DNA of 64,000 nucleotides, taken from Solibacteraceae bacterium. Its GTDB lineage: Bacteria; Acidobacteriota; Terriglobia; Bryobacterales; Bryobacteraceae. The position numbers and the translations under genes are program-made. This document shows positions 1-64,000 of this stretch, one piece after another (position 1 is the first letter of the stretch; each line of letters opens with the position of its first letter). The stretch is taken from the NCBI GenBank assembly GCA_021324015.1, contig JAJPJX010000121.1, positions 1-64,000 on the forward strand, in the 5' to 3' direction. The notes below the pieces were generated by a model, which ran no database searches, was not told the origin of the DNA, and worked only from the letters and a program-made list of their open reading frames with translations.

Positions 1-1
1 G

Positions 2-64
2 CCCGCGTTGGAGATCGAACTGCGCGCGGCGGACGGAACGCTGCTGGACCAGGTGCGGCGATGA
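2..64 (+). CDS. C-terminal end of an unidentified upstream gene (partial)
   Basis: Reading frame 2 is open from the window edge to a TGA at 62-64 and gives the last 20 residues of a protein ending DQVRR. Its stop overlaps the ATG of the next gene in an ATGA arrangement, so the two are translationally coupled and this is the preceding gene of the hydrogenase operon. Too little is visible to name it; a further hydrogenase subunit or accessory protein is only a guess. Confidence 0.5.
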   Translation, partial: PALEIELRAADGTLLDQVRR

Positions 65-555
65 CGCCGGAGGTGTTGATCATCGGATACGGCAACCCGC
101 TGCGCGGAGACGACGGGGCGGGCTGGCGCGCGGTGGAGCGGCTGCGCGAAGGAACGCGCGATGGGGAGTTCGGATTGGTGGCTGTCCGGCAGTTGACCCC
201 GGAACTGGCGGAGGCGGTGAGCCGCGCAAGCTTGGTGCTGTTCCTGGACGCGCGCGAGGGAGGCACCCCAGGCAAGGTATGGTGCGAGAGGGTAAATCCC
301 CGGCAGAGCCCTCCTGGCGCTTTCTCGCATCATGCCGGCCCGGCGGCGTTATTGGCGGCGGCCGCGGCGTGGTACGGGCGCGCTCCCGCGGGGATGGTCC
401 TCTCGGTGAGCGGCGAATCGTTTGCATTCCGGGAGGGGTTGTCCCTGCCGGTGGAGGCGGCGCTGGCGGAACTGGTGGAACGGACGCGGAACATAGCGGG
501 AAAAGCCTTGTCGCGCCGCAGCGCGCCTTGTCACAAGATAAAAAGGTCTGAATAA
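61..555 (+). CDS. Hydrogenase maturation endopeptidase (M52/HyaD-HycI family)
   Basis: Family role: cleaves the C-terminal tail of the [NiFe] hydrogenase large subunit once nickel is inserted. The N-terminal GYGNPLRGDDGAG is the family signature with its metal-binding acidic residue, followed by FLDAREG (second acid) and SHHAGP (metal-binding histidine). At 164 aa it has the normal length. It starts inside the stop of the gene before it and lies 27 nt ahead of the hydrogenase beta-subunit gene. A second member of the same family follows the large subunit at 5341. Which of the two processes the large subunit cannot be read from the sequence. Confidence 0.9.
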   Translation: MTPEVLIIGYGNPLRGDDGAGWRAVERLREGTRDGEFGLVAVRQLTPELAEAVSRASLVLFLDAREGGTPGKVWCERVNPRQSPPGAFSHHAGPAALLAAAAAWYGRAPAGMVLSVSGESFAFREGLSLPVEAALAELVERTRNIAGKALSRRSAPCHKIKRSE

Positions 556-582
556 TAGGAATGAAGGCTGGAGGGAGGCTTT

Positions 583-1755
583 ATGGTCACGAACCTGCCG
601 GCGATCGGCACGCAGTTCTTACTGGACGCGGCCGCGCTGGCGCCACTGATTCCCTCGCTCGAACGGCGCGGCTATCAGGTGGCGGGACCCACGATCCGGG
701 GCGCCGCCATTGTTTACGACACTCTGCACAGCCTGGACGAACTGCCCGCAGGATGGACCACGGAGCACGAGGCGGGGACGTACCGCCTGAAGAAGCGCGC
801 GGACGACGCCTGGTTCGGCTTCACGGTGGGCCCGGATAGCTGGAAACGGTATCTGCATCCGCCGGAAGCGCGGTTGTTTGCCGCCAGGCGGGATGGGCAG
901 AGTTTTCAGATCGTGGAAGAGAACGCGGAAGCGCCGCGCTGGGCGCTGGTAGGCGTACGCTCGTGTGAACTGGCGGCGATCGCCATTCAGGACCGCGTGC
1001 TGTTGGGCGAACACTACGGCGATGTGATCTACGAGGCGCGCCGGCGGGGCTTGTTCCTGGTGGCGGTGAACTGCACGGTGAACTCGCCGACCTGCTTTTG
1101 CGTGTCGATGCACAGCGCACCACCGGCGGAGGCCGGGTTCGACCTGGCGCTGACGGAGTTGGTGGAAGGGCCGCGGCACCGATTCCTGGCGGAGGCCGGC
1201 AGCCGGCAGGGCGCGGAAGTGCTGGCGGAGCTGGGGCCGGCGGAGGCCACGGCCACCGACCGGCGGGAAGCCGAAGAAGCCATCAAAAAGGCCATGGGCG
1301 GGCTCCAGCGAAGCATGCGCACCGCGGGGCTGCGGGAAATGCTCTACGAGCACTTCGAGCATCCGCGGTGGGAGGATGCGGCGGCGCGCTGCCTGTGCTG
1401 CGGCAACTGCACCATGGTATGCCCCACGTGCTTCTGCACCACGGTGGAAGACCGCAGCGCGGTGGACGGCAACGGGGCCGAGCGGCTGCGGAAATGGGAC
1501 TCCTGCTTCAGCGAGAACTTTTCGTACATTCACGGCGGCAGCGTGCGTATGTCCGCCAAGTCGCGATACCGCCAGTGGCTGACGCACAAGCTGGCAGCCT
1601 GGGTGGACCAGTTCGGCAGCGCGGGCTGCGTGGGTTGCGGCCGGTGCATCACTTGGTGTCCGGCCGGGATCGATCTGACCAAGGAAGTGGCCGCCCTCTG
1701 GGAGCCGGCCGGTCCGCCGCGCAACGGCGGGCATCCGGCGCCGGGGCCCCGCTGA
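583..1755 (+). CDS. hydB: Group 3b [NiFe] hydrogenase beta subunit, two 4Fe-4S clusters
   Basis: Electron-transfer subunit of the cytosolic NAD(P)-linked hydrogenase (sulfhydrogenase type). The 390-aa protein resembles HydB and the anaerobic sulfite reductase A subunit. Two cysteine clusters are visible: [14 protein letters not shown] near residues 270-285 and [12 protein letters not shown] near 349-360, each typical of a 4Fe-4S ferredoxin site. ATG 583 has a strong ribosome site (GAGGGAGG) a few bases upstream. It is followed by a cyclic-nucleotide-binding protein and then the gamma, delta and alpha subunits, the usual group 3b order with one extra gene. Confidence 0.92.
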
Positions 1756-1791
1756 CAGCGGGGGTGCGGGCGGGCGAGGAGATCAGGCTTT

Positions 1792-2268
1792 ATGACGATC
1801 GAGAACGTGACCGATACGCTGCGGGAGCACCCGTTCCTGCAAGGTTTTCGTCCCGACCATATCGACAAGCTGGCAGCCATGGCCAGCGAAGTTCGTTTCG
1901 GCAAAAACGAGCTGATCTTTCACGAAGGGGACGAATCCAGCTTTTTCTATCTGCTGCTGTCGGGGTCGGTGGCGCTGGAAGTGCCGACGCCGGGACGGAC
2001 CGTGCGCGTCGCCACGCTGGGGCACGGCGAGGAACTGGGCTGGTCGTCGATCCTGCCTTCGACGCACGTGAAGCAGTTCCAGGCGCGGTCGCTCGAAGAG
2101 GTGCGCGCGCTGGGGTTTGACGGCGAGCGGCTGCGGCACGCGTGCGAGGAAGATTACTCCTTCGGCTACGCGCTGCTGCGCGCGGTGCTGCAAGTGGTGG
2201 CGAGCCGCTTGCAGGCCACGCGCATCCAGTTGCTGGACATTTACTCGCCGGTTAGCTCGAAGGCGTAG
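1792..2268 (+). CDS. Cyclic nucleotide-binding domain protein in the hydrogenase operon
   Basis: A 158-aa protein made almost entirely of one CNB (CRP/FNR N-terminal) domain: the beta-roll runs through [20 protein letters not shown] to the glycine-rich GHGEELGW turn. There is no C-terminal helix-turn-helix, so it is not a DNA-binding CRP. The family senses cAMP/cGMP or acts as a structural cupin-like module. Its place between beta and gamma subunit genes suggests a ligand-dependent accessory or regulatory role in the hydrogenase complex (inference). Ribosome site GAGGAG lies about 12 nt upstream of ATG 1792. Confidence 0.85.
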
Positions 2269-2270
2269 GA

Positions 2271-2318
2271 ACCGCTCCCTCACGGTCGCGGCTCGGTAAG
2301 CCAGAGCGCGTGCGACCG
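2271..2318 (+). repeat. Dispersed intergenic repeat, copy 1, with stem-loop
   Basis: The stretch 2271-2303 recurs almost exactly at 5289-5320 (two substitutions and one deletion). In this copy CGGTCGC at 2283-2289 can pair with GCGACCG at 2312-2318. It occupies the gap between the CNB protein and the gamma subunit. It looks like a REP-type palindromic unit. Confidence 0.7.
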
Positions 2319-2346
2319 CGAAGAGTGGTCAGGCGGAGGTGAGACG

Positions 2347-3207
2347 ATGGCGGTAATCGAGGCGGAGCAGGAACGCGGGCTGGCGAACGCGATGGTCCCG
2401 GCCTTGGGCCGGGTAGCGCAGGTGAAGAAAGAGACCTCGGACACCTTCACGCTGGCGGTGGAGCCGGCGTCCGCGGAGCCGCTGGCGGGATTCCAGCCGG
2501 GTCAGTTCAGCATGTTGTACGTGTTCGGAGCGGGGGAGCTGCCGATCTCGATCAGCGGCGATCCGCAGGAGCGTTCCCGGCTGGTGTACACGGTTCGGTC
2601 GGTGGGCAAGCTGACTCAACTGCTGGTGAGCCGGAAGCCGGGCGACGTGATCGGGGTGCGGGGGCCGTACGGCACGCACTGGCCGCTCAAGGCGGCGCGC
2701 GGCAAGGACGTGCTGATCGTGGCGGGCGGCATCGGCCTGGCGCCGCTGCGCCCGGCGATCTATCATATCCTGCGGCACCGCGCGGACTACGGGCGGCTGA
2801 TCGTGCTCTACGGGGCGCGCAGCCCGCGGGACCTGATCTACCGCCGCCAGATCGAGGAATGGGCGCGCCTCCCCGACGCGCAAGTGCTAGCCACGGTGGA
2901 CTACGGCGGCGTAGCCTGGCACGGGCACGTGGGGGTGGTGACGGGCCTGTTCCGCTACGTGCGGCTGCAACCCTTCCACACGGTAGCGCTGATCTGCGGG
3001 CCGGAGATCATGATGCGGTACGTGATCTGGGAACTGGAGACGCGCGGCCTGCAGCCGGGCGATTTGCATATTTCGCTCGAGCGCAACATGAAATGCGGCA
3101 TCGGCTTCTGCGGCCATTGCCAGTACGGTCCCAACTTCCTGTGCAAAGACGGGCCGATCTTTCCGTATCACGAGATCCGGTCCTGGTTTGGAAAATATGA
3201 GCTCTGA
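2347..3207 (+). CDS. hydG: Group 3b hydrogenase gamma subunit, FAD/NAD(P)-binding
   Basis: Diaphorase-type subunit that passes electrons between the Fe-S chain and NAD(P)(H). The 286-aa protein has a ferredoxin-reductase fold: FAD-binding beta-barrel with LPISISGDP near residue 65, an NAD(P)-binding [10 protein letters not shown] motif near 130, and a C-terminal 2Fe-2S site [12 protein letters not shown]...C near 248-265. ATG 2347 is preceded by GGAGGTGAG. Its end overlaps the start of the small subunit by 20 nt, so the two are probably translationally coupled. Confidence 0.93.
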
Positions 3208-3994
3208 GGAAAACGGACAAGGGCGAAAGCCGACCGTGGCGGTATTCAAGTTCGCTTCCTGCGACGGCTGCCAGTTGACGCTGTTGGATGCCGAGGACGA
3301 ACTGCTGGAAGTCGCCGACGCGGTCGAGATCGTGTACTTTCCGGAAGCCACCAGCACCATGATCAAGGGCCCCTACGACATCGGGTTGGTGGAAGGCTCC
3401 ATCACCACGCACCACGACGCCGAGCGCATCCAGCAGATCCGGCGGCAGTGCCGCACGCTGGTGACCATCGGCGTGTGCGCCACCTCCGGCGGGCTGCAGG
3501 CGCTGCGGAACTGGAAGGACGTGGGCGAGTTTGTGCGCCGGGTGTACGCCAAGCCAGACTTCATCAGCACCCTGAAGATGTCCACGCCGGTGGCCGAACA
3601 CGTGCCGGTGGATTTCGAGCTGCGCGGCTGTCCCATCAGCAAGGGGCAACTGCTGGAGCTGATCAGCGCGATGCTGGCGGGGCGCAAACCCAATATTCCG
3701 ACCTACAGCGTGTGCCTGGAGTGCAAGCGGCGCGACAACATCTGCGTGATGGTGGCCGAGGGCATCCCCTGCATGGGTCCGGTGACGCAGGCCGGCTGCG
3801 GCGCCTTGTGCCCGAGCTTCCGGCGCGGGTGCTTCGGCTGCTTCGGCCCGATGGAGAGCCCCAACACGGCGTCCCTGACCGCGCAGTTCCGCGTTCTGGG
3901 CCAGAGCGACGAAGAAATCGTGCGCGCGTTTCGCGGCTTCAGCGCCTGGGCATGGCAGTTCCGCCAGGCGGGAGAGGAGTGTGAGCGATCATGA
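3188..3994 (+). CDS. hydD: Group 3b hydrogenase small (delta) subunit
   Basis: Small electron-transfer subunit carrying three Fe-S clusters. [11 protein letters not shown] near residue 24 holds the first two cysteines of the proximal cluster; [27 protein letters not shown] and CFGCFGP between residues 177 and 220 supply the rest. The 268-aa length and lack of a Tat signal fit a cytosolic group 3 enzyme. It starts within the gamma subunit gene and ends in an ATGA overlap with the large subunit. Confidence 0.95.
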
Positions 3995-5289
3995 ACGAGC
4001 GAGCCGGACCGAGCCGCAACATCAAGGTGGACTACCTGACGCGGGTGGAAGGCGAGGGAGCGGTTCACGTGAAGCTCAAGGGCGGCCAGGTGCAGGACGT
4101 GCAAATGCGCATCTTCGAGCCGCCGCGCTTGTTTGAAGCCTTCCTGCGGGGCCGGCACTACATGGAAGTGCCGGACATGGTGGCGCGGATCTGCGGCATC
4201 TGCCCGATCGCCTACCAGATGAGCGCCGTGCAGGCGCTGGAGCGCATTCTGGGGATCGAGGCGGACCCGGCGGTGCGGCTGCTGCGGCGGCTGTTCTACT
4301 GCGGGGAGTGGATCGAGAGCCATGCGCTGCACATCTACATGCTGCACGCTCCGGATTTTCTGGGTGTGCCGGACGCCATCCAACTGGCGCGGACACATCG
4401 CGACGTCGTGGAACAGGGGCTGCGGCTCAAAAAGACCGGCAACCGGCTGGTGACGCTGCTGGGCGGCCGCGAGATCCATCCCATCGGGGCGGCGGTCGGA
4501 GGATTTTACAAGACGCCGTCGCGCGCGGAGTTGAACAGCCTGGTGGACGAACTGCAATGGTCCAGGGACGCCGCGGTAGCGACGGCGAGCCTGGTGGCGG
4601 GATTCGACTTTCCGGACTTCGAGCAGGACTACGAATTTGTGGCGCTTTCGCATCCCGAGGAGTATCCCCTGAACGAGGGCCGGCTGGTTTCGAGCCGCGG
4701 GTTGGATATCGACGTTTCGGAATTTAACGATCATTTCGTCGAGCAGCACGTGAAACACTCGAACGCCTTGCAGGCACGTCTGCGGGAGCGGGGGTCGTAC
4801 CTGGTGGGGCCGCTGGCGCGCTTCAACCTCAATTTCGAGAAGCTGCCGGAGGTGGCGCGGCAAGCCGCGGCGGACTGCGGGCTGGAGGCTCCCTGCCGCA
4901 ATCCGTTCCGCAGCATCGTGGTGCGGGCGATCGAAGTGATCTTCGCCTGCGACGAGGCGCTGAAGCTGATCGCGGAGTACCATCCGCCGGAGGCGCCGCG
5001 GGTGATCGCGCCGGCCCGGGCGGGGGTGGGGCACGGGGCGACCGAGGCGCCGCGCGGAGTGCTGTATCACCGGTACGAGATCGACGAGCGCGGGTTGGTG
5101 GTGAGCGCGCAAATCGTACCGCCGACGGCGCAGAACCAGAAGCGCATGGAGGAGGACCTGTGGCAACTGGTGCCGCCGCTCGCGGCGCTGCCGGTGGAGG
5201 AGATCACGGCGCGGTGCGAGCAGGCGGTGCGGAACTACGATCCGTGCATTTCGTGCGCCACGCATTTCGTGAGGGTGGAGCGGGAGTGA
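3991..5289 (+). CDS. hydA: Group 3b [NiFe] hydrogenase large (alpha) subunit
   Basis: Catalytic subunit (also called HyhL) that holds the NiFe(CN)2CO site and interconverts H2 with protons plus electrons. Both nickel-ligand motifs are intact: RICGICP near residue 67 and [10 protein letters not shown] at residues 416-425. The protein continues only seven residues past the conserved histidine (FVRVERE), a short tail of the kind an M52 endopeptidase removes. Length 432 aa is normal for group 3b. Intact subunits and two protease genes indicate a functional enzyme. It shares four bases with the small subunit gene. Confidence 0.96.
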
Positions 5290-5320
5290 CCGCTCCCTGA
5301 CAGTCGCGGCTCGGTAGCCA
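5289..5320 (+). repeat. Dispersed intergenic repeat, copy 2
   Basis: Near-identical to 2271-2303, beginning at the stop of the hydrogenase large subunit gene. The stem seen in copy 1 is weakened here because CGGTCGC has become CAGTCGC and no matching right arm follows. Confidence 0.7.
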
Positions 5321-5340
5321 CGGTAGCTGGGCGGAAGCGG

Positions 5341-5796
5341 ATGCTGATTTTGTGTTGCGGGAACCTCGAACGGGGTGACGACGCGGCCGGGCTGCTGGTG
5401 GGGCGGCGGCTGCGGACGCTGGGCGTAGAGGTTCGCGAGCACAGCGGAGAAGCCCTTTCTTTGATGGAAGCGTGGCGTGGCGCAGAGGACGTCATGCTGG
5501 TGGACGCGGTGGTGACGGGCGCGCGGGCGGGAACGGTCTCCGTGTGGGATGCGCGCTCGGCGGCGTTCGGCGGCGGGCGATTCCGTGGGTCCTCGCACGC
5601 GCTGGGCGTGGCGGAGGCCGTGGAACTGGCGCAAGCGTTGGGCTGCCTGCCGGCGCGCCTGCTCGTTTGCGGCATCGAGGGCCGGGAGTTTGCGGCGGGG
5701 GCGTCGCCCTCGGCAGCGGTGCTCGCGGGTGTGGAGGAAGCCGCGCGGCGAATTTACGAAAATTGGAGCGGAGGCACGGCATGGATATCGGAGTGA
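5341..5796 (+). CDS. Second hydrogenase maturation endopeptidase (M52 family)
   Basis: A 151-aa member of the HyaD/HoxW family. Visible family residues are CGNLERGDDAAG at the N-terminus, LVDAVVTG with the second acid, and SSHALG with the metal-binding histidine. It is only distantly similar to the protease at 61-555. Lying directly behind the large subunit gene, it is the more likely specific processing enzyme for it (inference). ATG 5341 follows a GCGGAAGCGG ribosome site. Its last 16 nt overlap the next gene. Confidence 0.88.
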   Translation: MLILCCGNLERGDDAAGLLVGRRLRTLGVEVREHSGEALSLMEAWRGAEDVMLVDAVVTGARAGTVSVWDARSAAFGGGRFRGSSHALGVAEAVELAQALGCLPARLLVCGIEGREFAAGASPSAAVLAGVEEAARRIYENWSGGTAWISE

Positions 5797-6866
5797 TTCG
5801 CGAAAGCGGGCCTTCCGACCGGCGGGTGGCGCTGACGCCCCCGGTGGCGCGGCGCCTGGTGGAAGCCGGGCACCGGGTGTGGGTGGAGTCCGGCGCCGGA
5901 AACGGCGCGATGTTTCACGACCCGGAGTATCTGCGCGCCGGCGCGCAGGTGGCGTATTCGGCCGCGGAGGTCCTGCGGCGCTCTCAGGTGGTGGCCAAAA
6001 TCTCGGTGCCGACGCCGGCAGAACTGGACCTCTGCCCGCCGGGCCTGACGCTGCTGGCGTTCTACCACATGGCGGTGGCCGACCGGGCGGTGTACCAACG
6101 GCTGATCGAGCGCTCGATCACGGCAGTGGGCTGCGAAATCATCCAGACCGACGACGGGCGTCTGCCGGTGCTGGCGGCGTTCAGCGAAATTGCCGGGCAG
6201 ATGACGGTGCCGATTGCAGCGCACCTGCTGCGGTCGAGCTGCGGCGGGCGAGGCATTCTGCTCGGCGGGAGCCCTGGTGTGCCGCCGGCCCGGGTGGTGA
6301 TCCTGGGTGCGGGAGTGGTGGGCACGTGGGCGGCCCGCACGGCAGTGGCGGCGGGCGCGCAGGTAACCGTGCTGGATGTGGATCCCAACAAGCTGCGCCG
6401 CCTGATGGAACACACTCCCAACGTGGCTACCGGCCTGGCGGACCCGGACCTGATCGCCGCGGAGGCGGCGGCGGCGGATGTGCTGATCGGCGCGGTGCTG
6501 GTGGCCGGCGCCAAGACGCCGCACGTCGTGACGCGGCGCATGGTGGAGAGCATGAAGGCGGGGGCGGCGATCATCGATGTGTCCATCGATCAGGGCGGCT
6601 GCGTGGAGACCAGCCGCCTGACGACGCTTGCGGACCCGGCGTTCGTGTATCACGGCGTGACGCACTACTGCGTGCCGAATCTCACGGCGGACATGGGGCG
6701 CAGCACCAGCGTCGCCGCCGCGCAGGCGCTGCTGCCGTACCTGCTGCTGATCGGGCAGCAGGGCATCGAAAAAGCTCTGGAAGCCTGCGCGGAACTGCGG
6801 CGGGCCGCGCACACGCACCGGGGCAAGGCGGCCGCGGCCGGGCTGGCGGGGATGGAGAAGACATGA
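5781..6866 (+). CDS. ald: Alanine dehydrogenase-like NAD(P) enzyme
   Basis: Family reaction: L-alanine + NAD+ to pyruvate + NH4+ + NADH. The 361-aa protein has the AlaDH/PNT N-terminal domain (RRVALTPPVARRLVEAGH, residues 15-33), the Lys of AKISVP, the His of FYHMA, the Rossmann VVILGAGVVGTWAA near 175 and the catalytic Asp of SIDQGG near 270. All match alanine dehydrogenase rather than a transhydrogenase alpha subunit alone, and no beta subunit gene follows. ATG 5781 lies inside the preceding gene. Placed behind an NAD(P)-linked hydrogenase it could act as an NADH sink or source (inference). Confidence 0.85.
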   Translation: MDIGVIRESGPSDRRVALTPPVARRLVEAGHRVWVESGAGNGAMFHDPEYLRAGAQVAYSAAEVLRRSQVVAKISVPTPAELDLCPPGLTLLAFYHMAVADRAVYQRLIERSITAVGCEIIQTDDGRLPVLAAFSEIAGQMTVPIAAHLLRSSCGGRGILLGGSPGVPPARVVILGAGVVGTWAARTAVAAGAQVTVLDVDPNKLRRLMEHTPNVATGLADPDLIAAEAAAADVLIGAVLVAGAKTPHVVTRRMVESMKAGAAIIDVSIDQGGCVETSRLTTLADPAFVYHGVTHYCVPNLTADMGRSTSVAAAQALLPYLLLIGQQGIEKALEACAELRRAAHTHRGKAAAAGLAGMEKT

Positions 6867-8182
6867 GGGAGAACTACCGCTCAAAGATCACGACGGCCGA
6901 ACGGGCGGTGGAGGCCGTGCAGTCCGGACAGCGGGTGTTTATCCACCAGGGCTGCGCGGAGCCGGAAGAACTGGTGCGGGCCCTGACGCGGCGGGGAGGG
7001 GAACTGCGCGACGTCGAAATCATCCACCTGGCCACGTTCGGGAACGCGGATTACACACTGCCGCAGTACGAGGGGCATTTCCGGCACAACGCCTTCTTTA
7101 TCGGCGCGAACGTGCGGCAGGCGGTGCAGGAGGGCCGCGCGGACTACATTCCCATTTTCCTGGGCGAGATCGAGGAACTGTTCCGCAATGGAGCCATGCC
7201 CATCGACGTGGCGCTGGTCCAGTGCACGCCGCCGGACAACTACGGCTATATGAGCCTGGGGCCGAGCATCGACGTCACGCTGACGGCGGCGCAGTACGCG
7301 CGGCACGTGATCGTGGAGATGAACGACCAGATGCCCCGCACCATGGGGGACGCCTACCTGCACGTGAGCCGGGCGGACGCGCTGGTGGAGACGTCGCACC
7401 CCCTGCCGGAATATCGCACCGGAGAGGTCACGGATCTCCACCGCGCGATCGCGCGCAACGTGGCCGGCCTGATCCCGGACGGCGCCACCCTGCAAATGGG
7501 GATCGGCGGCATCCCCGATGCGGTCCTGGGGTGCCTGCGGAATCACCGGGACTTAGGCGTGCACACGGAGATGTTCAGCGACGGGCTGGTGGAGCTGATT
7601 CAAGCCGGCGTGATCAATAACGAGAAGAAGACCATTCATCCGCACAAGGTGATCTCCGGTTTTGTGCTGGGGACCAAGGCGCTGTTCGACTTTATCAACA
7701 ACAACCCTATTTTCGAGTTTCACCCGACGGCGTATACAAATGACCCCTTCATTATTGCCCAAAATGCGCGCATGGTGGCGATTAATTCGGCGATTGAAAT
7801 CGACCTGACGGGGCAAGTCTGCTCGGATTCGATGGGCTTCCTGCCGTACAGCGGGATCGGCGGGCAGGTGGATTTTATCCGCGGCGCGGCGCGGTCGAAA
7901 GGAGGTGTTCCGGTAATCGCGCTGCCTTCGACGGCCAAGGGCGGGAAGGTTTCGCGCATCGTGCCGACACTCAGGCCCGGGGCGGGCGCGGTCACCTCGC
8001 GGGGCGACGTGCACTACGTGGTGACGGAATTCGGGGTGGCGTATCTCCACGGCAAGAATATCCGGCAGCGGGCGGAGGCGCTGATCGGGATCGCGCACCC
8101 GGATTTTCGCGCCGAACTGCTGGATGCGGCGCGCAAATCGCGGCTGCCCGGAATCGGCGAAACGGCGCTGATTTCGGGTTGA
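6863..8182 (+). CDS. Acetyl-CoA hydrolase/4-hydroxybutyrate CoA-transferase family protein
   Basis: A 439-aa class I CoA-transferase of the Cat1/Cat2/AbfT group. The active-site glutamate is in VHTEMFSDG near residue 235; ATLQMGIGGIPDAV and the C-terminal HGKNIRQRAEALIGIAHPDFR are family signatures. It moves CoA between acyl-CoA and a carboxylate or hydrolyses acetyl-CoA; substrate cannot be told from sequence. It overlaps the alanine dehydrogenase by ATGA and closes the hydrogenase operon, which hints at a fermentative or redox-balancing module. Confidence 0.88.
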   Translation: MRENYRSKITTAERAVEAVQSGQRVFIHQGCAEPEELVRALTRRGGELRDVEIIHLATFGNADYTLPQYEGHFRHNAFFIGANVRQAVQEGRADYIPIFLGEIEELFRNGAMPIDVALVQCTPPDNYGYMSLGPSIDVTLTAAQYARHVIVEMNDQMPRTMGDAYLHVSRADALVETSHPLPEYRTGEVTDLHRAIARNVAGLIPDGATLQMGIGGIPDAVLGCLRNHRDLGVHTEMFSDGLVELIQAGVINNEKKTIHPHKVISGFVLGTKALFDFINNNPIFEFHPTAYTNDPFIIAQNARMVAINSAIEIDLTGQVCSDSMGFLPYSGIGGQVDFIRGAARSKGGVPVIALPSTAKGGKVSRIVPTLRPGAGAVTSRGDVHYVVTEFGVAYLHGKNIRQRAEALIGIAHPDFRAELLDAARKSRLPGIGETALISG

Positions 8183-8338
8183 CCGCCGGAAATTCAGACT
8201 GCTACAATTCAGATAAATCGATCTGGATAATTTGTCGATCAGGCTGGTTGTTAATCCCGCCGCAGGCCCTTCCGGGGCCGATCCTACGGCCGGCCAGACA
8301 GCGACCGCAACTCCGGATTTCCCGAGAAAGGACGAAGT

Positions 8339-8818
8339 ATGATCAAGAGCCTGGTTGCGGCAGTAATCCTCTCGCTCCCGGCGGCGGCGGAAACCCTGGA
8401 AATGGGGCAACCCCTGACCAGCGCGGCCTCCGGGCTGGAGGTCACGGTGATGCCGAACGTGGCGGGCATGCTGCCGGTGCTGGCGCAGTATGCGCCCCGG
8501 TTGCGGTCCGGCGTGATGGTGCTGATCAAGAACAGCACCGCGCAGGCGGACACGGATACTTACCTGATCACCTTCGGCTACCTGGACGGCGGCAAGTCCC
8601 GGCAGGTCCAGACGGTGGTGGCGCGCCTCTCGGGGGTCAATTCGACCTACACCTCCGCCGTTGTGTGGGTGGACGCGAAAAGCGTGCAGTGGGTCTCGAT
8701 TACGCAGGGCCGAACCATGCAGGTGAGCGTGCAGTTCGGCCCCACGGCGCAGTTCGAGATTTTAGGCGACGCCGCGCGGTTTGATGCGGCGAGCCCGGAT
8801 CCCGCCAGCGGGTCGTAG
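8339..8818 (+). CDS. Small exported protein of unknown function
   Basis: A 159-aa protein whose first 18 residues (MIKSLVAAVILSLPAAAE) read as a signal peptide. The mature part is rich in Val, Thr and Gln and looks beta-stranded; no catalytic motif is visible. The start is chosen from a GAAAGGACGAAG ribosome site just upstream. The 156-nt gap before it separates it from the hydrogenase operon. It ends 8 nt from a convergent gene. I do not recognise the family. Confidence 0.7.
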   Translation: MIKSLVAAVILSLPAAAETLEMGQPLTSAASGLEVTVMPNVAGMLPVLAQYAPRLRSGVMVLIKNSTAQADTDTYLITFGYLDGGKSRQVQTVVARLSGVNSTYTSAVVWVDAKSVQWVSITQGRTMQVSVQFGPTAQFEILGDAARFDAASPDPASGS

Positions 8819-8826
8819 CGCAGTGC

Positions 8827-10677
8827 TCAGTTGATTTCGAGCTGGCTGGTCATCACGGTGTTGGTGGTCTTGTCGGCCAGGCCCTTCCACTGGACCTTCA
8901 TGCCCACCCGCACGAAGCTGTTGATCACGTGGATCTCGCCGGACGGAGTATTGACGGTGATTCGCGTATTCGCGTTCCAGATCAGCTTTTTCTTGCCGAC
9001 CATGAGGTAATCCGCGCCGACGGCGGTGATCTTCCCCTGACCCTCGTCGCGAACCGTGTAGGGCGACGGATTCACGGTGAGCGCCAACACCTGGACGGCC
9101 GTGGCATGAACCGAGTCCACTGCGCTAACGGTCACGCTGAACGAACCCGCCACCAGGGGCGTGCCGGTGATTTGGGAACCGTTGAACGCCAGGCCGGCGG
9201 GCAGGCCCGCCACGGTGATGGTGTACGGCGCGACTCCCCAGGACACGACGATGGGCGACGCGTACGGCATGCCGGCGGTTGCGGCGGCGAGGGAGGTGGT
9301 TTCGATGGTCACGGCGGGCCGCACGGTCAGGCTGCTCAGGACACATCCGTTAGGATCGACCGTGCCGGTATAGTCCAGGATGAGCCCAGTCTGATACCAG
9401 TTCACCAGGCCGCCCAAGAAGGTTGTATTCGACGAGTTGAGGTACGTAGTCCAAAGGTGGTCCAGCAGGTTCAAGCCGCCATTCACGACGATGTATCCCG
9501 GATTGCGAGGGACGTAGGCCGATTCCACCGCGTTCTTGCCGGAGCACGGCACAGGGACCGGGCTGGTGATGGTCAGCGTGACGCTGGCGGATGCGGAGAA
9601 CCCGGCGGTGTCGGTGGCCGTCAATGTGACGGTCGAGGTTCCGGCGGCGGTGGGTGTGCCCGCCACGGTATTGCCGGTCAAGGTGAGTCCGGCGGGCAAC
9701 CCAGCGGCGGTATAGGTGAAGCTGCCAGTTCCACCGGTAGCCGGGGCGAAGGTAGCGGAATACGGGTAGTTCACCACGCCATTGGGCAGGGTGGGGGCAA
9801 AGCTGATGGCGGCGTCCTTGACGGCGAGCGGCAAGGTGCTCGTCGTCGAGAGATTCGTGACCTGGTCGGTGGCAGTGATGACGACGTTCGAAGTCCCTAC
9901 CGCCGCCGGTACGCCGGTGATGTTCGCCCCGTCGAAGGAGAGGCCGGCGGGCAGGCCCGCCACGGCGATGGTGAGCGCGTCCCCGTTCGGCGCGGAGGCC
10001 GTGATCGGAGCGCTGTAGGGCACACCGATGACGCCTGCCGGCAGCGCCGTGGTGGTAATGGTGGGCGGCGGCGTGGGAGATCCGGACGCTTTGCTCAGGG
10101 TCGTGAGGAACTGCAAGGTCGAGGTGTTACCGGCGCCCCAAGGGGTGCCCTGCGTCCCGTAGTTGAACTCGATGAAGGCGCTCTGGAAGCTGGCCATATT
10201 CAGATTGGCCGGCAGGCTGGAGCCGGTGAAGGCCGTACCGGTGTTGTCTACCAGGCCGAGCGCGATCCAGTTGAATTGCGCGCCGTTGATGGTCCCGTTG
10301 GGCGCCACCGGCGCGCTGATATTGGCATAGAACGAGTCGCCGACAGGATAACCGCCGGCGGTCGAAGCCAGGTTGTCGTAAACATCCAGCGTTCCGGGGC
10401 CCCAGGTCACCGTCGTCGTGCCGATGGTGAGCGTCATGCCGCTGAATGCGTACGTGGAGTGGGCGCCGCCGAAGAACGCCGCGGGCGTGGCGGTTTGGGC
10501 ATCGTCGAACGTGAGCGTGCCGGAGTATGGCGTGCCCGCGGGCACGCTGCCGGTGCTCGTTCCGTTATTGACGCTCATGGCCGAGGAGGTCGTGCCGGTG
10601 AATTGGTAGGTAACTTGGGCGGCGGGGACACTGCCGGCCAAGCCAAGGATGCTGAGAACGAAGAGAAGTTTGTTCAA
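8827..10677 (-). CDS. Secreted protein with three putative Ig (He_PIG-type) repeats
   Basis: A 616-aa protein read from a TTG at 10675-10677, preceded by AAAGG at the right distance and giving a clean signal peptide (LNKLLFVLSILGLAGSVPAA). Residues about 20-180 form a beta-rich domain of the PEP-CTERM-protein type but without that sorting signal. Three He_PIG Ig-like repeats follow, marked by AGLPAGLSFDG, AGLPAGLTLTG and AGLPAGLAFNG. The last about 70 residues resemble a small OB-like domain. The frame stays open upstream of the TTG but without signal-peptide logic. Surface or matrix role is inferred. Confidence 0.8.
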   Translation of the reverse strand: MNKLLFVLSILGLAGSVPAAQVTYQFTGTTSSAMSVNNGTSTGSVPAGTPYSGTLTFDDAQTATPAAFFGGAHSTYAFSGMTLTIGTTTVTWGPGTLDVYDNLASTAGGYPVGDSFYANISAPVAPNGTINGAQFNWIALGLVDNTGTAFTGSSLPANLNMASFQSAFIEFNYGTQGTPWGAGNTSTLQFLTTLSKASGSPTPPPTITTTALPAGVIGVPYSAPITASAPNGDALTIAVAGLPAGLSFDGANITGVPAAVGTSNVVITATDQVTNLSTTSTLPLAVKDAAISFAPTLPNGVVNYPYSATFAPATGGTGSFTYTAAGLPAGLTLTGNTVAGTPTAAGTSTVTLTATDTAGFSASASVTLTITSPVPVPCSGKNAVESAYVPRNPGYIVVNGGLNLLDHLWTTYLNSSNTTFLGGLVNWYQTGLILDYTGTVDPNGCVLSSLTVRPAVTIETTSLAAATAGMPYASPIVVSWGVAPYTITVAGLPAGLAFNGSQITGTPLVAGSFSVTVSAVDSVHATAVQVLALTVNPSPYTVRDEGQGKITAVGADYLMVGKKKLIWNANTRITVNTPSGEIHVINSFVRVGMKVQWKGLADKTTNTVMTSQLEIN

Positions 10678-10787
10678 GCGGTGCCTTTCGTAGCCTGGTG
10701 CTGGAAATCTCCGCACCCGCGTGAAGCGTTGCGGGTACGAATATGAATCCCTTATCCCGCACTCGGGCAAATCCGGCAATCGCATAT

Positions 10788-10808
10788 TTGTCTCAACTGA
10801 TGAGACAA
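10788..10808. promoter_or_regulatory. Perfect inverted repeat, candidate operator
   Basis: TTGTCTCA (10788-10795) and TGAGACAA (10801-10808) are perfect inverted arms around a 5-nt spacer, in the gap between two divergent genes and 20 nt from the start of the LuxR-type regulator. Dimension and symmetry suit a dimeric HTH protein; autoregulation is an inference. Confidence 0.5.
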
Positions 10809-10827
10809 TTAACTCGGAGGACGAGGC

Positions 10828-11481
10828 GTGCTCGAATCGGAGTTGCACACCCTGCTCGAAGGCACCGCCGATGCAGCATTCGTGGTGGATGTAAACGGTT
10901 TCACGCGAATCTGGAACCGCGCGGCGGAGCGATTGTTCGGATATCCGTCCTCGCAGGCGGCGGGAAGTCATTGCGCGGATCTGATCGACGGGCGCGACGC
11001 CCTGGGGAGCCTGGTCTGCCGGCGCGATTGCACGGTTCTCGGATGGTGCGCCGCCGGCCGCGAGATCCCCAATTTCGACCTGGAGGCGCGGACGCATTCC
11101 GGATCCCGAATATGGGTCAACGTCTCCATCCTGCCATTGCACGACCGCTACGCGCGGCGCCGCTACGCCATCCACCTCGTGCGCGATATCCAGCCGGTCA
11201 AGAAGAGGGAGGAATTCTGCGAGAGACTAATGCAGGCCGCGCAGGATCTGGTGGCCTTACGCGACGGCCAGGAGCAGGCAGCGCCGGCCGTGGCGCTGAC
11301 CGATCAGGAGCAGAGGATCCTGCGCAGCCTGGCGAAGGGCGCCAGCCCGGCCGCGATCACGGCGAAGTTGAACATCACGTCTCGCACCCTGCGCAATCAT
11401 CTTTACAACATCAACCGGAAACTCGGCACTCGGAGCCGCCTTGCGGCAGTGGTGCATGCGACACAGCGCGGGCTGATCTGA
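10828..11481 (+). CDS. PAS domain-LuxR-type HTH transcriptional regulator
   Basis: A 217-aa regulator with an N-terminal PAS domain (VDVNGFTRIWNRAAERLFGY, residues 18-37, then VCRRDC) and a C-terminal LuxR/NarL HTH (LTDQEQRILRSLAKG then TSRTLRNHLYNINRKLG). GTG 10828 is preceded by GGAGGACGAG. The cysteines VCRRDCTVLGWCAAG in the PAS loop recur in PAS-LuxR proteins and could hold a metal or sense redox. It is divergent from the Ig-repeat protein, with an inverted repeat between them. Confidence 0.85.
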   Translation: MLESELHTLLEGTADAAFVVDVNGFTRIWNRAAERLFGYPSSQAAGSHCADLIDGRDALGSLVCRRDCTVLGWCAAGREIPNFDLEARTHSGSRIWVNVSILPLHDRYARRRYAIHLVRDIQPVKKREEFCERLMQAAQDLVALRDGQEQAAPAVALTDQEQRILRSLAKGASPAAITAKLNITSRTLRNHLYNINRKLGTRSRLAAVVHATQRGLI

Positions 11482-11537
11482 AGCCGGGGCGCCGGGCGTG
11501 CGCCGGGGCAGTGATAGACTAGCGGCACGACCCCAAC

Positions 11538-12506
11538 ATGCAAATCAGAACCCTGAAGCACACCGATCTGATCGTTTCGCGGGCCTGTTTCGGCACTATG
11601 ACTTTCGGCTCGCAGACGGATGAGGCTGCCGCGCTGCGCCTCGTGGACTGCTGCCTGGACGCGGGCATCAATTTCTTCGACACGGCGAACGTCTACAACA
11701 AGGGGCTTTCCGAGATCATCGTGGGCAAGACCCTGAAGGGCCGGCGCGACAAGGTGGTGCTGGCGAGCAAGGTGCGCGGCAAGATGGGAGACGGGCCGGA
11801 CGAGAGCGGCCTTTCCCGCGCGGCCATTCTAAAAGCGATCGATGAGAGCTTGCGTCGGCTCGAGACCGACTACCTGGACCTCTACTACCTGCATCAGCCG
11901 GATTACAGCGTCCGGATCGAGGAGAGCCTCGAGGCCATGGACCGCCTGGTGCAGGCCGGCAAGGTACGCTATCCGGCGAGTTCCAACTACAGCGCCTGGC
12001 AGGTGTGCCAGATGCAGTGGATCGCGGAGAAGAACGGATACCGGCCGGCGGTCGTGACGCAACCGATGTACAACCTACTGGCGCGGGGGATCGAAGCGGA
12101 GTACCTGCCCATGTGCCGGGAGTTCGGGGTATCCACGGTGGTCTACAACCCTCTGGCCGGCGGTATGCTCACCGGCAAACAGAGGCGCGAGGCGCCGCTC
12201 GCCGGCACGCGGTTCGACAAAAACCAGATGTACCTGGACCGCTACTGGCACGACACCTATTTCGACGCGGTCGAGGGACTGGGCGAGATCGCGCGGGGGG
12301 CCGGGCGCTCGCCGGTGAGCCTGGCTCTCAACTGGCTGCTGCACCACACCGCCGCCGACTGCGTGATCCTGGGAGCTTCGCGGCTGGAGCAGTTGCAGGA
12401 GAATCTGAAGGCGCTCGAAGAAGGACCGCTGCCGGCGGATACGCTGGCGGCCTGCGACCAGGTGTGGCGGCGGGTGCGAGGCGTAACGCCGCAATACAAT
12501 CGGTAG
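11538..12506 (+). CDS. Aldo/keto reductase
   Basis: NAD(P)H-dependent oxidoreductase of the AKR superfamily, 322 aa. The Asp-Tyr-Lys-His set is present: FFDTANVYNKG (D, Y), VVLASKVRG (K) and LYYLHQPD (H). The C-terminal ILGASRLEQLQENL is the coenzyme phosphate-binding segment. A KVYR-type potassium-channel-beta subfamily is plausible from the layout. Monocistronic as far as can be seen; substrate unknown. It converges on the chromate transporter pair with a 6-nt gap. Confidence 0.88.
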   Translation: MQIRTLKHTDLIVSRACFGTMTFGSQTDEAAALRLVDCCLDAGINFFDTANVYNKGLSEIIVGKTLKGRRDKVVLASKVRGKMGDGPDESGLSRAAILKAIDESLRRLETDYLDLYYLHQPDYSVRIEESLEAMDRLVQAGKVRYPASSNYSAWQVCQMQWIAEKNGYRPAVVTQPMYNLLARGIEAEYLPMCREFGVSTVVYNPLAGGMLTGKQRREAPLAGTRFDKNQMYLDRYWHDTYFDAVEGLGEIARGAGRSPVSLALNWLLHHTAADCVILGASRLEQLQENLKALEEGPLPADTLAACDQVWRRVRGVTPQYNR

Positions 12507-12512
12507 GCAGGA

Positions 12513-13028
12513 TCAGACGAGCGCGCCGAGGAGGCCTGCCAGGGCGGCGGCGAGAATCACCCAGATGGTGGCGCGCCGCGTAAGGGTGAGGAACAGGAAA
12601 GTGCCGGCGGCGATCGCGGCGGGCAGGGGTCCGGTAATGGAGTCCCGGGCCAGGGGCAGGGTGGAGGTGACGATCAGGCCCGCGGCGGCCAGCGTCACGG
12701 CCTGGATGGCGCTTTTGACGTCCCGGCGCTCGGCCCGCGCGCCCAGGTAGCGCAGCATGAAGATGATCAGGAAGGCGGGTGACATGACCGCCAGGCAGCC
12801 CGCGCATGCGCCGGGGATTCCCGCCACGAAGTATCCCACGCTGACGATGTAGGAGCCGTTAGGGCCGGGGGCCGTGCGTCCTGCCGCCACCGCCGCGCTT
12901 AACTGCCGGTCAGTGAGCACGCGGCGGTGTTCCACCAGATCGTGCTGCACGACCGGCAGGGAACTCAGTCCGCTGAACGAGGTAATGGTGGCTTTCAGCA
13001 GCAGCAGGTAAAGCAGGAAGACGTTCAT
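12513..13028 (-). CDS. chrA: Chromate transporter, C-terminal-half protein
   Basis: A 171-aa hydrophobic protein with about five membrane segments, including the PGPNGSYIVSVGYFVAGIPGA segment that is split here only by hydrophobic residues. It matches one half of the CHR family. Its ATG overlaps the stop of the partner half in an ATGA overlap, so the two are co-translated. Such short-chain pairs export chromate or related oxyanions as a heterodimer in the inner membrane. Confidence 0.85.
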   Translation of the reverse strand: MNVFLLYLLLLKATITSFSGLSSLPVVQHDLVEHRRVLTDRQLSAAVAAGRTAPGPNGSYIVSVGYFVAGIPGACAGCLAVMSPAFLIIFMLRYLGARAERRDVKSAIQAVTLAAAGLIVTSTLPLARDSITGPLPAAIAAGTFLFLTLTRRATIWVILAAALAGLLGALV

Positions 13029-13576
13029 TTGGTTGCCGGCACCCGCCAGAAGAAGCCTACCAGCGCCGCCAGTCCGAGCACCGGGATGGGTGACAAGCCG
13101 AAGCGCAGAGACAGCAGCACGGAGACGCCGAAGACCACCACGGCGCGCAGACGCCTGCCGCCGGCTAATTGCGGGCGCAGAAGTTGCCAGGCGCTGGTGG
13201 CCATCATCCCCACGGCGGCGGCCAAAGTTCCGCCGATGGCCGCCATGGCCAGGGGATTAGATTTCCAGGTCTGGTAGCCGGCGGTCAGCAGTACGACCAC
13301 GGCGGCAGAGGGAACCGTCACCGCGGCAACCGCGACGATGGCGCCGCCCCAGCCCAGCAGTTCATAAGCCGTGCCGGCGCAGAACGCCAGAAGGTTGGTG
13401 CCCGGAGTGATGCGCGCCAGGGCGTAGACCAGTCCGTAGCGCTCGGGCGAGAGCCAGCGGTGAGTGGAGACCAGCTCGGACTGGAGAGCGGCCATGGTCG
13501 GGTCGCCGCCGCCGAACGTCAGGTTGCCGATGCGCAGAAAGATGAGGAAGACTCGGTAGAAGGAGACGGGAATCAT
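13025..13576 (-). CDS. chrA: Chromate transporter, N-terminal-half protein
   Basis: A 183-aa membrane protein, partner of the gene at 12513-13028. Near the N-terminus it carries FLRIGNLTFGGGDPTMA, the CHR family FGG motif, and later ARITPGTNLLAFCAG. The start is set at ATG 13576 because the frame upstream of it reads as intergenic and lacks membrane character; no good ribosome site is visible, so an earlier ATG at 13654 is possible. First gene of a two-gene operon. Confidence 0.85.
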   Translation of the reverse strand: MIPVSFYRVFLIFLRIGNLTFGGGDPTMAALQSELVSTHRWLSPERYGLVYALARITPGTNLLAFCAGTAYELLGWGGAIVAVAAVTVPSAAVVVLLTAGYQTWKSNPLAMAAIGGTLAAAVGMMATSAWQLLRPQLAGGRRLRAVVVFGVSVLLSLRFGLSPIPVLGLAALVGFFWRVPATK

Positions 13577-13691
13577 CGTTGTTACTGTAGCCCGGAACGG
13601 ATATGCGGTAAATGGACGATATTTAATCAGGTTTACAGATCTGAAACGATACAATATTCGTTAGGGCGAATGCTCGCCATGGAGGTGAATC

Positions 13692-14459
13692 ATGGCAACA
13701 TTGGTCAAGTTAAGGCCGGTCATCGACCGGCTCGGAAAATGTGGGTTGCCTGTCCGGTTCTACCAATTCGTGGAGCAGCGGATGGCCGTGGAGCGTGGGG
13801 GTTCGGACCAGGACGAAGTCGGTGGGCTCTTCACCAACACGCTGAAGCTCTCCCCGGAAACGCTCGCGGGTCTGACGGCGGATGTGCCGGGCGGTGCATC
13901 CCAACACGCAGTCCACACGATGTTTCACGAGGGGACCCACGCTTACCTCATCTTGAAAAAAGCAGATCCGGAGGTGGCTCGGCTGCTGATGTACGGAAGG
14001 GAACACTACCGGAACACGCGGCTCGAAGACGGCTCTCTCGCGAAAGATCCGGACCGGATCACTCACGAAGCCGCCGCGGATTATGTGGGTGGCCGCGCGG
14101 CTGGATGGTGGGAAGCCAGGGTGGACATGACCGCAGCGCGGCGAGATCTGCCGCCGCCCGAAGACGCCCTGCTGAGGCAAATCGGAGAGATTGTGAATGC
14201 AGTTCGCAAGATCCCGCAGAGGTACAACAAGAAAATGGGAGAGGCGGTCTTTGGATATCAGCAAGGCATTTTTGGGAATCAGATACATACGAAAGTCAGG
14301 ATTCCGGCCAGGCTCAAAGAATTCTGTGACCGTGTGATCCTGGAGGGTAAAATCCCCGACGACTTCCGGCGCGTCAAGGCGTTCGAGAAAGACTACCTGG
14401 AACTGCTGAAGCTGGTGAAGCCGCTGGAAGTTGCGCCCAGACTGAAAAGAGGCGCCTGA
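13692..14459 (+). CDS. Putative HEXXH zinc metallopeptidase-like protein
   Basis: A 255-aa protein I cannot assign to a named family. It holds FHEGTHAYL with HEGTH at residues 79-83, the HEXXH zincin core, and HEAAADYVGGR at residues 125-135, whose Glu lies 43 residues later and could be the third zinc ligand as in gluzincins. No signal peptide or membrane segment is visible, so it is probably cytosolic. ATG 13692 has a strong GGAGGTGA ribosome site. It stands alone between the chromate pair and a sulfatase. An inactive relative is possible. Confidence 0.65.
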   Translation: MATLVKLRPVIDRLGKCGLPVRFYQFVEQRMAVERGGSDQDEVGGLFTNTLKLSPETLAGLTADVPGGASQHAVHTMFHEGTHAYLILKKADPEVARLLMYGREHYRNTRLEDGSLAKDPDRITHEAAADYVGGRAAGWWEARVDMTAARRDLPPPEDALLRQIGEIVNAVRKIPQRYNKKMGEAVFGYQQGIFGNQIHTKVRIPARLKEFCDRVILEGKIPDDFRRVKAFEKDYLELLKLVKPLEVAPRLKRGA

Positions 14460-14499
14460 GACAGGTAATGATTTCCCGGTCTGCACTAGAATCGGAGAC

Positions 14500-15894
14500 A
14501 TGATTTCCATCCGCCGCAGAGACCTGCTGGCCGGCATGCTGGCGGCACCGGCGCGCCCGGCCCGGCACACAAACGTAGTTTTCTGCATGACGGACGATCA
14601 CGGCGCCTGGGCCATGGGCTCCTACGGGTGCCCCGAGATCCACACGCCGAACCTGGATCAACTGGCGGCCGGGGGCGTGCGCTTCACACGCGCCTACGCG
14701 TGCACACCGGTATGTTCTCCCAGCCGGATGAGCTACATGACGGGGCTGATCCCGTCGCAGCACGGCGTGCAGGATTACCTCATCGCGTCGGACAGCTCCG
14801 GTCCCACGTCACACCGCTTTCTGGAAGGCCACCTGACGTATTCCGAAGTGCTGGCGCGGCACGGCTACACGCTGGGCATGTGCGGCAAGTGGCACATGGG
14901 GGAGGACGACAAGGCACAGGCGGGCTTCACCTGGTGGTGCACGGTGCCCGGAGGAGGCGGTCCGTACTGGGATCAGGAGTTCGTCAAGAACGGCCAGCGG
15001 GCGGTGATTCCGGGCTTCAAGACGGATATCGCGGTGGACGCGGCGCTGGAGTTCCTGGACCGCTACCACGACCGGCCGTTCTTTCTGCAAGTGCCGTTCT
15101 ACGCGCCCCACACTCCTTACGACCGCCAGCCGGAGCGGGACCGCCAGTGGTACGCGGGATCGCGTTTTTCCTGTTTCCCGGACCTGCCCGTGAATCCGAA
15201 CCTCAACAAAGAGATGCGCTCCGTGTGGGGGAAAGCGGAGAGCAAGCTGGCCTACTCAGCGCTGATTTCGGGCGTGGATTACAACGTGGGACGCATCCTT
15301 CGGCGTCTTGAGCAACACGGCGTGCGCGAGAACACGCTGGTGATCTTCACGGCGGACCAGGGCTGGAACGCGGGCCACCACGGCGTGTGGGGCAAAGGAA
15401 ACGGCACCGTTCCGTTCAATATGTTCGAGGAGTCGCTGCGGGTGCCGTTGATCTGGAACCACCCGGGCCGGATCCCGGCGGGGCAGACGCTCGCGCCGCT
15501 GGTCTCCTCGTACGATTTCTTTCCTACGATCCTGGACTATCTCGGGGTGCCGGCGCCGAAGGACGCGAAGCGGGTGGGACGCAGCTACGCGGACTTTTTG
15601 CGAGGGCGGCATCCGGAGTGGCGCAACCGGCTGTACTTCGAATACGCCTACGTGCGCGGCATCCGCACGGAGAATCTGAAGTACGTGGAGCGAACGCGGG
15701 AGTGGCCCAGTGAGTTGTACGACCTGGAGGCCGACCCCGGCGAGACGCGCAACCGCATCGCGGATCCGGCCTACGGGGCGCAACTCAAAGGTCTGCGGGT
15801 TGATTTGCAGAACTTCTTTCAGCGGGCGGGCGCGCCGCCGATCGAGGAATGGCGCTCCACCACCAGGCAGCAACTGCACGTCTATCCGCGATAG
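14500..15894 (+). CDS. Sulfatase, exported
   Basis: Sulfate-ester hydrolase of the alkaline phosphatase superfamily, 464 aa. The formylglycine site CSPSR lies at residues 72-76, so an anaerobic or FGE-type maturase is needed. Metal ligands are seen in MTDDHGAW (DD) and later FTADQGWNAGHHG (D, then H). The N-terminus MISIRRRDLLAG resembles a Tat signal. The family removes sulfate from polysaccharides or glycosaminoglycans; the substrate is not evident. No maturase or SusC/D genes are near. Confidence 0.9.
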   Translation: MISIRRRDLLAGMLAAPARPARHTNVVFCMTDDHGAWAMGSYGCPEIHTPNLDQLAAGGVRFTRAYACTPVCSPSRMSYMTGLIPSQHGVQDYLIASDSSGPTSHRFLEGHLTYSEVLARHGYTLGMCGKWHMGEDDKAQAGFTWWCTVPGGGGPYWDQEFVKNGQRAVIPGFKTDIAVDAALEFLDRYHDRPFFLQVPFYAPHTPYDRQPERDRQWYAGSRFSCFPDLPVNPNLNKEMRSVWGKAESKLAYSALISGVDYNVGRILRRLEQHGVRENTLVIFTADQGWNAGHHGVWGKGNGTVPFNMFEESLRVPLIWNHPGRIPAGQTLAPLVSSYDFFPTILDYLGVPAPKDAKRVGRSYADFLRGRHPEWRNRLYFEYAYVRGIRTENLKYVERTREWPSELYDLEADPGETRNRIADPAYGAQLKGLRVDLQNFFQRAGAPPIEEWRSTTRQQLHVYPR

Positions 15895-15923
15895 CCAGCC
15901 GCAGGCCACGGTATGATCGGGGT

Positions 15924-16919
15924 ATGCGCGGCAAGTGGGTGCTCATTTCGGTGTCCGTCGTGCTGGTCGCGGTGGCCGCCGGCGCCCTCTCCGTGCTGCG
16001 TAGAGAATCGGCCGAACGGGCGGCGCCTGCCCAGCCGCTGGCGGAGCCGGCTCCCGCCCCGCCTGGCGAAGTGAGCCTGCCGGGCAAGATCCTGGCGCAG
16101 CACGTGGTGCCCGTTGGCGAGCAGGTCAGCGGTAACATCGATTCGTTCCTGGCGGACGTGGGGCAGGATGTCTTCGAGGGCCAATTGCTGGCGCGCGTGG
16201 CCAACCAGGGCCTGGAAGCCGCGCGCGAAGCGGCGAACCTGTCCGTGCAAAGCGCGCAGGAGCGCGTCAACAAGATCGAGGGCGACATCATCGCGGCGCG
16301 GCTGGAAGCTTCCCGCGCGCGCGCCGATGCGGTACGCTCGCGCGGGGAGTACGAGCGCGCGGAACGCACTTATCGCCGCCAGCAGGTGCTGCACAACGCC
16401 GGCGCCACTCCGCGGCTCACCTATGAGCGCTCCGAGCGCGACTTCCAAAAGGCCCAGACGGAGTACGACAGCCTGGACACCCTGGCGCGGCAGGCCGAAA
16501 GCCGCGTAAACGACCTGGGGCTGGAACTCCAGAACGCGCAGAAGGTGCTGGATGACAAGAAGCAGCAACTGGAGGACATCCAGACCAACCTGCAAGGCAT
16601 GGAAGTCCACTCGCCGGTGGCCGGGGTGGTGGTGAGCCGGAGCGGCGAGGTGGGCAAGCCGCACGAGGAAGGCGCGGCGCTGTTTGAGATCGCCACGGAC
16701 CTTTCGCAGTTGCAGGTGGCGGTGGAGCCGGAGCCGCCGGTGCTGGCGCGCATCCAGCCGGGCCAGCCGGCAATGGTGATCGTAGCCGATCTCCAGGGGC
16801 AGGGCATTCCGGGCACCGTGAAGGAGATCCGCAACACCGTGGTGCACGTGGCCTTCACAAGCCCTTCACCGGTGCTGCGGCCGGGGATGACGGCGCAGGT
16901 GCGCATTCCGCTGAACTGA
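15924..16919 (+). CDS. HlyD-family periplasmic adaptor (efflux membrane fusion) protein
   Basis: A 331-aa protein with an N-terminal membrane anchor (WVLISVSVVLVAVAAGAL), a lipoyl half-motif (GQDVFEGQLLARV), a long coiled-coil hairpin (residues 95-205) and a second lipoyl half (MEVHSPVAGVVVSRSGEVGKP). ATG 15924 is chosen because the anchor follows directly. MFPs bridge inner-membrane transporters and TolC-type channels, but no transporter gene is adjacent, so the partner is elsewhere. Confidence 0.85.
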   Translation: MRGKWVLISVSVVLVAVAAGALSVLRRESAERAAPAQPLAEPAPAPPGEVSLPGKILAQHVVPVGEQVSGNIDSFLADVGQDVFEGQLLARVANQGLEAAREAANLSVQSAQERVNKIEGDIIAARLEASRARADAVRSRGEYERAERTYRRQQVLHNAGATPRLTYERSERDFQKAQTEYDSLDTLARQAESRVNDLGLELQNAQKVLDDKKQQLEDIQTNLQGMEVHSPVAGVVVSRSGEVGKPHEEGAALFEIATDLSQLQVAVEPEPPVLARIQPGQPAMVIVADLQGQGIPGTVKEIRNTVVHVAFTSPSPVLRPGMTAQVRIPLN

Positions 16920-16968
16920 TCCGGCCCGACAGGTACGCGGGGTAGAATAAGGGAGTCGGAAGAGTCCC

Positions 16969-18486
16969 ATGGAATTCCTAGCCAACAGCTTGTTGGAGCT
17001 GATCACTCAGACCTCCACGAATCTCCCGCCGGATGTGCGTGCCGCCATGTCGCTGGCCGCGGGCACGGAGACGCCGGGCACGCAGTCCTCGCAAGCCCTG
17101 AACATCATTCTTTCCAACATCGACATGGCCCACGACGACGAGGGGCCCATTTGCCAGGACACTGGCATGCCGACCTTCGTGATTCACACGCCAGTGGGCG
17201 TCAATCAACTGCGGATCAAGAAGACCATCCACGAGGCCATCGCCGAGGCCACGCGGCTGGGCAAGCTGCGGCCCAATTCGGTGGATTCCATCACCGGCAA
17301 GAACAGCGGAAACAACCTGGGCGCGGAAACCCCGGTGTTGCACTTCGAACAGTGGGAGGAGGACGAGATCGAGGTCAAGCTGGTTCTGAAGGGGGGCGGC
17401 TGCGAGAACAAGAATATCCAGTACTCGGTGCCCTGCAACCTGGATCACCTGGGGCGCGCCGACCGCAACCTGGAGGGCGTGCGCAAGTGCATTCTGCACG
17501 CGGTGTGGCAGGCGCAGGGCCAAGGCTGCTCGCCGGGGGCCATCGGCGTGTGCATCGGCAGCGACCGGGCGCACGGCTATGAGCTCGCCAAAGCGCAGTT
17601 GTTCCGCACGCTGGACGACACGAATCCGGACCCGCTGCTGGCGAAGCTGGAAGCCGAAATCATGGAAGAAGCCAACCGGCTGGGTGTGGGAGCCATGGGC
17701 TTCGGCGGCAAGGCGTCGCTGATCGGGTGCAAGATCACTGCCGCCAACCGCCTGCCGGCCAGCTTCTTCGTCTCGGTGGCTTACGATTGCTGGGCGTTCC
17801 GGCGGCTGGGCGTGCGCCTGGACGCGGCCACGGGAGCCATCACGAAATGGCTGTATCGCGACCCCGAGCGGCCGGTGGAACGTATGACCAGGGCCGAAGG
17901 ATTCCCGCTGACGGGCCGCGAGGTGGTCCTGGCGCCGCCTCTGAGCGAGGCGCAGATGCGCGCGCTCAAAGTGGGCGACGTGGTGCTGATCAACGGCGAG
18001 ATGTTCACCGGCCGGGACAACGTGCACGCGTACCTGATGAAGAATCCTCCTCCGGTGGACCTGCACGGAGCGGTTCTATACCACTGCGGTCCGGTGATGT
18101 TAAAGGAGGGCGACCGCTGGGTGGTGAAAGCCGCGGGGCCGACCACCAGCATCCGCGAGGAGCCCTACCAGGCGGACATCATCAAGCGCTACGGCGTGCG
18201 CGCGGTGATCGGCAAGGGCGGCATGGGGGCCAAGACCCTGGCCGGTTTGCAGGAGGCCGGCGCCGTGTACCTCAACGCCATCGGCGGCGCGGCGCAGTAT
18301 TACGCCCGCACGGTGGAGGAGGTGCCGGCAGTCTACCTGATGGAGTTCGGCATTCCGGAAGCTATGTGGCACCTGCGGGTGCGGGGCTTCGCCGCGATTG
18401 TCACCATGGACGCGCATGGCCACAGCCTGCACGCCGACGTGGAGAAGGCGAGCGGGGAAGCGCTGGCGGAATTACAGCGGGCATGA
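16969..18486 (+). CDS. fumA: Fumarate hydratase, class I
   Basis: Iron-sulfur fumarase that interconverts fumarate and malate in the TCA cycle. The 505-aa chain contains both the alpha part (CQDTGMPTF near 62; GGCENKN near 144; CIGSDR near 195, giving the 4Fe-4S cysteines) and the beta part (GKGGMGAKT near 417) fused in one protein. The end overlaps the next gene by ATGA. The pairing with a fucose-activating enzyme has no metabolic logic I can see. Confidence 0.93.
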   Translation: MEFLANSLLELITQTSTNLPPDVRAAMSLAAGTETPGTQSSQALNIILSNIDMAHDDEGPICQDTGMPTFVIHTPVGVNQLRIKKTIHEAIAEATRLGKLRPNSVDSITGKNSGNNLGAETPVLHFEQWEEDEIEVKLVLKGGGCENKNIQYSVPCNLDHLGRADRNLEGVRKCILHAVWQAQGQGCSPGAIGVCIGSDRAHGYELAKAQLFRTLDDTNPDPLLAKLEAEIMEEANRLGVGAMGFGGKASLIGCKITAANRLPASFFVSVAYDCWAFRRLGVRLDAATGAITKWLYRDPERPVERMTRAEGFPLTGREVVLAPPLSEAQMRALKVGDVVLINGEMFTGRDNVHAYLMKNPPPVDLHGAVLYHCGPVMLKEGDRWVVKAAGPTTSIREEPYQADIIKRYGVRAVIGKGGMGAKTLAGLQEAGAVYLNAIGGAAQYYARTVEEVPAVYLMEFGIPEAMWHLRVRGFAAIVTMDAHGHSLHADVEKASGEALAELQRA

Positions 18487-21400
18487 GTGACCTGGCCCGC
18501 ATCGCCAACCTGGCACGAAGCGGGTACGTACATCGCATCGCCGGCGGCCCTGGCGCCGTCCCCTGGTGGACGGCCGTGCTGATCACGGCCAGTTCGGCGC
18601 GCCAGGCCGAGCGGTACCACGAAGAGATCCGGCGCCGGTGCGAGGACGGCAAGGTCCCTGGGGGTGTCTTCTATCTGGCTGTGCCGGACCCCGACGACCA
18701 GCGCATCGGCAGCGGCGGGGCGACCTTCCACGCGCTGCGCCAGCTCGCCGAACGCACTCTTTGCGGCGCGGGGGCGCGGGGACCGCGCTCGCTGGCGTCG
18801 TGGTGGGCGGGACAACGCGTTCTCATCATCCATTCGGGCGGGGATTCCCGCCGGCTGCCGCAGTACTCCCTGGCGGGAAAGCTGTTCAGTGCCCTGCCGG
18901 TGAAAACCCCGTGGCGCGAGACCAGCACGGTGTTCGACGAGTTTCTGGCGCTTTCCACGCCCTGGGCGCAGCGCCTGGCTGGGGGCCTAGTGGTGGCGTC
19001 CGGCGACGTCATTCTCACCTTCGATGCAGCGCAACTGGACTGGGAGCGGCGCGGTGTGTGCGGTGTGGCGATTCGCCAGCCGGTGGAGGTTGGCACGCAG
19101 CACGGCGTGTATATCGCCGACGAACGCGGGCGCGTGCACTGGTTCCTGCAAAAACCCACGCTGGCGCAGGTGCAGGCTTCGGGTGGTCTGCTGCCGGAGG
19201 GAAACGTGGCCGTGGACAGCGGCTTACTACGCTTCGCTCCGGACGTGGCCGCGCGCCTGATGCGGCTGGCCGGGGTGCAACGCGCGGGCGAGCGGTGGGA
19301 ACTCGCGCCCGGCATTCTGGACCGCGCGCGCCCCGGCGCGCGGGTGATTGACCTCTACGAACATGTCACGCTGGCGCTCACGGGACAGTGGCGCCCGGAG
19401 CGGGGCGAGGCGTGGAGCAAACTGGCCGACGTTCTATATGGTCTGCCGTTCTGGTGCTCGGTGGTGGATGGCGACTTCACTCATGTGGGCACCACGCGGC
19501 ATTTCCGGCGGCTGATTACGGAAGAGACCGGCTTCACCGAACGCTACGCCGCGGAGCACCGGCTGGACACGATGAACCCTCCGGAGGTGAGCGGGTCCGG
19601 AGTGCTGATCGACAGCGCGCTGGCGGCCGGCGGCGAACTGGGCGCGGGTGTGGTGGCCATCGAATGCGACCTGGAGACTCCCGTGCAAGCGGCCGCGGGG
19701 GCAATGCTGCACGGGCTCACGGGGATCGAAGCGCCGGTGGAAGTGCCTCGGGACACGGTGGTGCACCAGGTGCCCGTGGCGCTCACGGACGGAGTGCGCG
19801 GCGTGGTAATCCGGGTGTACGGGGTGGAGGACGATCCCAAGGCGGGCATGGAATCCGGCCACGCCACTTGGTTCGGGCGGCCCCTGGCGGAGGCTTGTGA
19901 CGCCTTGGGGCTGGACCACGAAGACGTCTGGGCGGGCATCCCCGCCGGCGAGCGGTCATTGTGGAACGCGCGGCTGTTTCCGGTAGGAAGCATCGCCGAG
20001 GCTTGGGACTGCGCCCGCTGGATGATGCAGGTGGAAGAGAGCTATGCGGCGGAGCGCTGGCGGCAGGCGCGGCGGCTCTCCCTGGCGGAGAGCGCTCAAT
20101 GGGCGGACACACGGGCGCTGGACGACGCGCGCACACAGCGCCTCCAGACCAACTGGCGGTTGACGGCGGTTTCCCTGGCGAAGGCGGGCACGGACATCCG
20201 GCCGCTGCTGGCGCACGCGCCGGGCATTCCACCTCTTGCCGCCACGGGCCGCTCGCTGGCCCAGCAAGCCGCCGGCCTGGAGCCGCGCGCTCCCACCGAG
20301 TCGGCCAGCCAGTACTTTCAGGCGAGCCTTTTCTTGAGGCAGGCCGGGCTGGCGGAGGAGGCGGAACGGGCGCGAGGCGAGGCCTTCGCTGCGGTCCGCC
20401 GCGCGGTGGACGCCGGGACGGGCGAGTGTGAATTTCCACTGGCGGGACGGGAGTGGCGCTATCCCTCAGTGAGCGTCTCTGCGCCGCCGCGCCTGGACCT
20501 GGGCGGCGGCTGGTCCGATACCCCGCCCTTCTGCCTGGACTGGGGCGGGACCGTGCTGAACATGGCCGTGGAACTCAACGGCGCATATCCGATCCGCACC
20601 ATGGTCCGCCGGCTGGACCGGCCAGTGGTGCGCTGCGTTTCCCGGGACGGGGGCGAGAGCGCTGAGTTTCGTTCGGCGGCGGAGATCCTGGCCTACCCTT
20701 CGCCCGGCTCGCCATTTTCGATCTCGCTGCACGCTTTGCGCATGGCCGGCGTGGTGCAACCAGGCGAGTGCCTGGAGCGCACCCTGGAGCGCCTGGGCGG
20801 CGGCGTGGAGATCGAAACGGAAGTGGACCTGCCGATGGGCTCCGGCCTGGGGACCAGCAGCATCCTGGCGGCCACAGTGGTGCGGGCGCTGGCGGAGATG
20901 CTGGCCTGCCCGCTGACCGACCAGGCGCTGAGCAACCAGGTGATGTGCCTGGAACAGCGCATGACCACCGGCGGCGGCTGGCAGGACCAGGTGGGAGGCA
21001 TCTTTCCGGGCGTCAAGCTGGCGCTCAGCGGGCCGGGGTTGCGGCAGCGCGTGCGCGTGGAGCCCATCGGCTGGAGCGCGCGGCGCGAGGCGGAGTTTCT
21101 AGAACGCTTCGTGCTTTATTACACGGGCATCCGCCGCCTGGCCAAGGATCTGCTGGCGCAGGTGGTGAGTAGTTACCTGGCCCGCGAAGTGGCCACCGTG
21201 CAGGTGCTGCACAGCATCAAGACGCTGGCCCTGGAAATGGCCTACGCGCTGCGGCAGGGGGAGTGGGATTACCTGGGGCAGTTGATCGCGCGGCATTGGG
21301 AGCTGAACCAGGTGCTCGATCCGCACACCTCCAGCGCACCCATCAACTCGCTGCTGCGGGAACTGCGTCCGCACCTGGCGGGCGCCAAACTGGCGGGCGC

Positions 21401-21563
21401 GGGCGGCGGCGGATTTCTGATGCTGCTGGCCAGAAGCGCGCGGGAAGCCGCCGTGCTGCGGGAACGCCTGGCGGCCCGGAACGGGGGCGCCTCCGGGAAG
21501 CTGTGCCAATTCCGTATCGCACACGAAGGACTGCGGGTGACCCACGGCGTGGCGGCGGGTTGA
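18483..21563 (+). CDS. fkp: Bifunctional L-fucokinase/GDP-L-fucose pyrophosphorylase
   Basis: Salvage enzyme converting L-fucose to fucose-1-phosphate and then to GDP-L-fucose. The 1026-aa protein has an N-terminal pyrophosphorylase (HSGGDSRRLPQYSLAGK near residue 117) and a C-terminal GHMP kinase: PRLDLGGGWSDTPPF near 668, ATP loop LPMGSGLGTSS near 783 and AGAGGGGF near the end. Order and length match the Bacteroides FKP type. ATG overlaps the fumarase stop. It would supply GDP-fucose for surface polysaccharide or glycoprotein. Confidence 0.9.
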   Translation: MSDLARIANLARSGYVHRIAGGPGAVPWWTAVLITASSARQAERYHEEIRRRCEDGKVPGGVFYLAVPDPDDQRIGSGGATFHALRQLAERTLCGAGARGPRSLASWWAGQRVLIIHSGGDSRRLPQYSLAGKLFSALPVKTPWRETSTVFDEFLALSTPWAQRLAGGLVVASGDVILTFDAAQLDWERRGVCGVAIRQPVEVGTQHGVYIADERGRVHWFLQKPTLAQVQASGGLLPEGNVAVDSGLLRFAPDVAARLMRLAGVQRAGERWELAPGILDRARPGARVIDLYEHVTLALTGQWRPERGEAWSKLADVLYGLPFWCSVVDGDFTHVGTTRHFRRLITEETGFTERYAAEHRLDTMNPPEVSGSGVLIDSALAAGGELGAGVVAIECDLETPVQAAAGAMLHGLTGIEAPVEVPRDTVVHQVPVALTDGVRGVVIRVYGVEDDPKAGMESGHATWFGRPLAEACDALGLDHEDVWAGIPAGERSLWNARLFPVGSIAEAWDCARWMMQVEESYAAERWRQARRLSLAESAQWADTRALDDARTQRLQTNWRLTAVSLAKAGTDIRPLLAHAPGIPPLAATGRSLAQQAAGLEPRAPTESASQYFQASLFLRQAGLAEEAERARGEAFAAVRRAVDAGTGECEFPLAGREWRYPSVSVSAPPRLDLGGGWSDTPPFCLDWGGTVLNMAVELNGAYPIRTMVRRLDRPVVRCVSRDGGESAEFRSAAEILAYPSPGSPFSISLHALRMAGVVQPGECLERTLERLGGGVEIETEVDLPMGSGLGTSSILAATVVRALAEMLACPLTDQALSNQVMCLEQRMTTGGGWQDQVGGIFPGVKLALSGPGLRQRVRVEPIGWSARREAEFLERFVLYYTGIRRLAKDLLAQVVSSYLAREVATVQVLHSIKTLALEMAYALRQGEWDYLGQLIARHWELNQVLDPHTSSAPINSLLRELRPHLAGAKLAGAGGGGFLMLLARSAREAAVLRERLAARNGGASGKLCQFRIAHEGLRVTHGVAAG

Positions 21564-21586
21564 GGAGGGGAAGTTCCGCGAGGCAA

Positions 21587-22555
21587 ATGCGAACCAGACG
21601 GTTGGGCAATAGCGACATGGACCTCACGCCGATCGGGGTCGGCGCCTGGGCGATGGGAGGCGGCGGGTGGGCCTTTGCCTGGGGGCCGCAGGATGACGAG
21701 GACTCGATCCGCGCCATCCGCAAAGCTCTGGATGCCGGGATCAACTGGATCGACACCGCGGCAGTTTACGGGTTGGGCCATTCCGAGGAAGTGGTGGCAC
21801 GGGCGCTGGACGGCGTGGCGAACCAGCCCCACGTTTTCACCAAGTGCGCGCGCATCTGGAATGCGCGCGGCGAGATCGGCAAGTCTTTGAAGGCGGATTC
21901 CATCCGGCGCGAAGCCGAAGGCAGCTTGCGGCGGCTGCGGCGGGAGGTGATCGATCTCTACCAGATCCACTGGCCCGAGCCGGACGAGGACCTGGAGGAG
22001 GGCTGGAGCACGCTGGCCGAGTTGCAGCGGGAGGGCAAGGTTCGGTGGATCGGTGTTTCCAACTGCAGCGCCGCGCAGATGCAGCGGGCCGAGCGCATCG
22101 CGCCGGTCACTTCGCTCCAGCCGCCGTATTCGATGCTCGCCCGCGAGGTAGAGGCGGAGACGCTGCCTTTCGCCGGGAAGCAGGGCATCGGAGTGATCGT
22201 CTATTCGCCTATGCGGAACGGCTTGCTCAGCGGGGGCATGACGCGCGAGCGGGTGGCGGCGTTGCCGGAAGACGATTTCCGCCGCAACCGGCCGGATTTC
22301 CAGGAGCCGCGGCTCTCCCGGAACCTGGAACTCGTGGAGGGGCTGCGCGCGATCGGGAGGCGGCATGGGCGCACGCCGGGCGAGGTGGCCATCGCCTGGA
22401 CGCTGCGGCACCCCGCGGTGACCGCGGCCATCGTGGGGATGCGCTCGGCGCGGCAGGTGGACGGCGTGCTGGGTGCGGCGGAGTTTCGCCTGAGCCTGGC
22501 GGAAGAGGCAGAGATCGAGGCGCTTCTCGCCGTGCAGACGGCCCCTATTTCTTGA
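21587..22555 (+). CDS. Aldo/keto reductase
   Basis: A second AKR of 322 aa, distinct from that at 11538. Catalytic residues are seen in NWIDTAAVYGLG (D, Y), HVFTKCAR (K) and LYQIHWPEP (H). The C-terminal IVGMRSARQVDGVLGA is the cofactor-binding loop. ATG 21587 follows a GCGAGGC site, 24 nt from the fucokinase gene, so it may be in the same operon and reduce or oxidise a sugar (for example an L-fucose dehydrogenase-like step); that is inference from position. Its end overlaps the convergent next gene by 11 nt. Confidence 0.85.
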   Translation: MRTRRLGNSDMDLTPIGVGAWAMGGGGWAFAWGPQDDEDSIRAIRKALDAGINWIDTAAVYGLGHSEEVVARALDGVANQPHVFTKCARIWNARGEIGKSLKADSIRREAEGSLRRLRREVIDLYQIHWPEPDEDLEEGWSTLAELQREGKVRWIGVSNCSAAQMQRAERIAPVTSLQPPYSMLAREVEAETLPFAGKQGIGVIVYSPMRNGLLSGGMTRERVAALPEDDFRRNRPDFQEPRLSRNLELVEGLRAIGRRHGRTPGEVAIAWTLRHPAVTAAIVGMRSARQVDGVLGAAEFRLSLAEEAEIEALLAVQTAPIS

Positions 22556-23462
22556 GCTCGGCGTCCAGGATGGGCTTCAGGCTGCCGAGGTCCAGCCGGC
22601 CGTTGTAACGCTTGCCGTTGATGAAGAAGGTGGGGGTGCCTTCCACACCGGCGGTATCGCCGTCGGCAATGTCGCGCTCGATGGTCTTCTTGAACCGGCC
22701 GGAATCCAGGTCGGCGGTGAAGCGCGGCATGTCCAGGCCGATTTCCTGCGCCCAGGCAAGCATGTGCTCGCGGGAGAGGCTGCGGAAGTTTTCAAACAGC
22801 TTGTCGTGCATCTGCCAGAACTTGTCTTGCGCCTGCGCGGCCAGCGCCGCTTCGGCGGCGAGTTCCGCGTGTGGGTGATTGCTGAGCGGGAACTGCTTGT
22901 AGACCAGGCGGGCGTCGCGCGAATAGGCCTGCAGCACGCCGGCGATTTCGAGGCGCGCTTTCGCGCAGTAGGGGCACTCGAAGTCGGAGAATTCCACCAC
23001 CGTGATGCGCGCATGCTGCGGACCGCGCACGGGCGCGCCCTGGATGGGGATTGTCACGGGATCGCCCAGGATGCGATGGGAGGCGGCGGCGCGGCGCGCG
23101 AGTTCCGAGTTGGCGAGGGCGTCGCGCACCTGCTCCGCCGTCTTGCCTTCGGCGACTCCCTTGACCACCATGGCAGCCAGGGCGCGGCTGAATGAGCAGG
23201 AGGGATCGAGGACCCGGCATTGCGCGATCTTCATGGCGCAGCCGCAGACGCACTCCTCCTGGCGGAGAATCGCCAGGGCGCGCGTTTTCTGCGCCGGCGT
23301 GAGGCCCCCGAAATCCACCAGCGGCAGATCCGTGGCCGTTTGCCAGGCGTCGGTGGAAGGCGTGTTCTGAGCCGCCGGGGAGAGGGAAGGCGCCAGCCAC
23401 AGGCTGAGCAGCAGGACGGGGCCGGCGAGGGAACGCAACAGACAGCGGGGCATTTCTTCCAT
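22545..23462 (-). CDS. DsbA/thioredoxin-like exported disulfide protein
   Basis: A 305-aa exported protein. The N-terminus has a signal peptide (LLRSLAGPVLLLSLWLAPSL). The middle holds a cysteine-rich segment (CVCGCAMKIAQC) typical of a small domain fused to DsbA-like proteins. The C-terminal thioredoxin fold has the active site CPYC in FSDFECPYCAKARLE and the cis-Pro in GVEGTPTFFING. Role: thiol oxidation or isomerisation outside the cytoplasm. ATG 23462 and ATG 23453 are both possible starts. Confidence 0.85.
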   Translation of the reverse strand: MEEMPRCLLRSLAGPVLLLSLWLAPSLSPAAQNTPSTDAWQTATDLPLVDFGGLTPAQKTRALAILRQEECVCGCAMKIAQCRVLDPSCSFSRALAAMVVKGVAEGKTAEQVRDALANSELARRAAASHRILGDPVTIPIQGAPVRGPQHARITVVEFSDFECPYCAKARLEIAGVLQAYSRDARLVYKQFPLSNHPHAELAAEAALAAQAQDKFWQMHDKLFENFRSLSREHMLAWAQEIGLDMPRFTADLDSGRFKKTIERDIADGDTAGVEGTPTFFINGKRYNGRLDLGSLKPILDAELKK

Positions 23463-23566
23463 TATGGAGGAATCGGGCGAGGTAAGGGGCGGGGGCAGGA
23501 GCGCGGGCGTTCCCGGCTTTCGGAAAGTCGCACCGAAGCGGCGGTTTTGTTACACTGAAGACTCCC

Positions 23567-23642
23567 GGCCAGGTAGCTCAGTTGGTAGAGCGCAGCCCTG
23601 AAAAGGCTGGCGTCGGCGGTTCGATTCCGTCCCTGGCCACCA
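23567..23642 (+). tRNA. tRNA-Phe (GAA)
   Basis: The full cloverleaf is visible: acceptor arms GGCCAGG/CCTGGCC, T-arm GTTCGATTC, anticodon loop CTGAAAA giving anticodon GAA, and an encoded CCA at the 3' end. Length 76 nt. A TACACT -10-like box lies 11 nt upstream. tRNA genes are common phage integration sites, and phage genes begin within 2 kb. Confidence 0.97.
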
Positions 23643-23712
23643 CCCCAAGCCATACAAAACAAAATACTTTCACGTCCGATTGACTCGGCACAAATGTCTC
23701 AAAAAGCAGCGC

Positions 23713-23734
23713 CGGAGTCCAAACGGAGTCCAAA
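23713..23734 (+). repeat. Tandem 11-bp repeat downstream of tRNA-Phe
   Basis: CGGAGTCCAAA occurs twice head to tail without a mismatch (23713-23723 and 23724-23734), 70 nt past the tRNA. Short direct repeats next to a tRNA attachment site can be integrase arm sites; no integrase is in the window, so this is speculative. Confidence 0.5.
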
Positions 23735-23800
23735 TCCCGAGGTGAGTCTCGATTCCCGGTAGGGATATTGTCACCCACGTAAGTATCGTAATCACACGGA

Positions 23801-23923
23801 TTTGGGGATAGTGGGACAGTGGTGACCGTATTTCCAGAATCTTCCTCGTTGTCGTGGACGACGACGAGGAAGATTTTTTGTCTCTATATATGGAGATCCG
23901 TCCCACCCGTCCCCTGCGTCCCC
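23801..23923. repeat. Hairpin-bearing repeat element, copy 1
   Basis: Similar to 24264-24373. Inside it, 23838-23855 and 23858-23875 form an 18-bp inverted pair with only one G-T wobble, followed on the plus strand by six T (23874-23879), so this copy also reads as a rho-independent terminator for rightward transcription. Shared blocks with copy 2 are GGGACAGT upstream and GGAGATCCGTCCC downstream of the hairpin. Confidence 0.7.
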
Positions 23924-23981
23924 ACCGTTGGCGCTTGGGGGCGCGGCCGTTGGTAGTTCGCTGTTTCCGTGGCCCTGACCA

Positions 23982-24185
23982 TTAGAGACGCTTTCTCCGC
24001 TTCAGGAACGCGAGACAGTCTAGGCTTGGGTTCTTGCCCATCTTCGGCACGACGGAGACAAGCTCCCAACCATCGACGCCTTCCGCATTCAACGTTGCTC
24101 GGCTCTCCTCAATCCCATCCTTCACGCTTAACTGGAGGGGCAGGAGTTCGTATTCCCAAATGACTGCTTCGCTCGCGTCTGGCAT
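23982..24185 (-). CDS. Small DUF4177-like protein
   Basis: A 67-aa protein with the DUF4177 layout: an initial WEYELLPL strand, then GVDGWELVSVVP and a closing CLAFLKRRKR strand. Function of the family is unknown. ATG 24185 is chosen because AGGG lies 7-10 nt upstream; the frame stays open to ATG 24260. It is flanked on both sides by the hairpin elements at 23801-23923 and 24264-24373. Confidence 0.6.
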   Translation of the reverse strand: MPDASEAVIWEYELLPLQLSVKDGIEESRATLNAEGVDGWELVSVVPKMGKNPSLDCLAFLKRRKRL

Positions 24186-24263
24186 ATTGAACACCCTATC
24201 ACCAACCAGACGGGATAGTGGACTCCGCATCGTCAAGTGGGATGAACCGCGCCACCGCATAGG

Positions 24264-24373
24264 TTTGGGACCATCGGGACAGTCCGTTGGCTCTCGGAAA
24301 TCTTCGCCGTCTTCCTCGAAGAAGACGAAGATTCTTTGCCTCTATACAGGGAGATCCGTCCCGTGCGTCCCAC
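24264..24373. repeat. Hairpin-bearing repeat element, copy 2
   Basis: Diverged direct copy of 23801-23923. The hairpin is AATCTTC (24299-24305) with GAAGATT (24327-24333) plus an inner GTCTTC/GAAGAC pair and a 3-nt bulge; the stem sequence differs from copy 1 but pairing is kept, which suggests selection on structure. No T-run follows. Confidence 0.65.
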
Positions 24374-24425
24374 GGGCTTCGTTCGCGGTCCTAGCAGCGA
24401 GTGGTGAACCCAACGAGAGCAGCCA

Positions 24426-24454
24426 TTGCGCGCTCTCCTGAGCGGCGGTATGAT
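24426..24454 (+). promoter_or_regulatory. Candidate sigma70-type promoter
   Basis: TTGCGC (24426-24431), a 17-nt spacer and TATGAT (24449-24454) lie 22 nt ahead of the GTG of the following gene. A small GAGAGC/GCTCTC inverted repeat (24415-24420, 24432-24437) straddles the -35 box and could be an operator. Confidence 0.55.
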
Positions 24455-24476
24455 GCTCGGCATAAGAGGAGCGCAC

Positions 24477-25181
24477 GTGAAAGCAGCGACACTTCTTCTG
24501 GCATTGCTCCTGGCCGGGGCTGTAGGTGCCCAGGCCGAATCACGTTTCAGCCGGCCTGTCATCAAGCCCGTGAACGACAAGGAGCTGGCACACTTCAAGT
24601 TGGACGGAAACAATATTGCCGTTCAGTCCAAAGGCTCCATTGGGGTAAGCTGTATTGTCTATCGCGGCACAAAGCGGTATTACGTTGAGATAGGCGTCCT
24701 GAATCAATCCGACGCGCCAATCGCTCTCCAGCGCGGTTTTGCTCGGTTCACGAAACCGGGATACACGGTGTTCCAGAGCGACACCATTGCTTCAGCGATG
24801 GACGTATCCGCAAGTGTTGCCGGCCCGTTCGTACCAGCGCCGCCACCGCCTCCGACGACAACAACCACGTACAACGCCACGGCGACCACCTACGGGAACA
24901 CAACTCAGGTGCAAGGGACGGCAACGACCACGAACAACGCGGGATGGTACCAGTTAGGACAGGCAATCGCCGCACGCCGGTACTACGCAGCCCAATCGAG
25001 AGAGCAGAGCTTCGCTACGTATTTGCAAATGTTCGCCAATGAGCAGCAAACCTTGGAAATCGCGCCGAAAGGCGTTCAACTCTATATCTTCACTTTCGAG
25101 CAGATCAAAAACAAGAAGGCACCATTCACCGTGACGATTCAGGTAGCTGACCAACAGTTCACGTTTGCTTACAAAGAGTAG
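24477..25181 (+). CDS. Exported protein of unknown function with Thr/Asn-rich linker
   Basis: A 234-aa protein read from GTG 24477, which has AGAGGAG just upstream and begins a clear signal peptide (VKAATLLLALLLAGAVGAQA). Residues about 30-115 look beta-rich; a low-complexity linker of Pro, Thr and Asn follows; the C-terminal part contains EQIKNKKAPFTVTIQVADQQ. No catalytic motif is seen and I do not recognise the family. It has its own promoter-like sequence and probably belongs to the host or an older insertion. Confidence 0.7.
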   Translation: MKAATLLLALLLAGAVGAQAESRFSRPVIKPVNDKELAHFKLDGNNIAVQSKGSIGVSCIVYRGTKRYYVEIGVLNQSDAPIALQRGFARFTKPGYTVFQSDTIASAMDVSASVAGPFVPAPPPPPTTTTTYNATATTYGNTTQVQGTATTTNNAGWYQLGQAIAARRYYAAQSREQSFATYLQMFANEQQTLEIAPKGVQLYIFTFEQIKNKKAPFTVTIQVADQQFTFAYKE

Positions 25182-25319
25182 CGATCGGTTCCCAGGGGCC
25201 ATTTTTTGCCGCAGCGAGCTTCAGTCGGTCGCCAACCGTCACCACTCCACATCACCGAGGCCCGGTTCTCGGCGGGCATTTTTGCGCGCATCTCCTTGAT
25301 TCCGCACGAAATAAAAACA

Positions 25320-25349
25320 TTGACGAGCAATTACGTTTTTTGCGATAGT
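25320..25349 (+). promoter_or_regulatory. Candidate early promoter
   Basis: TTGACG (25320-25325) and GATAGT (25344-25349) with an 18-nt spacer. It points at the small-gene block that begins at 25466 and would leave a leader of about 110 nt. Confidence 0.45.
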
Positions 25350-25407
25350 CTGGATGGCCATAGGGCCGCAGGCAGCGCGTGGCGCCGGGGCACCACGAAT
25401 CCACAAC

Positions 25408-25430
25408 CCTCCCGCATCTGAGTCGGGAGG
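25408..25430 (+). promoter_or_regulatory. Leader stem-loop
   Basis: CCTCCCG (25408-25414) pairs with CGGGAGG (25424-25430) over a 9-nt loop, 35 nt ahead of ATG 25466. No T-run follows, so it is more likely a leader structure than a terminator. Confidence 0.4.
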
Positions 25431-25465
25431 CGTGTCGCCTCAATCCCCAACACACCGAGATCCAA

Positions 25466-25834
25466 ATGACCGTGCCGTTGTATTCCTACGAGCATGAGTT
25501 CCAAGGCTACATCGCCGAGCGGTACGCGCTGAGGCTGGAGGCGCAGGGCGTCGCGCAGGTCATCCGGCAGAAGGGCGGCGCCGAGAAGGGAAAGATCCGC
25601 CGCGTGGTATTGCATCGCCGGCCTGGCGATCCGAAACTCAGCGTCCTTCGCGATTACCAGGGCCAATCGTACTCGTATCGACAAGAGCTGGACGATGGTC
25701 ACCAGCCGTGGGCGTTGCGCCCGCTCGGTCACCGCATCAGGCGGGACCAGAGCTGCGAGTACAGCCTGGCGCCTGCCGCAGCGCGGCCGATCTTCCTGCG
25801 CGTGGTGCTCGATTGCCTGGTGTCGGCGGCGTGA
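25466..25834 (+). CDS. Phage-type hypothetical protein
   Basis: A 122-aa protein starting MTVPLYSYEHEFQGYIAERYA. The frame is open further upstream but that part overlaps the leader hairpin and reads as non-coding. No family recognised. It is the first gene of the early block and is followed by a 99-nt gap. Confidence 0.5.
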   Translation: MTVPLYSYEHEFQGYIAERYALRLEAQGVAQVIRQKGGAEKGKIRRVVLHRRPGDPKLSVLRDYQGQSYSYRQELDDGHQPWALRPLGHRIRRDQSCEYSLAPAAARPIFLRVVLDCLVSAA

Positions 25835-25865
25835 TGGCGCTTAATGCTTCGATGGGTCCTCCCCG

Positions 25866-25908
25866 GGCCGGCGCCGGCCGCGGGTGGGAATGTAGCGCGG
25901 TTTCGCTA
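25866..25908. repeat. Palindrome and hairpin in an early-region gap
   Basis: GGCCGGCGCCGGCC at 25866-25879 is a perfect 14-bp palindrome, and TAGCG (25893-25897) pairs with CGCTA (25904-25908). Both lie in the gap between two early genes. Operator or terminator roles are possible but not shown. Confidence 0.4.
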
Positions 25909-25933
25909 GCGTCTTAACGTTGCGAGGTGGCCG

Positions 25934-26218
25934 GTGGCCTGCGGGTATCGCGTAATCATGCGGAACGGCGCGCTGCTGCCAGGGATGACGATGCCGGTGC
26001 TTGGCCCGCCGCCTCCGGACCCGCACTCGAATCCCGCCGTCCAGCGACTTCGGGATGCGTGGAACCTGAACATCATCGCGTGGGAGGGCGTCTTCAACCT
26101 CCGGCGACCGATGACGGCGGCGCGACGGATTCTTCCAGACCTCTGGCGCGATCCGAACGCACCACGTAGCTTGCCGATGCTGTTGGACCCGGACCCGCGC
26201 GGGGACGACGATGACTAA
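25934..26218 (+). CDS. Small phage-type hypothetical protein
   Basis: 94 aa from GTG 25934 with a GAGGTGG ribosome site. Pro-rich in the middle (VLGPPPPDPH) and ending in an acidic run. No family recognised. It overlaps the next gene by 8 nt, so it is part of the compact early operon. Confidence 0.55.
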   Translation: MACGYRVIMRNGALLPGMTMPVLGPPPPDPHSNPAVQRLRDAWNLNIIAWEGVFNLRRPMTAARRILPDLWRDPNAPRSLPMLLDPDPRGDDDD

Positions 26219-26405
26219 CCCGTTCGATTTCGACGGTATGGCCCGCCTGGTGGATGTGTTCTTCAATGGCCGCGCGGCCGCGCAACCGACGTCGGTGACG
26301 ATCCGCGAGTTAATCCGCCGCGGCGTGTCGCACGTGAAGGTGGATGGCAAGGTGTACCGCATCGAGGCCCGCGAGATGGAAGTCAAGCCGAAGGAGAGAG
26401 CATGA
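26211..26405 (+). CDS. Small phage-type hypothetical protein
   Basis: 64 aa; contains VTIRELIRRGVSHVKVDGKVYRIEAR, which looks like a short helix followed by a beta hairpin. No family recognised. Overlaps both neighbours by a few bases (ATGA with the next), consistent with a co-translated operon. Confidence 0.55.
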   Translation: MTNPFDFDGMARLVDVFFNGRAAAQPTSVTIRELIRRGVSHVKVDGKVYRIEAREMEVKPKERA

Positions 26406-26710
26406 ACATGGCAGCGCCGCGCCCCGGTTGCATTTGGACGCCGGATGGTCACGCAATCCTGGTCCGCAACGACGAGCCGCCCAAGCCGAAGCCGCGGATC
26501 GGCATGATCCCGTATATGACGGACCTGCTCCGTGGGCCGGCGATCCCGGCGCGCCTCTCGCCGGGCGCGCGGCGCCTGATCGCGTATTGCTGCACGTGCC
26601 AGCGCACGGTGTACGGCACCGAGTACCAGGATTGCCAGCGCTACGGCCACGAGATGCGGCACATGCTCGTGCCGGATTTGAGCAAGCAGAAGCCGGGGGC
26701 CGCGGCGTGA
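26402..26710 (+). CDS. Small phage protein with zinc-finger-like cysteines
   Basis: 102 aa. CCTCQRTVYGTEYQDCQRYGH supplies C, C, C and H in a spacing that could bind zinc (residues about 62-82). No named family recognised. ATGA overlap with the gene before and GTGA overlap with the gene after. Confidence 0.55.
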   Translation: MNMAAPRPGCIWTPDGHAILVRNDEPPKPKPRIGMIPYMTDLLRGPAIPARLSPGARRLIAYCCTCQRTVYGTEYQDCQRYGHEMRHMLVPDLSKQKPGAAA

Positions 26711-26880
26711 AGACGCACGGCGAAGTGGCTTACGAGGCATACCGCGAGGCTTACGAGACCGGCCAGCCCGAAGTTTCCGGTGACCGGCTCCCGCCGTTCG
26801 AGGAACTGCCGGCGCGGGTGCGCGTCGCGTTCGAGGCGGCCGCGCAGGCGGTGTGCCGCAGGTACGGAGCGATCTACTGA
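26707..26880 (+). CDS. Small phage-type hypothetical protein
   Basis: 57 aa from GTG 26707, which overlaps the stop of the gene before it. Mostly helical and acidic in the first half. Its TGA is directly followed, without a gap, by the tRNA-Thr gene. Confidence 0.5.
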   Translation: MKTHGEVAYEAYREAYETGQPEVSGDRLPPFEELPARVRVAFEAAAQAVCRRYGAIY

Positions 26881-26956
26881 GCCGGAGTAGCTCAATTGGC
26901 AGAGCAGATGTTTCGTAAACATCAGGTTGCCCGTTCGACTCGGGCCTCTGGCTCCA
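26881..26956 (+). tRNA. tRNA-Thr (CGT)
   Basis: Complete cloverleaf: acceptor GCCGGAG/CTCTGGC with one G-T pair, anticodon stem GATGT/ACATC with loop TTCGTAA (anticodon CGT, reading ACG), T-arm GTTCGACTC, encoded CCA. It begins right after the stop codon at 26880 and the next ribosome site follows 4 nt after its end, so it is embedded in the operon transcript and must be excised from it. Confidence 0.93.
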
Positions 26957-26973
26957 ACGAAAGGAGGACGCCC

Positions 26974-26988
26974 ATGACAGACCACTAG
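26974..26988 (+). CDS. Four-codon mini-ORF (MTDH) with strong ribosome site
   Basis: ATG ACA GAC CAC TAG, preceded by AAAGGAGGACGCCC. Its TAG overlaps the AGGAGG of the next gene (26987-26992). A leader peptide that couples or tunes translation of the following gene is the simplest reading. Confidence 0.45.
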   Translation: MTDH

Positions 26989-26997
26989 GAGGTCGTC

Positions 26998-27147
26998 ATG
27001 AACGTCGAGAAGCATTCCCGCCGATGCGGGAAACGATTCACCCACCCGTCTCCATCCTGGCCCTGCGGCCATCGTCGCAACCCGACGCGTAAACGGCGCG
27101 GGCGCAGGAACCCCACGAAGCAAGTCGTGGTGAAAGGTAAAGCCTGA
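26998..27147 (+). CDS. Small, strongly basic phage protein
   Basis: 49 aa read from ATG 26998 with AGGAGG directly upstream. About a third of residues are Arg or Lys (NPTRKRRGRRNPTKQ). Two cysteines (RRCGK and WPCGH) might bind metal. Nucleic-acid binding is likely from charge alone; no family recognised. Confidence 0.5.
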   Translation: MNVEKHSRRCGKRFTHPSPSWPCGHRRNPTRKRRGRRNPTKQVVVKGKA

Positions 27148-27170
27148 TCAATTCACGAAAGGACGCAATA

Positions 27171-27692
27171 ATGGAACCGAACCCGAATCCGAATCTCGCT
27201 CCCGCAGTGACCCACCAGCCGACGCTGTTGGGCGGCGCGGAGAACATCAAGCTCCTCTTCGACGAGGAGTTGGACAGCCGCCGCGAGACGCTGGCGCGGC
27301 AGAGGGCGTGGGAAGCTGTCTCCCTGGAGCAGGCACAGATTGCGAATCGGCGCGCGCAGAATGCGGCGACGATCGATCACGCCATCAACGCTGGCCTGGT
27401 CCTGGCCGGGCAGGTCGGGACGACCGAAAGCCAGCAGACGGTTTCGCCCGCTGGTATTGCCGCCAGCGAGACCACCAAGGGCGCGGTGGCGGCTGCTGGC
27501 GCTGGGGAGGCGGTGAGCGCGGAGGCTGTTACGGCCAACGTCGCGAACCTGTTCACCGCCCTGACGCCGGTCATCGCCAGCGCTCTGGCGGCGGCCATCT
27601 CGCAGACGATTGCCGCGCTGGTGCCGGTGGTCGTGACCGCCTCGGGCGGCGCGTCCACGCCGAGTCAGACGCAGGCGAAGCCGACCGCTTAG
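27171..27692 (+). CDS. Phage-type hypothetical protein, Ala-rich
   Basis: 173 aa with an AAAGGACG ribosome site. Residues 30-60 form a charged helix (DEELDSRRETLARQRAWEA); the rest is Ala/Thr/Val-rich with two hydrophobic stretches near residues 117-155 that could be membrane-associated. RxQNAATIDHAI in the middle. No family recognised. Confidence 0.5.
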   Translation: MEPNPNPNLAPAVTHQPTLLGGAENIKLLFDEELDSRRETLARQRAWEAVSLEQAQIANRRAQNAATIDHAINAGLVLAGQVGTTESQQTVSPAGIAASETTKGAVAAAGAGEAVSAEAVTANVANLFTALTPVIASALAAAISQTIAALVPVVVTASGGASTPSQTQAKPTA

Positions 27693-27719
27693 AGATCCAC
27701 CCAACACGCGAACCAACCA

Positions 27720-27760
27720 GCGGGGCGGGCTGAGAGCCGATTCGGACGGTCCCGCCCCGC
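27720..27760 (+). promoter_or_regulatory. Strong stem-loop immediately upstream of a methyltransferase gene
   Basis: GCGGGGCGGG (27720-27729) and CCCGCCCCGC (27751-27760) are perfect inverted arms of 10 bp with a 21-nt loop. The stem ends 10 nt before ATG 27771, and no ribosome site is seen between. No T-run, so translation control or transcript processing is more likely than termination. Confidence 0.5.
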
Positions 27761-27770
27761 ACAACCCAGA

Positions 27771-29336
27771 ATGAGCACCTCCATTACGCCCGCGATGGCG
27801 AAGCGCATCGAGATCTGGCCGGCCGACCGGCTCGTGCCGTATGCGAAGAACGCGCGGACGCACTCGCCCGAGCAGGTTGCGCAGATCGCGGCCTCGATCC
27901 TGGCTTTCGGCTTCGTCAACCCGATCCTCGTGGACACCAATGCGGGGATCATCGCCGGCCACGGGCGTCTGCTGGCGGCGCGCAAGTTGGGCCTCGAAGC
28001 CGTGCCGGTGGTGGTGCTGGACCACCTCAACGAGACCCAACGGCGCGCATATATTATCGCCGACAACAAGCTCGCGGAGAACGCGGGGTGGGACGAGGTG
28101 ACGCTGGCGGGCGAGCTGCGGGACCTCGAATCCATGGGCATGGATCTCGGCAAGATCGGCTTCTCCGATGAGGAACTGGAGGAGCTGCTGGCCGCGAACG
28201 AGCCCGAGGACACGGACGCTGCGGTTGATGAGGTCCCCGAACAGCCTGCGAATCCGGTTACCCGGCCTGGCGACTTGTGGGTCATCGGCCGGAACCGGCT
28301 GATTTGCGGCGATTGCCGGGACCTGGCGGTCGTGAGCCGCTTGCTCGACCCGGAGAAGAAGGACGCGCGCCAGGTCAACATGGTAATCACCTCGCCGCCG
28401 TATGCCTCGCAGCGCGCCTACGATCCATCGAGTGGATTCCGGCCGGTCGCGCCGGAGGAGTACGTCGCCTGGTATGCAGACGTGGCGGCGAACCTGGCCG
28501 CCGTGCTGGCGCCGGACGGCTCGTACTTTCTGAACATCAAGGAGCACGCGGAGGACGGCGAGCGCAGCCTGTACGTGAAGGACCTGGTGCTGGCTCACAA
28601 GCGGCAGTGGGGCTGGCGCTTCGTCGACGAGCTGTGCTGGCGCAAAACCGACGACGGCGTACCTGGCGGGTGGGGCAACCGCTTCAAGAACGCCTGGGAG
28701 CCGGTGTTTCACTTTTGCTTGAACTGCACGATCAAGTTTCGACCGAGACGGGTCGGCCATTGGTCCGACGACTGCTTCGACTACTCGCCGAACAATCCGA
28801 AGTCCACGTCCGGCAGCGGGCTCCTGGGCACGGGGCCGCGTGGCGCCGCGGCCGACCGCGGCAAGAACCACGATGCCTGGCAGACCACGCGCCGCAATGC
28901 CGGGAACATGGAAGGTCGGCACGGCGGGATCGCGCGGCCGTCGAACGTAATCGAGGCAAAGACCGAGTCGAGCCAGGGATCGCATAGCGCGCCGTTCCCT
29001 CGCGCGCTGGTCGAGTTCTTCGTAAAGGCCTACTCCGATCCGGGCGACATGCTCTTCGATCCGTTCCTCGGCAGCGGTACGACCATCGCTGCCGCACATG
29101 TGCTGGACCGGATTGGCTGCGGCTGTGAAATCTCTCCGGCGTATTGCGACGTGATCGTGCATCGGTTGTCGGCGCTCACGCGCGAGCCGGTAATACTTCA
29201 CGACACGGGCGAAACGTTCATGGATGCAGCTCACGCGCGCGGGGTAGCAGTCGAGCAGGCTGCACAGGACTTCTCCGACAAGCGCCACAAGGAGAACGGC
29301 GCGCCGGTGTTCGTCAAGAGCGGAAGGATTCGATGA
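27771..29336 (+). CDS. ParB-domain/DNA methyltransferase fusion, likely N4-cytosine type
   Basis: 521 aa. Residues 8-140 are a ParB/Srx-like N-terminal domain with IIAGHGRLLAARKLGL. The methyltransferase half has the catalytic TSPPY near residue 206 before the SAM site DPFLGSGTT near 430, the beta-class order. TSPPY is the pattern of N4-cytosine enzymes; N6-adenine is not excluded. Phage fusions of this type modify phage DNA against host restriction or affect gene expression. No restriction gene is adjacent. Its stop overlaps the start of a paralogue. Confidence 0.88.
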   Translation: MSTSITPAMAKRIEIWPADRLVPYAKNARTHSPEQVAQIAASILAFGFVNPILVDTNAGIIAGHGRLLAARKLGLEAVPVVVLDHLNETQRRAYIIADNKLAENAGWDEVTLAGELRDLESMGMDLGKIGFSDEELEELLAANEPEDTDAAVDEVPEQPANPVTRPGDLWVIGRNRLICGDCRDLAVVSRLLDPEKKDARQVNMVITSPPYASQRAYDPSSGFRPVAPEEYVAWYADVAANLAAVLAPDGSYFLNIKEHAEDGERSLYVKDLVLAHKRQWGWRFVDELCWRKTDDGVPGGWGNRFKNAWEPVFHFCLNCTIKFRPRRVGHWSDDCFDYSPNNPKSTSGSGLLGTGPRGAAADRGKNHDAWQTTRRNAGNMEGRHGGIARPSNVIEAKTESSQGSHSAPFPRALVEFFVKAYSDPGDMLFDPFLGSGTTIAAAHVLDRIGCGCEISPAYCDVIVHRLSALTREPVILHDTGETFMDAAHARGVAVEQAAQDFSDKRHKENGAPVFVKSGRIR

Positions 29337-30583
29337 GCGTCAACATCCTGGAGCGCATCAAGGACTTGGTGATCCAGCGCTGGCCGATCGACAAGCTGCT
29401 GCCCTACGCCCGGAACGCTCGCACGCACAGCGACGAACAGGTCGCCCAGGTCGCCGCCAGCATCATCCAGTTTGGCTGGACGAATCCGATCCTGGTCGGC
29501 GGCGACGGCGTGATCATCGCCGGCCACGCGCGCCTGGCGGCGGCGCGCAAGCTCGGCATCGCCGAGGTGCCCGTCATCATCCTCGACCACCTGAACGAGA
29601 CGGAGCGCCGGGCGCTGGTACTGGCCGACAACAAGCTGGCGCTCAATGCCGGGTGGGACGAGGAGATGCTGCGCGTCGAATTGCAGTCCCTCAAGGAGGA
29701 TGATTTCGATCTCGGCGCTGTGGGATTTACCGACGAGGAGCTCGAGGAATACCTCCGCGATCCCGAGGATACACACGCGGGCCTCACCGAAGACGATGCG
29801 GCACCCGAGCTACAGGAAAAGGCCGTCACGGCGCCCGGCGATGTATGGGTGATGGGCAACCACCGGCTGCTGTGCGGCGACGCCACGGTGCTCGCGGACG
29901 TTGAGAAGGTCCTGGCGGGCGGGCTGGCCGATATGGTTTTCACGGACCCGCCGTACAACATCGATTACGAGGGCCGCACCAAGGACAAGTTGAAAATCCA
30001 GAACGACAAGCTGGGCGGCAAGTTCTACGAATTCCTGCGCGACGCCTCGGCCAATCTCCTGGCGGTTTGCAAGGGCGCGGTGTACATCTGCATGTCCTCG
30101 TCGGAGTTGCACACGCTGTATTCCGCGTTCCTGGATGCGGGCGGCCACTGGTCCACGTTCATCATCTGGGTGAAGAACCACTTCACTCTGGGGTGGGGCG
30201 ATTACCGCCGCCAGTACGAGCCGATCCTCTACGGCTGGCGCGAAGGCAACAAGCACTTCTGGTGCGGCGACCGGAACCAGGGGGATGCATGGCAAATCAG
30301 CCGGCCCGCCGCCAACCGGGAGCATCCGACGATGAAGCCGGTTGAGCTGGTCGAGCGCGCCATCCGGAACAACAGCAAGAGCCGGGACACGATCCTCGAT
30401 CCGTTCGCCGGCAGCGGGACCACGGTCATCGCTTGCGAGAAGACGGGACGCCAGGCGCGTGTGGTCGAGCTGGACCCGAGGTACTGCGATGTGGTCGTGC
30501 GGCGGTGGGAGGCTTTCACGGGCCGTCAAGCGCACCGGGACGGAGAATCTGCGCTTGTCAACGATTCTGATACATTGCAGTAA
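29333..30583 (+). CDS. ParB-domain/DNA methyltransferase fusion, likely N6-adenine type
   Basis: 416 aa, a paralogue of the gene before it in the same two-domain layout: ParB-like part with VIIAGHARLAAARKLGI, then DPPYN near residue 205 and DPFAGSGTT near 355. DPPY with beta-class order points to N6-adenine methylation. It is shorter mainly in the target-recognition part, so the two enzymes probably differ in base and site. ATGA overlap with its neighbour implies co-expression. Confidence 0.9.
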   Translation: MSVNILERIKDLVIQRWPIDKLLPYARNARTHSDEQVAQVAASIIQFGWTNPILVGGDGVIIAGHARLAAARKLGIAEVPVIILDHLNETERRALVLADNKLALNAGWDEEMLRVELQSLKEDDFDLGAVGFTDEELEEYLRDPEDTHAGLTEDDAAPELQEKAVTAPGDVWVMGNHRLLCGDATVLADVEKVLAGGLADMVFTDPPYNIDYEGRTKDKLKIQNDKLGGKFYEFLRDASANLLAVCKGAVYICMSSSELHTLYSAFLDAGGHWSTFIIWVKNHFTLGWGDYRRQYEPILYGWREGNKHFWCGDRNQGDAWQISRPAANREHPTMKPVELVERAIRNNSKSRDTILDPFAGSGTTVIACEKTGRQARVVELDPRYCDVVVRRWEAFTGRQAHRDGESALVNDSDTLQ

Positions 30584-30813
30584 TGCGAGACCCGGCGCGA
30601 ATTGATCAAATGGTGGGGCTTGTCCTTGCGCTCTGGACGAAGTATCCGGATTGGCGGCTTACCCAACTCGTGCTGAATGCCCATGCAGCCGCGTGTGAGC
30701 CTGGGGAAGCCTACTTCGCCGAGGATGATGTTATCGAGCGCGGTTTGCGCAGCCTGCTTGGTGGTCCGGCCGGTGGCGGTGATGGTGGAGAGCGCGTGCC
30801 AAAGGCCGCTTAA
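30583..30813 (+). CDS. DUF1040/YihD-like small protein
   Basis: 76 aa starting MRDPARIDQMVGLVLALW, the DUF1040 pattern, with FAEDDVIERGL later. Function unknown. Its ATG shares one base with the stop of the methyltransferase gene. Confidence 0.65.
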   Translation: MRDPARIDQMVGLVLALWTKYPDWRLTQLVLNAHAAACEPGEAYFAEDDVIERGLRSLLGGPAGGGDGGERVPKAA

Positions 30814-30835
30814 GACCGGCGAATCCTAGCCCTTC

Positions 30836-30875
30836 ACGACCCTAAGCCCGCCAGTACCGGGCGGGCGCGGGTCGT
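30836..30875. terminator. Hairpin between convergent genes, possible bidirectional terminator
   Basis: GCCCGCC (30846-30852) pairs with GGCGGGC (30860-30866), and outside it ACGACCC (30836-30842) pairs with GGGTCGT (30869-30875). The structure sits between convergent gene ends. No T-run follows on either strand. Confidence 0.5.
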
Positions 30876-30889
30876 TGGCGGGAGGCTGT

Positions 30890-31330
30890 CTACTTGATCG
30901 AGTAGCAGCGCTCGCCGGAGGCGTTCTTGGTGGATTCGGCGGTGATGCCCATCTTCTTGAGCGTGCCGGCCACGAAGCCCCGGATAGTGTGATTTTGCCA
31001 GGCAGTCGCTTTGGCAATCTCGGCCATCGTCGCGCCCTCCTTGCGACGCATCATCTCGATGACGATCTGCTTTTTGCTGCCCTCGCGCGGCGCGCTGGCC
31101 TTGGCGGTAGCCTTCTCCCTGGCGGCGGGCTTGGTCTCCTTCTTGGCGGCCTTCTTAGTGGCGGGTTTGGCTTCCTTTTTGGCGGCGGCTTTCTTCGCGG
31201 CTTTCTGGCCCTTGGGCGCGCTCTTCTTGCTGCTGGCCTTCTTGGTCGAGGCAGCTTTCTCCGGCGCAACGTTCGCGCCCTGTTCCGCAACGGCGGCGGT
31301 TTCTGTGGTGGTGCTGGTTTCGTTCGTCAT
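30890..31330 (-). CDS. DUF3489 protein with histone H1-like tail
   Basis: 146 aa on the opposite strand. The N-terminal half is a Lys/Ala repeat (KKAAAKKEAKPATKKAAKKE) like eukaryotic and bacterial H1 tails. The C-terminal half is the DUF3489 winged-helix-like domain (IEMMRRKEGATMAEIAKAT then HTIRGFVAG). A DNA-binding role is likely. It is divergent from the late genes, so it may control the early/late switch or compact DNA (inference). Confidence 0.8.
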   Translation of the reverse strand: MTNETSTTTETAAVAEQGANVAPEKAASTKKASSKKSAPKGQKAAKKAAAKKEAKPATKKAAKKETKPAAREKATAKASAPREGSKKQIVIEMMRRKEGATMAEIAKATAWQNHTIRGFVAGTLKKMGITAESTKNASGERCYSIK

Positions 31331-31431
31331 AATCCGATCTCGTTATCCTTTCTGGCGGCTGATGGTCCGCGCATGACGATGGATACCTTCCCTTCAACCA
31401 GAAGGCAAGCGGAAAGTTCAGGAAGAAGCGC

Positions 31432-31914
31432 ATGGCGATAATGAGCCAACGGCAGTACGCGAAGCACGTCGGGCTGAGCCGCGCTGCCGTCCAGAAGGCG
31501 ATCAACTCTGGCCGCATCTCCACCCTCTCAGATGGCCGGATCGATTCCGATACAGCCGATCGCGAGTGGCGGGAGAACACCGAGGCGCGGCCGGCTGGCG
31601 CGAGCAAGAGGCAGCACGACGACGACGATGCGTTCGGCGCGAGCCAGTACACGAAGGCGCGGGCCGTGCGTGAGCATTACCAGGCGCGCCTGGCGAAGCT
31701 GGAGTACGAGGAGAAAGTTGGCAGCCTGATCTCGAAAGACGAGGTCCAGATTGCCACGTTCAACAAGTTCCGCCAGTACCGCGACGGCATGTTGAACATT
31801 CCCGACCGCGTGGCGGCAATGCTGGCGGCCGAAACCGATGCGGCGAAGTGCTACGAGATCCTGGCGACGGAGATCCGCAAGGCGCTGAATGAATTTGCAG
31901 ACGCTAACGGCTGA
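31432..31914 (+). CDS. Terminase small subunit (Nu1-like)
   Basis: 160 aa. An N-terminal HTH (SQRQYAKHVGLSRAAVQKAI) recognises packaging sites in this family, and the C-terminal helices (ARAVREHYQARLAKLEYEEKVG) bind the large subunit. It precedes and overlaps the GpA-type large subunit by 26 nt, the lambda order. Confidence 0.85.
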   Translation: MAIMSQRQYAKHVGLSRAAVQKAINSGRISTLSDGRIDSDTADREWRENTEARPAGASKRQHDDDDAFGASQYTKARAVREHYQARLAKLEYEEKVGSLISKDEVQIATFNKFRQYRDGMLNIPDRVAAMLAAETDAAKCYEILATEIRKALNEFADANG

Positions 31915-33805
31915 GGAAGTGGTCGGTGCTGCTGCCGCGGCTGGCGCGCGGCCGGACCCGTTTCTCACCATCTCGAAGTGGGCCGACAAGTACCGCACGC
32001 TTTCGCAGCGCGCCTCGTCGGAGCCTGGCCCGTGGCGCACGGACCGGACGCCGTACTTGCGCGAGATCATGGATTGCCTGTCGCCGTCCTCGCCCATGGA
32101 GCGCGTGATCTTCATGAAGGGCGCGCAGATCGGCGGGACCGAGTGCGGCAACAACTGGATCGGATACGTGATCCACCAGGCGCCGGGTCCCATGATGGCG
32201 GTGCAGCCGACCGTCGAGATGGCCAAGCGGAACTCGAAACAGCGCGTCGACCCGCTGATCGAGGAATCCGAGGCGTTGCGGAAGCTCGTCAGCGATCCGC
32301 GCTCGCGCGACTCCGGCAACACAGTTCTCTCGAAGGAGTTCCCTGGCGGCGTGCTGGTGATGACCGGCGCCAACAGCGCGGTCGGCCTCCGCTCGATGGC
32401 TGCGCGGTATCTGTTCCTTGACGAGGTGGACGGGTATCCCGGCGATGTGGAGGGCGAAGGCGACCCGGTGAATCTCGCCATGGCGCGCACGCGGACGTTC
32501 GCGCGCCGCAAGGTGTTCCTCGTCTCGACGCCCAAGATCACAGGCATGAGCCGCATCGAAGCGGCTTACGATGAGAGCGACAGACGGCAGTATTACGTGC
32601 CATGCCCGCTGTGCCGGGAATTCCAGATCCTGCAATTCGCGCAGTTGCGCTGGCCGAAGGGTGAGCCGGATAAGGCGGTGTATGTCTGCCAGCATTGCGG
32701 CCAGGAGATCCACAATCACCAGAAGCAGTGGATGCTTGCACGCGGCCAGTGGCGTCCGAATCCGGCCGCCAACTGGGATCGCAGGACGGCGGGCTTCCAT
32801 CTGTCCAGCCTCTACTCGCCGGTCGGGTGGTTCTCCTGGGCGGACGCCGCCAAGCAGTTCGAGCAAGCGCAAAACAAGCAGAAGCCCGAATTGCTTCAGG
32901 TGTTCGTGAACACGGTCCTCGGAGAGACGTGGACGCTGCTAGGCGAGGCCCCGGATTGGAAGCGCTTGTACGAGCGCCGGGAGCAGTACAAGGTCGGCTC
33001 GGTGCCTCGTGGCGGCGTGTTCCTCACGGCCGGCGCAGACGTTCAGAGGGACCGCATCGAGGTCGAGATCGTGGCGTGGGGTCGTGGCAAGCAGTCATGG
33101 TCCATCGATTACCGCGTCTTTGAGGGCGATACCTCGCGCCAGGCGGTGTGGGACCGACTCACGGATCTGCTGAACGAAACGTACCCGCACGTCTCCGGCG
33201 TGCAAATGCCGATCCTCCAGCTCGCGGTTGACTCCGGGTACGCAACCACCGAGGTGTACGAGTGGGCGCGACGGCAGGGCGGTCGGGTCGTGGTGATCAA
33301 AGGCGACCAGCGTTCCGGCGCGATCCTCGGCGCGCCGTCGCCGATCGAGGTTGGACCGCTGGGTGAGAGGGTGAAGCGGGGCGTCCGCGTGTGGCCGGTG
33401 AACTCCGGCATGGCGAAGGAGGAGCTGTACCGCTGGCTCCGGTTGGACCGCCCCACGGACGAAGAATTGGAGCAGGGCATCCCGTTTCCTCCAGGCTATT
33501 GCCACTTCCCCCGGTACAGCGAGGAGTACTTCAAGCAGATCACTGCCGAGCAGCTCGTCGCCAAGCTCGTCAAGGGCTACAAGCGGCTGGAGTGGCAGAA
33601 GATGCGCGAGCGCAACGAGGCGCTCGATTGTCGGGTGTACGCACGTGCGGCGGCGGCGCGCGTGGGCATTGATCGCTTCCAGGAGAAGCACTGGGCCGAC
33701 TGGGAATCCAAGGTCACGCCCCAAGCCCAGCCGCAGCAACCGTTGCCCCAGCGCGTGATGCCCGCGCGGCCGCGCAACCAGGTGCGCTTCCGGATCGAGG
33801 TCTGA
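31889..33805 (+). CDS. Terminase large subunit, GpA family
   Basis: 638 aa. ATPase and nuclease that packages concatemeric DNA into the prohead. Walker A-like KGAQIGGTE near residue 77, Walker B in LFLDEVDGY near 173, and a zinc-binding CPLC...CQHCGQE near 239-270, all GpA features. The C-terminal part (residues 370-520) carries the nuclease domain. The gene starts inside the small subunit gene and is followed by a one-base gap and gpW. Confidence 0.95.
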   Translation: MNLQTLTAEEVVGAAAAAGARPDPFLTISKWADKYRTLSQRASSEPGPWRTDRTPYLREIMDCLSPSSPMERVIFMKGAQIGGTECGNNWIGYVIHQAPGPMMAVQPTVEMAKRNSKQRVDPLIEESEALRKLVSDPRSRDSGNTVLSKEFPGGVLVMTGANSAVGLRSMAARYLFLDEVDGYPGDVEGEGDPVNLAMARTRTFARRKVFLVSTPKITGMSRIEAAYDESDRRQYYVPCPLCREFQILQFAQLRWPKGEPDKAVYVCQHCGQEIHNHQKQWMLARGQWRPNPAANWDRRTAGFHLSSLYSPVGWFSWADAAKQFEQAQNKQKPELLQVFVNTVLGETWTLLGEAPDWKRLYERREQYKVGSVPRGGVFLTAGADVQRDRIEVEIVAWGRGKQSWSIDYRVFEGDTSRQAVWDRLTDLLNETYPHVSGVQMPILQLAVDSGYATTEVYEWARRQGGRVVVIKGDQRSGAILGAPSPIEVGPLGERVKRGVRVWPVNSGMAKEELYRWLRLDRPTDEELEQGIPFPPGYCHFPRYSEEYFKQITAEQLVAKLVKGYKRLEWQKMRERNEALDCRVYARAAAARVGIDRFQEKHWADWESKVTPQAQPQQPLPQRVMPARPRNQVRFRIEV

Positions 33806-33806
33806 T

Positions 33807-34019
33807 ATGGCGATCACGCAGGCTGACATCGACAACTTCGACGCGCTCTATAAGCAGGGCGTGCGGCGATTCCGCTTCCAGGATCGTGAAGAGGAGCTGC
33901 ACTCTGCCGAGGATGCGCTCAAATTCCGGAACTGGCTGGTCGCCGAGGCCGCCAAATCGTCCGGCCAGCAGCCGGTGAGACAGGTCCGGATTTACACGAC
34001 CAGCGGGTGGGGGTACTGA
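33807..34019 (+). CDS. gpW-like head-tail joining protein
   Basis: 70 aa, acidic and helical then a short beta end (VRIYTTSGWGY). Size, sequence style (tandem helix and hairpin) and its place between the large terminase and portal match lambda gpW, which seals the packaged head. Its stop overlaps the next start. Confidence 0.75.
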   Translation: MAITQADIDNFDALYKQGVRRFRFQDREEELHSAEDALKFRNWLVAEAAKSSGQQPVRQVRIYTTSGWGY

Positions 34020-34315
34020 TGCAGGAGCCGAATCCGTTTTCGATGCTCGATGACTCCGCGCGCATGGCATCGCCGAATCGCCAGCGCGTGCGCCAGATGC
34101 ACCCGGCGAGCAGGCTCCAGCGCGGTATCGCGGCCTTCCATAAGGCCTGCCGCAAGCGGATGCCTGCGGTGATGGAGAACGTTTTGTTCTTCGGGGGCCT
34201 GGCCTCCGTCGTGTACGGATGCTGGACCGTGTGGCACCCGTTGGGCCCGCTAGTCGGCGGTGGCCTGGCGGTGTGGGTTTCGATGCTCACCTCGCTGGAG
34301 CGTGAATCCAAATGA
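34019..34315 (+). CDS. Small phage membrane protein
   Basis: 98 aa. Two hydrophobic helices near the C-terminus (VLFFGGLASVVYGCW and GPLVGGGLAVWVSML). No family recognised. The gene lies between gpW and portal, an unusual place for a membrane protein. The start at 34019 is set by the TGATG overlap; a GTG 12 nt earlier is also in frame. Confidence 0.6.
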   Translation: MQEPNPFSMLDDSARMASPNRQRVRQMHPASRLQRGIAAFHKACRKRMPAVMENVLFFGGLASVVYGCWTVWHPLGPLVGGGLAVWVSMLTSLERESK

Positions 34316-35883
34316 ACCTCGTTCGGCGCGCGGCACAAATGACCATCGCGCCTCCCCAGCGCCAGGCGATGGGGACATTCCCGTTTGATGCGGCGGGGAA
34401 AGGCCGGCGCGGCTACGGCTGGAACCCGAGCTACCTCGGCCTCAACACGCTGCTGTTCTCGCATGGCCTTGAGCTGCTCACGCGGAACCGCGACGCGGTG
34501 CGCAATAGCGCCTGGGCCGTGGGCGCCATCGAGTCGTATGTGGCGAACGCCATCGGACGTGGCATCCGGCTGATTCCCCAGCACCCGGATGAGAAGGTCC
34601 GCGACCTGATCCGCCATAAGTGGGAGCGATGGATTCGCGAGTCCGACGTGGAGTACGACCCGAAAAACCCGGCCTCCGGGCAGACTGACTTCTACGGCCA
34701 GCAGATGCTCGTCGCGCGGGAGTGCATGGAGGCCGGCGAGGTATTCGTCCGGTTCCGGCCGCGCCCGTTGAAAGAGGGATTGTCGGTCCCGCTTCAGTTG
34801 CAGTTGATCGAGGCCGAGCAGTTGCCTCTGTGGCGCAACCAGCCAACGCCGGATGTGCCCGAGCAGAATCGCGTCCGGTGCGGCGTGGAATTCCGGCCCG
34901 ATGGCCGGCGTGCCGCGTACCACTTCTGGCAGGCACATCCGGGCGAGACGATGTTCTTCCCGATGGAGGCGCTGCATGTGGAGCGCGTGCCCGCCAGCGA
35001 GGTCCTGCACGTATACAAGCCGATCCGCGCCGGACAGTTCCGCGGCATGCCGTGGCTGACCTCGGTGCTCGCGAAGCTCTACGAGCTCGAGCAGTACACC
35101 GACTCCGAGATCGCGCGCAAGAAGGCGGCGGCGATGATCACCGGATTCATCAAGCAGGTGAGTCCGGACAATCCGGTCATGGTGCCGGATCAGACCATCG
35201 GCGCCCAGGGGCAGCCCGAGCCTGGCACGCAGATCACCAAGCTCGAACCGAACACGTTCATCAACCTGGGATTCGGGGAGGAGGTCCAGTTCGCACAGGT
35301 CCCGGAGACGCAGGACTATAAGAGCTTCATCCGCGCGTGCCTCCAGGCGTTCGCGGCTGGCGCGGGCCTCGCGGAGTACCAGATCTCGGGCGACCTGTCG
35401 GGGATCAACTACTCTTCGATCCGTGCCGGCCTGCTGGAGTTTCGGCGCAAGTGCGAGCAGTTCCAGCACGCGGTGTTCGTCTTCCAGTTTTGCCATCCGG
35501 TTTACCGGGTCTGGCTCCGTGCGGCCATGCTTGCGATGGTGTTCAGCATCGAGCTTCTGAACGCCTATGACCGGGACCCGGAACCGTTCGAGGCGGCGCA
35601 GTGGGTCACGCCGGGCTGGCCGTGGGTCGACCCGGAGAAGGACATGAAGGCCGCCGAGCGCGCGATCCGCGACGGCCTGTCCACGCGCTCGATTGAGTGT
35701 GCGGCTCAGGGTTACGACGCCTCTGTCATCGACGCGCAGCAGAAGGCCGACAATGACCGCGCCGACAGGCTCGGCCTTTCCTACGATTCGGATGGCCGGA
35801 AGATCCTGACCGGCCGCAACGCCGGCCTCACGGAGGAGGAGGTCGCGGAGGCGGCGGCGACGGGAAAGGTGGAGGCGCAATGA
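34312..35883 (+). CDS. Portal protein, lambda gpB family
   Basis: 523 aa. Dodecameric portal through which DNA enters the head and to which the tail joins. Family segments seen: VGAIESYVANAIGRGIRL, DFYGQQMLVARECMEAGEVFVRFRP, and NYSSIRAGLLEFRRKCEQFQ near residue 370. Overlaps both neighbours by four bases. Confidence 0.93.
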   Translation: MNLVRRAAQMTIAPPQRQAMGTFPFDAAGKGRRGYGWNPSYLGLNTLLFSHGLELLTRNRDAVRNSAWAVGAIESYVANAIGRGIRLIPQHPDEKVRDLIRHKWERWIRESDVEYDPKNPASGQTDFYGQQMLVARECMEAGEVFVRFRPRPLKEGLSVPLQLQLIEAEQLPLWRNQPTPDVPEQNRVRCGVEFRPDGRRAAYHFWQAHPGETMFFPMEALHVERVPASEVLHVYKPIRAGQFRGMPWLTSVLAKLYELEQYTDSEIARKKAAAMITGFIKQVSPDNPVMVPDQTIGAQGQPEPGTQITKLEPNTFINLGFGEEVQFAQVPETQDYKSFIRACLQAFAAGAGLAEYQISGDLSGINYSSIRAGLLEFRRKCEQFQHAVFVFQFCHPVYRVWLRAAMLAMVFSIELLNAYDRDPEPFEAAQWVTPGWPWVDPEKDMKAAERAIRDGLSTRSIECAAQGYDASVIDAQQKADNDRADRLGLSYDSDGRKILTGRNAGLTEEEVAEAAATGKVEAQ

Positions 35884-37541
35884 AGCACCTCACGCATGTC
35901 GCGTCGCGGTTCATCAACACGCCTCTGATGATCCACCCGCCCAAGTTGGAGGTGATCATCAAGGCCATCGGGCCGCGCTTGGGCATTCTCGCCGACGCGG
36001 TGCTGGCGCAGCGGGTCCCGATGGACGCGACGGTCACGCTAATGCAGCGTTACACCGCCGAGGCTGAGGAGCGTGACTATTCGGTCATCGACGGTATCGC
36101 CGTCATCCCGGTGCAGGGCACGCTGCTCAAGAAGGAGTCGTTCATGTCCGCGTGGAGCGGCTCCTCCTCGTATGAGCACATTCAGCGCCAGATGGCCGAC
36201 GCGGTTGCGGACGCGGGCGTCTCCGCGATACTGCTCGATATCGACTCGCCGGGTGGTGAGACTGCCGGGTGCTTCGATCTGGCCGATTACATCTTCTCCG
36301 CGCGGAAAGAGAAGCCCGTCTGGGCCGTGGCGAACGACATTGCTCTGTCGGCAGCGTATGCCATCGCCAGTTCGGCGAGCAAGATTTACCTGAACCGCAC
36401 CGGAGCGGTTGGTTCCATCGGCGTGTACGCGCTGCACGTGGACCAGTCGGGCTTCGATAAGGACTTGGGCGTCAAGTACACCTATGTGTTTGCCGGCGCG
36501 CGCAAGGTGGATGCCAACCCGCACGAGCCGCTTTCGGATCGCGCGCAGTCGGACATCCAGGACGAAGTTGACCGCGAGTACGGTCTCTTCACGGAGACCG
36601 TAGCGCGGAATCGCAAGGCTAGCAGGAAGGCCATCGTTGCCACGGAGGCCTCGGTGTTCTGGGCCGACAATGCTATCCCGCTGCTGGCCGACGAGCTTGG
36701 CACGTTTGACGATGCCATGAATGCCCTGCGTGAGGTGGCCAACGGCTCGGCGTTGGTCACCCGGCCTGGTAAGGCGATGTCGCAGGTCTTGGCTGCCGAG
36801 CCTGTAATCCCAATCGCGGCGCAACCCGCCGCAGGAGATGCCGATATGGCGGAACTGGAAGCCGGGGCCGTCGTCGCGAAGAAGGACGGCGAACCCGAAG
36901 AGAAGAAGTCCAAAAAGGAGCCGGAGAAGTCCGATGCCAAGGAGTGTGACTCCAAAGGCAAGGATGGCGACGGGAAGGACGGCGACGAGGAAGACGGAGC
37001 CGAGGGCAAGAAAGGCAAAGGCAAGAAGAGCGAGAAGGAGGACGAGATGACCGAGGGCAAGAAGGCCGCCCGCGTCGCCGGGGTCGGCCAGCCCCTCCAA
37101 GCCATGCGCTCCGAGTCCGACATCCAGGCCATCGCCGCGCTCTGCAAGATGGCCGGGAAGCCCGAGATGGCCGCCGAGTTCCTGATGCGGAAGAACTCGA
37201 AGGGCGAATACATGAGCGTCGCGGAGGTCAGCGCGGAGTTGACGAACTCTCGCGTCGCGGAAAGCGAGAGCCACATGATCGATTCGCGTGTGAACCCGAA
37301 TGCGGGTTCTGGTGGTATCGCGGAGCTGGAGGCGCAGGCCACGTCCTATGCCCGCCAGAACCGCGGACAGGTGACCCAGGCGATGTACGTCAACGGCGTG
37401 ACCACCAAGGTCACGAAGGAGCGGGCGTATTCGGCGATGCTCGAAGAGCACCCCGAAGCGTATGCGGCCTTCCGCGCGCAGCACAACGCGAAGGGCCTGA
37501 TCGCCACGCTCGAAGCGGCGGTAATCCGCCTGGCGCGGTAG
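35880..37541 (+). CDS. S49-family prohead protease fused to scaffold-like C-terminus
   Basis: 553 aa. Residues 60-300 form a ClpP/SppA-like S49 domain with DIDSPGGETAGCF near 119 and the nucleophile Ser in NDIALSAAYAIAS near 156. A highly charged stretch (residues 320-400, Glu/Lys/Asp-rich) links to a C-terminal part resembling a scaffold (cf. lambda gpC/Nu3). An internal start for a free scaffold is possible, for example MTEGKKAARVAG near 37047. Overlaps the portal by ATGA. Confidence 0.9.
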   Translation: MKHLTHVASRFINTPLMIHPPKLEVIIKAIGPRLGILADAVLAQRVPMDATVTLMQRYTAEAEERDYSVIDGIAVIPVQGTLLKKESFMSAWSGSSSYEHIQRQMADAVADAGVSAILLDIDSPGGETAGCFDLADYIFSARKEKPVWAVANDIALSAAYAIASSASKIYLNRTGAVGSIGVYALHVDQSGFDKDLGVKYTYVFAGARKVDANPHEPLSDRAQSDIQDEVDREYGLFTETVARNRKASRKAIVATEASVFWADNAIPLLADELGTFDDAMNALREVANGSALVTRPGKAMSQVLAAEPVIPIAAQPAAGDADMAELEAGAVVAKKDGEPEEKKSKKEPEKSDAKECDSKGKDGDGKDGDEEDGAEGKKGKGKKSEKEDEMTEGKKAARVAGVGQPLQAMRSESDIQAIAALCKMAGKPEMAAEFLMRKNSKGEYMSVAEVSAELTNSRVAESESHMIDSRVNPNAGSGGIAELEAQATSYARQNRGQVTQAMYVNGVTTKVTKERAYSAMLEEHPEAYAAFRAQHNAKGLIATLEAAVIRLAR

Positions 37542-37566
37542 CCCCGCGCGGAAAGGAAACAACGAT

Positions 37567-37935
37567 ATGGCGTATGAACAGACTCTTCGTACCGTTGGGG
37601 TTCCCGCCAGCGCGGACCTGAGCGCGTCTCAGTTCTGCTTCATGGTGGTGAACTCCAATGGTCAGCTCGCGGTGCCTTCGGCCCAGGCGGTTGCCGATGG
37701 CGTACTTCAGGACAAGCCGAACGGGCAGGGCGTCCAGGGAGAACTGGCGATCCTGGGCGTTACCAAGCTCGTTACCGGCGCCGCAGTCACGGCGGGCGAC
37801 CCGTTGACGCCGGATGCGAGCGGCCGCGGCGTTACCGCCTCGGCGGGCAACTTTGTGCGGGCGCGCGCCCTGGCCTCGTCCAGCGGTGCGGGCATCATCA
37901 TTCCCGCGCTGCTCATCGGCGCTTACAAGATGTAG
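37567..37935 (+). CDS. Capsid decoration protein (DUF2190)
   Basis: 122 aa, beta-rich (GELAILGVTKLVTGAAVTAGDPL), the DUF2190 capsid cement pattern, equivalent in place to lambda gpD. GAAAGGAAACA ribosome site. Followed by a terminator-like hairpin before the capsid gene. Confidence 0.85.
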   Translation: MAYEQTLRTVGVPASADLSASQFCFMVVNSNGQLAVPSAQAVADGVLQDKPNGQGVQGELAILGVTKLVTGAAVTAGDPLTPDASGRGVTASAGNFVRARALASSSGAGIIIPALLIGAYKM

Positions 37936-37969
37936 CCGCCAGCAGTCCCCCAGCAGTAAGCAGCACCCA

Positions 37970-37999
37970 GCCGTCCGGCAACGGGCGGCTTTTGTTTTT
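37970..37999 (+). terminator. Rho-independent terminator between decoration and capsid genes
   Basis: GCCGTCC (37970-37976), loop GGCAAC, GGGCGGC (37983-37989), then TTTTGTTTTT. It lies inside the structural operon, so it is likely leaky or controlled by antitermination, or the capsid gene has its own promoter. Confidence 0.75.
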
Positions 38000-38018
38000 G
38001 GGAAGGAGAAACAAGTAA

Positions 38019-39023
38019 ATGCCTCAACCGACTTTGGGCGACGTTCACGTGAACCGCCCGCTGACGAACATCTCGGTGGCTTACAGCCAGGAGGCGGCTG
38101 GCGTTGAGTTTGTTGCCGACCGCGCGTTCCCCGGCATCCCCGTCGAGATGAAGAGCGACTTGTACTACACGTATAAGCGCGCCGACTTCAACCGCGACGA
38201 AATGCAGTTGCGCGCCATCGCGACCGAGTCTGCCGGCTCCGGCTACGGGCTCGATTCGACGGGCACGTATAGCTGCAACGTCTGGGCGCTCCACAAGGAC
38301 GTGGACGACCAGATCCGCGCCAACAGCGACACCCCGCTGTCGCCGGATCGCGATGCCACTATCTTTCTGACGAACAAGGCCCTTATCCGCCGTGAGAACG
38401 TCTGGGCTGGCACGTTCTTCAAGTCCGGTGTGTGGACCGGCGAAGTCGCTGGACAGGCGACCGCCGACAGCACGCACGTGATGTATTGGGATTACGCCAC
38501 GTCGGCTCCTATCACGGACATCCGCCACGCGAAGACCCAGATGCGCCTGAACTCGGGCGGGTTCACGGCCAACATCGGCGTGTTCTCGCGCGCCGTGTTC
38601 GACAAGCTGGTCGATCACCCCGACTTCATCGACCGTACCAAGTACGGCCAGACGGCGCCCAATCCGGCCATGGCGACGCGCCGGATCATCGCCGAGATCC
38701 TGGAACTGGAAGAGGTCCTCGTGATGGATTCGGTGTACAACACGGCCGCCGAGGGCGGGACCGAGTCCAACTCCTTCATCGGCGGGCTGTCGGCCGCGCT
38801 GTTCTACCGGCCGCGCAACGCCGGTCTGATGACCCCGAGCGCCGGGTACACGTTCAACTGGACCGGCCTGATCGGCAGCACGGGCGGCGCCGGCCTGCGG
38901 ATTAAGACGTTCCGCATGGAGCACCTCGCCAGCGACCGCGTGGAGATCGATTCCGCGTTCGATATGCGGATCGTCTCGAAGGACTGCGGCTTCTTCTTCA
39001 ACAACGTCATCTCGGCGGTGTAG
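38019..39023 (+). CDS. Major capsid protein (lambda gpE type)
   Basis: 334 aa. Begins MPQPTLGDVHVNRPLTNISVAY and contains FADRAFPG-like VADRAFPGIPVEMKSDLYYTY and a C-terminal DRVEIDSAFDMRIVSKDCGFFF. It follows the decoration gene and precedes joining proteins, the lambda order. GGAAGGAGAAACAAG ribosome site. Confidence 0.9.
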   Translation: MPQPTLGDVHVNRPLTNISVAYSQEAAGVEFVADRAFPGIPVEMKSDLYYTYKRADFNRDEMQLRAIATESAGSGYGLDSTGTYSCNVWALHKDVDDQIRANSDTPLSPDRDATIFLTNKALIRRENVWAGTFFKSGVWTGEVAGQATADSTHVMYWDYATSAPITDIRHAKTQMRLNSGGFTANIGVFSRAVFDKLVDHPDFIDRTKYGQTAPNPAMATRRIIAEILELEEVLVMDSVYNTAAEGGTESNSFIGGLSAALFYRPRNAGLMTPSAGYTFNWTGLIGSTGGAGLRIKTFRMEHLASDRVEIDSAFDMRIVSKDCGFFFNNVISAV

Positions 39024-39025
39024 CC

Positions 39026-39349
39026 ATGGCGTTTTACCGCAGACCCAACTGGGCGCAGTTGACCAAGGACGGCGTGCCGCCGCTTTACGTGCTGCGCCCG
39101 CTCTCGGGCGGGTGGACACCGCCGAACGTAGGCGACGAGTACCCGGCCCCTGACCCGGCCAACAAGTTCCAGATGATGCGCGCCCGCCAGATGTACGAGC
39201 AGCGTCGTGTGGGCCCGTGGCCGGATCTGGAAATCGCGCTGCTCAAATCGGGGCGGCAGCAGCCTCCGCAGCATGCGAAGCCCGCCGCCCCGCACAGAGC
39301 GGGAAAGGAGAAGAAGGATGGCTCTCGAAATCCACAAAACCGCAATTAA
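39026..39349 (+). CDS. Phage structural-region hypothetical protein
   Basis: 107 aa starting two bases after the capsid stop. First 70 residues are compact and aromatic; the tail is Lys/Pro/Gln-rich and disordered. Place matches lambda FI, but no sequence evidence supports that. Overlaps the next gene by 32 nt. Confidence 0.55.
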   Translation: MAFYRRPNWAQLTKDGVPPLYVLRPLSGGWTPPNVGDEYPAPDPANKFQMMRARQMYEQRRVGPWPDLEIALLKSGRQQPPQHAKPAAPHRAGKEKKDGSRNPQNRN

Positions 39350-39818
39350 CGCGCCGCAGTTTCAGGGCGACGGCAGCACGCTCAAGAACATTGGCAGCGC
39401 CGCCCTGAACCCGCTGGTGCAGCAGGTCGCCACGGTTACGCTGACGGCGGCGAACATTCAGGCGATGAAGACCACGCCGGTCAGCATTCTGCCGGCGCCG
39501 GGCGCTGGCAAGGTGCTCATCATCGACGCCATCGCGTTCCAGTTCAAGCACGGGAGCAGCCAGTTCTCGGGCGGCGGCGCCGTCACGTTCCAGTATCACG
39601 GGACCTCGATCACGCCGCACACGGGCAGCGTGGCCGCCAGCGTGATCAACGCCGCCTCCGATGACGTGCAGTACCTCGGCCCGAACACCAGCGCCGCTAT
39701 CGACCTCCAGACCGCGATCAACTTGGGCCTGGACATCACCAACGCGACCGCTGCGTTCGCGTCGGGCAATGGCACGGCCATCGTGACAGTCTGGTACTCG
39801 GTGCTGACGCTGGGGTAG
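39318..39818 (+). CDS. Phage structural protein, unknown
   Basis: 166 aa from ATG 39318 with AAAGGAGAAGAAGG upstream. Sequence is beta-rich and Ala/Thr-heavy (LLPAPGAGKVLIIDAIAFQF-like core), typical of a virion surface or head accessory protein. No named family. Confidence 0.6.
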   Translation: MALEIHKTAINAPQFQGDGSTLKNIGSAALNPLVQQVATVTLTAANIQAMKTTPVSILPAPGAGKVLIIDAIAFQFKHGSSQFSGGGAVTFQYHGTSITPHTGSVAASVINAASDDVQYLGPNTSAAIDLQTAINLGLDITNATAAFASGNGTAIVTVWYSVLTLG

Positions 39819-39822
39819 CGCC

Positions 39823-40119
39823 ATGAGGACCATTGGCCTCAACCGGGCGTCTTTCCCGGCGCTCAATCCCGGCACCACCCAGACCCTTGCCATCGGGTCC
39901 TCCTCGGTCGCCACGGCTGCGCCGATTGGCGCGGACGTGGTGCGCCTGGTGGCGACCGCGGATTGCTATATCGCCATCGGCTCGAACCCTACGGCGACCG
40001 CCACCAACATGTTCCTGCCGGCGAAGATGCCCGAGAACTTCGTGATCGCCCAGACGGACAAGATCGCGGTACTCCAGGTCGCCTCGGGCGGCACGCTGTT
40101 CATCACCCCGGCGCAATAG
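39823..40119 (+). CDS. Phage structural protein, unknown
   Basis: 98 aa, beta-rich, with ADVVRLVATADCYIAIGS and KIAVLQVASGGTLFI. Related in style to small head/tail surface proteins in siphoviruses. Sits 4 nt after the previous gene. Confidence 0.6.
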   Translation: MRTIGLNRASFPALNPGTTQTLAIGSSSVATAAPIGADVVRLVATADCYIAIGSNPTATATNMFLPAKMPENFVIAQTDKIAVLQVASGGTLFITPAQ

Positions 40120-40120
40120 C

Positions 40121-40438
40121 ATGGCGTTCGCCGATCTTGTCAACGCGATGGACACGGCTTGCATCGCAGCCTTCGGCACGCCGGTCACGTTCACCCCGCA
40201 GGATGGTTCCGGGCCGCAGCAGATCACCGGCATCATTCAGACTCCGGCGATAGCCGAAGATTACGTCCCCGGCAGCGTTCAGGGCACCTCGGTGGTTCGG
40301 TTATTCGTCCGGTTCGCCAACATCAGCCCGCCGCCGCAGCATGGAGACACCATTACGATCAACGGCGTCGTGTACGACGTGCTGGAGGTCGCGGTGGACG
40401 TGCAGGGCGGCGCCGTTTTGAAGCTCAGGACCACGTAA
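40121..40438 (+). CDS. Head-tail joining protein, gpFII-like
   Basis: 105 aa. Contains GTPVTFTPQDGSGPQQITGI and HGDTITINGVVYDVLEV, the barrel pattern of lambda gpFII family connectors that seal head to tail. Place before the tail terminator fits. Confidence 0.7.
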   Translation: MAFADLVNAMDTACIAAFGTPVTFTPQDGSGPQQITGIIQTPAIAEDYVPGSVQGTSVVRLFVRFANISPPPQHGDTITINGVVYDVLEVAVDVQGGAVLKLRTT

Positions 40439-40926
40439 TGCTGAACGCATCGCCTATTGTGGATGCCATCGCCGGCGTGCTCCAGACGATTCCGGATCTG
40501 GCCGCCGCGATGACCGTGCTGGAGGGTCAGAGCCCGGTTTGCCGGATCGAGGCTTTCCATTACCGCTTGGGCATGGATTACCGCCTGGCGCAGCGGATTT
40601 ATAAAATGCCCGCGCCCTCGATGCTCGTGGCGTGGGATGGCACGCAGGGCGGGAATTTCGACGGCCAGACCATTTGGAAGCACCGCTTCAACGTGTATTT
40701 CCGCATGGGAAACGCGGCCGGCCTGAGCGAGCCAGTCGGGTACGAGGACCTGTGGTCGATCCTTTGCAACCAGCCTCCCGCTGGCAGCCCGGTTGGTATC
40801 CGGTACATGCACCTTTATCCCGGCCTCGACATCATGGACACGCCGAGCGTCGCCCACGCGCTCGACGAGGACTTGCAGGACCGCTTCGTGGGCACGCTGG
40901 TCATACCAGAGATTGGAGACAACTGA
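40438..40926 (+). CDS. Tail terminator-like protein (gpU type)
   Basis: 162 aa. Helical start (IVDAIAGVLQTIPDLAAAMTVL), then a beta sheet. Length and place just before the tail tube protein fit a gpU-like tail terminator; sequence alone does not prove it. Start overlaps the previous stop by one base (TAATG). Confidence 0.6.
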   Translation: MLNASPIVDAIAGVLQTIPDLAAAMTVLEGQSPVCRIEAFHYRLGMDYRLAQRIYKMPAPSMLVAWDGTQGGNFDGQTIWKHRFNVYFRMGNAAGLSEPVGYEDLWSILCNQPPAGSPVGIRYMHLYPGLDIMDTPSVAHALDEDLQDRFVGTLVIPEIGDN

Positions 40927-41129
40927 TGCCTGATCTGAAGCAAGAGATGGCCGACGTGGCGGCGGCCATCGAGAAGTTGGAGGCGCAGGCCGCAGCGCCC
41001 GCCGCCCCGCCCGCGCCCGGCAAGGTCCGGCTGCGCCACCCCCACACTGGCGACATCAAGGAGGTCGATGCCGTCCCCGAGAAGCTCATTCCGATCATGG
41101 GCCTCGGCTACCAGCAGGTGAAGGAGTAA
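40926..41129 (+). CDS. Small phage protein, unknown
   Basis: 67 aa: a helix (DLKQEMADVAAAIEKLEAQ), an Ala/Pro linker and RLRHPHTGDIKEVDAV. Often found before tail tube genes. Overlaps the previous stop (TGATG). Confidence 0.55.
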   Translation: MPDLKQEMADVAAAIEKLEAQAAAPAAPPAPGKVRLRHPHTGDIKEVDAVPEKLIPIMGLGYQQVKE

Positions 41130-41133
41130 ATCC

Positions 41134-42147
41134 ATGGCCGCGAGAATTCAGCAACTCATCCTGGGCCTCGGCAAGAACAAGCAGACCAACATCTCGACTG
41201 CCGGGTCCACGTTCCTGCGCCTGAAGAAGATCGACACCACGGTCACGACGCCGAAGCCGGTGTTCGAGAACGACGCTGCCGAAATCGGCAAGCAGAACGA
41301 GTTCATCTTCCAGACGTTCCCGTCGCACTACGACGTCGCGAACCGCATCGAGAAGTACGCCAGCGCGGAATTCGTGACCTGGGCAACCGCTTATGCTCTT
41401 GGCAACGTGACGATGACCGGCTCGTCCGCGCCCTACACCTATACCATCGTGCCGATCGATCCCGGCACCACCATCGAGCTGCCGTACTTCTCGGTGGTCG
41501 AGCAGGTTGCCGAGGGCGGTGGCAGCGCGGTCGATAATCTTTATGTCGGCTGCGCCATCGAAGACTTCACGTATCAGTTCAACTACGGGCCTGGCCGCGC
41601 CTCCTCGAAGATGACGGTCAACTGGGTCGGCTCTGGCCTGCTGACCACGCCTTCGGGCATCACGGTGCCGGCGCTCACGACCGAGAACAACATGCTTGCG
41701 GCTTCGATGTCGCTGTCGGTCAACGGCGTCGATTACGTGGCGACGAAGCGCATTCTGTCGGGCAGCATCGGCTGGAAGAACAACCTCCTCCTGAACGCGG
41801 GATTCTTCCCCGGCTCCGGCTTGCAGAATGGCCTCCAGGTCCGCGGCCGCCTGGAAATCGGCGCCCGCGTGCCGTCGTTCCAGTTCACCGCGCGGTTGCT
41901 TTCGGGATCGACCGAGTACAACACGCTCGTCAACCAGACCACCGGCACGGCGACGCTCAGCGTCCAGCACGACGCGGGCAATTCGGTGTCTTTCAGCTTC
42001 CCGCAGATGGCGTTCCAGATCGTCGAGAACGCCGAAGCCGATGGCATCGTGGCGGTGACCGTGACCGGCGCGCCCCAGTACAACACCACCCAGAACACGG
42101 TGCTGTCGGTCACGACGAAGTGCGGCATTTCCGGTATCGCGCAGTAA
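41134..42147 (+). CDS. Major tail tube protein (gpV-like)
   Basis: 337 aa. Beta-rich with segments such as AEFVTWATAYALGNVTMTGS and SMSLSVNGVDYVATKRILSG, and an Ig-like end. It precedes the G/GT chaperone pair and the tape measure gene, the place of the tail tube in siphoviruses. A role as tube monomer is well supported by synteny. Confidence 0.8.
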   Translation: MAARIQQLILGLGKNKQTNISTAGSTFLRLKKIDTTVTTPKPVFENDAAEIGKQNEFIFQTFPSHYDVANRIEKYASAEFVTWATAYALGNVTMTGSSAPYTYTIVPIDPGTTIELPYFSVVEQVAEGGGSAVDNLYVGCAIEDFTYQFNYGPGRASSKMTVNWVGSGLLTTPSGITVPALTTENNMLAASMSLSVNGVDYVATKRILSGSIGWKNNLLLNAGFFPGSGLQNGLQVRGRLEIGARVPSFQFTARLLSGSTEYNTLVNQTTGTATLSVQHDAGNSVSFSFPQMAFQIVENAEADGIVAVTVTGAPQYNTTQNTVLSVTTKCGISGIAQ

Positions 42148-42167
42148 ATCCACTCCCAGGAGTATCT

Positions 42168-42782
42168 ATGTACGGCAGCATTCCCAACGAGGGCATCGCC
42201 ATTCGCGTGCCCAACCCGCCCAAGACGGCCCGCGTTCGCCTCCCGACCACCGAGGAGATGCTGGGCCGTCTGGCGCAGCAGAAGTCGATCCGGCGCACCA
42301 TCGGCCGGCGCAAGTCGCAGACGGAGTACGTCTCGAATCCCAAGGCCGATCTCGCCTTGTTCAACCAGATCCGGTTGGACAAGGACGGCCCGGAGTTCGA
42401 CGAGTTCGAGGCCGGCAATGCGATCTCGAAGCTCACGTTCTGCGACGTGACCGGCTGCGAGCGCGTGGGCGACGAGTACCAGATCACGCTCAAGACGCCG
42501 TTCGGCGACACCGTTCACACGATGAAAATCCCGACGCAGCGGGATATCACCGTGTACCGCCGCACGGTCGTCTCCTCTACCGATCTGCCTCATGGCCAGG
42601 AGGAGTTGCGTTACCGCATCGAGCCTGCCATGGATCTGTACGATTCGACGGTGAGCAAGATCGAGGGTTATGCCGATGGCTACAAGGCCGCCGACGTGCC
42701 GCCGCACCACAAATCGGCGGTCGTGGTCGAACTGGTCCAGGCCATCGAGGACATGGACCCCTCGCTCGACCCAAACTCCTAG
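42168..42782 (+). CDS. Tail assembly chaperone G
   Basis: 204 aa from ATG 42168 (AGGAG ribosome site; an in-frame upstream ATG would lie inside the tube gene). Binds and folds the tape measure protein during tail assembly. Recognised mainly by place and by the -1 slippery site in its last codons. Ends 4 nt after C CCA AAC. Confidence 0.75.
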   Translation: MYGSIPNEGIAIRVPNPPKTARVRLPTTEEMLGRLAQQKSIRRTIGRRKSQTEYVSNPKADLALFNQIRLDKDGPEFDEFEAGNAISKLTFCDVTGCERVGDEYQITLKTPFGDTVHTMKIPTQRDITVYRRTVVSSTDLPHGQEELRYRIEPAMDLYDSTVSKIEGYADGYKAADVPPHHKSAVVVELVQAIEDMDPSLDPNS

Positions 42783-43234
42783 GGCCGGACGAGTGGCCGC
42801 ATCCGGTCCCTCTCCGGCTCCTCGTCCATCGCTCGATCCGCCAGGAGGACCTTTGCGATGGAGGCGCGCACGGCCCGCGCGGGTGCCCGGATGCCAACGA
42901 TGTGACCTGCGATAAGTGCGGGCACCAGCGCACCGTTGGCGATACCAACGCGCCTGGCGCCTGCCCGCACTGCGGCTCCGTGCAGTACACAATCAATCGC
43001 TGCTCGCATTGCCGGCTGGACGACCTGGATTACGTGCGCTCGCACTCGGCGTCCGGCCGCCTCTTTGAGCGGGTCCTCGAGCTGGAGTTCGACGCAGCCC
43101 ACTTCTCGATCCCGTGGAGCGACGTGACCGCAGAAGAGGTCCGCGGCCTCCAGATCCTCAAGGAAGAACGCGACCGCTACCAGCGGGAGCAGGCTCACAA
43201 CAACCAAATCCAACTACCGAGGCCAACTGAATGA
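42168..43234 (+). CDS. Tail assembly chaperone GT, made by -1 frameshift
   Basis: If ribosomes slip at 42770-42776, the 203 residues to Asn continue with 152 more in the -1 frame, giving a 355-aa GT protein. The extension begins LLGPDEWPHPVPL and contains a zinc-ribbon-like set CDKCGH...CPHCG...CSHC. The -1 frame is open without a stop from before the slip site to 43234, and lacks its own ATG; a GTG at 42902 has no ribosome site, which supports fusion. Confidence 0.75.
42770..42776 (+). other. -1 slippery heptamer C CCA AAC
   Basis: The heptamer is in the reading frame of G as X XXY YYZ. The zero-frame TAG follows at 42780-42782. A possible stimulatory stem, GGACGAG (42787-42793) with CTCGTCC (42821-42827), starts 10 nt downstream. 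The design matches the conserved G/GT frameshift of long-tailed phages. Confidence 0.8.
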
Positions 43235-43485
43235 ACCCCACCCCGCCTTGCGCCATGTGCGGCACGCCCGTCGAGATGGAAATCGACCCCCAGATCCGCT
43301 TCTCGTCCGGCGTCGGCAGCACCGCCATCGTCATCGAGCACCCGAAGCAGGTCGCCTGCCCCGCCTGCGGCAGCCTCCTGCATCTGGCCATCGTCGGCAT
43401 CCAGAACATCCAGATGAAGACTGCCGTGGTGCCCCCGCAGAAGCGCCAGTTGGTGGTGCCGATCAGCCGCGTCCGCGTCGGTTGA
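43231..43485 (+). CDS. Small zinc-ribbon phage protein
   Basis: 84 aa with CAMCG near residue 7 and CPACG near 43, a four-cysteine ribbon. ATGA overlap with the GT end. Similar ribbon to that of GT, so both may bind the same target. Function unknown. Confidence 0.6.
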   Translation: MNPTPPCAMCGTPVEMEIDPQIRFSSGVGSTAIVIEHPKQVACPACGSLLHLAIVGIQNIQMKTAVVPPQKRQLVVPISRVRVG

Positions 43486-43489
43486 AGCC

Positions 43490-43939
43490 ATGCCGTTCCA
43501 GGCCAAGATCACGCGCGCCCGTTTTGTCCTTGGGCCGTTCACGTCCGAGGACATGCTGGCCATCGGCAACGTGGTGGTGGATTCGATCAAGGACCGTCTC
43601 CATAAGGGTCTGAACGTCAACGATCAGCAGGCAAAGCCGTTGAAGCCGGGGCGCAACGGCCATCGTGGGTATCCGGATTACAAATCCGCGCGCGGTCTCC
43701 AGCCGTTCCGCGATTGGTTTTGGACGGGCCACACATTGCGCGCACTGAAGGTGAAGCAGGCGAGCGAGAACCGTTGCGTAATCGGTTTCATCGATCCGAA
43801 CGCAGACCTGATCGCGCACGTGAACAACCTGCGCGAGCGCGCGTTCGGCATCTCTCCGAAGGACCGTCAGGTCATGGTCGCGGCCATCAAGACGGTCTTG
43901 CGCACCGCGCGAGTAATCTCCGTGAGAAAGGCGGCGTAA
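43490..43939 (+). CDS. Phage tail completion/minor tail protein (gp10/gpZ-like)
   Basis: 149 aa. Holds IGNVVVDSIKDRLHKGLNVND and ARGLQPFRDWFWTGHTLRALKVK, the style of HK97 gp10/lambda gpZ proteins. In lambda that gene lies before the tube, so its place here is shifted. Basic protein, probably cytosolic until assembly. Confidence 0.55.
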   Translation: MPFQAKITRARFVLGPFTSEDMLAIGNVVVDSIKDRLHKGLNVNDQQAKPLKPGRNGHRGYPDYKSARGLQPFRDWFWTGHTLRALKVKQASENRCVIGFIDPNADLIAHVNNLRERAFGISPKDRQVMVAAIKTVLRTARVISVRKAA

Positions 43940-43940
43940 T

Positions 43941-44279
43941 TCAGTTTGAGCGTCGCCCGTAAAAGAGAGCACCAACAATTGCTCCAAGCAAAGTGCCCGT
44001 AGTCTCATTCGTGATGACTTTTAGATAGCCAAGCGCGCCGACAGCAGCGACAACGACCACGGTGAATCCGTATGACCACAGCATCGCACGGTGCTTGCGC
44101 TTGGCTGCAATGGGCATCTCGCGAGCGTATTGCTCAATGAGGTTCGCTATCGCCTCTTTTGAGCGTTTGCTCCGAAGCGCCTCAGCAAGAGCGAATAGCA
44201 GCTCGTCGAAACCCGAAGGTGGTTCACCCTCCGGTTCTTCTTCGAACTCCTCTTGGGGTTCCTCTTCGTTATCGGGCAT
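43941..44279 (-). CDS. Small membrane protein inserted in the tail operon (moron)
   Basis: 112 aa on the opposite strand. Acidic Glu-rich N-terminus, then a charged helix (LAEALRSKRSKEAIANL), then two membrane helices (SYGFTVVVVAAVGALGYL and TTGTLLGAIVGALFYG), like DUF2335 proteins. A GCGGAGAA ribosome site and a TACTAT -10-like box lie upstream on its strand. A/T content is higher than in the neighbours. Likely a lysogenic-expressed cargo gene. Confidence 0.7.
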   Translation of the reverse strand: MPDNEEEPQEEFEEEPEGEPPSGFDELLFALAEALRSKRSKEAIANLIEQYAREMPIAAKRKHRAMLWSYGFTVVVVAAVGALGYLKVITNETTGTLLGAIVGALFYGRRSN

Positions 44280-44344
44280 TTCTCCGCATAGTAGCAGGAT
44301 TACTCCACATCGACCGACTCGGCGTCGGACAGCCGCTTAAATAA

Positions 44345-47300
44345 ATGGATCAGGAATCGGTCGTCCTCGAAGTCGATCCGCGCAGCATCCACCAAGCCAT
44401 TGTCCAGGCCAACAAGGACGTGGAGTCGTGGGAGAAGGGTGTCGTCGGCGCCGGCGACCGGATGCAGAAGTCGCTGGAGCGGATGGCTGACCTGCTGGTC
44501 AAGGTCAACGATAAACAGCGCAACTCCCTGGAGCGCCTGACGCAGGCCGTTGAGAAGCAGGCCGCCGCGTACGGCAAGACCGGCGTGGACCGCCTCGTCG
44601 CCGAACGGGACCGCCTGATCCAGAAGCTCGGCGTGGAAGAGAGCATGGTCAATCGCGTCCGCGCCGCCTACGAGAAGATGATCGCCGTCGAGCAGAAGAA
44701 AGAGGGCGGTGGTCTCGAAGGCTTCGGCAAGCGGATCGAGCAGATGATCCGCGATCCGCTCAACGGCGCCAAGGAAGCTGCGGCCGGCTTGATGGAAAAA
44801 GTAGGCGGCATGGGCGCGACGCTCGGGGTCGGCGTCGGGGTCCTCACTGCGCTGGCAGCGGCGGGTTGGGAGGCGGCCAAGAGCCTCGGCGCTTATGGTG
44901 TGCAGGTCAAGGATGCGGAGTTGCGCACTGGCCTGACCGCCAAGGAGGTCGGCCAGTTCAGTTTCGCGGCCAAGGCGGTCGGCCAGGACATCTCCATCGT
45001 CGAGCGCCTGATGCGTGGTCTGTCGCAGGCCGCCGACGACACGTCGCGCGAGGGCGAGAAGGCGCGCGCCACGCTGCAGCGCATGGGCATCGAGCTGCGC
45101 ACCGCCAGTGGCGACATGAAGCCGACCGCCGAGATCCTGGTCGAGATCTCCGAGGGCCTCGATAAGCTGCCCGAAGGCCTCCAGCGCGATGCCGCCGCCA
45201 TGGATCTGTTCAAGCGCGTGGGCATCGAGGCCATTCCGTTCATGACGGAGTTGAACGAGAACCTGCGAATCGCCAAGGAGCAGGGATTCGGCCCCGACGA
45301 GGACGACATCCGGCGCTTCATGGAGTACCAGCGCGAAGTGGCGCAGCTTGAAACGAAGTGGGATGCGCTGATCCGGAAGCTCAAGGAAGGGATCGTCATC
45401 CCCATCAACTTCATCGGCAATGCCGCCGAATGGTTCCTGAATAACATCACCCCGGCCGGGGACGAAGCGCGTGAACGGCGCGAGGAGGAACAGGCGCGAC
45501 AGGACGCCGCGGCGATTGGCAGAATGCGTGGCGAGCCTGGCGTGCTGGCCGAGTCCGGCGATTTGGGCCTCCGCATGTCGAGGAGCGCGCACCGCAGCCT
45601 GCAAGCGCAGATGGAGAAGCTCGCGCCCGGCATTATGCGCGACCGCGAACTGATCGAGCGCCAGATCGCGGACCTGCGGCAGCAGAAGGAGAATCTCACC
45701 GGCAATTTCGGCTGGGTGCAGATGCTCGCCCCGACCCGGGAAGAACTGGATCGCATGAAGAAGGCCGACGCGCTCCAGAAGCAGATCGACGACCTTCAGC
45801 GCAAACTCGATGCCGCCGAGCAGGCGACGCGCCGCACTGATCTCAAGCAGGGCAAGTCTTACGTGGACGGCCTGCGCGCCCGGTACTTCGGCACGCACGA
45901 CGGGATCGAGGAGGCGTACCAGCAGGCCAAGAAGGACGTTGATAACTACCGGAAGCAATTGTTCCAACCCGAGCACCCCCTCACCAAGACGGAGGCCTCC
46001 GACCTCAACAAGAGGCTGGTCGAGGCGCAGGGCCGCGAGGCACGCGCCAAGGCGTCGCTCGACGCCGAGACGGAGCGCAAGAAGTTCCTGACGGAAGCCC
46101 AGGCGTTCATCAAGAAGGGCGATGAGGCCGAACTCGACGCCATCGGCAAGATTTACTACGAGCGCGATCTGCTGTTGAAGCAGGCGGTCCAGCTAAAGGC
46201 GACCGAGGAGCAGATCGCGGCCATCCGCAAGTCTGCCGACGAGCAGGCGGGCAAGATCCTCAAGGACTCCTGGGAGAAGTTCGAGGAGTACGACCAGAAG
46301 CGTCGCGTTGATCAGCAGAGGAAGTTCCTGGAGTTGTTCCTGCCCACCAAGGAGCAGTTGAAGGAGTGGGAGGACGTTTTCAAAGCGCAGGAGCGCATCC
46401 AGGATATCGATGTGCAGGCGCAGAAGGAGGCCCTGCGGCGCCACGCGAACATGCAGGTCAAGCAGGCCGGGACGCCCGAGGAGGCGTACCAGATCCGCGT
46501 GGACCTTGCGCTCAAGCTGGCGCAGATCGAGGTGGACCGCATCCGGCGCGAGGACGACACCGCGAAGCGCATGGTGCTGGCCGCCGAGGCGCAGAAGCAA
46601 CTCTATACGGACATCGCGGCGGCCCAGGACGAGTTGGAGGAGAAGCGCGCGCAGGCGGCCGAGCGTGCTGCCGAAGAGACCCAGCGGCAGGTGGACCAGA
46701 TCCAGAAGGAGGCCTCCAGCCTCTTCCATACGCTGCTCACCAAGCCTCAGGACTTCGCGAAGCAACTGGGCAACACGCTTCGCGAGGCGATCCTCGCACC
46801 GATCACGGAAGGCTTCGGCGGGATTGTCGCCAACGCCATTCAACCGCTGGTCGGCGGCATTGGCGGCATGTTCAAGGGCATGTTCGGCGGCAAGGACCCG
46901 GTCAAGGCTGCGACGGACCTCAATACTGCCGCCACGGCGCAGAACTCGGCGGCCGTGGCGATGTTGACCGCAGTGCTGGCCGGGTTCATGGGCATCGGCA
47001 TGCCGATGTTTGCCGCGCCGAGCATCCCCGGTATCGCCGGCCTCCCCCTGCCCGCGTTCTCAGCGCCCGCGTCAATGGGCAGGTCGGCCCTGCCGAAATT
47101 CGCCGAGGGCGGCATCACGAGTGGCCCCACGATTGTCGGAGAGGCGGGGCCGGAGCTGGTCATCCCGCTTACCAATCTGCGCAACATGGGCCTCGGCCCC
47201 AATGCGCGCCTGGTGGGGCACTACGGGCCGGAGACGGATGCGGCATTGCTGAAGGCCACCATGGGCCTATTCAACATCGCCCTGCCCGCTGGCCTGGCGG

Positions 47301-49543
47301 CGCTGGGCGGGCCGGAGGGTTTGAGCGTCGGCAATACGATCATGTCGTTGTTGGTGGGCGGCGCCGCCGCAGCAACGCCGCCGCCACGTGAAGGTATTCT
47401 TCAGGGCGTGATACCGATTGGACCGCCCGGAATGGGGCTTAGCCGCGGTTTGGCGGAACGCGATGCGCTCATGTGGCCCGAGGGCATCTTCGTGCATGAG
47501 GAGGACATCGTAAAGAGCGGGCTGTGGGCGGTGAATCCCAAGACGGGCAATATCCGTCTTTCCAGCTTCTCGTCCAGTGGGCATGCGGAGCCGCACGCGG
47601 TCTGGTTCGAGAGGATCGGCCTGCCGTCTGTTGGCAGGGCGTTTGATCGTGTGATCCGTGGCCGGGCCTACATCACCGGTGACGGCCAGATCAACCTCGT
47701 CGATGAGACTTGGGGCGGCGGCCTCACGGATGACGTTTACCGCAAGGTCCACCGTGCCATTGTGCAGCGCCTCAATCCCGGTGCCCTGGAGGCTTCAGTA
47801 CGCGGCCCGCGCGACCTGGAGTACATGGCCAGAAGGGGTCCGCGTGGCGTTCGCGATCCACAAACCGATTGGTATTACAAGGAGGGTGGGCGCGACGACT
47901 GGGGCATGACGCACGAGATGCACGTCGCGTCGGGCCACAAGGGCGGCCTCAAGAGCGCGGAGACGTGGGCGAAGATCCGCGCCGCCCGCGATCCGGAACT
48001 GGACGACCTGGGCCGGTACATCGGTCCTCCGGTGGACGTGCCTGAGACCACCCACCAGGCGTTCATCAAGCTGGACAAGCTGTACCCGTGGCTCAAGACC
48101 AACTTCGATTGGAACGAAAAGGTTCTCTATCGCGGCCAAGCCATGCGTGTGGCCGATGCCGCCAGGAAGCTCAAGGTTACCAGCGGGGATATCATCGCGT
48201 GGCTCAAGGAGCAGTATCCTCGCACCAACTGGTCGCGGGTCGATGTGTCCAAACTGCCGCAGCATGACGAGGGCGGCACCATCGCTAGCACCGGCCTGGC
48301 GGTCGTCCACAGGGGCGAGGCGGTCATCCCGCAAGCCGACACGCTGAAGCACAGCATCGACAACCTGACCGGCGCGCTCAACGGCAACGCCACGATGTTC
48401 CGGTGGCTGCTGTCGTCGATGTTCAGTGGCGGCCGGATGGCGTACCCGCTTTCGATTCCCGGCGTCGGCACGATCCAGATTCCGATGGGCGGCGGGGGCG
48501 GTGCCAGCAGCATGATCAACATCATGGCTGGCGGCGGCTATAGTCCTGTGGCCAGTGGCGGGCCGGCGCTCGCGCCGGAGGGCGGCTATACACCCGCGCC
48601 TTGGGCTTGGGCGAAAACCGGCGTCCCCCAGAGCGAGGTTGAGCGTATCGACCAGATGGTGACGGGTGGGCAGGGCGGCAAGTTCGTGTCCAAAGGCGTG
48701 TTCAACCAGAAGGCCCTCAAGGACGCTTTGTCGAATCTAAAGGGGTCGGTCTGGAATGAGGACGCTTGGAACGCTTACCCCTGGACCACGGGCGGCGTGA
48801 TCGCGGGTGGCATTCAGGGCGCGGCGACCTCGCCCATGGCGGGCATGGCTGGTGTATCGCTCGCCCTGGGCGGCCTGACCGGCGACCGGCGCGGAACCTG
48901 GGGCGGCGCTGCGGAGGCGGCGGCCGGAGGCGCGTTGATTGGCGACCAGATCGCCGGTCCCTTGGGCGCGGCGGCTGGCGCGTCGTTTGGCTTCGAAGTT
49001 GCCATGTTCGAAAAGCTGTTCGGCGTCGAGTCCCCCATCAACGAGGCCAAGCGCCTCGTGAAGCAGATTTACTCGGTCAGCATCGACAACCAGATGGCCA
49101 AGCAAATCGTGCAGATCGCGCAGCAGAAGTACGCCGGCCATGTGAGCATCGCCGTCCGCGACCCGGACGTGCGGAAGATGTTGATGCTGTACTCCGAGGG
49201 GACGAGCCAGCACATGCCGTTGTCGGCGACGACGCCGCAATCGGGGAGCCTCGCCGAAATGAACGGGCGGTTGTACCAGCAGGCCAGTTACGTGAACGGC
49301 ATGCCGTACACGTTCCAGAGCAATCTGCCGGTCCTTGGTGGCTATCCGACCGGCCTTTATCCGAACCCCTCCCCGATGTCTCTCCAAGTGAATATCTCGG
49401 GCCAGGGTGCGGCGCAGTTCGTCGCCGGCCAGGTCGTGACGCCGGAGTTCGTGCAGGCCCAGTGGTCGAGCGCGGGCGCCTCCAGCAACGGGCGCCTCCA
49501 GAACTCCGCGATGATTCAGCAACCGGGGTTGGTAATCAGTTGA
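44345..49543 (+). CDS. Tail tape measure protein with embedded extra domain
   Basis: 1732 aa. Sets tail length. N-terminal coiled coils (residues 1-140), a hydrophobic segment (MGATLGVGVGVLTALAAAGW near 156), more long coiled coil (to about 800), then Gly/Ala-rich end. The tape measure motif AEGGITSGPTIVGEAGPELVIP near 920 recurs as DEGGTIASTGLAVVHRGEAVIP near 1308; between them lie about 300 residues unlike the rest. ATG 44345 has no clear ribosome site. Confidence 0.85.
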   Translation: MDQESVVLEVDPRSIHQAIVQANKDVESWEKGVVGAGDRMQKSLERMADLLVKVNDKQRNSLERLTQAVEKQAAAYGKTGVDRLVAERDRLIQKLGVEESMVNRVRAAYEKMIAVEQKKEGGGLEGFGKRIEQMIRDPLNGAKEAAAGLMEKVGGMGATLGVGVGVLTALAAAGWEAAKSLGAYGVQVKDAELRTGLTAKEVGQFSFAAKAVGQDISIVERLMRGLSQAADDTSREGEKARATLQRMGIELRTASGDMKPTAEILVEISEGLDKLPEGLQRDAAAMDLFKRVGIEAIPFMTELNENLRIAKEQGFGPDEDDIRRFMEYQREVAQLETKWDALIRKLKEGIVIPINFIGNAAEWFLNNITPAGDEARERREEEQARQDAAAIGRMRGEPGVLAESGDLGLRMSRSAHRSLQAQMEKLAPGIMRDRELIERQIADLRQQKENLTGNFGWVQMLAPTREELDRMKKADALQKQIDDLQRKLDAAEQATRRTDLKQGKSYVDGLRARYFGTHDGIEEAYQQAKKDVDNYRKQLFQPEHPLTKTEASDLNKRLVEAQGREARAKASLDAETERKKFLTEAQAFIKKGDEAELDAIGKIYYERDLLLKQAVQLKATEEQIAAIRKSADEQAGKILKDSWEKFEEYDQKRRVDQQRKFLELFLPTKEQLKEWEDVFKAQERIQDIDVQAQKEALRRHANMQVKQAGTPEEAYQIRVDLALKLAQIEVDRIRREDDTAKRMVLAAEAQKQLYTDIAAAQDELEEKRAQAAERAAEETQRQVDQIQKEASSLFHTLLTKPQDFAKQLGNTLREAILAPITEGFGGIVANAIQPLVGGIGGMFKGMFGGKDPVKAATDLNTAATAQNSAAVAMLTAVLAGFMGIGMPMFAAPSIPGIAGLPLPAFSAPASMGRSALPKFAEGGITSGPTIVGEAGPELVIPLTNLRNMGLGPNARLVGHYGPETDAALLKATMGLFNIALPAGLAALGGPEGLSVGNTIMSLLVGGAAAATPPPREGILQGVIPIGPPGMGLSRGLAERDALMWPEGIFVHEEDIVKSGLWAVNPKTGNIRLSSFSSSGHAEPHAVWFERIGLPSVGRAFDRVIRGRAYITGDGQINLVDETWGGGLTDDVYRKVHRAIVQRLNPGALEASVRGPRDLEYMARRGPRGVRDPQTDWYYKEGGRDDWGMTHEMHVASGHKGGLKSAETWAKIRAARDPELDDLGRYIGPPVDVPETTHQAFIKLDKLYPWLKTNFDWNEKVLYRGQAMRVADAARKLKVTSGDIIAWLKEQYPRTNWSRVDVSKLPQHDEGGTIASTGLAVVHRGEAVIPQADTLKHSIDNLTGALNGNATMFRWLLSSMFSGGRMAYPLSIPGVGTIQIPMGGGGGASSMINIMAGGGYSPVASGGPALAPEGGYTPAPWAWAKTGVPQSEVERIDQMVTGGQGGKFVSKGVFNQKALKDALSNLKGSVWNEDAWNAYPWTTGGVIAGGIQGAATSPMAGMAGVSLALGGLTGDRRGTWGGAAEAAAGGALIGDQIAGPLGAAAGASFGFEVAMFEKLFGVESPINEAKRLVKQIYSVSIDNQMAKQIVQIAQQKYAGHVSIAVRDPDVRKMLMLYSEGTSQHMPLSATTPQSGSLAEMNGRLYQQASYVNGMPYTFQSNLPVLGGYPTGLYPNPSPMSLQVNISGQGAAQFVAGQVVTPEFVQAQWSSAGASSNGRLQNSAMIQQPGLVIS

Positions 49544-49832
49544 TGAACAAGGCGGGCCGGTCCTTCTGCAAGCCGGTCCGCAGCACCCGCATCTGGTACT
49601 CATGCAGGGACTCGTCCAACATCGGATCGACGCCCTCGGTGCGCGCCGCCACGCGCTCGATCTGAATGCGCAGGACGCGCATACCGCCAGCGTAATCGGC
49701 TCCGTCGCCGGTCTCGAATTCTGGGTCGTCGATGGGCGCCATGAATTGACGCTCGGCGGCTTCGGCCATCGCCCTCGCGATGGTAGCGATTCGCCAGCAC
49801 TCGTTGAGCACCTGATCTTTGTAACTCGGCAT
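49536..49832 (-). CDS. Small minus-strand phage protein of unknown function
   Basis: 98 aa from ATG 49832 on the minus strand, with AAAGGA 8 nt upstream, which is why this start is chosen. Helical, for example VLNECWRIATIARAMAEAAERQF and SLHEYQMRVLRTGLQ. No family recognised. It overlaps the tape measure stop by 8 nt in convergent orientation. Confidence 0.6.
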   Translation of the reverse strand: MPSYKDQVLNECWRIATIARAMAEAAERQFMAPIDDPEFETGDGADYAGGMRVLRIQIERVAARTEGVDPMLDESLHEYQMRVLRTGLQKDRPALFIN

Positions 49833-49898
49833 CGTCGTGGTCCTTTCGACCCATACAACCCTTGGGTGGGCGCTAGAACACAAGGAGAAAAAACAGGC

Positions 49899-50291
49899 GT
49901 GCCTGGCAACCTGCAAGCGGCGGCTCCGAGTGGGGTCATGCCCTATGCGCTCTGCACCGCGTTCTCCGAGTCGCGGGAATTCGTCCAATTGCAAGCGCAG
50001 TATCACGACGGAACGGTCCAGCGCTCGCAGTTGGCCAGCAGCTCGCGCCGCACGTTCAAGGTTTCGCAGCGGTTGGATGCGACCAAGGCCTCGGCGCTCA
50101 AGAGCTTTTGGGATGGCCAGCAGGGCGGCGTTGTCCCGTTCCTTTTCTACAACCTGATCGAAGGCGCATACGATCCCACCGGTAACTCCACCACGGGCCG
50201 GTACACCGTAGTGTTCCGGAACAACTGGCAGCAGACCACCGGCCTCGCGCGCACGGACGTACAGAACCTCGAATTGATCGAAGTCGCTTGA
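49899..50291 (+). CDS. Minor tail protein, unknown
   Basis: 130 aa from GTG 49899 (AAGGAG 11 nt upstream; ATG 49938 is an alternative start). Contains FWDGQQGGVVPFLFYN, and the N-terminus of the next protein has a like segment (FWEGLQGAWQAFTYN), so both belong to the tail-tip set just after the tape measure gene (gpM-like place). Confidence 0.6.
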   Translation: MPGNLQAAAPSGVMPYALCTAFSESREFVQLQAQYHDGTVQRSQLASSSRRTFKVSQRLDATKASALKSFWDGQQGGVVPFLFYNLIEGAYDPTGNSTTGRYTVVFRNNWQQTTGLARTDVQNLELIEVA

Positions 50292-50295
50292 TCCC

Positions 50296-53200
50296 ATGTC
50301 CGACACCATTGGCAGAATTACAGTGCCGAGCCTTGCCCTATCCACGGGCGGTATCGGCCTGCAAAACACGCTCGTATTCCCGCTCGCCAGCGACTTCGGC
50401 TACGGCTTCACCCAGGACCGCCCAGTCGTCGTGCATCGCTTCGGCGAGCTGGATGCCAAGGCCGAGCAGCGTTTCGCCGTGGGCCTGGGCCCGCGGAAGT
50501 TCGCTTTCCGGCGCCAGCACCTCTCGAAGCGCGACCGGAACTCGCTGGTGTCCTTCTGGGAAGGCCTGCAAGGCGCGTGGCAGGCGTTCACGTACAACGT
50601 GCCGAGTCCCGTGCAGGTCAGCAGCCCGCGTGCCTCGGCCGAGACGACCACACCGACGCTCGTGACGTGGGAGTACGCACCGCTCTCGATCCAGTACCTC
50701 GCCAACGCCTGCCAGACCGGCTTCAACTTCATCGAAGTGCCCACCAGCGGGCCGACCTATCAGGTCAACAGCACGTGCCTGCGTTTCCCGTCCTCAACGC
50801 TCCAGACCGCGCTGCTATCGCAGGTCCAGCAGATCATCCCGTTGATCCACATCCGCGTCCGCGAGGCGGCGGTGCCGGATATCTGGCTCTCGGACCGGCG
50901 TTGCACGCTGTCCGACCAGGCGAGCGGAGCGGTCAAGTCGGCGATGGGCTGGCCGGCCATGAGCCAAACGTACCTGCCGCGCGTGCTGGGCCTTGGCGAG
51001 CCTGGTTCCGACACGATCATTTCGCAAGACATCAAGGGCACCGCCGACAATGTGCAGTTCACGTTCGGCAATGCCGACCGCGTGATGACTGCGCTGGCCA
51101 ACGACACGGATTTGAAGTTCGCGTCTATCGACCTGTGCCTCCTGCACGTGAACTCCAACACCGTGATCCAGCTCTGGAAGGGGTTCATCGTGAGCTACAC
51201 GTCGGACGGCAGCCCGCAGTTCACCGTCCGGTGCTCCGATGGCCTCTACCAGATCACGCAAATGTACCCGGTGCGCGCGATCTCGCGCCAGTGCTGGAAG
51301 ATGTTCAGGGACGGCGTGAATTGTCCCTATGCCACGCAGGGTAGCGGCGGCGATCCGAATTCCTGCGACTATTATTTCGATTCCGTCTTCGATCCGTCGC
51401 AGGGCACGAACCCGGACGGCACGTATAAGTGTCCGGGCGGCTGCCAAGCGCACGGCATGACCAAGTACTTCGGCGGCCATCCCGCGGAACCGCAGGGCGT
51501 CGTCATCAAGGACAACTCGACCGGGCTGTGGGGAATCGGGCGCAGCACGGTGACCGCCACGTCGATCATCTCCGACACCATCTGGGGCAATGCGCTCCAG
51601 GAAATCTGGTGCAACGACGACGGCGATCCGGGCAAGGCCTTCTGGGTCAACTGCATGATCGCCGCGGGCCGGGATGAGTCTGATTACTATGACGCCCTCG
51701 GTATCGTGGGCGCCGGACCCATCGGATCGTACACGGGGATGCTCGTGTACACGAACGCGGACGGCTACCGCTATATCATCGCGCCGATGCTGGACGGCCA
51801 GACGCCGCAGGGATTCCAGGTTGACGGCAGCCTCAACGTCGTGAAGGACCAGCCGACGATGGGATTGCGCGAGGTCACCGGCAACGACCCCTGCGACCTG
51901 ACACACGATTCGTTCTCGCTCGGCGACGGCACGCCGCAGAAGTGGGGGCCGGAGATGGCGGCCGGCACCGCGTTCGTAGAGGTCCGGCGCACCAAGGCGT
52001 CCGGCGTCCAGCCGACGACCACGGACCAGCACGAGATGAAGGTGCCGATCTCGCAGGGCCTCGCGGGGTGGACCTGGGACCAGAACGGCAACCGCACGCT
52101 CGCGAATGGCCTGACGAACCCGTTCTGGATCGCGGTGAATTGCTTCCTCCGCACGCTTGGCCTGTTTGGCGCGGGGTCGGCGAGCCAACTGGCAAACATT
52201 GTCCTTCCCTCCCTCTACGCGGGGGACGGGAGCGGCACCGCCGAGATCGCGGACAATTACGTGACGCCCATTGTTGGGACGGGGCTGGAGAAGCAATTCC
52301 GGTTTCAGGGCGTCCTGGCCTCGCAGAAGCCGTTCCGCGACTGGCTCGTCGAAGTCCTCGCTTGCGGCCTCGGTTACTTCACGTTTGAATTCGGCAAACT
52401 GAAGCTCGGCTGCCGGATCAACGCTTCGGCTGTCGAGGCGTTTACGCTTGGGAATATCCTGTTCCAGTCCCTCCGGTTGGAGCCGATCGAGGCGGGCTTC
52501 GAGAAGCTGGTGGTCTCGTTCGCCGACCAGGCGTATCAGTATCAGGCCAACACCGCCGAATACTGCGATAAGACCCATGCAGCCTACTACGGCCGCGCCG
52601 GCGCACCCTTGAGCGCGCCCCAGCACCTCGTGGGCTGCGGCACGCTCTCGCAGGCCTTGCGCCTGGCCGCCGTCCGGACGCGCGAGGAGATCGGCGGCAT
52701 CAACGCGACTGAGTGGCGCAACGCGCGGAACGCCTATTGGCAGACGACAATCCTGGCCCTCAACACGGAGGTGGGCCAGGTCGTCTCGATGACGCATCCG
52801 GACGTGCCTGGCGGCGCCGGCGATTTCCGCATCCTCTCCTGGCGACTGAAGAAGGACTGGTCCATCGACATTACCGCCAAGACGGTCACGCCCTCGATGT
52901 ACGACCTCACGACCGGGCCGAAGCCCCAGGACGTGACGCCCGATCCTCTGCCGGGCATGGTCTATGCCATTCCCCTCGGGCCGATGTGGGCGCCGTACCA
53001 GATCCAAGCGCCAGCCAACGATGCGCTATTCCCTGGCGAATGGACGTTCGACTGCGACCAGACGTACACGACCCTCGCGGATGGCAGCGCGCTCGCGTCG
53101 CTGGCGATCACTGGCAATCTCCCGGTGAACGAGTTCAGCCCGACCGGTGCCGGTGGGCCTGTGATCGGCACCATCTCGCAGAGCACCACGGGCGGGTCCC

Positions 53201-54591
53201 TCCCTGGTGGCGCGACGTTCCGGATTGCCCTGTGCGCCATCGACTCGAACGGCCTTCCGTCCACGCCCTCGCGGATTGCCATTGTCCAGACGCCGGCCGG
53301 CGCCAATACGAACCAGATCACGCTCTCGAACATCACGTGGCCTTCCGTGGCTGGCCTGGCGCGGTACGCCGTCTTTATCGCGACACAGGACGACCTGATC
53401 TGCTGGCAGCAGGGTGATGTGCTCACTGCCGGCACGGGCAACACCTATACGCCCACCTCGATCACGATCAACGGGCCTCTGGCGCGATCCACATGGGCGT
53501 TGCCCTCGCCTTATGTCTCGAAGATCCGGATCAAGGCGAAGCACCTCATCCATGGTGGGATCGTCGGCGTGAACGTGGACAACGTGACCGCCAGCACCAT
53601 CGTTTGCAACGAGCTGATCAACCCGAACACGACCTTCAGCCCGGTGGGACGGATCGTATCGGTCATCGGACGGCCCGAGAGCAGCACGCCATTTGTGAGC
53701 TTTACGATTACCGGGTACGACAAGACGACCGGGACGCTTACGGTGACACCCTCGCCGACGACCACGGGCCATCCCGAATTGTCGGTCCAGAAGAACGACA
53801 CCATCGTCATCCGTTTCAAGGCCGATGCCGCTAATACCAGCAACCCGACGCAGATCACCGACTCCGGCTGCCAGAACATGGTCTATGCGGACGGCATGAC
53901 GCCGGGCGCCGAGGTCGGCAACATCCTGCGCGTGATCGCCGGGACCGGGCGCGGCCAGCTCCGCAAGATCACGGGCAACACCCAGACGCAGTTGTCCTGG
54001 GATCTGCCGTTGACGCTCGATACCACGTCGGTTTGGATCGTAGAGGCTCCGGCGTGGGATTACGTGGCCGACTCCACGGCCATCAGCAATGCCGATCCGT
54101 CGCACGCGGTTACGCTGAACGTGCCGACCGACAACTTCGTCGATCAGCCTCTTGTGATCGCGGGCTTCACCGTGGATTCCAACGGCAATGAGTCTCCGGA
54201 CGGCGACAACCCGATCCGCGAGGACTGGATTTATGGTGCCGAGGGAGAGGCCCAAGCAGGCTTCATTCTGCCGGTCGCCGGGGTTCTGGGCATCCAGTCC
54301 GATGCCGCGCCCGCATTCTATCTCAACAACGACTTCACGCCTGGCGCGATCAAGGCTTACGTGAAGTCCGCGCCGGTGGGCGCGGATCTGACGTTCTCGC
54401 TTTACGTTGGCACCGCGAGCGACCCGTGGATCACTTTGACGATCCCGGCAGGCCAGAAGTCGGTCGTGGCCACGTCCGACGTGATTGACGCGCTCGCGCC
54501 GATCCCGGCCAGCACGAACGTGCGCCTCGCGATCACCTCGGTTGGGACCACGTATCCCGGCACCGACCTCACGGTCTTTGTTTACGCCTGA
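50296..54591 (+). CDS. Tail tip protein, gpL-like plus gpJ-like fusion
   Basis: 1431 aa. Residues 1-140 resemble the preceding gene. Residues 200-390 resemble BR0599/gpL tip proteins, including cysteines in GVNCPYA, NSCDYYFD and CPGGCQAHG near 340-390 that could bind an Fe-S cluster. Residues 620-890 look like the gpJ hub. The end has Ig/FN3-like strands. Separate genes in lambda, here one chain. It ends one base into the fibre gene. Confidence 0.8.
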   Translation: MSDTIGRITVPSLALSTGGIGLQNTLVFPLASDFGYGFTQDRPVVVHRFGELDAKAEQRFAVGLGPRKFAFRRQHLSKRDRNSLVSFWEGLQGAWQAFTYNVPSPVQVSSPRASAETTTPTLVTWEYAPLSIQYLANACQTGFNFIEVPTSGPTYQVNSTCLRFPSSTLQTALLSQVQQIIPLIHIRVREAAVPDIWLSDRRCTLSDQASGAVKSAMGWPAMSQTYLPRVLGLGEPGSDTIISQDIKGTADNVQFTFGNADRVMTALANDTDLKFASIDLCLLHVNSNTVIQLWKGFIVSYTSDGSPQFTVRCSDGLYQITQMYPVRAISRQCWKMFRDGVNCPYATQGSGGDPNSCDYYFDSVFDPSQGTNPDGTYKCPGGCQAHGMTKYFGGHPAEPQGVVIKDNSTGLWGIGRSTVTATSIISDTIWGNALQEIWCNDDGDPGKAFWVNCMIAAGRDESDYYDALGIVGAGPIGSYTGMLVYTNADGYRYIIAPMLDGQTPQGFQVDGSLNVVKDQPTMGLREVTGNDPCDLTHDSFSLGDGTPQKWGPEMAAGTAFVEVRRTKASGVQPTTTDQHEMKVPISQGLAGWTWDQNGNRTLANGLTNPFWIAVNCFLRTLGLFGAGSASQLANIVLPSLYAGDGSGTAEIADNYVTPIVGTGLEKQFRFQGVLASQKPFRDWLVEVLACGLGYFTFEFGKLKLGCRINASAVEAFTLGNILFQSLRLEPIEAGFEKLVVSFADQAYQYQANTAEYCDKTHAAYYGRAGAPLSAPQHLVGCGTLSQALRLAAVRTREEIGGINATEWRNARNAYWQTTILALNTEVGQVVSMTHPDVPGGAGDFRILSWRLKKDWSIDITAKTVTPSMYDLTTGPKPQDVTPDPLPGMVYAIPLGPMWAPYQIQAPANDALFPGEWTFDCDQTYTTLADGSALASLAITGNLPVNEFSPTGAGGPVIGTISQSTTGGSLPGGATFRIALCAIDSNGLPSTPSRIAIVQTPAGANTNQITLSNITWPSVAGLARYAVFIATQDDLICWQQGDVLTAGTGNTYTPTSITINGPLARSTWALPSPYVSKIRIKAKHLIHGGIVGVNVDNVTASTIVCNELINPNTTFSPVGRIVSVIGRPESSTPFVSFTITGYDKTTGTLTVTPSPTTTGHPELSVQKNDTIVIRFKADAANTSNPTQITDSGCQNMVYADGMTPGAEVGNILRVIAGTGRGQLRKITGNTQTQLSWDLPLTLDTTSVWIVEAPAWDYVADSTAISNADPSHAVTLNVPTDNFVDQPLVIAGFTVDSNGNESPDGDNPIREDWIYGAEGEAQAGFILPVAGVLGIQSDAAPAFYLNNDFTPGAIKAYVKSAPVGADLTFSLYVGTASDPWITLTIPAGQKSVVATSDVIDALAPIPASTNVRLAITSVGTTYPGTDLTVFVYA

Positions 54592-54863
54592 TGGACCCCA
54601 TTTTTAAGTTCCAGCCTCACCGGACCATGCACCTCCAGGGCTTCGACGGCTTTGGTGCCGCCGCAGCGCTCTGGGGCGCCTCGGATACCGGCTTCAACCT
54701 CTCCGGCGTGTTCCGGGATCAGGCCGACTTCGCCGTCCTGGTGCTGTTCCAGAAGGACGATCCTTTCGGCCACCCGCGATTCTCTTACCTGCCGGATGGG
54801 AATATCACCGGCCTGAAGTTGGACTTCGATATCCAGTTCCAGGGCGTCCAAACGTTCGAGTAG
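54591..54863 (+). CDS. Tail fibre N-terminal part, ended by an in-frame TAG
   Basis: 90 aa ending FQGVQTFE. The same frame continues past the TAG with KRWPWIDWAYINAYDESG and on to 58469 without another stop. Start shares a base with the tip gene stop. This is the N-terminus of one interrupted or recoded fibre gene (54591-58469), not a free small protein. Confidence 0.65.
   Translation: MDPIFKFQPHRTMHLQGFDGFGAAAALWGASDTGFNLSGVFRDQADFAVLVLFQKDDPFGHPRFSYLPDGNITGLKLDFDIQFQGVQTFE
54861..54863 (+). other. In-frame amber codon within the fibre gene
   Basis: GAG TAG AAG. TAG is used as an ordinary terminator by many other genes of the prophage (for example at 37935, 39023, 39818, 40119), so amber is not reassigned. 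Nonsense mutation, readthrough or assembly error remain possible. Confidence 0.85.
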
Positions 54864-54998
54864 AAGCGCTGGCCGTGGATCGATTGGGCGTACATCAACG
54901 CCTATGACGAGAGCGGGAACCTGCTCCAGCACTCTCTCTCGGCTCTGGCGACCGGACCCTCCGGCCGCACCGGCGCGTCGGGCACGTTCACGCTCAAC

Positions 54999-57900
54999 GT
55001 GGGCACGCCGACCGCCACGGATCGCGTGACGCTGTGGTATCAGAACCGGGCCTTCGATTACACCGTTGGCTCCAACGGTGCAACCAGCTCCTGCGTGCAG
55101 GATATCTACTGGCAGTCCGTCGCGACGTCCTGCGAGCAGGATATGTGGTGGCAGAGCGTTAGCACGTCCACCGATCAGGCCATGTGGTGGCAGGGTGACC
55201 ACGAATCCTGCGTTCAGGCGATGTGGTGGCAGGGCAACGCGAATTACACCCACTACGTTCAGATCCAGACCCAATCGCACGGGTGGAACCACATCTATGG
55301 CGTCCAGGAGGACGGCCTCAACAGCGCACAGATCGCGCAGAACATCGCGGCGCAGATCAACTCGACCGACCCGTACTGCGCGGCCACGGTGGGCGGGGCG
55401 TATGGCAACGAGATTACCATCACGCTGAAGACACTCCTCCCGATCACGGATTGTGTTGTGTCGAGTTCCGATGGCAGCGCGTCGGCGACGCTCACGATGT
55501 ACGTCCATTGGGTGCAGATCGGATCGAACAAGTATCAAGTCGCGGAGGACGGCCTCAACAGCGCGCAGATCGCGACCGCCATCGCCGGGCAAATCAACTC
55601 CTCGGACCCGAACTGCACGGCCACGGTGACCGGGACGTACAACAACGAGATCATCGTCGCGCTCAAAAGTGGCGTCACCGGGCCGATCACGGTGTCCAGT
55701 TCCGATGGTTCCAGGCCAGCGACCCTCAGCGATTACGTGCATTGGGTCCAGATCGCCACGACCAAGTACTCCTGCGCGCAGGGCAGCCTCACCGCCGCGC
55801 AGATCGCCAGCAACATCGCGGGGCAGATCGCGTCCAGCGATCCCAACTGCACCGCCACGGCGTCGAGCAACGCGATCACCGTCTCTCTGCGGAGCGGTGT
55901 CGCCGGGCCAATCACGGTGTCGAGCTCGGACGGCTCCGGCTCGGCCACCTTGAGCACGTACACGCATTGGGTGCAGATCGGAACGGCGACGTACTCCTGT
56001 GCGCAGGGAAGCCTCACCGCGGCACAGATCGCCACGAACATCGCCAATCAAATCGCCACGTCCGATCCGAATTGCACGGCCACGGCGGGAGGCGCGCAGG
56101 GCAACGAGATTACGATCACCCTGCGCTCTGGCATCCAGGGTCCCATCAGCGTCTCCAGTTCGGACGGATCGGCCCCGGCCACGCTCACCGCATTCGATCC
56201 CTCCGTCGTGACCTCGGCGCTCGCCGCCCTGATCAACCAGACGGATTGGAGCCAGAACGGGCCGGTTGCGCTCACGGCGACCGCCTCGGGGAACCAGATC
56301 ACGATCACCGCAGAGCCCGGCGCGGACGGCAACGCGGTCACGTTCTACGAGCTGCACGCCAGCCAGAACCTGTACTTCTCGCCGTCCACCGTTCAACTTG
56401 CTGGCGGCTCCTCCGACAACGTGCGATGGCATGTGACCATCGACTTCGGTGCGCTGGGCTGGACAGACGTGACGAAGGTATGGCTCACGTTCGCGCCCGC
56501 CCTAGCCAACAGCGTGGCCTACACGCCGACCGAATGGAGCGTCAACGTCACCAACTGGACGGTCACCGATCCCAACGGCGTGCGCCCGCTCAAAGTCGCC
56601 GGGCCTGGCTCCCTGCGTCTGGAGGAGGATGACCCGTGGGTCAAGCAGGCCGGCTATTGGGAGGACCCGTCGCTCGTGACGCCCAAGGTATCGGCCTATT
56701 GGAGCAGAGGCCGCGCGATCCGGTCGGCGTATACCGCCTCCGAGACCCGGACGCTCACCATCGAGACGCATTGCCAGTACACCCACGACGTTTACGTGGG
56801 CACGTGGCTGGACACGAATTGCGGCATCATCCAGGCGACGCTCGACGGCGGCACGCCGGTCACGCTCGATTGCTATGGCTCCGGCATGCTCGCGCGGCGG
56901 CGCCTGTTCCAGAACGTGGCAGCCGGTCATCACAGCATCGTGATCTCGATGACCGGCAACAAGAACGCGAACAGCGGAGGGTGGTACTTCTATTTCGATT
57001 TCCTCGAATGCGCGGTTCTAACCGACGTGCCCGACGCGCCGGAGACGCGCACGGACGTTGGCCTGGCGACGGACTTCGACACGGACAACACATATAAGCT
57101 CTCGCCGCAACGGTTGATCTGGAATCTCCAGAAGCTCGGGCTGGTGGGTGAGATCGACCACTATGCCGGCGTGTTCTGGTGGAACCAGCGCAAGGCATCG
57201 GGCGGCAACTATCCGAGTGCGACGATCACGTTCAGCGGGGCTTGGCAGAATCAGGACACGATATGGGTTCATATTGGGAGCGGTGCCATCGGCAAGACCG
57301 TCTTCCCTGCGGACACTTCGGAGACCATCGCGGCGCACTTCGCGTATTTCATCAACGCGACCCTCGTCGGCGTGTGGGCCGAGGCGAACGGGGCGGTCCT
57401 CACGATCACATGCCGGAGCACCGGCGTCAACTGGCAGTACTCGCTCTCCGTGGACACGAGCACGGCGCACGGGACCGCGACGGTCAGTGGAAGCCTGAAC
57501 ACCGGCGCGGCCGATCCGACGTGGGTCATCGACCCTACCGCGAGCCAGCCCGTCAACCGGGCGTTCCGCGATTGGCATACGGATTACTTCTCGGCGCTCC
57601 GTGCGGCGGGTATCGGCGTGGTCGTGTCGTTCTCTCAGGAGTTGGTTAACCCGCCCGACGATCCGGCGCACGGCGCGGTGTGGATTCAGCGGTATCCGGA
57701 CGGGACTCCGGCAACCACGGACACCGGCTTCGCCAACCTGAAGAGCTCGATGTGCGCGTTCGGCACGGCGGTCCAGACGTACATGGCCTCCGTGTACGCG
57801 GAGATGGCGGGCCTGATGGCGGCGGCCGGCCTCCCGCCTCGGCTCCAGTTCGGTGAGGTGCTGTGGTGGTACATCGTAGGCGCGAGCGGGATGGGCTTCT

Positions 57901-58469
57901 ATGACGCCGACACCACGGCTGCCGCGCAGGGCTCCCTTGGTCGGGCGCTCCACACGTTCCTGACCGCCAACGACGACCCCAGCGTCAACGGGTACGTGGA
58001 CGCGAACTTCCTCCGCGCCCGGCTCGGCAATTACGTGGCGGCTGTTCAAGCGGCGGTGCTGGCGCAGGTCCCGGCGACGCTGTTCGAGATCCTCTGGCCC
58101 CTGGATGTGAACGATCCGATGCGGTGCCGCCTGCTGAATTACGTGAACCTGCCTCCGGCGTGGCAGGCGCGTGCTGGCTCCGGGTTCGACACGTTCCTGT
58201 GCGAGGGATTCCAGTACGGGGGGATCGATTTCAATCTCGATGAGGCGCAGACGTGCGCTTCGTACCCGTTCACGGTGCTCTCCTGGGACCGCGCGCACTG
58301 CCGGTATCTGGAGGGTTGGTTCAACCCCGCATGGCCGTGGGCGCGCGAGTTTCAGGCCGCGCAGCGAACGGCAGTCCCGCTGATCAAGTTCTGGGCTTAC
58401 GACCACCTGTGCTTGTTCGGATGGCCGTTGCCTCTGCCGAAGCAACCACCCGCTCCGGTGATTCTGTAA
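54999..58469 (+). CDS. Tail fibre main part with two repeat families and hydrolase-like C-terminus
   Basis: 1156 aa if read from GTG 54999; coding sense is continuous from 54864. Order: four 13-aa Trp-rich repeats (55089-55244), four repeats of about 75-85 aa (55251-56190), beta-rich linker, a jelly-roll-like segment (56650-57010), then about 420 residues with RDWHTDYFSALRAAGIGVVVSF and FGEVLWWYI that look like a TIM-barrel glycoside hydrolase. The latter would suit receptor or capsule binding and cleavage (inference). Confidence 0.75.
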   Translation: MGTPTATDRVTLWYQNRAFDYTVGSNGATSSCVQDIYWQSVATSCEQDMWWQSVSTSTDQAMWWQGDHESCVQAMWWQGNANYTHYVQIQTQSHGWNHIYGVQEDGLNSAQIAQNIAAQINSTDPYCAATVGGAYGNEITITLKTLLPITDCVVSSSDGSASATLTMYVHWVQIGSNKYQVAEDGLNSAQIATAIAGQINSSDPNCTATVTGTYNNEIIVALKSGVTGPITVSSSDGSRPATLSDYVHWVQIATTKYSCAQGSLTAAQIASNIAGQIASSDPNCTATASSNAITVSLRSGVAGPITVSSSDGSGSATLSTYTHWVQIGTATYSCAQGSLTAAQIATNIANQIATSDPNCTATAGGAQGNEITITLRSGIQGPISVSSSDGSAPATLTAFDPSVVTSALAALINQTDWSQNGPVALTATASGNQITITAEPGADGNAVTFYELHASQNLYFSPSTVQLAGGSSDNVRWHVTIDFGALGWTDVTKVWLTFAPALANSVAYTPTEWSVNVTNWTVTDPNGVRPLKVAGPGSLRLEEDDPWVKQAGYWEDPSLVTPKVSAYWSRGRAIRSAYTASETRTLTIETHCQYTHDVYVGTWLDTNCGIIQATLDGGTPVTLDCYGSGMLARRRLFQNVAAGHHSIVISMTGNKNANSGGWYFYFDFLECAVLTDVPDAPETRTDVGLATDFDTDNTYKLSPQRLIWNLQKLGLVGEIDHYAGVFWWNQRKASGGNYPSATITFSGAWQNQDTIWVHIGSGAIGKTVFPADTSETIAAHFAYFINATLVGVWAEANGAVLTITCRSTGVNWQYSLSVDTSTAHGTATVSGSLNTGAADPTWVIDPTASQPVNRAFRDWHTDYFSALRAAGIGVVVSFSQELVNPPDDPAHGAVWIQRYPDGTPATTDTGFANLKSSMCAFGTAVQTYMASVYAEMAGLMAAAGLPPRLQFGEVLWWYIVGASGMGFYDADTTAAAQGSLGRALHTFLTANDDPSVNGYVDANFLRARLGNYVAAVQAAVLAQVPATLFEILWPLDVNDPMRCRLLNYVNLPPAWQARAGSGFDTFLCEGFQYGGIDFNLDEAQTCASYPFTVLSWDRAHCRYLEGWFNPAWPWAREFQAAQRTAVPLIKFWAYDHLCLFGWPLPLPKQPPAPVIL
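55089..55244 (+). repeat. Four tandem 39-bp repeats (13-aa Trp-rich)
   Basis: Units read SCVQDIYWQSVAT, SCEQDMWWQSVST, STDQAMWWQGDHE and SCVQAMWWQGNAN. Period is exactly 39 bp with consensus S-C-x-Q-x-M-W-W-Q. Protein pattern is kept while DNA codons differ. Confidence 0.85.
55251..56190 (+). repeat. Four tandem domain repeats in the tail fibre
   Basis: Units begin at 55251, 55506, 55740 and 55965 with HYVQI or HWVQI and run through SAQIAxxIAxQI, SDPxCxATA and PITVSSSDGS. Unit lengths are 255, 234, 225 and 226 bp. Repeats 3 and 4 are closest (both have CAQGSLTAAQIA), which suggests recent duplication. Confidence 0.85.
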
Positions 58470-58491
58470 TCCACAACCAACGAGGTGCTTT

Positions 58492-58986
58492 ATGGAGGAC
58501 CGCGATTCGCGGCTTCAAGAAGTCGCGCGCATTGCCGTTCGGCTGCAAGCCGAAACCGGCTGTCCAGCGCAATTGATGATTGCGCAGTGGGCGGTCGAAT
58601 CTCAGTGGGGCGCCAAGCCCGTGGGCCAGCATAACTACTTCGGGATCAAGATGGCCCCGCGCCACACGATGTGCTGCACCGTGACCACGACCGAGGTTCT
58701 GGACGGCGAGCGCGTGAAGATGGACCTGGCGTTCGCCGATTACTCGTCGCTCGAGGAATCCTGCCGCGATTTCGCGTGGCTCATCACGCGGGGCGCACCG
58801 TATAAGGCGGCATGGCAGGCGTACCAGGCCACGCGCGACCTGCACGCGCTCATTACGGCGGTCGCCAAGACGTATGCCACGGACCCGCATTACGCCACGA
58901 CGGTGTCCCTGATCGCAAGCCAGGCGAACGTGGCGAACGCCATCGTTGCGGCGCGCCAGGAGGCGAACCATGCCGTCCTTGCTTAG
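58492..58986 (+). CDS. Endolysin, glucosaminidase domain
   Basis: 164 aa, single FlgJ/LytG-type glucosaminidase domain. Catalytic Glu in IAQWAVESQWG near residue 32, then QHNYFGIKM and FADYSSLEESCRDFAWLI. Cuts the glycan backbone of peptidoglycan at the end of infection. No signal peptide, so it needs a holin. Stop overlaps the next gene by 17 nt. Confidence 0.9.
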   Translation: MEDRDSRLQEVARIAVRLQAETGCPAQLMIAQWAVESQWGAKPVGQHNYFGIKMAPRHTMCCTVTTTEVLDGERVKMDLAFADYSSLEESCRDFAWLITRGAPYKAAWQAYQATRDLHALITAVAKTYATDPHYATTVSLIASQANVANAIVAARQEANHAVLA

Positions 58987-59674
58987 GCTCCGGCTGGCGC
59001 TGACGTGCGCGGTCTTGGCCGCCCTGGCCGGCCTGGCAGTACAGGCTACCCTCCTCGTTCACGCCGCGACGGGGGCCGCCCATGCGTTGCCGGGGGCGAT
59101 TACTGCCGAGGGCCAGGCCACGCGCGTGGCTCTTTTGGGCGAGATCGCGGTCACGCGCCACGAGCTGCTGGCCACCGTGAACTCCCAAGCCGGCGATGCC
59201 CAGGCGAAGGTGGATCGGGCATTGTCGATCCTGGACCGGCGCGTCGGCGACGCCCTGGCGCGTGTGGATGCGGCGATCACGACCACCAACACGGCTGTCG
59301 CTGCGGCCAATGCTCAATTGTCGAGCGCCAACGGCACGCTCGCCGGAATCCGTGAGGATCTGAAACCGGCGCTTCAGGAAACTCAAACCACCGTGAAGGA
59401 CCTGCGGGATTCCTGGGACGACCTGTATTGGGACGTGAAGGCATCGGTGGAATCGGCGACTGTGGCCGCGCGTGGCGTGGCCGAGGCTGCGGAAGCGACC
59501 GGCAAGGCGGCCCCGAAACTTGCGGATGCGGCTGTTCGGAACGGCGACAACATCGCGGGGATCACCGCCGATGTTCACACTGCCACGAGCGCCTTCGTCA
59601 AGCCGAAGTCCACGTGGCAGAAGATCAAGTCCGCGCTGTGGCTCGTGGCCTATGGCGCGGCGCATGCGCTGTAA
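58970..59674 (+). CDS. Membrane-anchored coiled-coil protein, candidate spanin
   Basis: 234 aa from ATG 58970 (AGGAGG ribosome site inside the endolysin gene). One N-terminal membrane helix (LALTCAVLAALAGLAVQATLL) followed by long heptad-type helices (DRALSILDRRVGDALARVDA, LKPALQETQTTVKDLRD). Location behind the endolysin suits an inner-membrane spanin (Rz-like), but a tail-associated role is possible. Confidence 0.55.
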   Translation: MPSLLRLRLALTCAVLAALAGLAVQATLLVHAATGAAHALPGAITAEGQATRVALLGEIAVTRHELLATVNSQAGDAQAKVDRALSILDRRVGDALARVDAAITTTNTAVAAANAQLSSANGTLAGIREDLKPALQETQTTVKDLRDSWDDLYWDVKASVESATVAARGVAEAAEATGKAAPKLADAAVRNGDNIAGITADVHTATSAFVKPKSTWQKIKSALWLVAYGAAHAL

Positions 59675-59695
59675 CGAAAGGAGCGTCACTCAACC

Positions 59696-60097
59696 ATGCC
59701 CGGCAAATCGCACGCCTACTCCGACGCCGTGCTCAACGTGCTCAACGGTAATGCTCTGTCCGGCGTGACGCCGTTCGTCGCCCTGTTCTCGGTCGCGCCC
59801 GGCGACGACGGGTCGCCGGGAACCGAACTCGCCGGCCACGGGTACGCTCGCCAAGGCATCACGTTCGGTGCGCCCGGACCGGCCTCTGGCAACGTGGAAC
59901 AGGTCGCCAACACCAACAATATCCAGTTCGGGCCTGCCTCCGGCGCCGACTGGCTCCAGGCGGTTGCGTTCGGCATCTTCGACGCGCAGACCAACGGCAA
60001 TCTCCTGTACTGGAACACGCTCGCGACGCCCAAGGTGGTGCAGCAGGGCGACTTTGGCCAGTTTGCGCCGGGCTCGCTCGTTGTCGAGGAGGACTAA
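59696..60097 (+). CDS. Phage tail fibre-like structural protein
   Basis: 133 aa. GVTPFVALFSVAPGDDG and GTELAGHGYARQGITFGAP match a common siphovirus fibre/virion protein pattern. GAAAGGAGCG ribosome site. Probably part of the fibre assembly. Confidence 0.7.
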   Translation: MPGKSHAYSDAVLNVLNGNALSGVTPFVALFSVAPGDDGSPGTELAGHGYARQGITFGAPGPASGNVEQVANTNNIQFGPASGADWLQAVAFGIFDAQTNGNLLYWNTLATPKVVQQGDFGQFAPGSLVVEED

Positions 60098-60101
60098 CCC
60101 C

Positions 60102-61274
60102 ATGCCCGATAACGTTTCGATTAGCCCCGGCCAGGGCGCGGTGATCGCGACCGACCAGGACCCGCAGACCGGTGCGCATTACCAGCGCGTGAAGTTGATG
60201 GATGGCACGGAGGGATCTCGCGACGCCATCCAGAGCGATGGGCAAGGCTCGCTCCAGACCTATGTCACCGAGGCCGACATCGAGGATCTGAAGACCGGCA
60301 ACGCGAACGTAAAGGTGGTCAACGGGCCGGATGAGGTGCTCCACGTCCGCATCGTTCACCAGGGGCGCTCCCAGTCTGGTAGTTGCGTCCCCGTAGTGCT
60401 GGCCAGCGATCACGACCCCGTGCCCATCGCCTCGGCCAACCTGCCGCTTCTGGGCGGCGCGCTGGGCGCCAACGGCGCGATCTGGGGTCCGATCCCTCTG
60501 GCGGGTGCCAACGGCCTGACGCTCCAGGTCTCCGGCACGTACAACCTCACGGTCATCTTCGAGGCGACGGTCGCCGATCCGGTGCTCGGCCCGTGGGTGA
60601 CCGTTGCTGGTTGCAGGACGACCAACGGCCAGCTTGACAGCAACCCTGCGATCAACGCGCTCAATCTGGCGTGGGACTTCATGCTCTCGGGCTTCGCGTA
60701 TTTCAGAGTGCGAGTGACCGTGTTCACGTCGGGGCTGGCGCAGTTGCAGGCGAGCCGATACACGAACGCCACGGAGCCCAGCCCCTCGGTCGTGGCGCAC
60801 GGCATGTCGGGCGGTAATCCCATCGCGCTGGGAGTGGATGCGAGCGGGCGTCCGACCATCCTTGGCCCGCTGACCATTGGGGCGGCCCTCGGGAGCACGT
60901 TGATGGTCCCGGTCGTCGGGGGCGATGGCACGTCCTCGGGCTTTGCGCGCCAGCCCACCGCCGCCATCGACGGCACTCCGCAGAACGGCCAGACGACCAA
61001 CCAGCCCACGTTCTTGCTGATCGGCGGTGTGGATGGCCTGCCGGTGGTCAGCCCCTCGTATGCCGCGCCCAACCCGAGCATGGTGGGCACGGCGCGCAAG
61101 CTCCTCACGGACTCGACCGGCGTCCTTCAGGTCGCCGACTCCGCAATCACCCTGCTTCGCCAGGAACTCCGTGAAACGAACGCTCTGTTGCTTTTGATCT
61201 TGCAGGCTCTCGCTGGCGGCGATGCCCTTGATATCAAGGGCGGCGTTATGCCCGCGCACCTGCCCATCCAGTAG
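60102..61274 (+). CDS. Phage structural protein, unknown
   Basis: 390 aa from ATG 60102, 4 nt after the previous stop; ribosome site AGGAGGA. N-terminal beta part, middle Ig-like part (LTLQVSGTYNLTVIFEATVADP), C-terminal helix (ITLLRQELRETNALLLLILQAL). Virion or fibre role assumed from neighbours. Confidence 0.6.
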   Translation: MPDNVSISPGQGAVIATDQDPQTGAHYQRVKLMDGTEGSRDAIQSDGQGSLQTYVTEADIEDLKTGNANVKVVNGPDEVLHVRIVHQGRSQSGSCVPVVLASDHDPVPIASANLPLLGGALGANGAIWGPIPLAGANGLTLQVSGTYNLTVIFEATVADPVLGPWVTVAGCRTTNGQLDSNPAINALNLAWDFMLSGFAYFRVRVTVFTSGLAQLQASRYTNATEPSPSVVAHGMSGGNPIALGVDASGRPTILGPLTIGAALGSTLMVPVVGGDGTSSGFARQPTAAIDGTPQNGQTTNQPTFLLIGGVDGLPVVSPSYAAPNPSMVGTARKLLTDSTGVLQVADSAITLLRQELRETNALLLLILQALAGGDALDIKGGVMPAHLPIQ

Positions 61275-61296
61275 TCACTCGAAAGGAGAACCAAGT

Positions 61297-62073
61297 ATGC
61301 CCGGAATCGATGTAAATCAACTCTGGACGCCCGCCAGGGCGATCCCCTCGCCGCAGGCGGATCAGAAGGCCCCGGTGACGAACGTGCGCGGAGGCCGGTA
61401 TGGCGAGCAGTTCGTCCTGCCGTTGACCGTGACCAAGCACGTGCTCGCCGATGAAGGCTCGTACTTCATCGCGACCAACGTGACACCCGGCACCGCGCAG
61501 GCGTACAACATTCAGGCGGCCTTCTCGGACACGACGCCTCTGCTGTACATCCAGAACAACGACTCGAAGGCCAACCCCTTCGGCAAGCGCATGTATCTGG
61601 ACTACATCAAGCTCATCTGCACCACGGCGCCCGCCTCGGCGACCGGAGCGCGCTTCGCCATCAAGACGGACCCGCAGCTCCGCACGCTCTCGACCAACAA
61701 CACGCTCGCGATCACGCCGACCTCGCCCAACTCCGACGTGGCCATGCAGTCCGTCTGCTCGATCAACGCGCAGAACAACTCCTCGGCTTCGGTGCTCACC
61801 GCGTCCTCGGGTTCCGCGCGTGTCGTGGCGAACGGCAGCATGGGCGGCCTGCCCATCGTCGGTGATGAATTCGTGCTGGTCTGCGGTGCCGCCGATCCCG
61901 GCGCGTACCCCGGCCTCACGGCGGCGCAGGCGGTTTGCCCTGGCCGTAAGGTGACCGGCATCCCGCCCGTGATCCTTGGCCCCAACTCCGCGCTCACGGT
62001 GTACGCCTGGTTCCCCGGCAACGCCGCGACGGGCCTCTCGTTCGAGTTCGAGATGGGGTGGTGGGAGCGGTAG
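61297..62073 (+). CDS. Phage structural protein, unknown
   Basis: 258 aa from ATG 61297 (GAAAGGAGAACC). Beta-rich with FVLPLTVTKHVLADEGSYF and a C-terminal strand set ending EFEMGWW. Similar in style to virion surface proteins; no family recognised. Confidence 0.6.
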   Translation: MPGIDVNQLWTPARAIPSPQADQKAPVTNVRGGRYGEQFVLPLTVTKHVLADEGSYFIATNVTPGTAQAYNIQAAFSDTTPLLYIQNNDSKANPFGKRMYLDYIKLICTTAPASATGARFAIKTDPQLRTLSTNNTLAITPTSPNSDVAMQSVCSINAQNNSSASVLTASSGSARVVANGSMGGLPIVGDEFVLVCGAADPGAYPGLTAAQAVCPGRKVTGIPPVILGPNSALTVYAWFPGNAATGLSFEFEMGWWER

Positions 62074-62090
62074 TCAAGCCGTAGGACACG

Positions 62091-62657
62091 ATGCTCCTCT
62101 TGCTGTTCAACAACACGCGCGCTCTGGCCGGAGCCGTCCTCGGCCGGAGCAGCATCGGCGCGCAACTTGCGGCGCTCCGGTCGGTCACCGGAGGCGCGTT
62201 CGGCGCGGCCTCCGTCTCCGGCCGCCTCGTCCGCATCCGCAGTCTTCTGGCACGGGCGGCGACTGGCCGGGGGACCACCTCTGGTACGTTCCGGGCGTAC
62301 CGCGTCATGCGCGCGCTGGCTGCCGGGTCCTCGGCGGCCTCCGCGCGCCTGGCACGGCTGCGCAGCATTCGCGGGACCGCCGAAGGCGTCGCCCAGGTGA
62401 CGGGGCATCTCGCCTATGCTCGTGCATTCGCTGGCGTCGTTCTCGGCTCCTCGAACGCCGCAGCCGTCCTGGAGACGATCCGGCGACTGGCTAAGACGCC
62501 CGGCATCCGCGTCTTGGTCGTGCCCTCCGAAACGCGGGCCATCGCGGTTGCCGAGTCGCGTGTAGCGGTCGTGCTGCGTGAGGTGCGGCGGGTGCCGGTG
62601 GATGGCGAGAGCAGGACCATTATCGTGCCCGCCGAACTCCGAAGGATCGCCTCATGA
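62091..62657 (+). CDS. Phage protein with about 20-aa internal repeats
   Basis: 188 aa. At least six units of about 20 residues of the form R-x-x-x-G-x-x-x-G-x-S-x-x-x-x-x-L (RALAGAVLGRSSIGAQLAAL, RSVTGGAFGAASVSGRLVRI, ARAFAGVVLGSSNAAAVLET). Strongly basic. Looks like a repeat solenoid; similar short Gly/Ser repeats occur in fibre-region proteins. Overlaps the next gene by four bases. Confidence 0.6.
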   Translation: MLLLLFNNTRALAGAVLGRSSIGAQLAALRSVTGGAFGAASVSGRLVRIRSLLARAATGRGTTSGTFRAYRVMRALAAGSSAASARLARLRSIRGTAEGVAQVTGHLAYARAFAGVVLGSSNAAAVLETIRRLAKTPGIRVLVVPSETRAIAVAESRVAVVLREVRRVPVDGESRTIIVPAELRRIAS

Positions 62658-62923
62658 TGACCTTCACGAAGGACCCCAATGCCGTTCTGGATTACTCGGT
62701 GGACTGGTCGAAGTGGCTGGCCGGCGACCAGATCGAGGAAAGCACATGGTCCGTTAGCGACTCCGCGCTTGCAGTCTCGGATGAGACGAATTCGGCCACC
62801 CAAGCCACCGCGTGGTTGTCGGGCGGGGCTGTGGGCCAGTCATACACGGTGACCAACAAGATCACCACGGCGGCAGGCCGGATCGACGAGAGGTCGTTCA
62901 TCGTACAGGTCCAGGCCCGCTAA
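62654..62923 (+). CDS. Ig-like small phage protein, fibre-tail adaptor type
   Basis: 89 aa. DPNAVLDYSVDWSKWLAGDQI, then ATAWLSGGAVGQSYTVTNKITTAAGRIDERSFIV, a pattern common next to phage fibres. One compact beta sandwich. Start overlaps the previous stop (ATGA). Confidence 0.75.
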   Translation: MMTFTKDPNAVLDYSVDWSKWLAGDQIEESTWSVSDSALAVSDETNSATQATAWLSGGAVGQSYTVTNKITTAAGRIDERSFIVQVQAR

Positions 62924-62964
62924 TCAACTCGCGCCCGGCGATCTCCGGGCAGAAAGAAGGCAGT

Positions 62965-63465
62965 ATGTTCCGACTCAAGACGTGTATTTTTGCGCTCCTG
63001 GTGCTGCTTGTGGCAACCGGCGCGTTCGGCCAGACGGCGATTTACGTGGGCGCCGGGCCGAGTCTTTATACCACCTCGCCGTTCGGCGCGGCTAACCTCG
63101 CCATCGGCATCTGCAACGCGAGCGCCAACACGTGCTCGCTCACCGGATTCGAGGCGCGCGGCTCGGTGAAGGACCCGAAGAATCTCGTGTACTCCACGTC
63201 CACCGGCGTGCGGCAGGTCGTGGCGACCGCTTCCTCGCCCGCGATCAAAGTGGATCTGTTTGTCCTGGGACAGGGCGGCGCGGCGGTCACGGGGTCTGCG
63301 GTTGGCCTGGCGGCCACGCTCGGCGGCGGCCTGACGTTCCATCCTGCGCGCGCACCGAACTGGGGTTTCACGCTTGCGGCGCGAGAGATTTATTCGCCCG
63401 TCAATCCGGGCTGGCAACCGTGGTTTCACGCGCAGATCGGCTACACGTTCCAGGGAACGAAATAA
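62965..63465 (+). CDS. Exported beta-barrel-like protein in the lysis/fibre region
   Basis: 166 aa from ATG 62965 (AAAGAAGG). Signal peptide LKTCIFALLVLLVATGAFGQ. The rest is beta-rich and ends FHAQIGYTFQG, with a final aromatic residue pattern like outer-membrane barrels. Could be a lysogenic-conversion or superinfection-exclusion protein (inference). Confidence 0.6.
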   Translation: MFRLKTCIFALLVLLVATGAFGQTAIYVGAGPSLYTTSPFGAANLAIGICNASANTCSLTGFEARGSVKDPKNLVYSTSTGVRQVVATASSPAIKVDLFVLGQGGAAVTGSAVGLAATLGGGLTFHPARAPNWGFTLAAREIYSPVNPGWQPWFHAQIGYTFQGTK

Positions 63466-63468
63466 GCC

Positions 63469-63657
63469 ATGCCGATCCGCGCCGATTATTTCGAACGTGA
63501 GGCAGGCCACATCGTGGTCTGCCTCATCCTCATCGCGATGGGCGCGGGGCTGTGGCTGCTCAAGGTGCCCAAGGGCGAGGACCTGATTCCCTTCGCGCTG
63601 GGCGTGCTTGGCCGAAGCATGGTCGGCCGCAAGAACGCTCCGGAGGACAACAAGTGA
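63469..63657 (+). CDS. Holin-like small membrane protein
   Basis: 62 aa with one strong membrane helix (IVVCLILIAMGAGLWLL) and a weaker one (LIPFALGVLGRSM). Charged ends. Size and place near lysis genes suit a holin. GTGA overlap with the next gene. Confidence 0.55.
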   Translation: MPIRADYFEREAGHIVVCLILIAMGAGLWLLKVPKGEDLIPFALGVLGRSMVGRKNAPEDNK

Positions 63658-64000
63658 CGCCGCAAGAGATCACCGCCATCATCTCGGCGATCGGGATTAT
63701 TTCCGTCGCCATCAACATTTACGTCGGCCTGCGCCTCGCCACGGTCCAGGCGAGATTCGAGGCCGACGCCGCCGCACTCAAAGCCTCGATGATTGAGGAG
63801 TTCGCCCGCTGGAAGGACGAAGTGCTGAACGCCATCAACGGCAAGTATGTCAGCGAGAAGCTCATCATCGAAATCCGCGCCGGCCTCGGGCGCGAGATCA
63901 TGGCTCTCAGCACACGGTTCGACCGCATGGACGAGCGCTGCGAGATCCGCCACGCGCGGTGCCCGCCCGCAAATTGCGATCCGCCGTTAGTACCGCACGG
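63654..64000 (+). CDS. Membrane-anchored coiled-coil protein, candidate spanin (partial)
   Basis: Open from GTG 63654 to the window edge, 115 codons visible. N-terminal membrane helix (IISAIGIISVAINIYVGL), then heptad-rich helices, then a Cys-rich end (CEIRHARCPPANC). Coupled to the holin-like gene by GTGA overlap, which suits an i-spanin. The C-terminus is cut by the edge. Confidence 0.5.
   Translation, partial: MTPQEITAIISAIGIISVAINIYVGLRLATVQARFEADAAALKASMIEEFARWKDEVLNAINGKYVSEKLIIEIRAGLGREIMALSTRFDRMDERCEIRHARCPPANCDPPLVPH

Follow-up and report, generated by a model that had tools for sequence, protein, structure and literature searches.

A predicted G/GT frameshift cassette with a putative zinc-binding T domain and varied slip sites in prophages of Acidobacteria

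The tail assembly chaperones of bacteriophage lambda, gpG and gpGT, arise through ribosomal slippage at the heptamer G_GGA_AAG, and the corresponding genes follow the order tail protein, G, T, and tape measure (PMC5009743). The locus described here resembles that of lambda in its predicted two products from one start, in a predicted -1 slip close to where G ends, and, with a tail protein gene assigned by position, in its gene order. It differs in the slip heptamer and in the T part, the lambda T being devoid of cysteine. A second parallel is offered by gp13/gp14 of HK97, annotated as a -1 frameshift tail chaperone preceding the tape measure gene. Its T part likewise starts with a stretch resembling PGVKFL...ALR, but it too contains no cysteine. 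In the cdd gene of Bacillus subtilis, a -1 slip occurs beside the stop codon, and the stimulator is a Shine-Dalgarno-like site lying upstream. That shift, at CGA AAG, is cited in PMC5009743. An upstream stimulator is likewise suggested for two branches of the family considered below, referred to as branches 2 and B, although cdd is not a tail gene and the clade to which our sequence belongs, the window clade, is without an upstream stimulator.

The stretch of DNA that was analyzed, hereafter the window, is 64,000 nucleotides long and forms part of an 8.2 Mb genome (G000). Listed in Table 1 are the features of interest. Located 5' of G are genes for the terminase, portal, head protease, scaffold, major head, and head-closure proteins. 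The candidate major tail protein is encoded directly 5' of G, between the head-completion genes and G itself, and gave no notable match in Pfam or PHROG. Two small genes separate T from the tape measure gene, the product of which also matches PhageMin_Tail (1.7e-4, below the curated cut-off). With the upstream tail protein assigned by position, the place occupied by G and T would be that of the G/GT chaperones in lambda and HK97. Within the tail region there is also an open reading frame of 1431 residues (50296-54591) for which no PHROG match was obtained at 0.01.

Table 1. Positions of the features discussed, in window coordinates
Feature	Position	Strand	Basis or remark
Candidate major tail protein, 337-aa ORF	41134..42147	+	Assigned by position alone
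Ribosome-binding site of G, AGGAG	42158..42162	+	Read from sequence, 5 nt 5' of ATG
G, zero-frame tail assembly chaperone (inferred role), 204 aa	42168..42782	+	ATG 42168-42170
Slippery heptamer C_CCA_AAC	42770..42776	+	In G frame
Zero-frame stop TAG	42780..42782	+	
T, -1-frame extension, 152 aa	42776..43234	+	T homology in -1 frame of relatives
Predicted stimulatory stem-loop	42781..42822	+	RNAalifold
Zinc-binding region of T (predicted)	42854..43021, limits approximate	+	Cys pattern, alignment, weak Pfam/Foldseek matches
Gene following T, 84 aa, with two CxxC pairs	43231..43485	+	ATGA overlap with T stop
ORF, 149 aa	43490..43939	+	Resembles (by eye) small proteins 3' of T in other branches
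Tape measure protein, 1732 aa	44345..49543	+	PHROG tail length tape measure, 3.9e-11

The first of the two small genes had been described, from the sequence alone, as another zinc ribbon. Its two CxxC pairs are indeed present, but a homologue adjoins T in just 4 of the 26 window-clade loci with enough flanking sequence, and hence the gene is accessory and was ruled out as a fixed part of the cassette. Beside T, the small protein is shared by a few near relatives only. The second gene gave no PHROG match; proteins resembling it by eye come after T in four other loci (L140, L141, L142, and L147). Many branch-2 relatives show an overlap of a few bases between the end of T and the gene that follows, which in the four loci inspected encodes a long tape-measure-like protein.

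The zero frame at the end of G reads ...GAC CCA AAC TCC TAG, so that, as the sequence-only reading had it, the heptamer is in the correct frame shortly before the TAG, from which it is separated by three bases. Also as had been reported, the -1 frame is open through position 43234, its stop being the TGA at 43232-43234. A slip after AAC would yield a GT fusion of 203 + 152 = 355 residues. The fusion junction is predicted to read ...SLDPN-LLGPDEWP..., and the predicted GT junction peptide is ...SLDPNLLGPDEWPHPVPLR. The heptamer alone carries no meaning, given that CCCAAAC is found 3 times in the whole window against 6.7 expected, and comparison with relatives is therefore needed. As judged from the sequences, its significance comes from frame, place, and conservation.

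The cassette is, with high probability, that of a G/GT tail assembly chaperone of a long-tailed prophage employing -1 frameshifting. This was also the proposal of the sequence-only reading, and it is supported in outline by the conserved -1 relation, the slip sites, and the startless T discussed below. From these features we infer the slip itself, its rate, and the chaperone role. Most ribosomes would stop at the TAG at 42780 to produce G, and a minority would slip back by one base on C_CCA_AAC to produce GT. In Escherichia coli, AAC in the A site is a weak slip codon, and thus the slip rate may be low. By analogy with lambda, G would coat the tape measure protein, and recruitment of the major tail protein would fall to the T part, here by means of a zinc-stabilized fold.

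Neither G nor T displays convincing sequence or profile similarity to its lambda or HK97 counterpart; in hhalign comparisons with HK97, no more than 15-16 columns were aligned, with a probability of 1-2.5%. The structure model of G has a pLDDT of 82, and among its named viral fold neighbors are Mu FS-gp41, a tail chaperone of HHTV-2, and T5-like tape measure chaperones, all of them weak (E > 0.001). Searches of the PDB by sequence or fold revealed no relative of G, an absence that says little, and querying the genomes of cultured phages with G or T returned nothing useful.

For the comparative analysis, G and T served as queries for gathering loci from viral contigs and from genomes, including those of Acidobacteria, and T was located independently by tblastn. 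The survey comprised 348 loci with 208 distinct junctions. In 205 of the 206 loci in which T was found, it lies in the -1 frame relative to G. The lone exception is a contig that is seemingly frame-broken inside T (L174/L056), and one additional locus, L107, is a partial match with T absent. Relatives of G are present in G000 and in seven further genomes of its family, and the named hosts are Acidobacteriia and Bryobacterales metagenome-assembled genomes. Note that the junction of one Bryobacterales locus (L106) is identical to that of L008, which belongs to another member of the G000 family (genome G020). The host of the prophage is accordingly taken to be an acidobacterium.

The heptamer suggested for comparison in related prophages, CCCAAAC, is retained in 29 of 29 window-clade loci and is also the slip site in two loci resembling L033. 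In branch 2 the sites are CCCAAAC (77), AAATTTT (19), AAATTTC (4), GGGAAAC (2), and A_AGT_TTT-like sequences (7). In branch B they are C_CCG_GAA (62), CTCGGAA (3), and ATCGGAA (1), with GGGTTTT in the divergent L141. Loci without CCCAAAC mostly have another slip-prone sequence at or near the same place. An in-frame X_XXY_YYZ motif at -10 or -7 occurs in 131 of 208 G genes as compared to 3 of 617 other long open reading frames on the same contigs. The near-canonical A_AGT_TTT or A_AGT_TTC is found in branch-2 loci L236, L258, L261, L297, L332, and L220, and G_AGT_TTT in L245; in sites of the A_AGT_TTT type the P-site codon is unable to re-pair fully. Six homologous G genes occur in the single assembly G000, on contigs C19, C94, C97, C2, C137, and C144, and their slip sites are CCCAAAC (three), AAATTTT (one), and CCCGGAA (two). 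This suggests several related prophages in one host.

In branch B (L036-L106 and L145-L186), C_CCG_GAA replaces the canonical heptamer directly before the G stop in ~62 distinct loci. Within the sequence GAC CCG GAA TAG, the C at -7, the G at -4, and the A at -1 are 98-100% fixed among 61 distinct junctions, whereas third codon positions 5' of the junction vary, with identity down to 39%. In many of these loci the -1 frame has a stop 10-22 nt 5' of the zero-frame one, and the frame change is therefore confined to that stretch. CCCGGAA corresponds to the "threetwotwo" motif, which the authors of PRFect proposed on the basis of frameshift joins annotated in genomes of SEA-PHAGES. They called it hypothetical and noted that it could mimic the classic motif by means of a G-U pair (PMC10885494). 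The same sequence is fixed in branch B where the window has the canonical CCCAAAC. Unlike the PRFect case, it is conserved here across a family, and canonical heptamers are found in the sister branches. Slippage at C_CCG_GAA would have the A-site tRNA-Glu re-pair on GGA, the central pair being G-U. At the glutamine codon nine codons before the branch-B slip site, CAA is used in 52 junctions and CAG in 6, although CAG accounts for 85% of the glutamine codons elsewhere in these G genes. The preference for CAA is possibly another mRNA signal.

The T part of the window contains eight cysteines, including the three CxxC pairs to which attention had been drawn. An alignment demonstrates that the beginning of T, WP..P..RFL, is common to all branches. 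There are 4-5 cysteines in 106 of 109 branch-2 proteins and 8-9 in most proteins of the window clade and branch B; the conserved cysteines come in sets of four. This pattern suggests that T is built on an outer tetrad, formed by the first two cysteines and the last CxxC pair, with an optional CxxC...CxxC ribbon as an insert. The window T would accordingly carry two cysteine tetrads, the zinc ribbon being the inserted one, and the branch-2 proteins, which have no ribbon, a single tetrad. No Pfam family scored above its curated cut-off with T; the best match, HypA, reached 18.7 bits as compared to the 28.9 needed, and weak zinc-ribbon matches also fell below cut-off. The structure model of T has a mean pLDDT of 82. 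Its ribbon part resembles Rpb12-type zinc ribbons in Foldseek, with no match reaching an E value of 0.001. From these considerations we infer that T binds zinc. Among the titles and abstract openings returned by a literature search, there was no relevant report of zinc-type T domains.

The resemblance of the inserted ribbon, in sequence and fold, to ribbons related to nucleic acids (Rpb12, reverse gyrase, and PolD) raises the question of whether frameshifting takes place as described while the zinc module of T binds nucleic acid or has some other role, rather than recruiting the tail protein. We consider this unlikely, for the G/GT arrangement and the position before the tape measure gene match those of known tail chaperones, and the ribbon is optional, being absent from branch 2.

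A rival reading is that T is made separately by reinitiation or from an internal start, with no fusion. Against it, most loci of every branch offer no suitable start codon: the T frame contains no ATG, GTG, or TTG 5' of the conserved beginning in 22 of 28 window-clade, 98 of 108 branch-2, and 45 of 64 branch-B loci. In the window the earliest start codon of this frame is the GTG at 42902, which lies inside the domain and past the conserved beginning. Stop-start coupling is conceivable in branch B, where the zero-frame stop overlaps an ATA (AATAG) or, in two loci, an ATG (AATGA). The ATG, however, replaces the ATA in just 2 of 61 distinct junctions, and L142, in which a codon is interposed between CCCGGAA and the stop, is without the ATA(G) overlap. 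Relatives combining the lack of a slip site with a T gene having its own start were not seen. Separate synthesis of T is consequently judged to be very improbable.

The dN/dS ratio is ~0.14 for G in the window clade and ~0.20 for T, which indicates from the sequences that T is under purifying selection. Although seven-base motifs are common, as the number of CCCAAAC copies in the window attests, it is scarcely credible that the heptamer matches by chance and that G/T is one gene split by decay or mis-assembly, inasmuch as the same frame relation and site recur in ~200 distinct junctions, dN/dS is far below 1 for both parts, and in-frame motifs greatly exceed the background given above.

A 7-bp stem downstream of the heptamer had also been put forward, and it exists as sequence (GGACGAG at 42787-42793 with CTCGTCC at 42821-42827). 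It is not conserved, however, and was ruled out as a conserved element in that it does not exceed its shuffles. Conserved instead is an overlapping 9-bp stem that starts 4 nt after the heptamer, in which 42781-42789 pairs with 42813-42822 (one bulge). An inner hairpin is formed by about 42791-42796 with 42803-42808. In 29 sequences of the window clade and the L033-like loci, 92% of the cells in this stem are paired, and seven pairs have two-sided changes. None of 500 shuffles reached any of five measures, and slid versions pair far less; the shuffles keep relatedness, and the sequences tested are the very ones that yielded the structure. The covariation support for the stem is thus good but not final. 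The folding z of the window stem-loop is -2.3. In the window clade, this stem would help the slip.

No comparable conserved stem was found in branches 2 and B. At the branch-2 AAATTTT/AGTTTT sites, the codon at -5 is GAG in 30 of 30 cases against a background of 61%, which gives GGAGG-like (Shine-Dalgarno-like) sites 9 nt 5' of the slip sequence. In branch B a weaker motif, GAGG, lies about as far 5' of the slip site. An internal Shine-Dalgarno site was not found in the window clade, the median being -1.7 kcal/mol versus -2.9 kcal/mol in a control stretch. Taking slip sites, stimulators, and the T domain together, we somewhat favor a history in which, within one family, canonical heptamers and the non-canonical C_CCG_GAA have repeatedly replaced one another as slip site, the stimulator has changed between a stem lying downstream and a Shine-Dalgarno-like site lying upstream, and T represents a new zinc-binding kind.

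The mechanism of the cassette is that of an ordinary textbook G/GT system. What is new, as far as the sequences indicate, is a family with a predicted zinc-type T and turnover of its slip site. The family provides a natural comparative series, in which one G/T junction is seen with at least five slip sequences and with two candidates for the stimulator. Included in the series is CCCGGAA, the motif considered hypothetical in PRFect, and matched junctions could show whether it is a real slip site. A zinc-type T, in turn, would solve in a different manner the assembly task carried out by the cysteine-free T domains of lambda and HK97.
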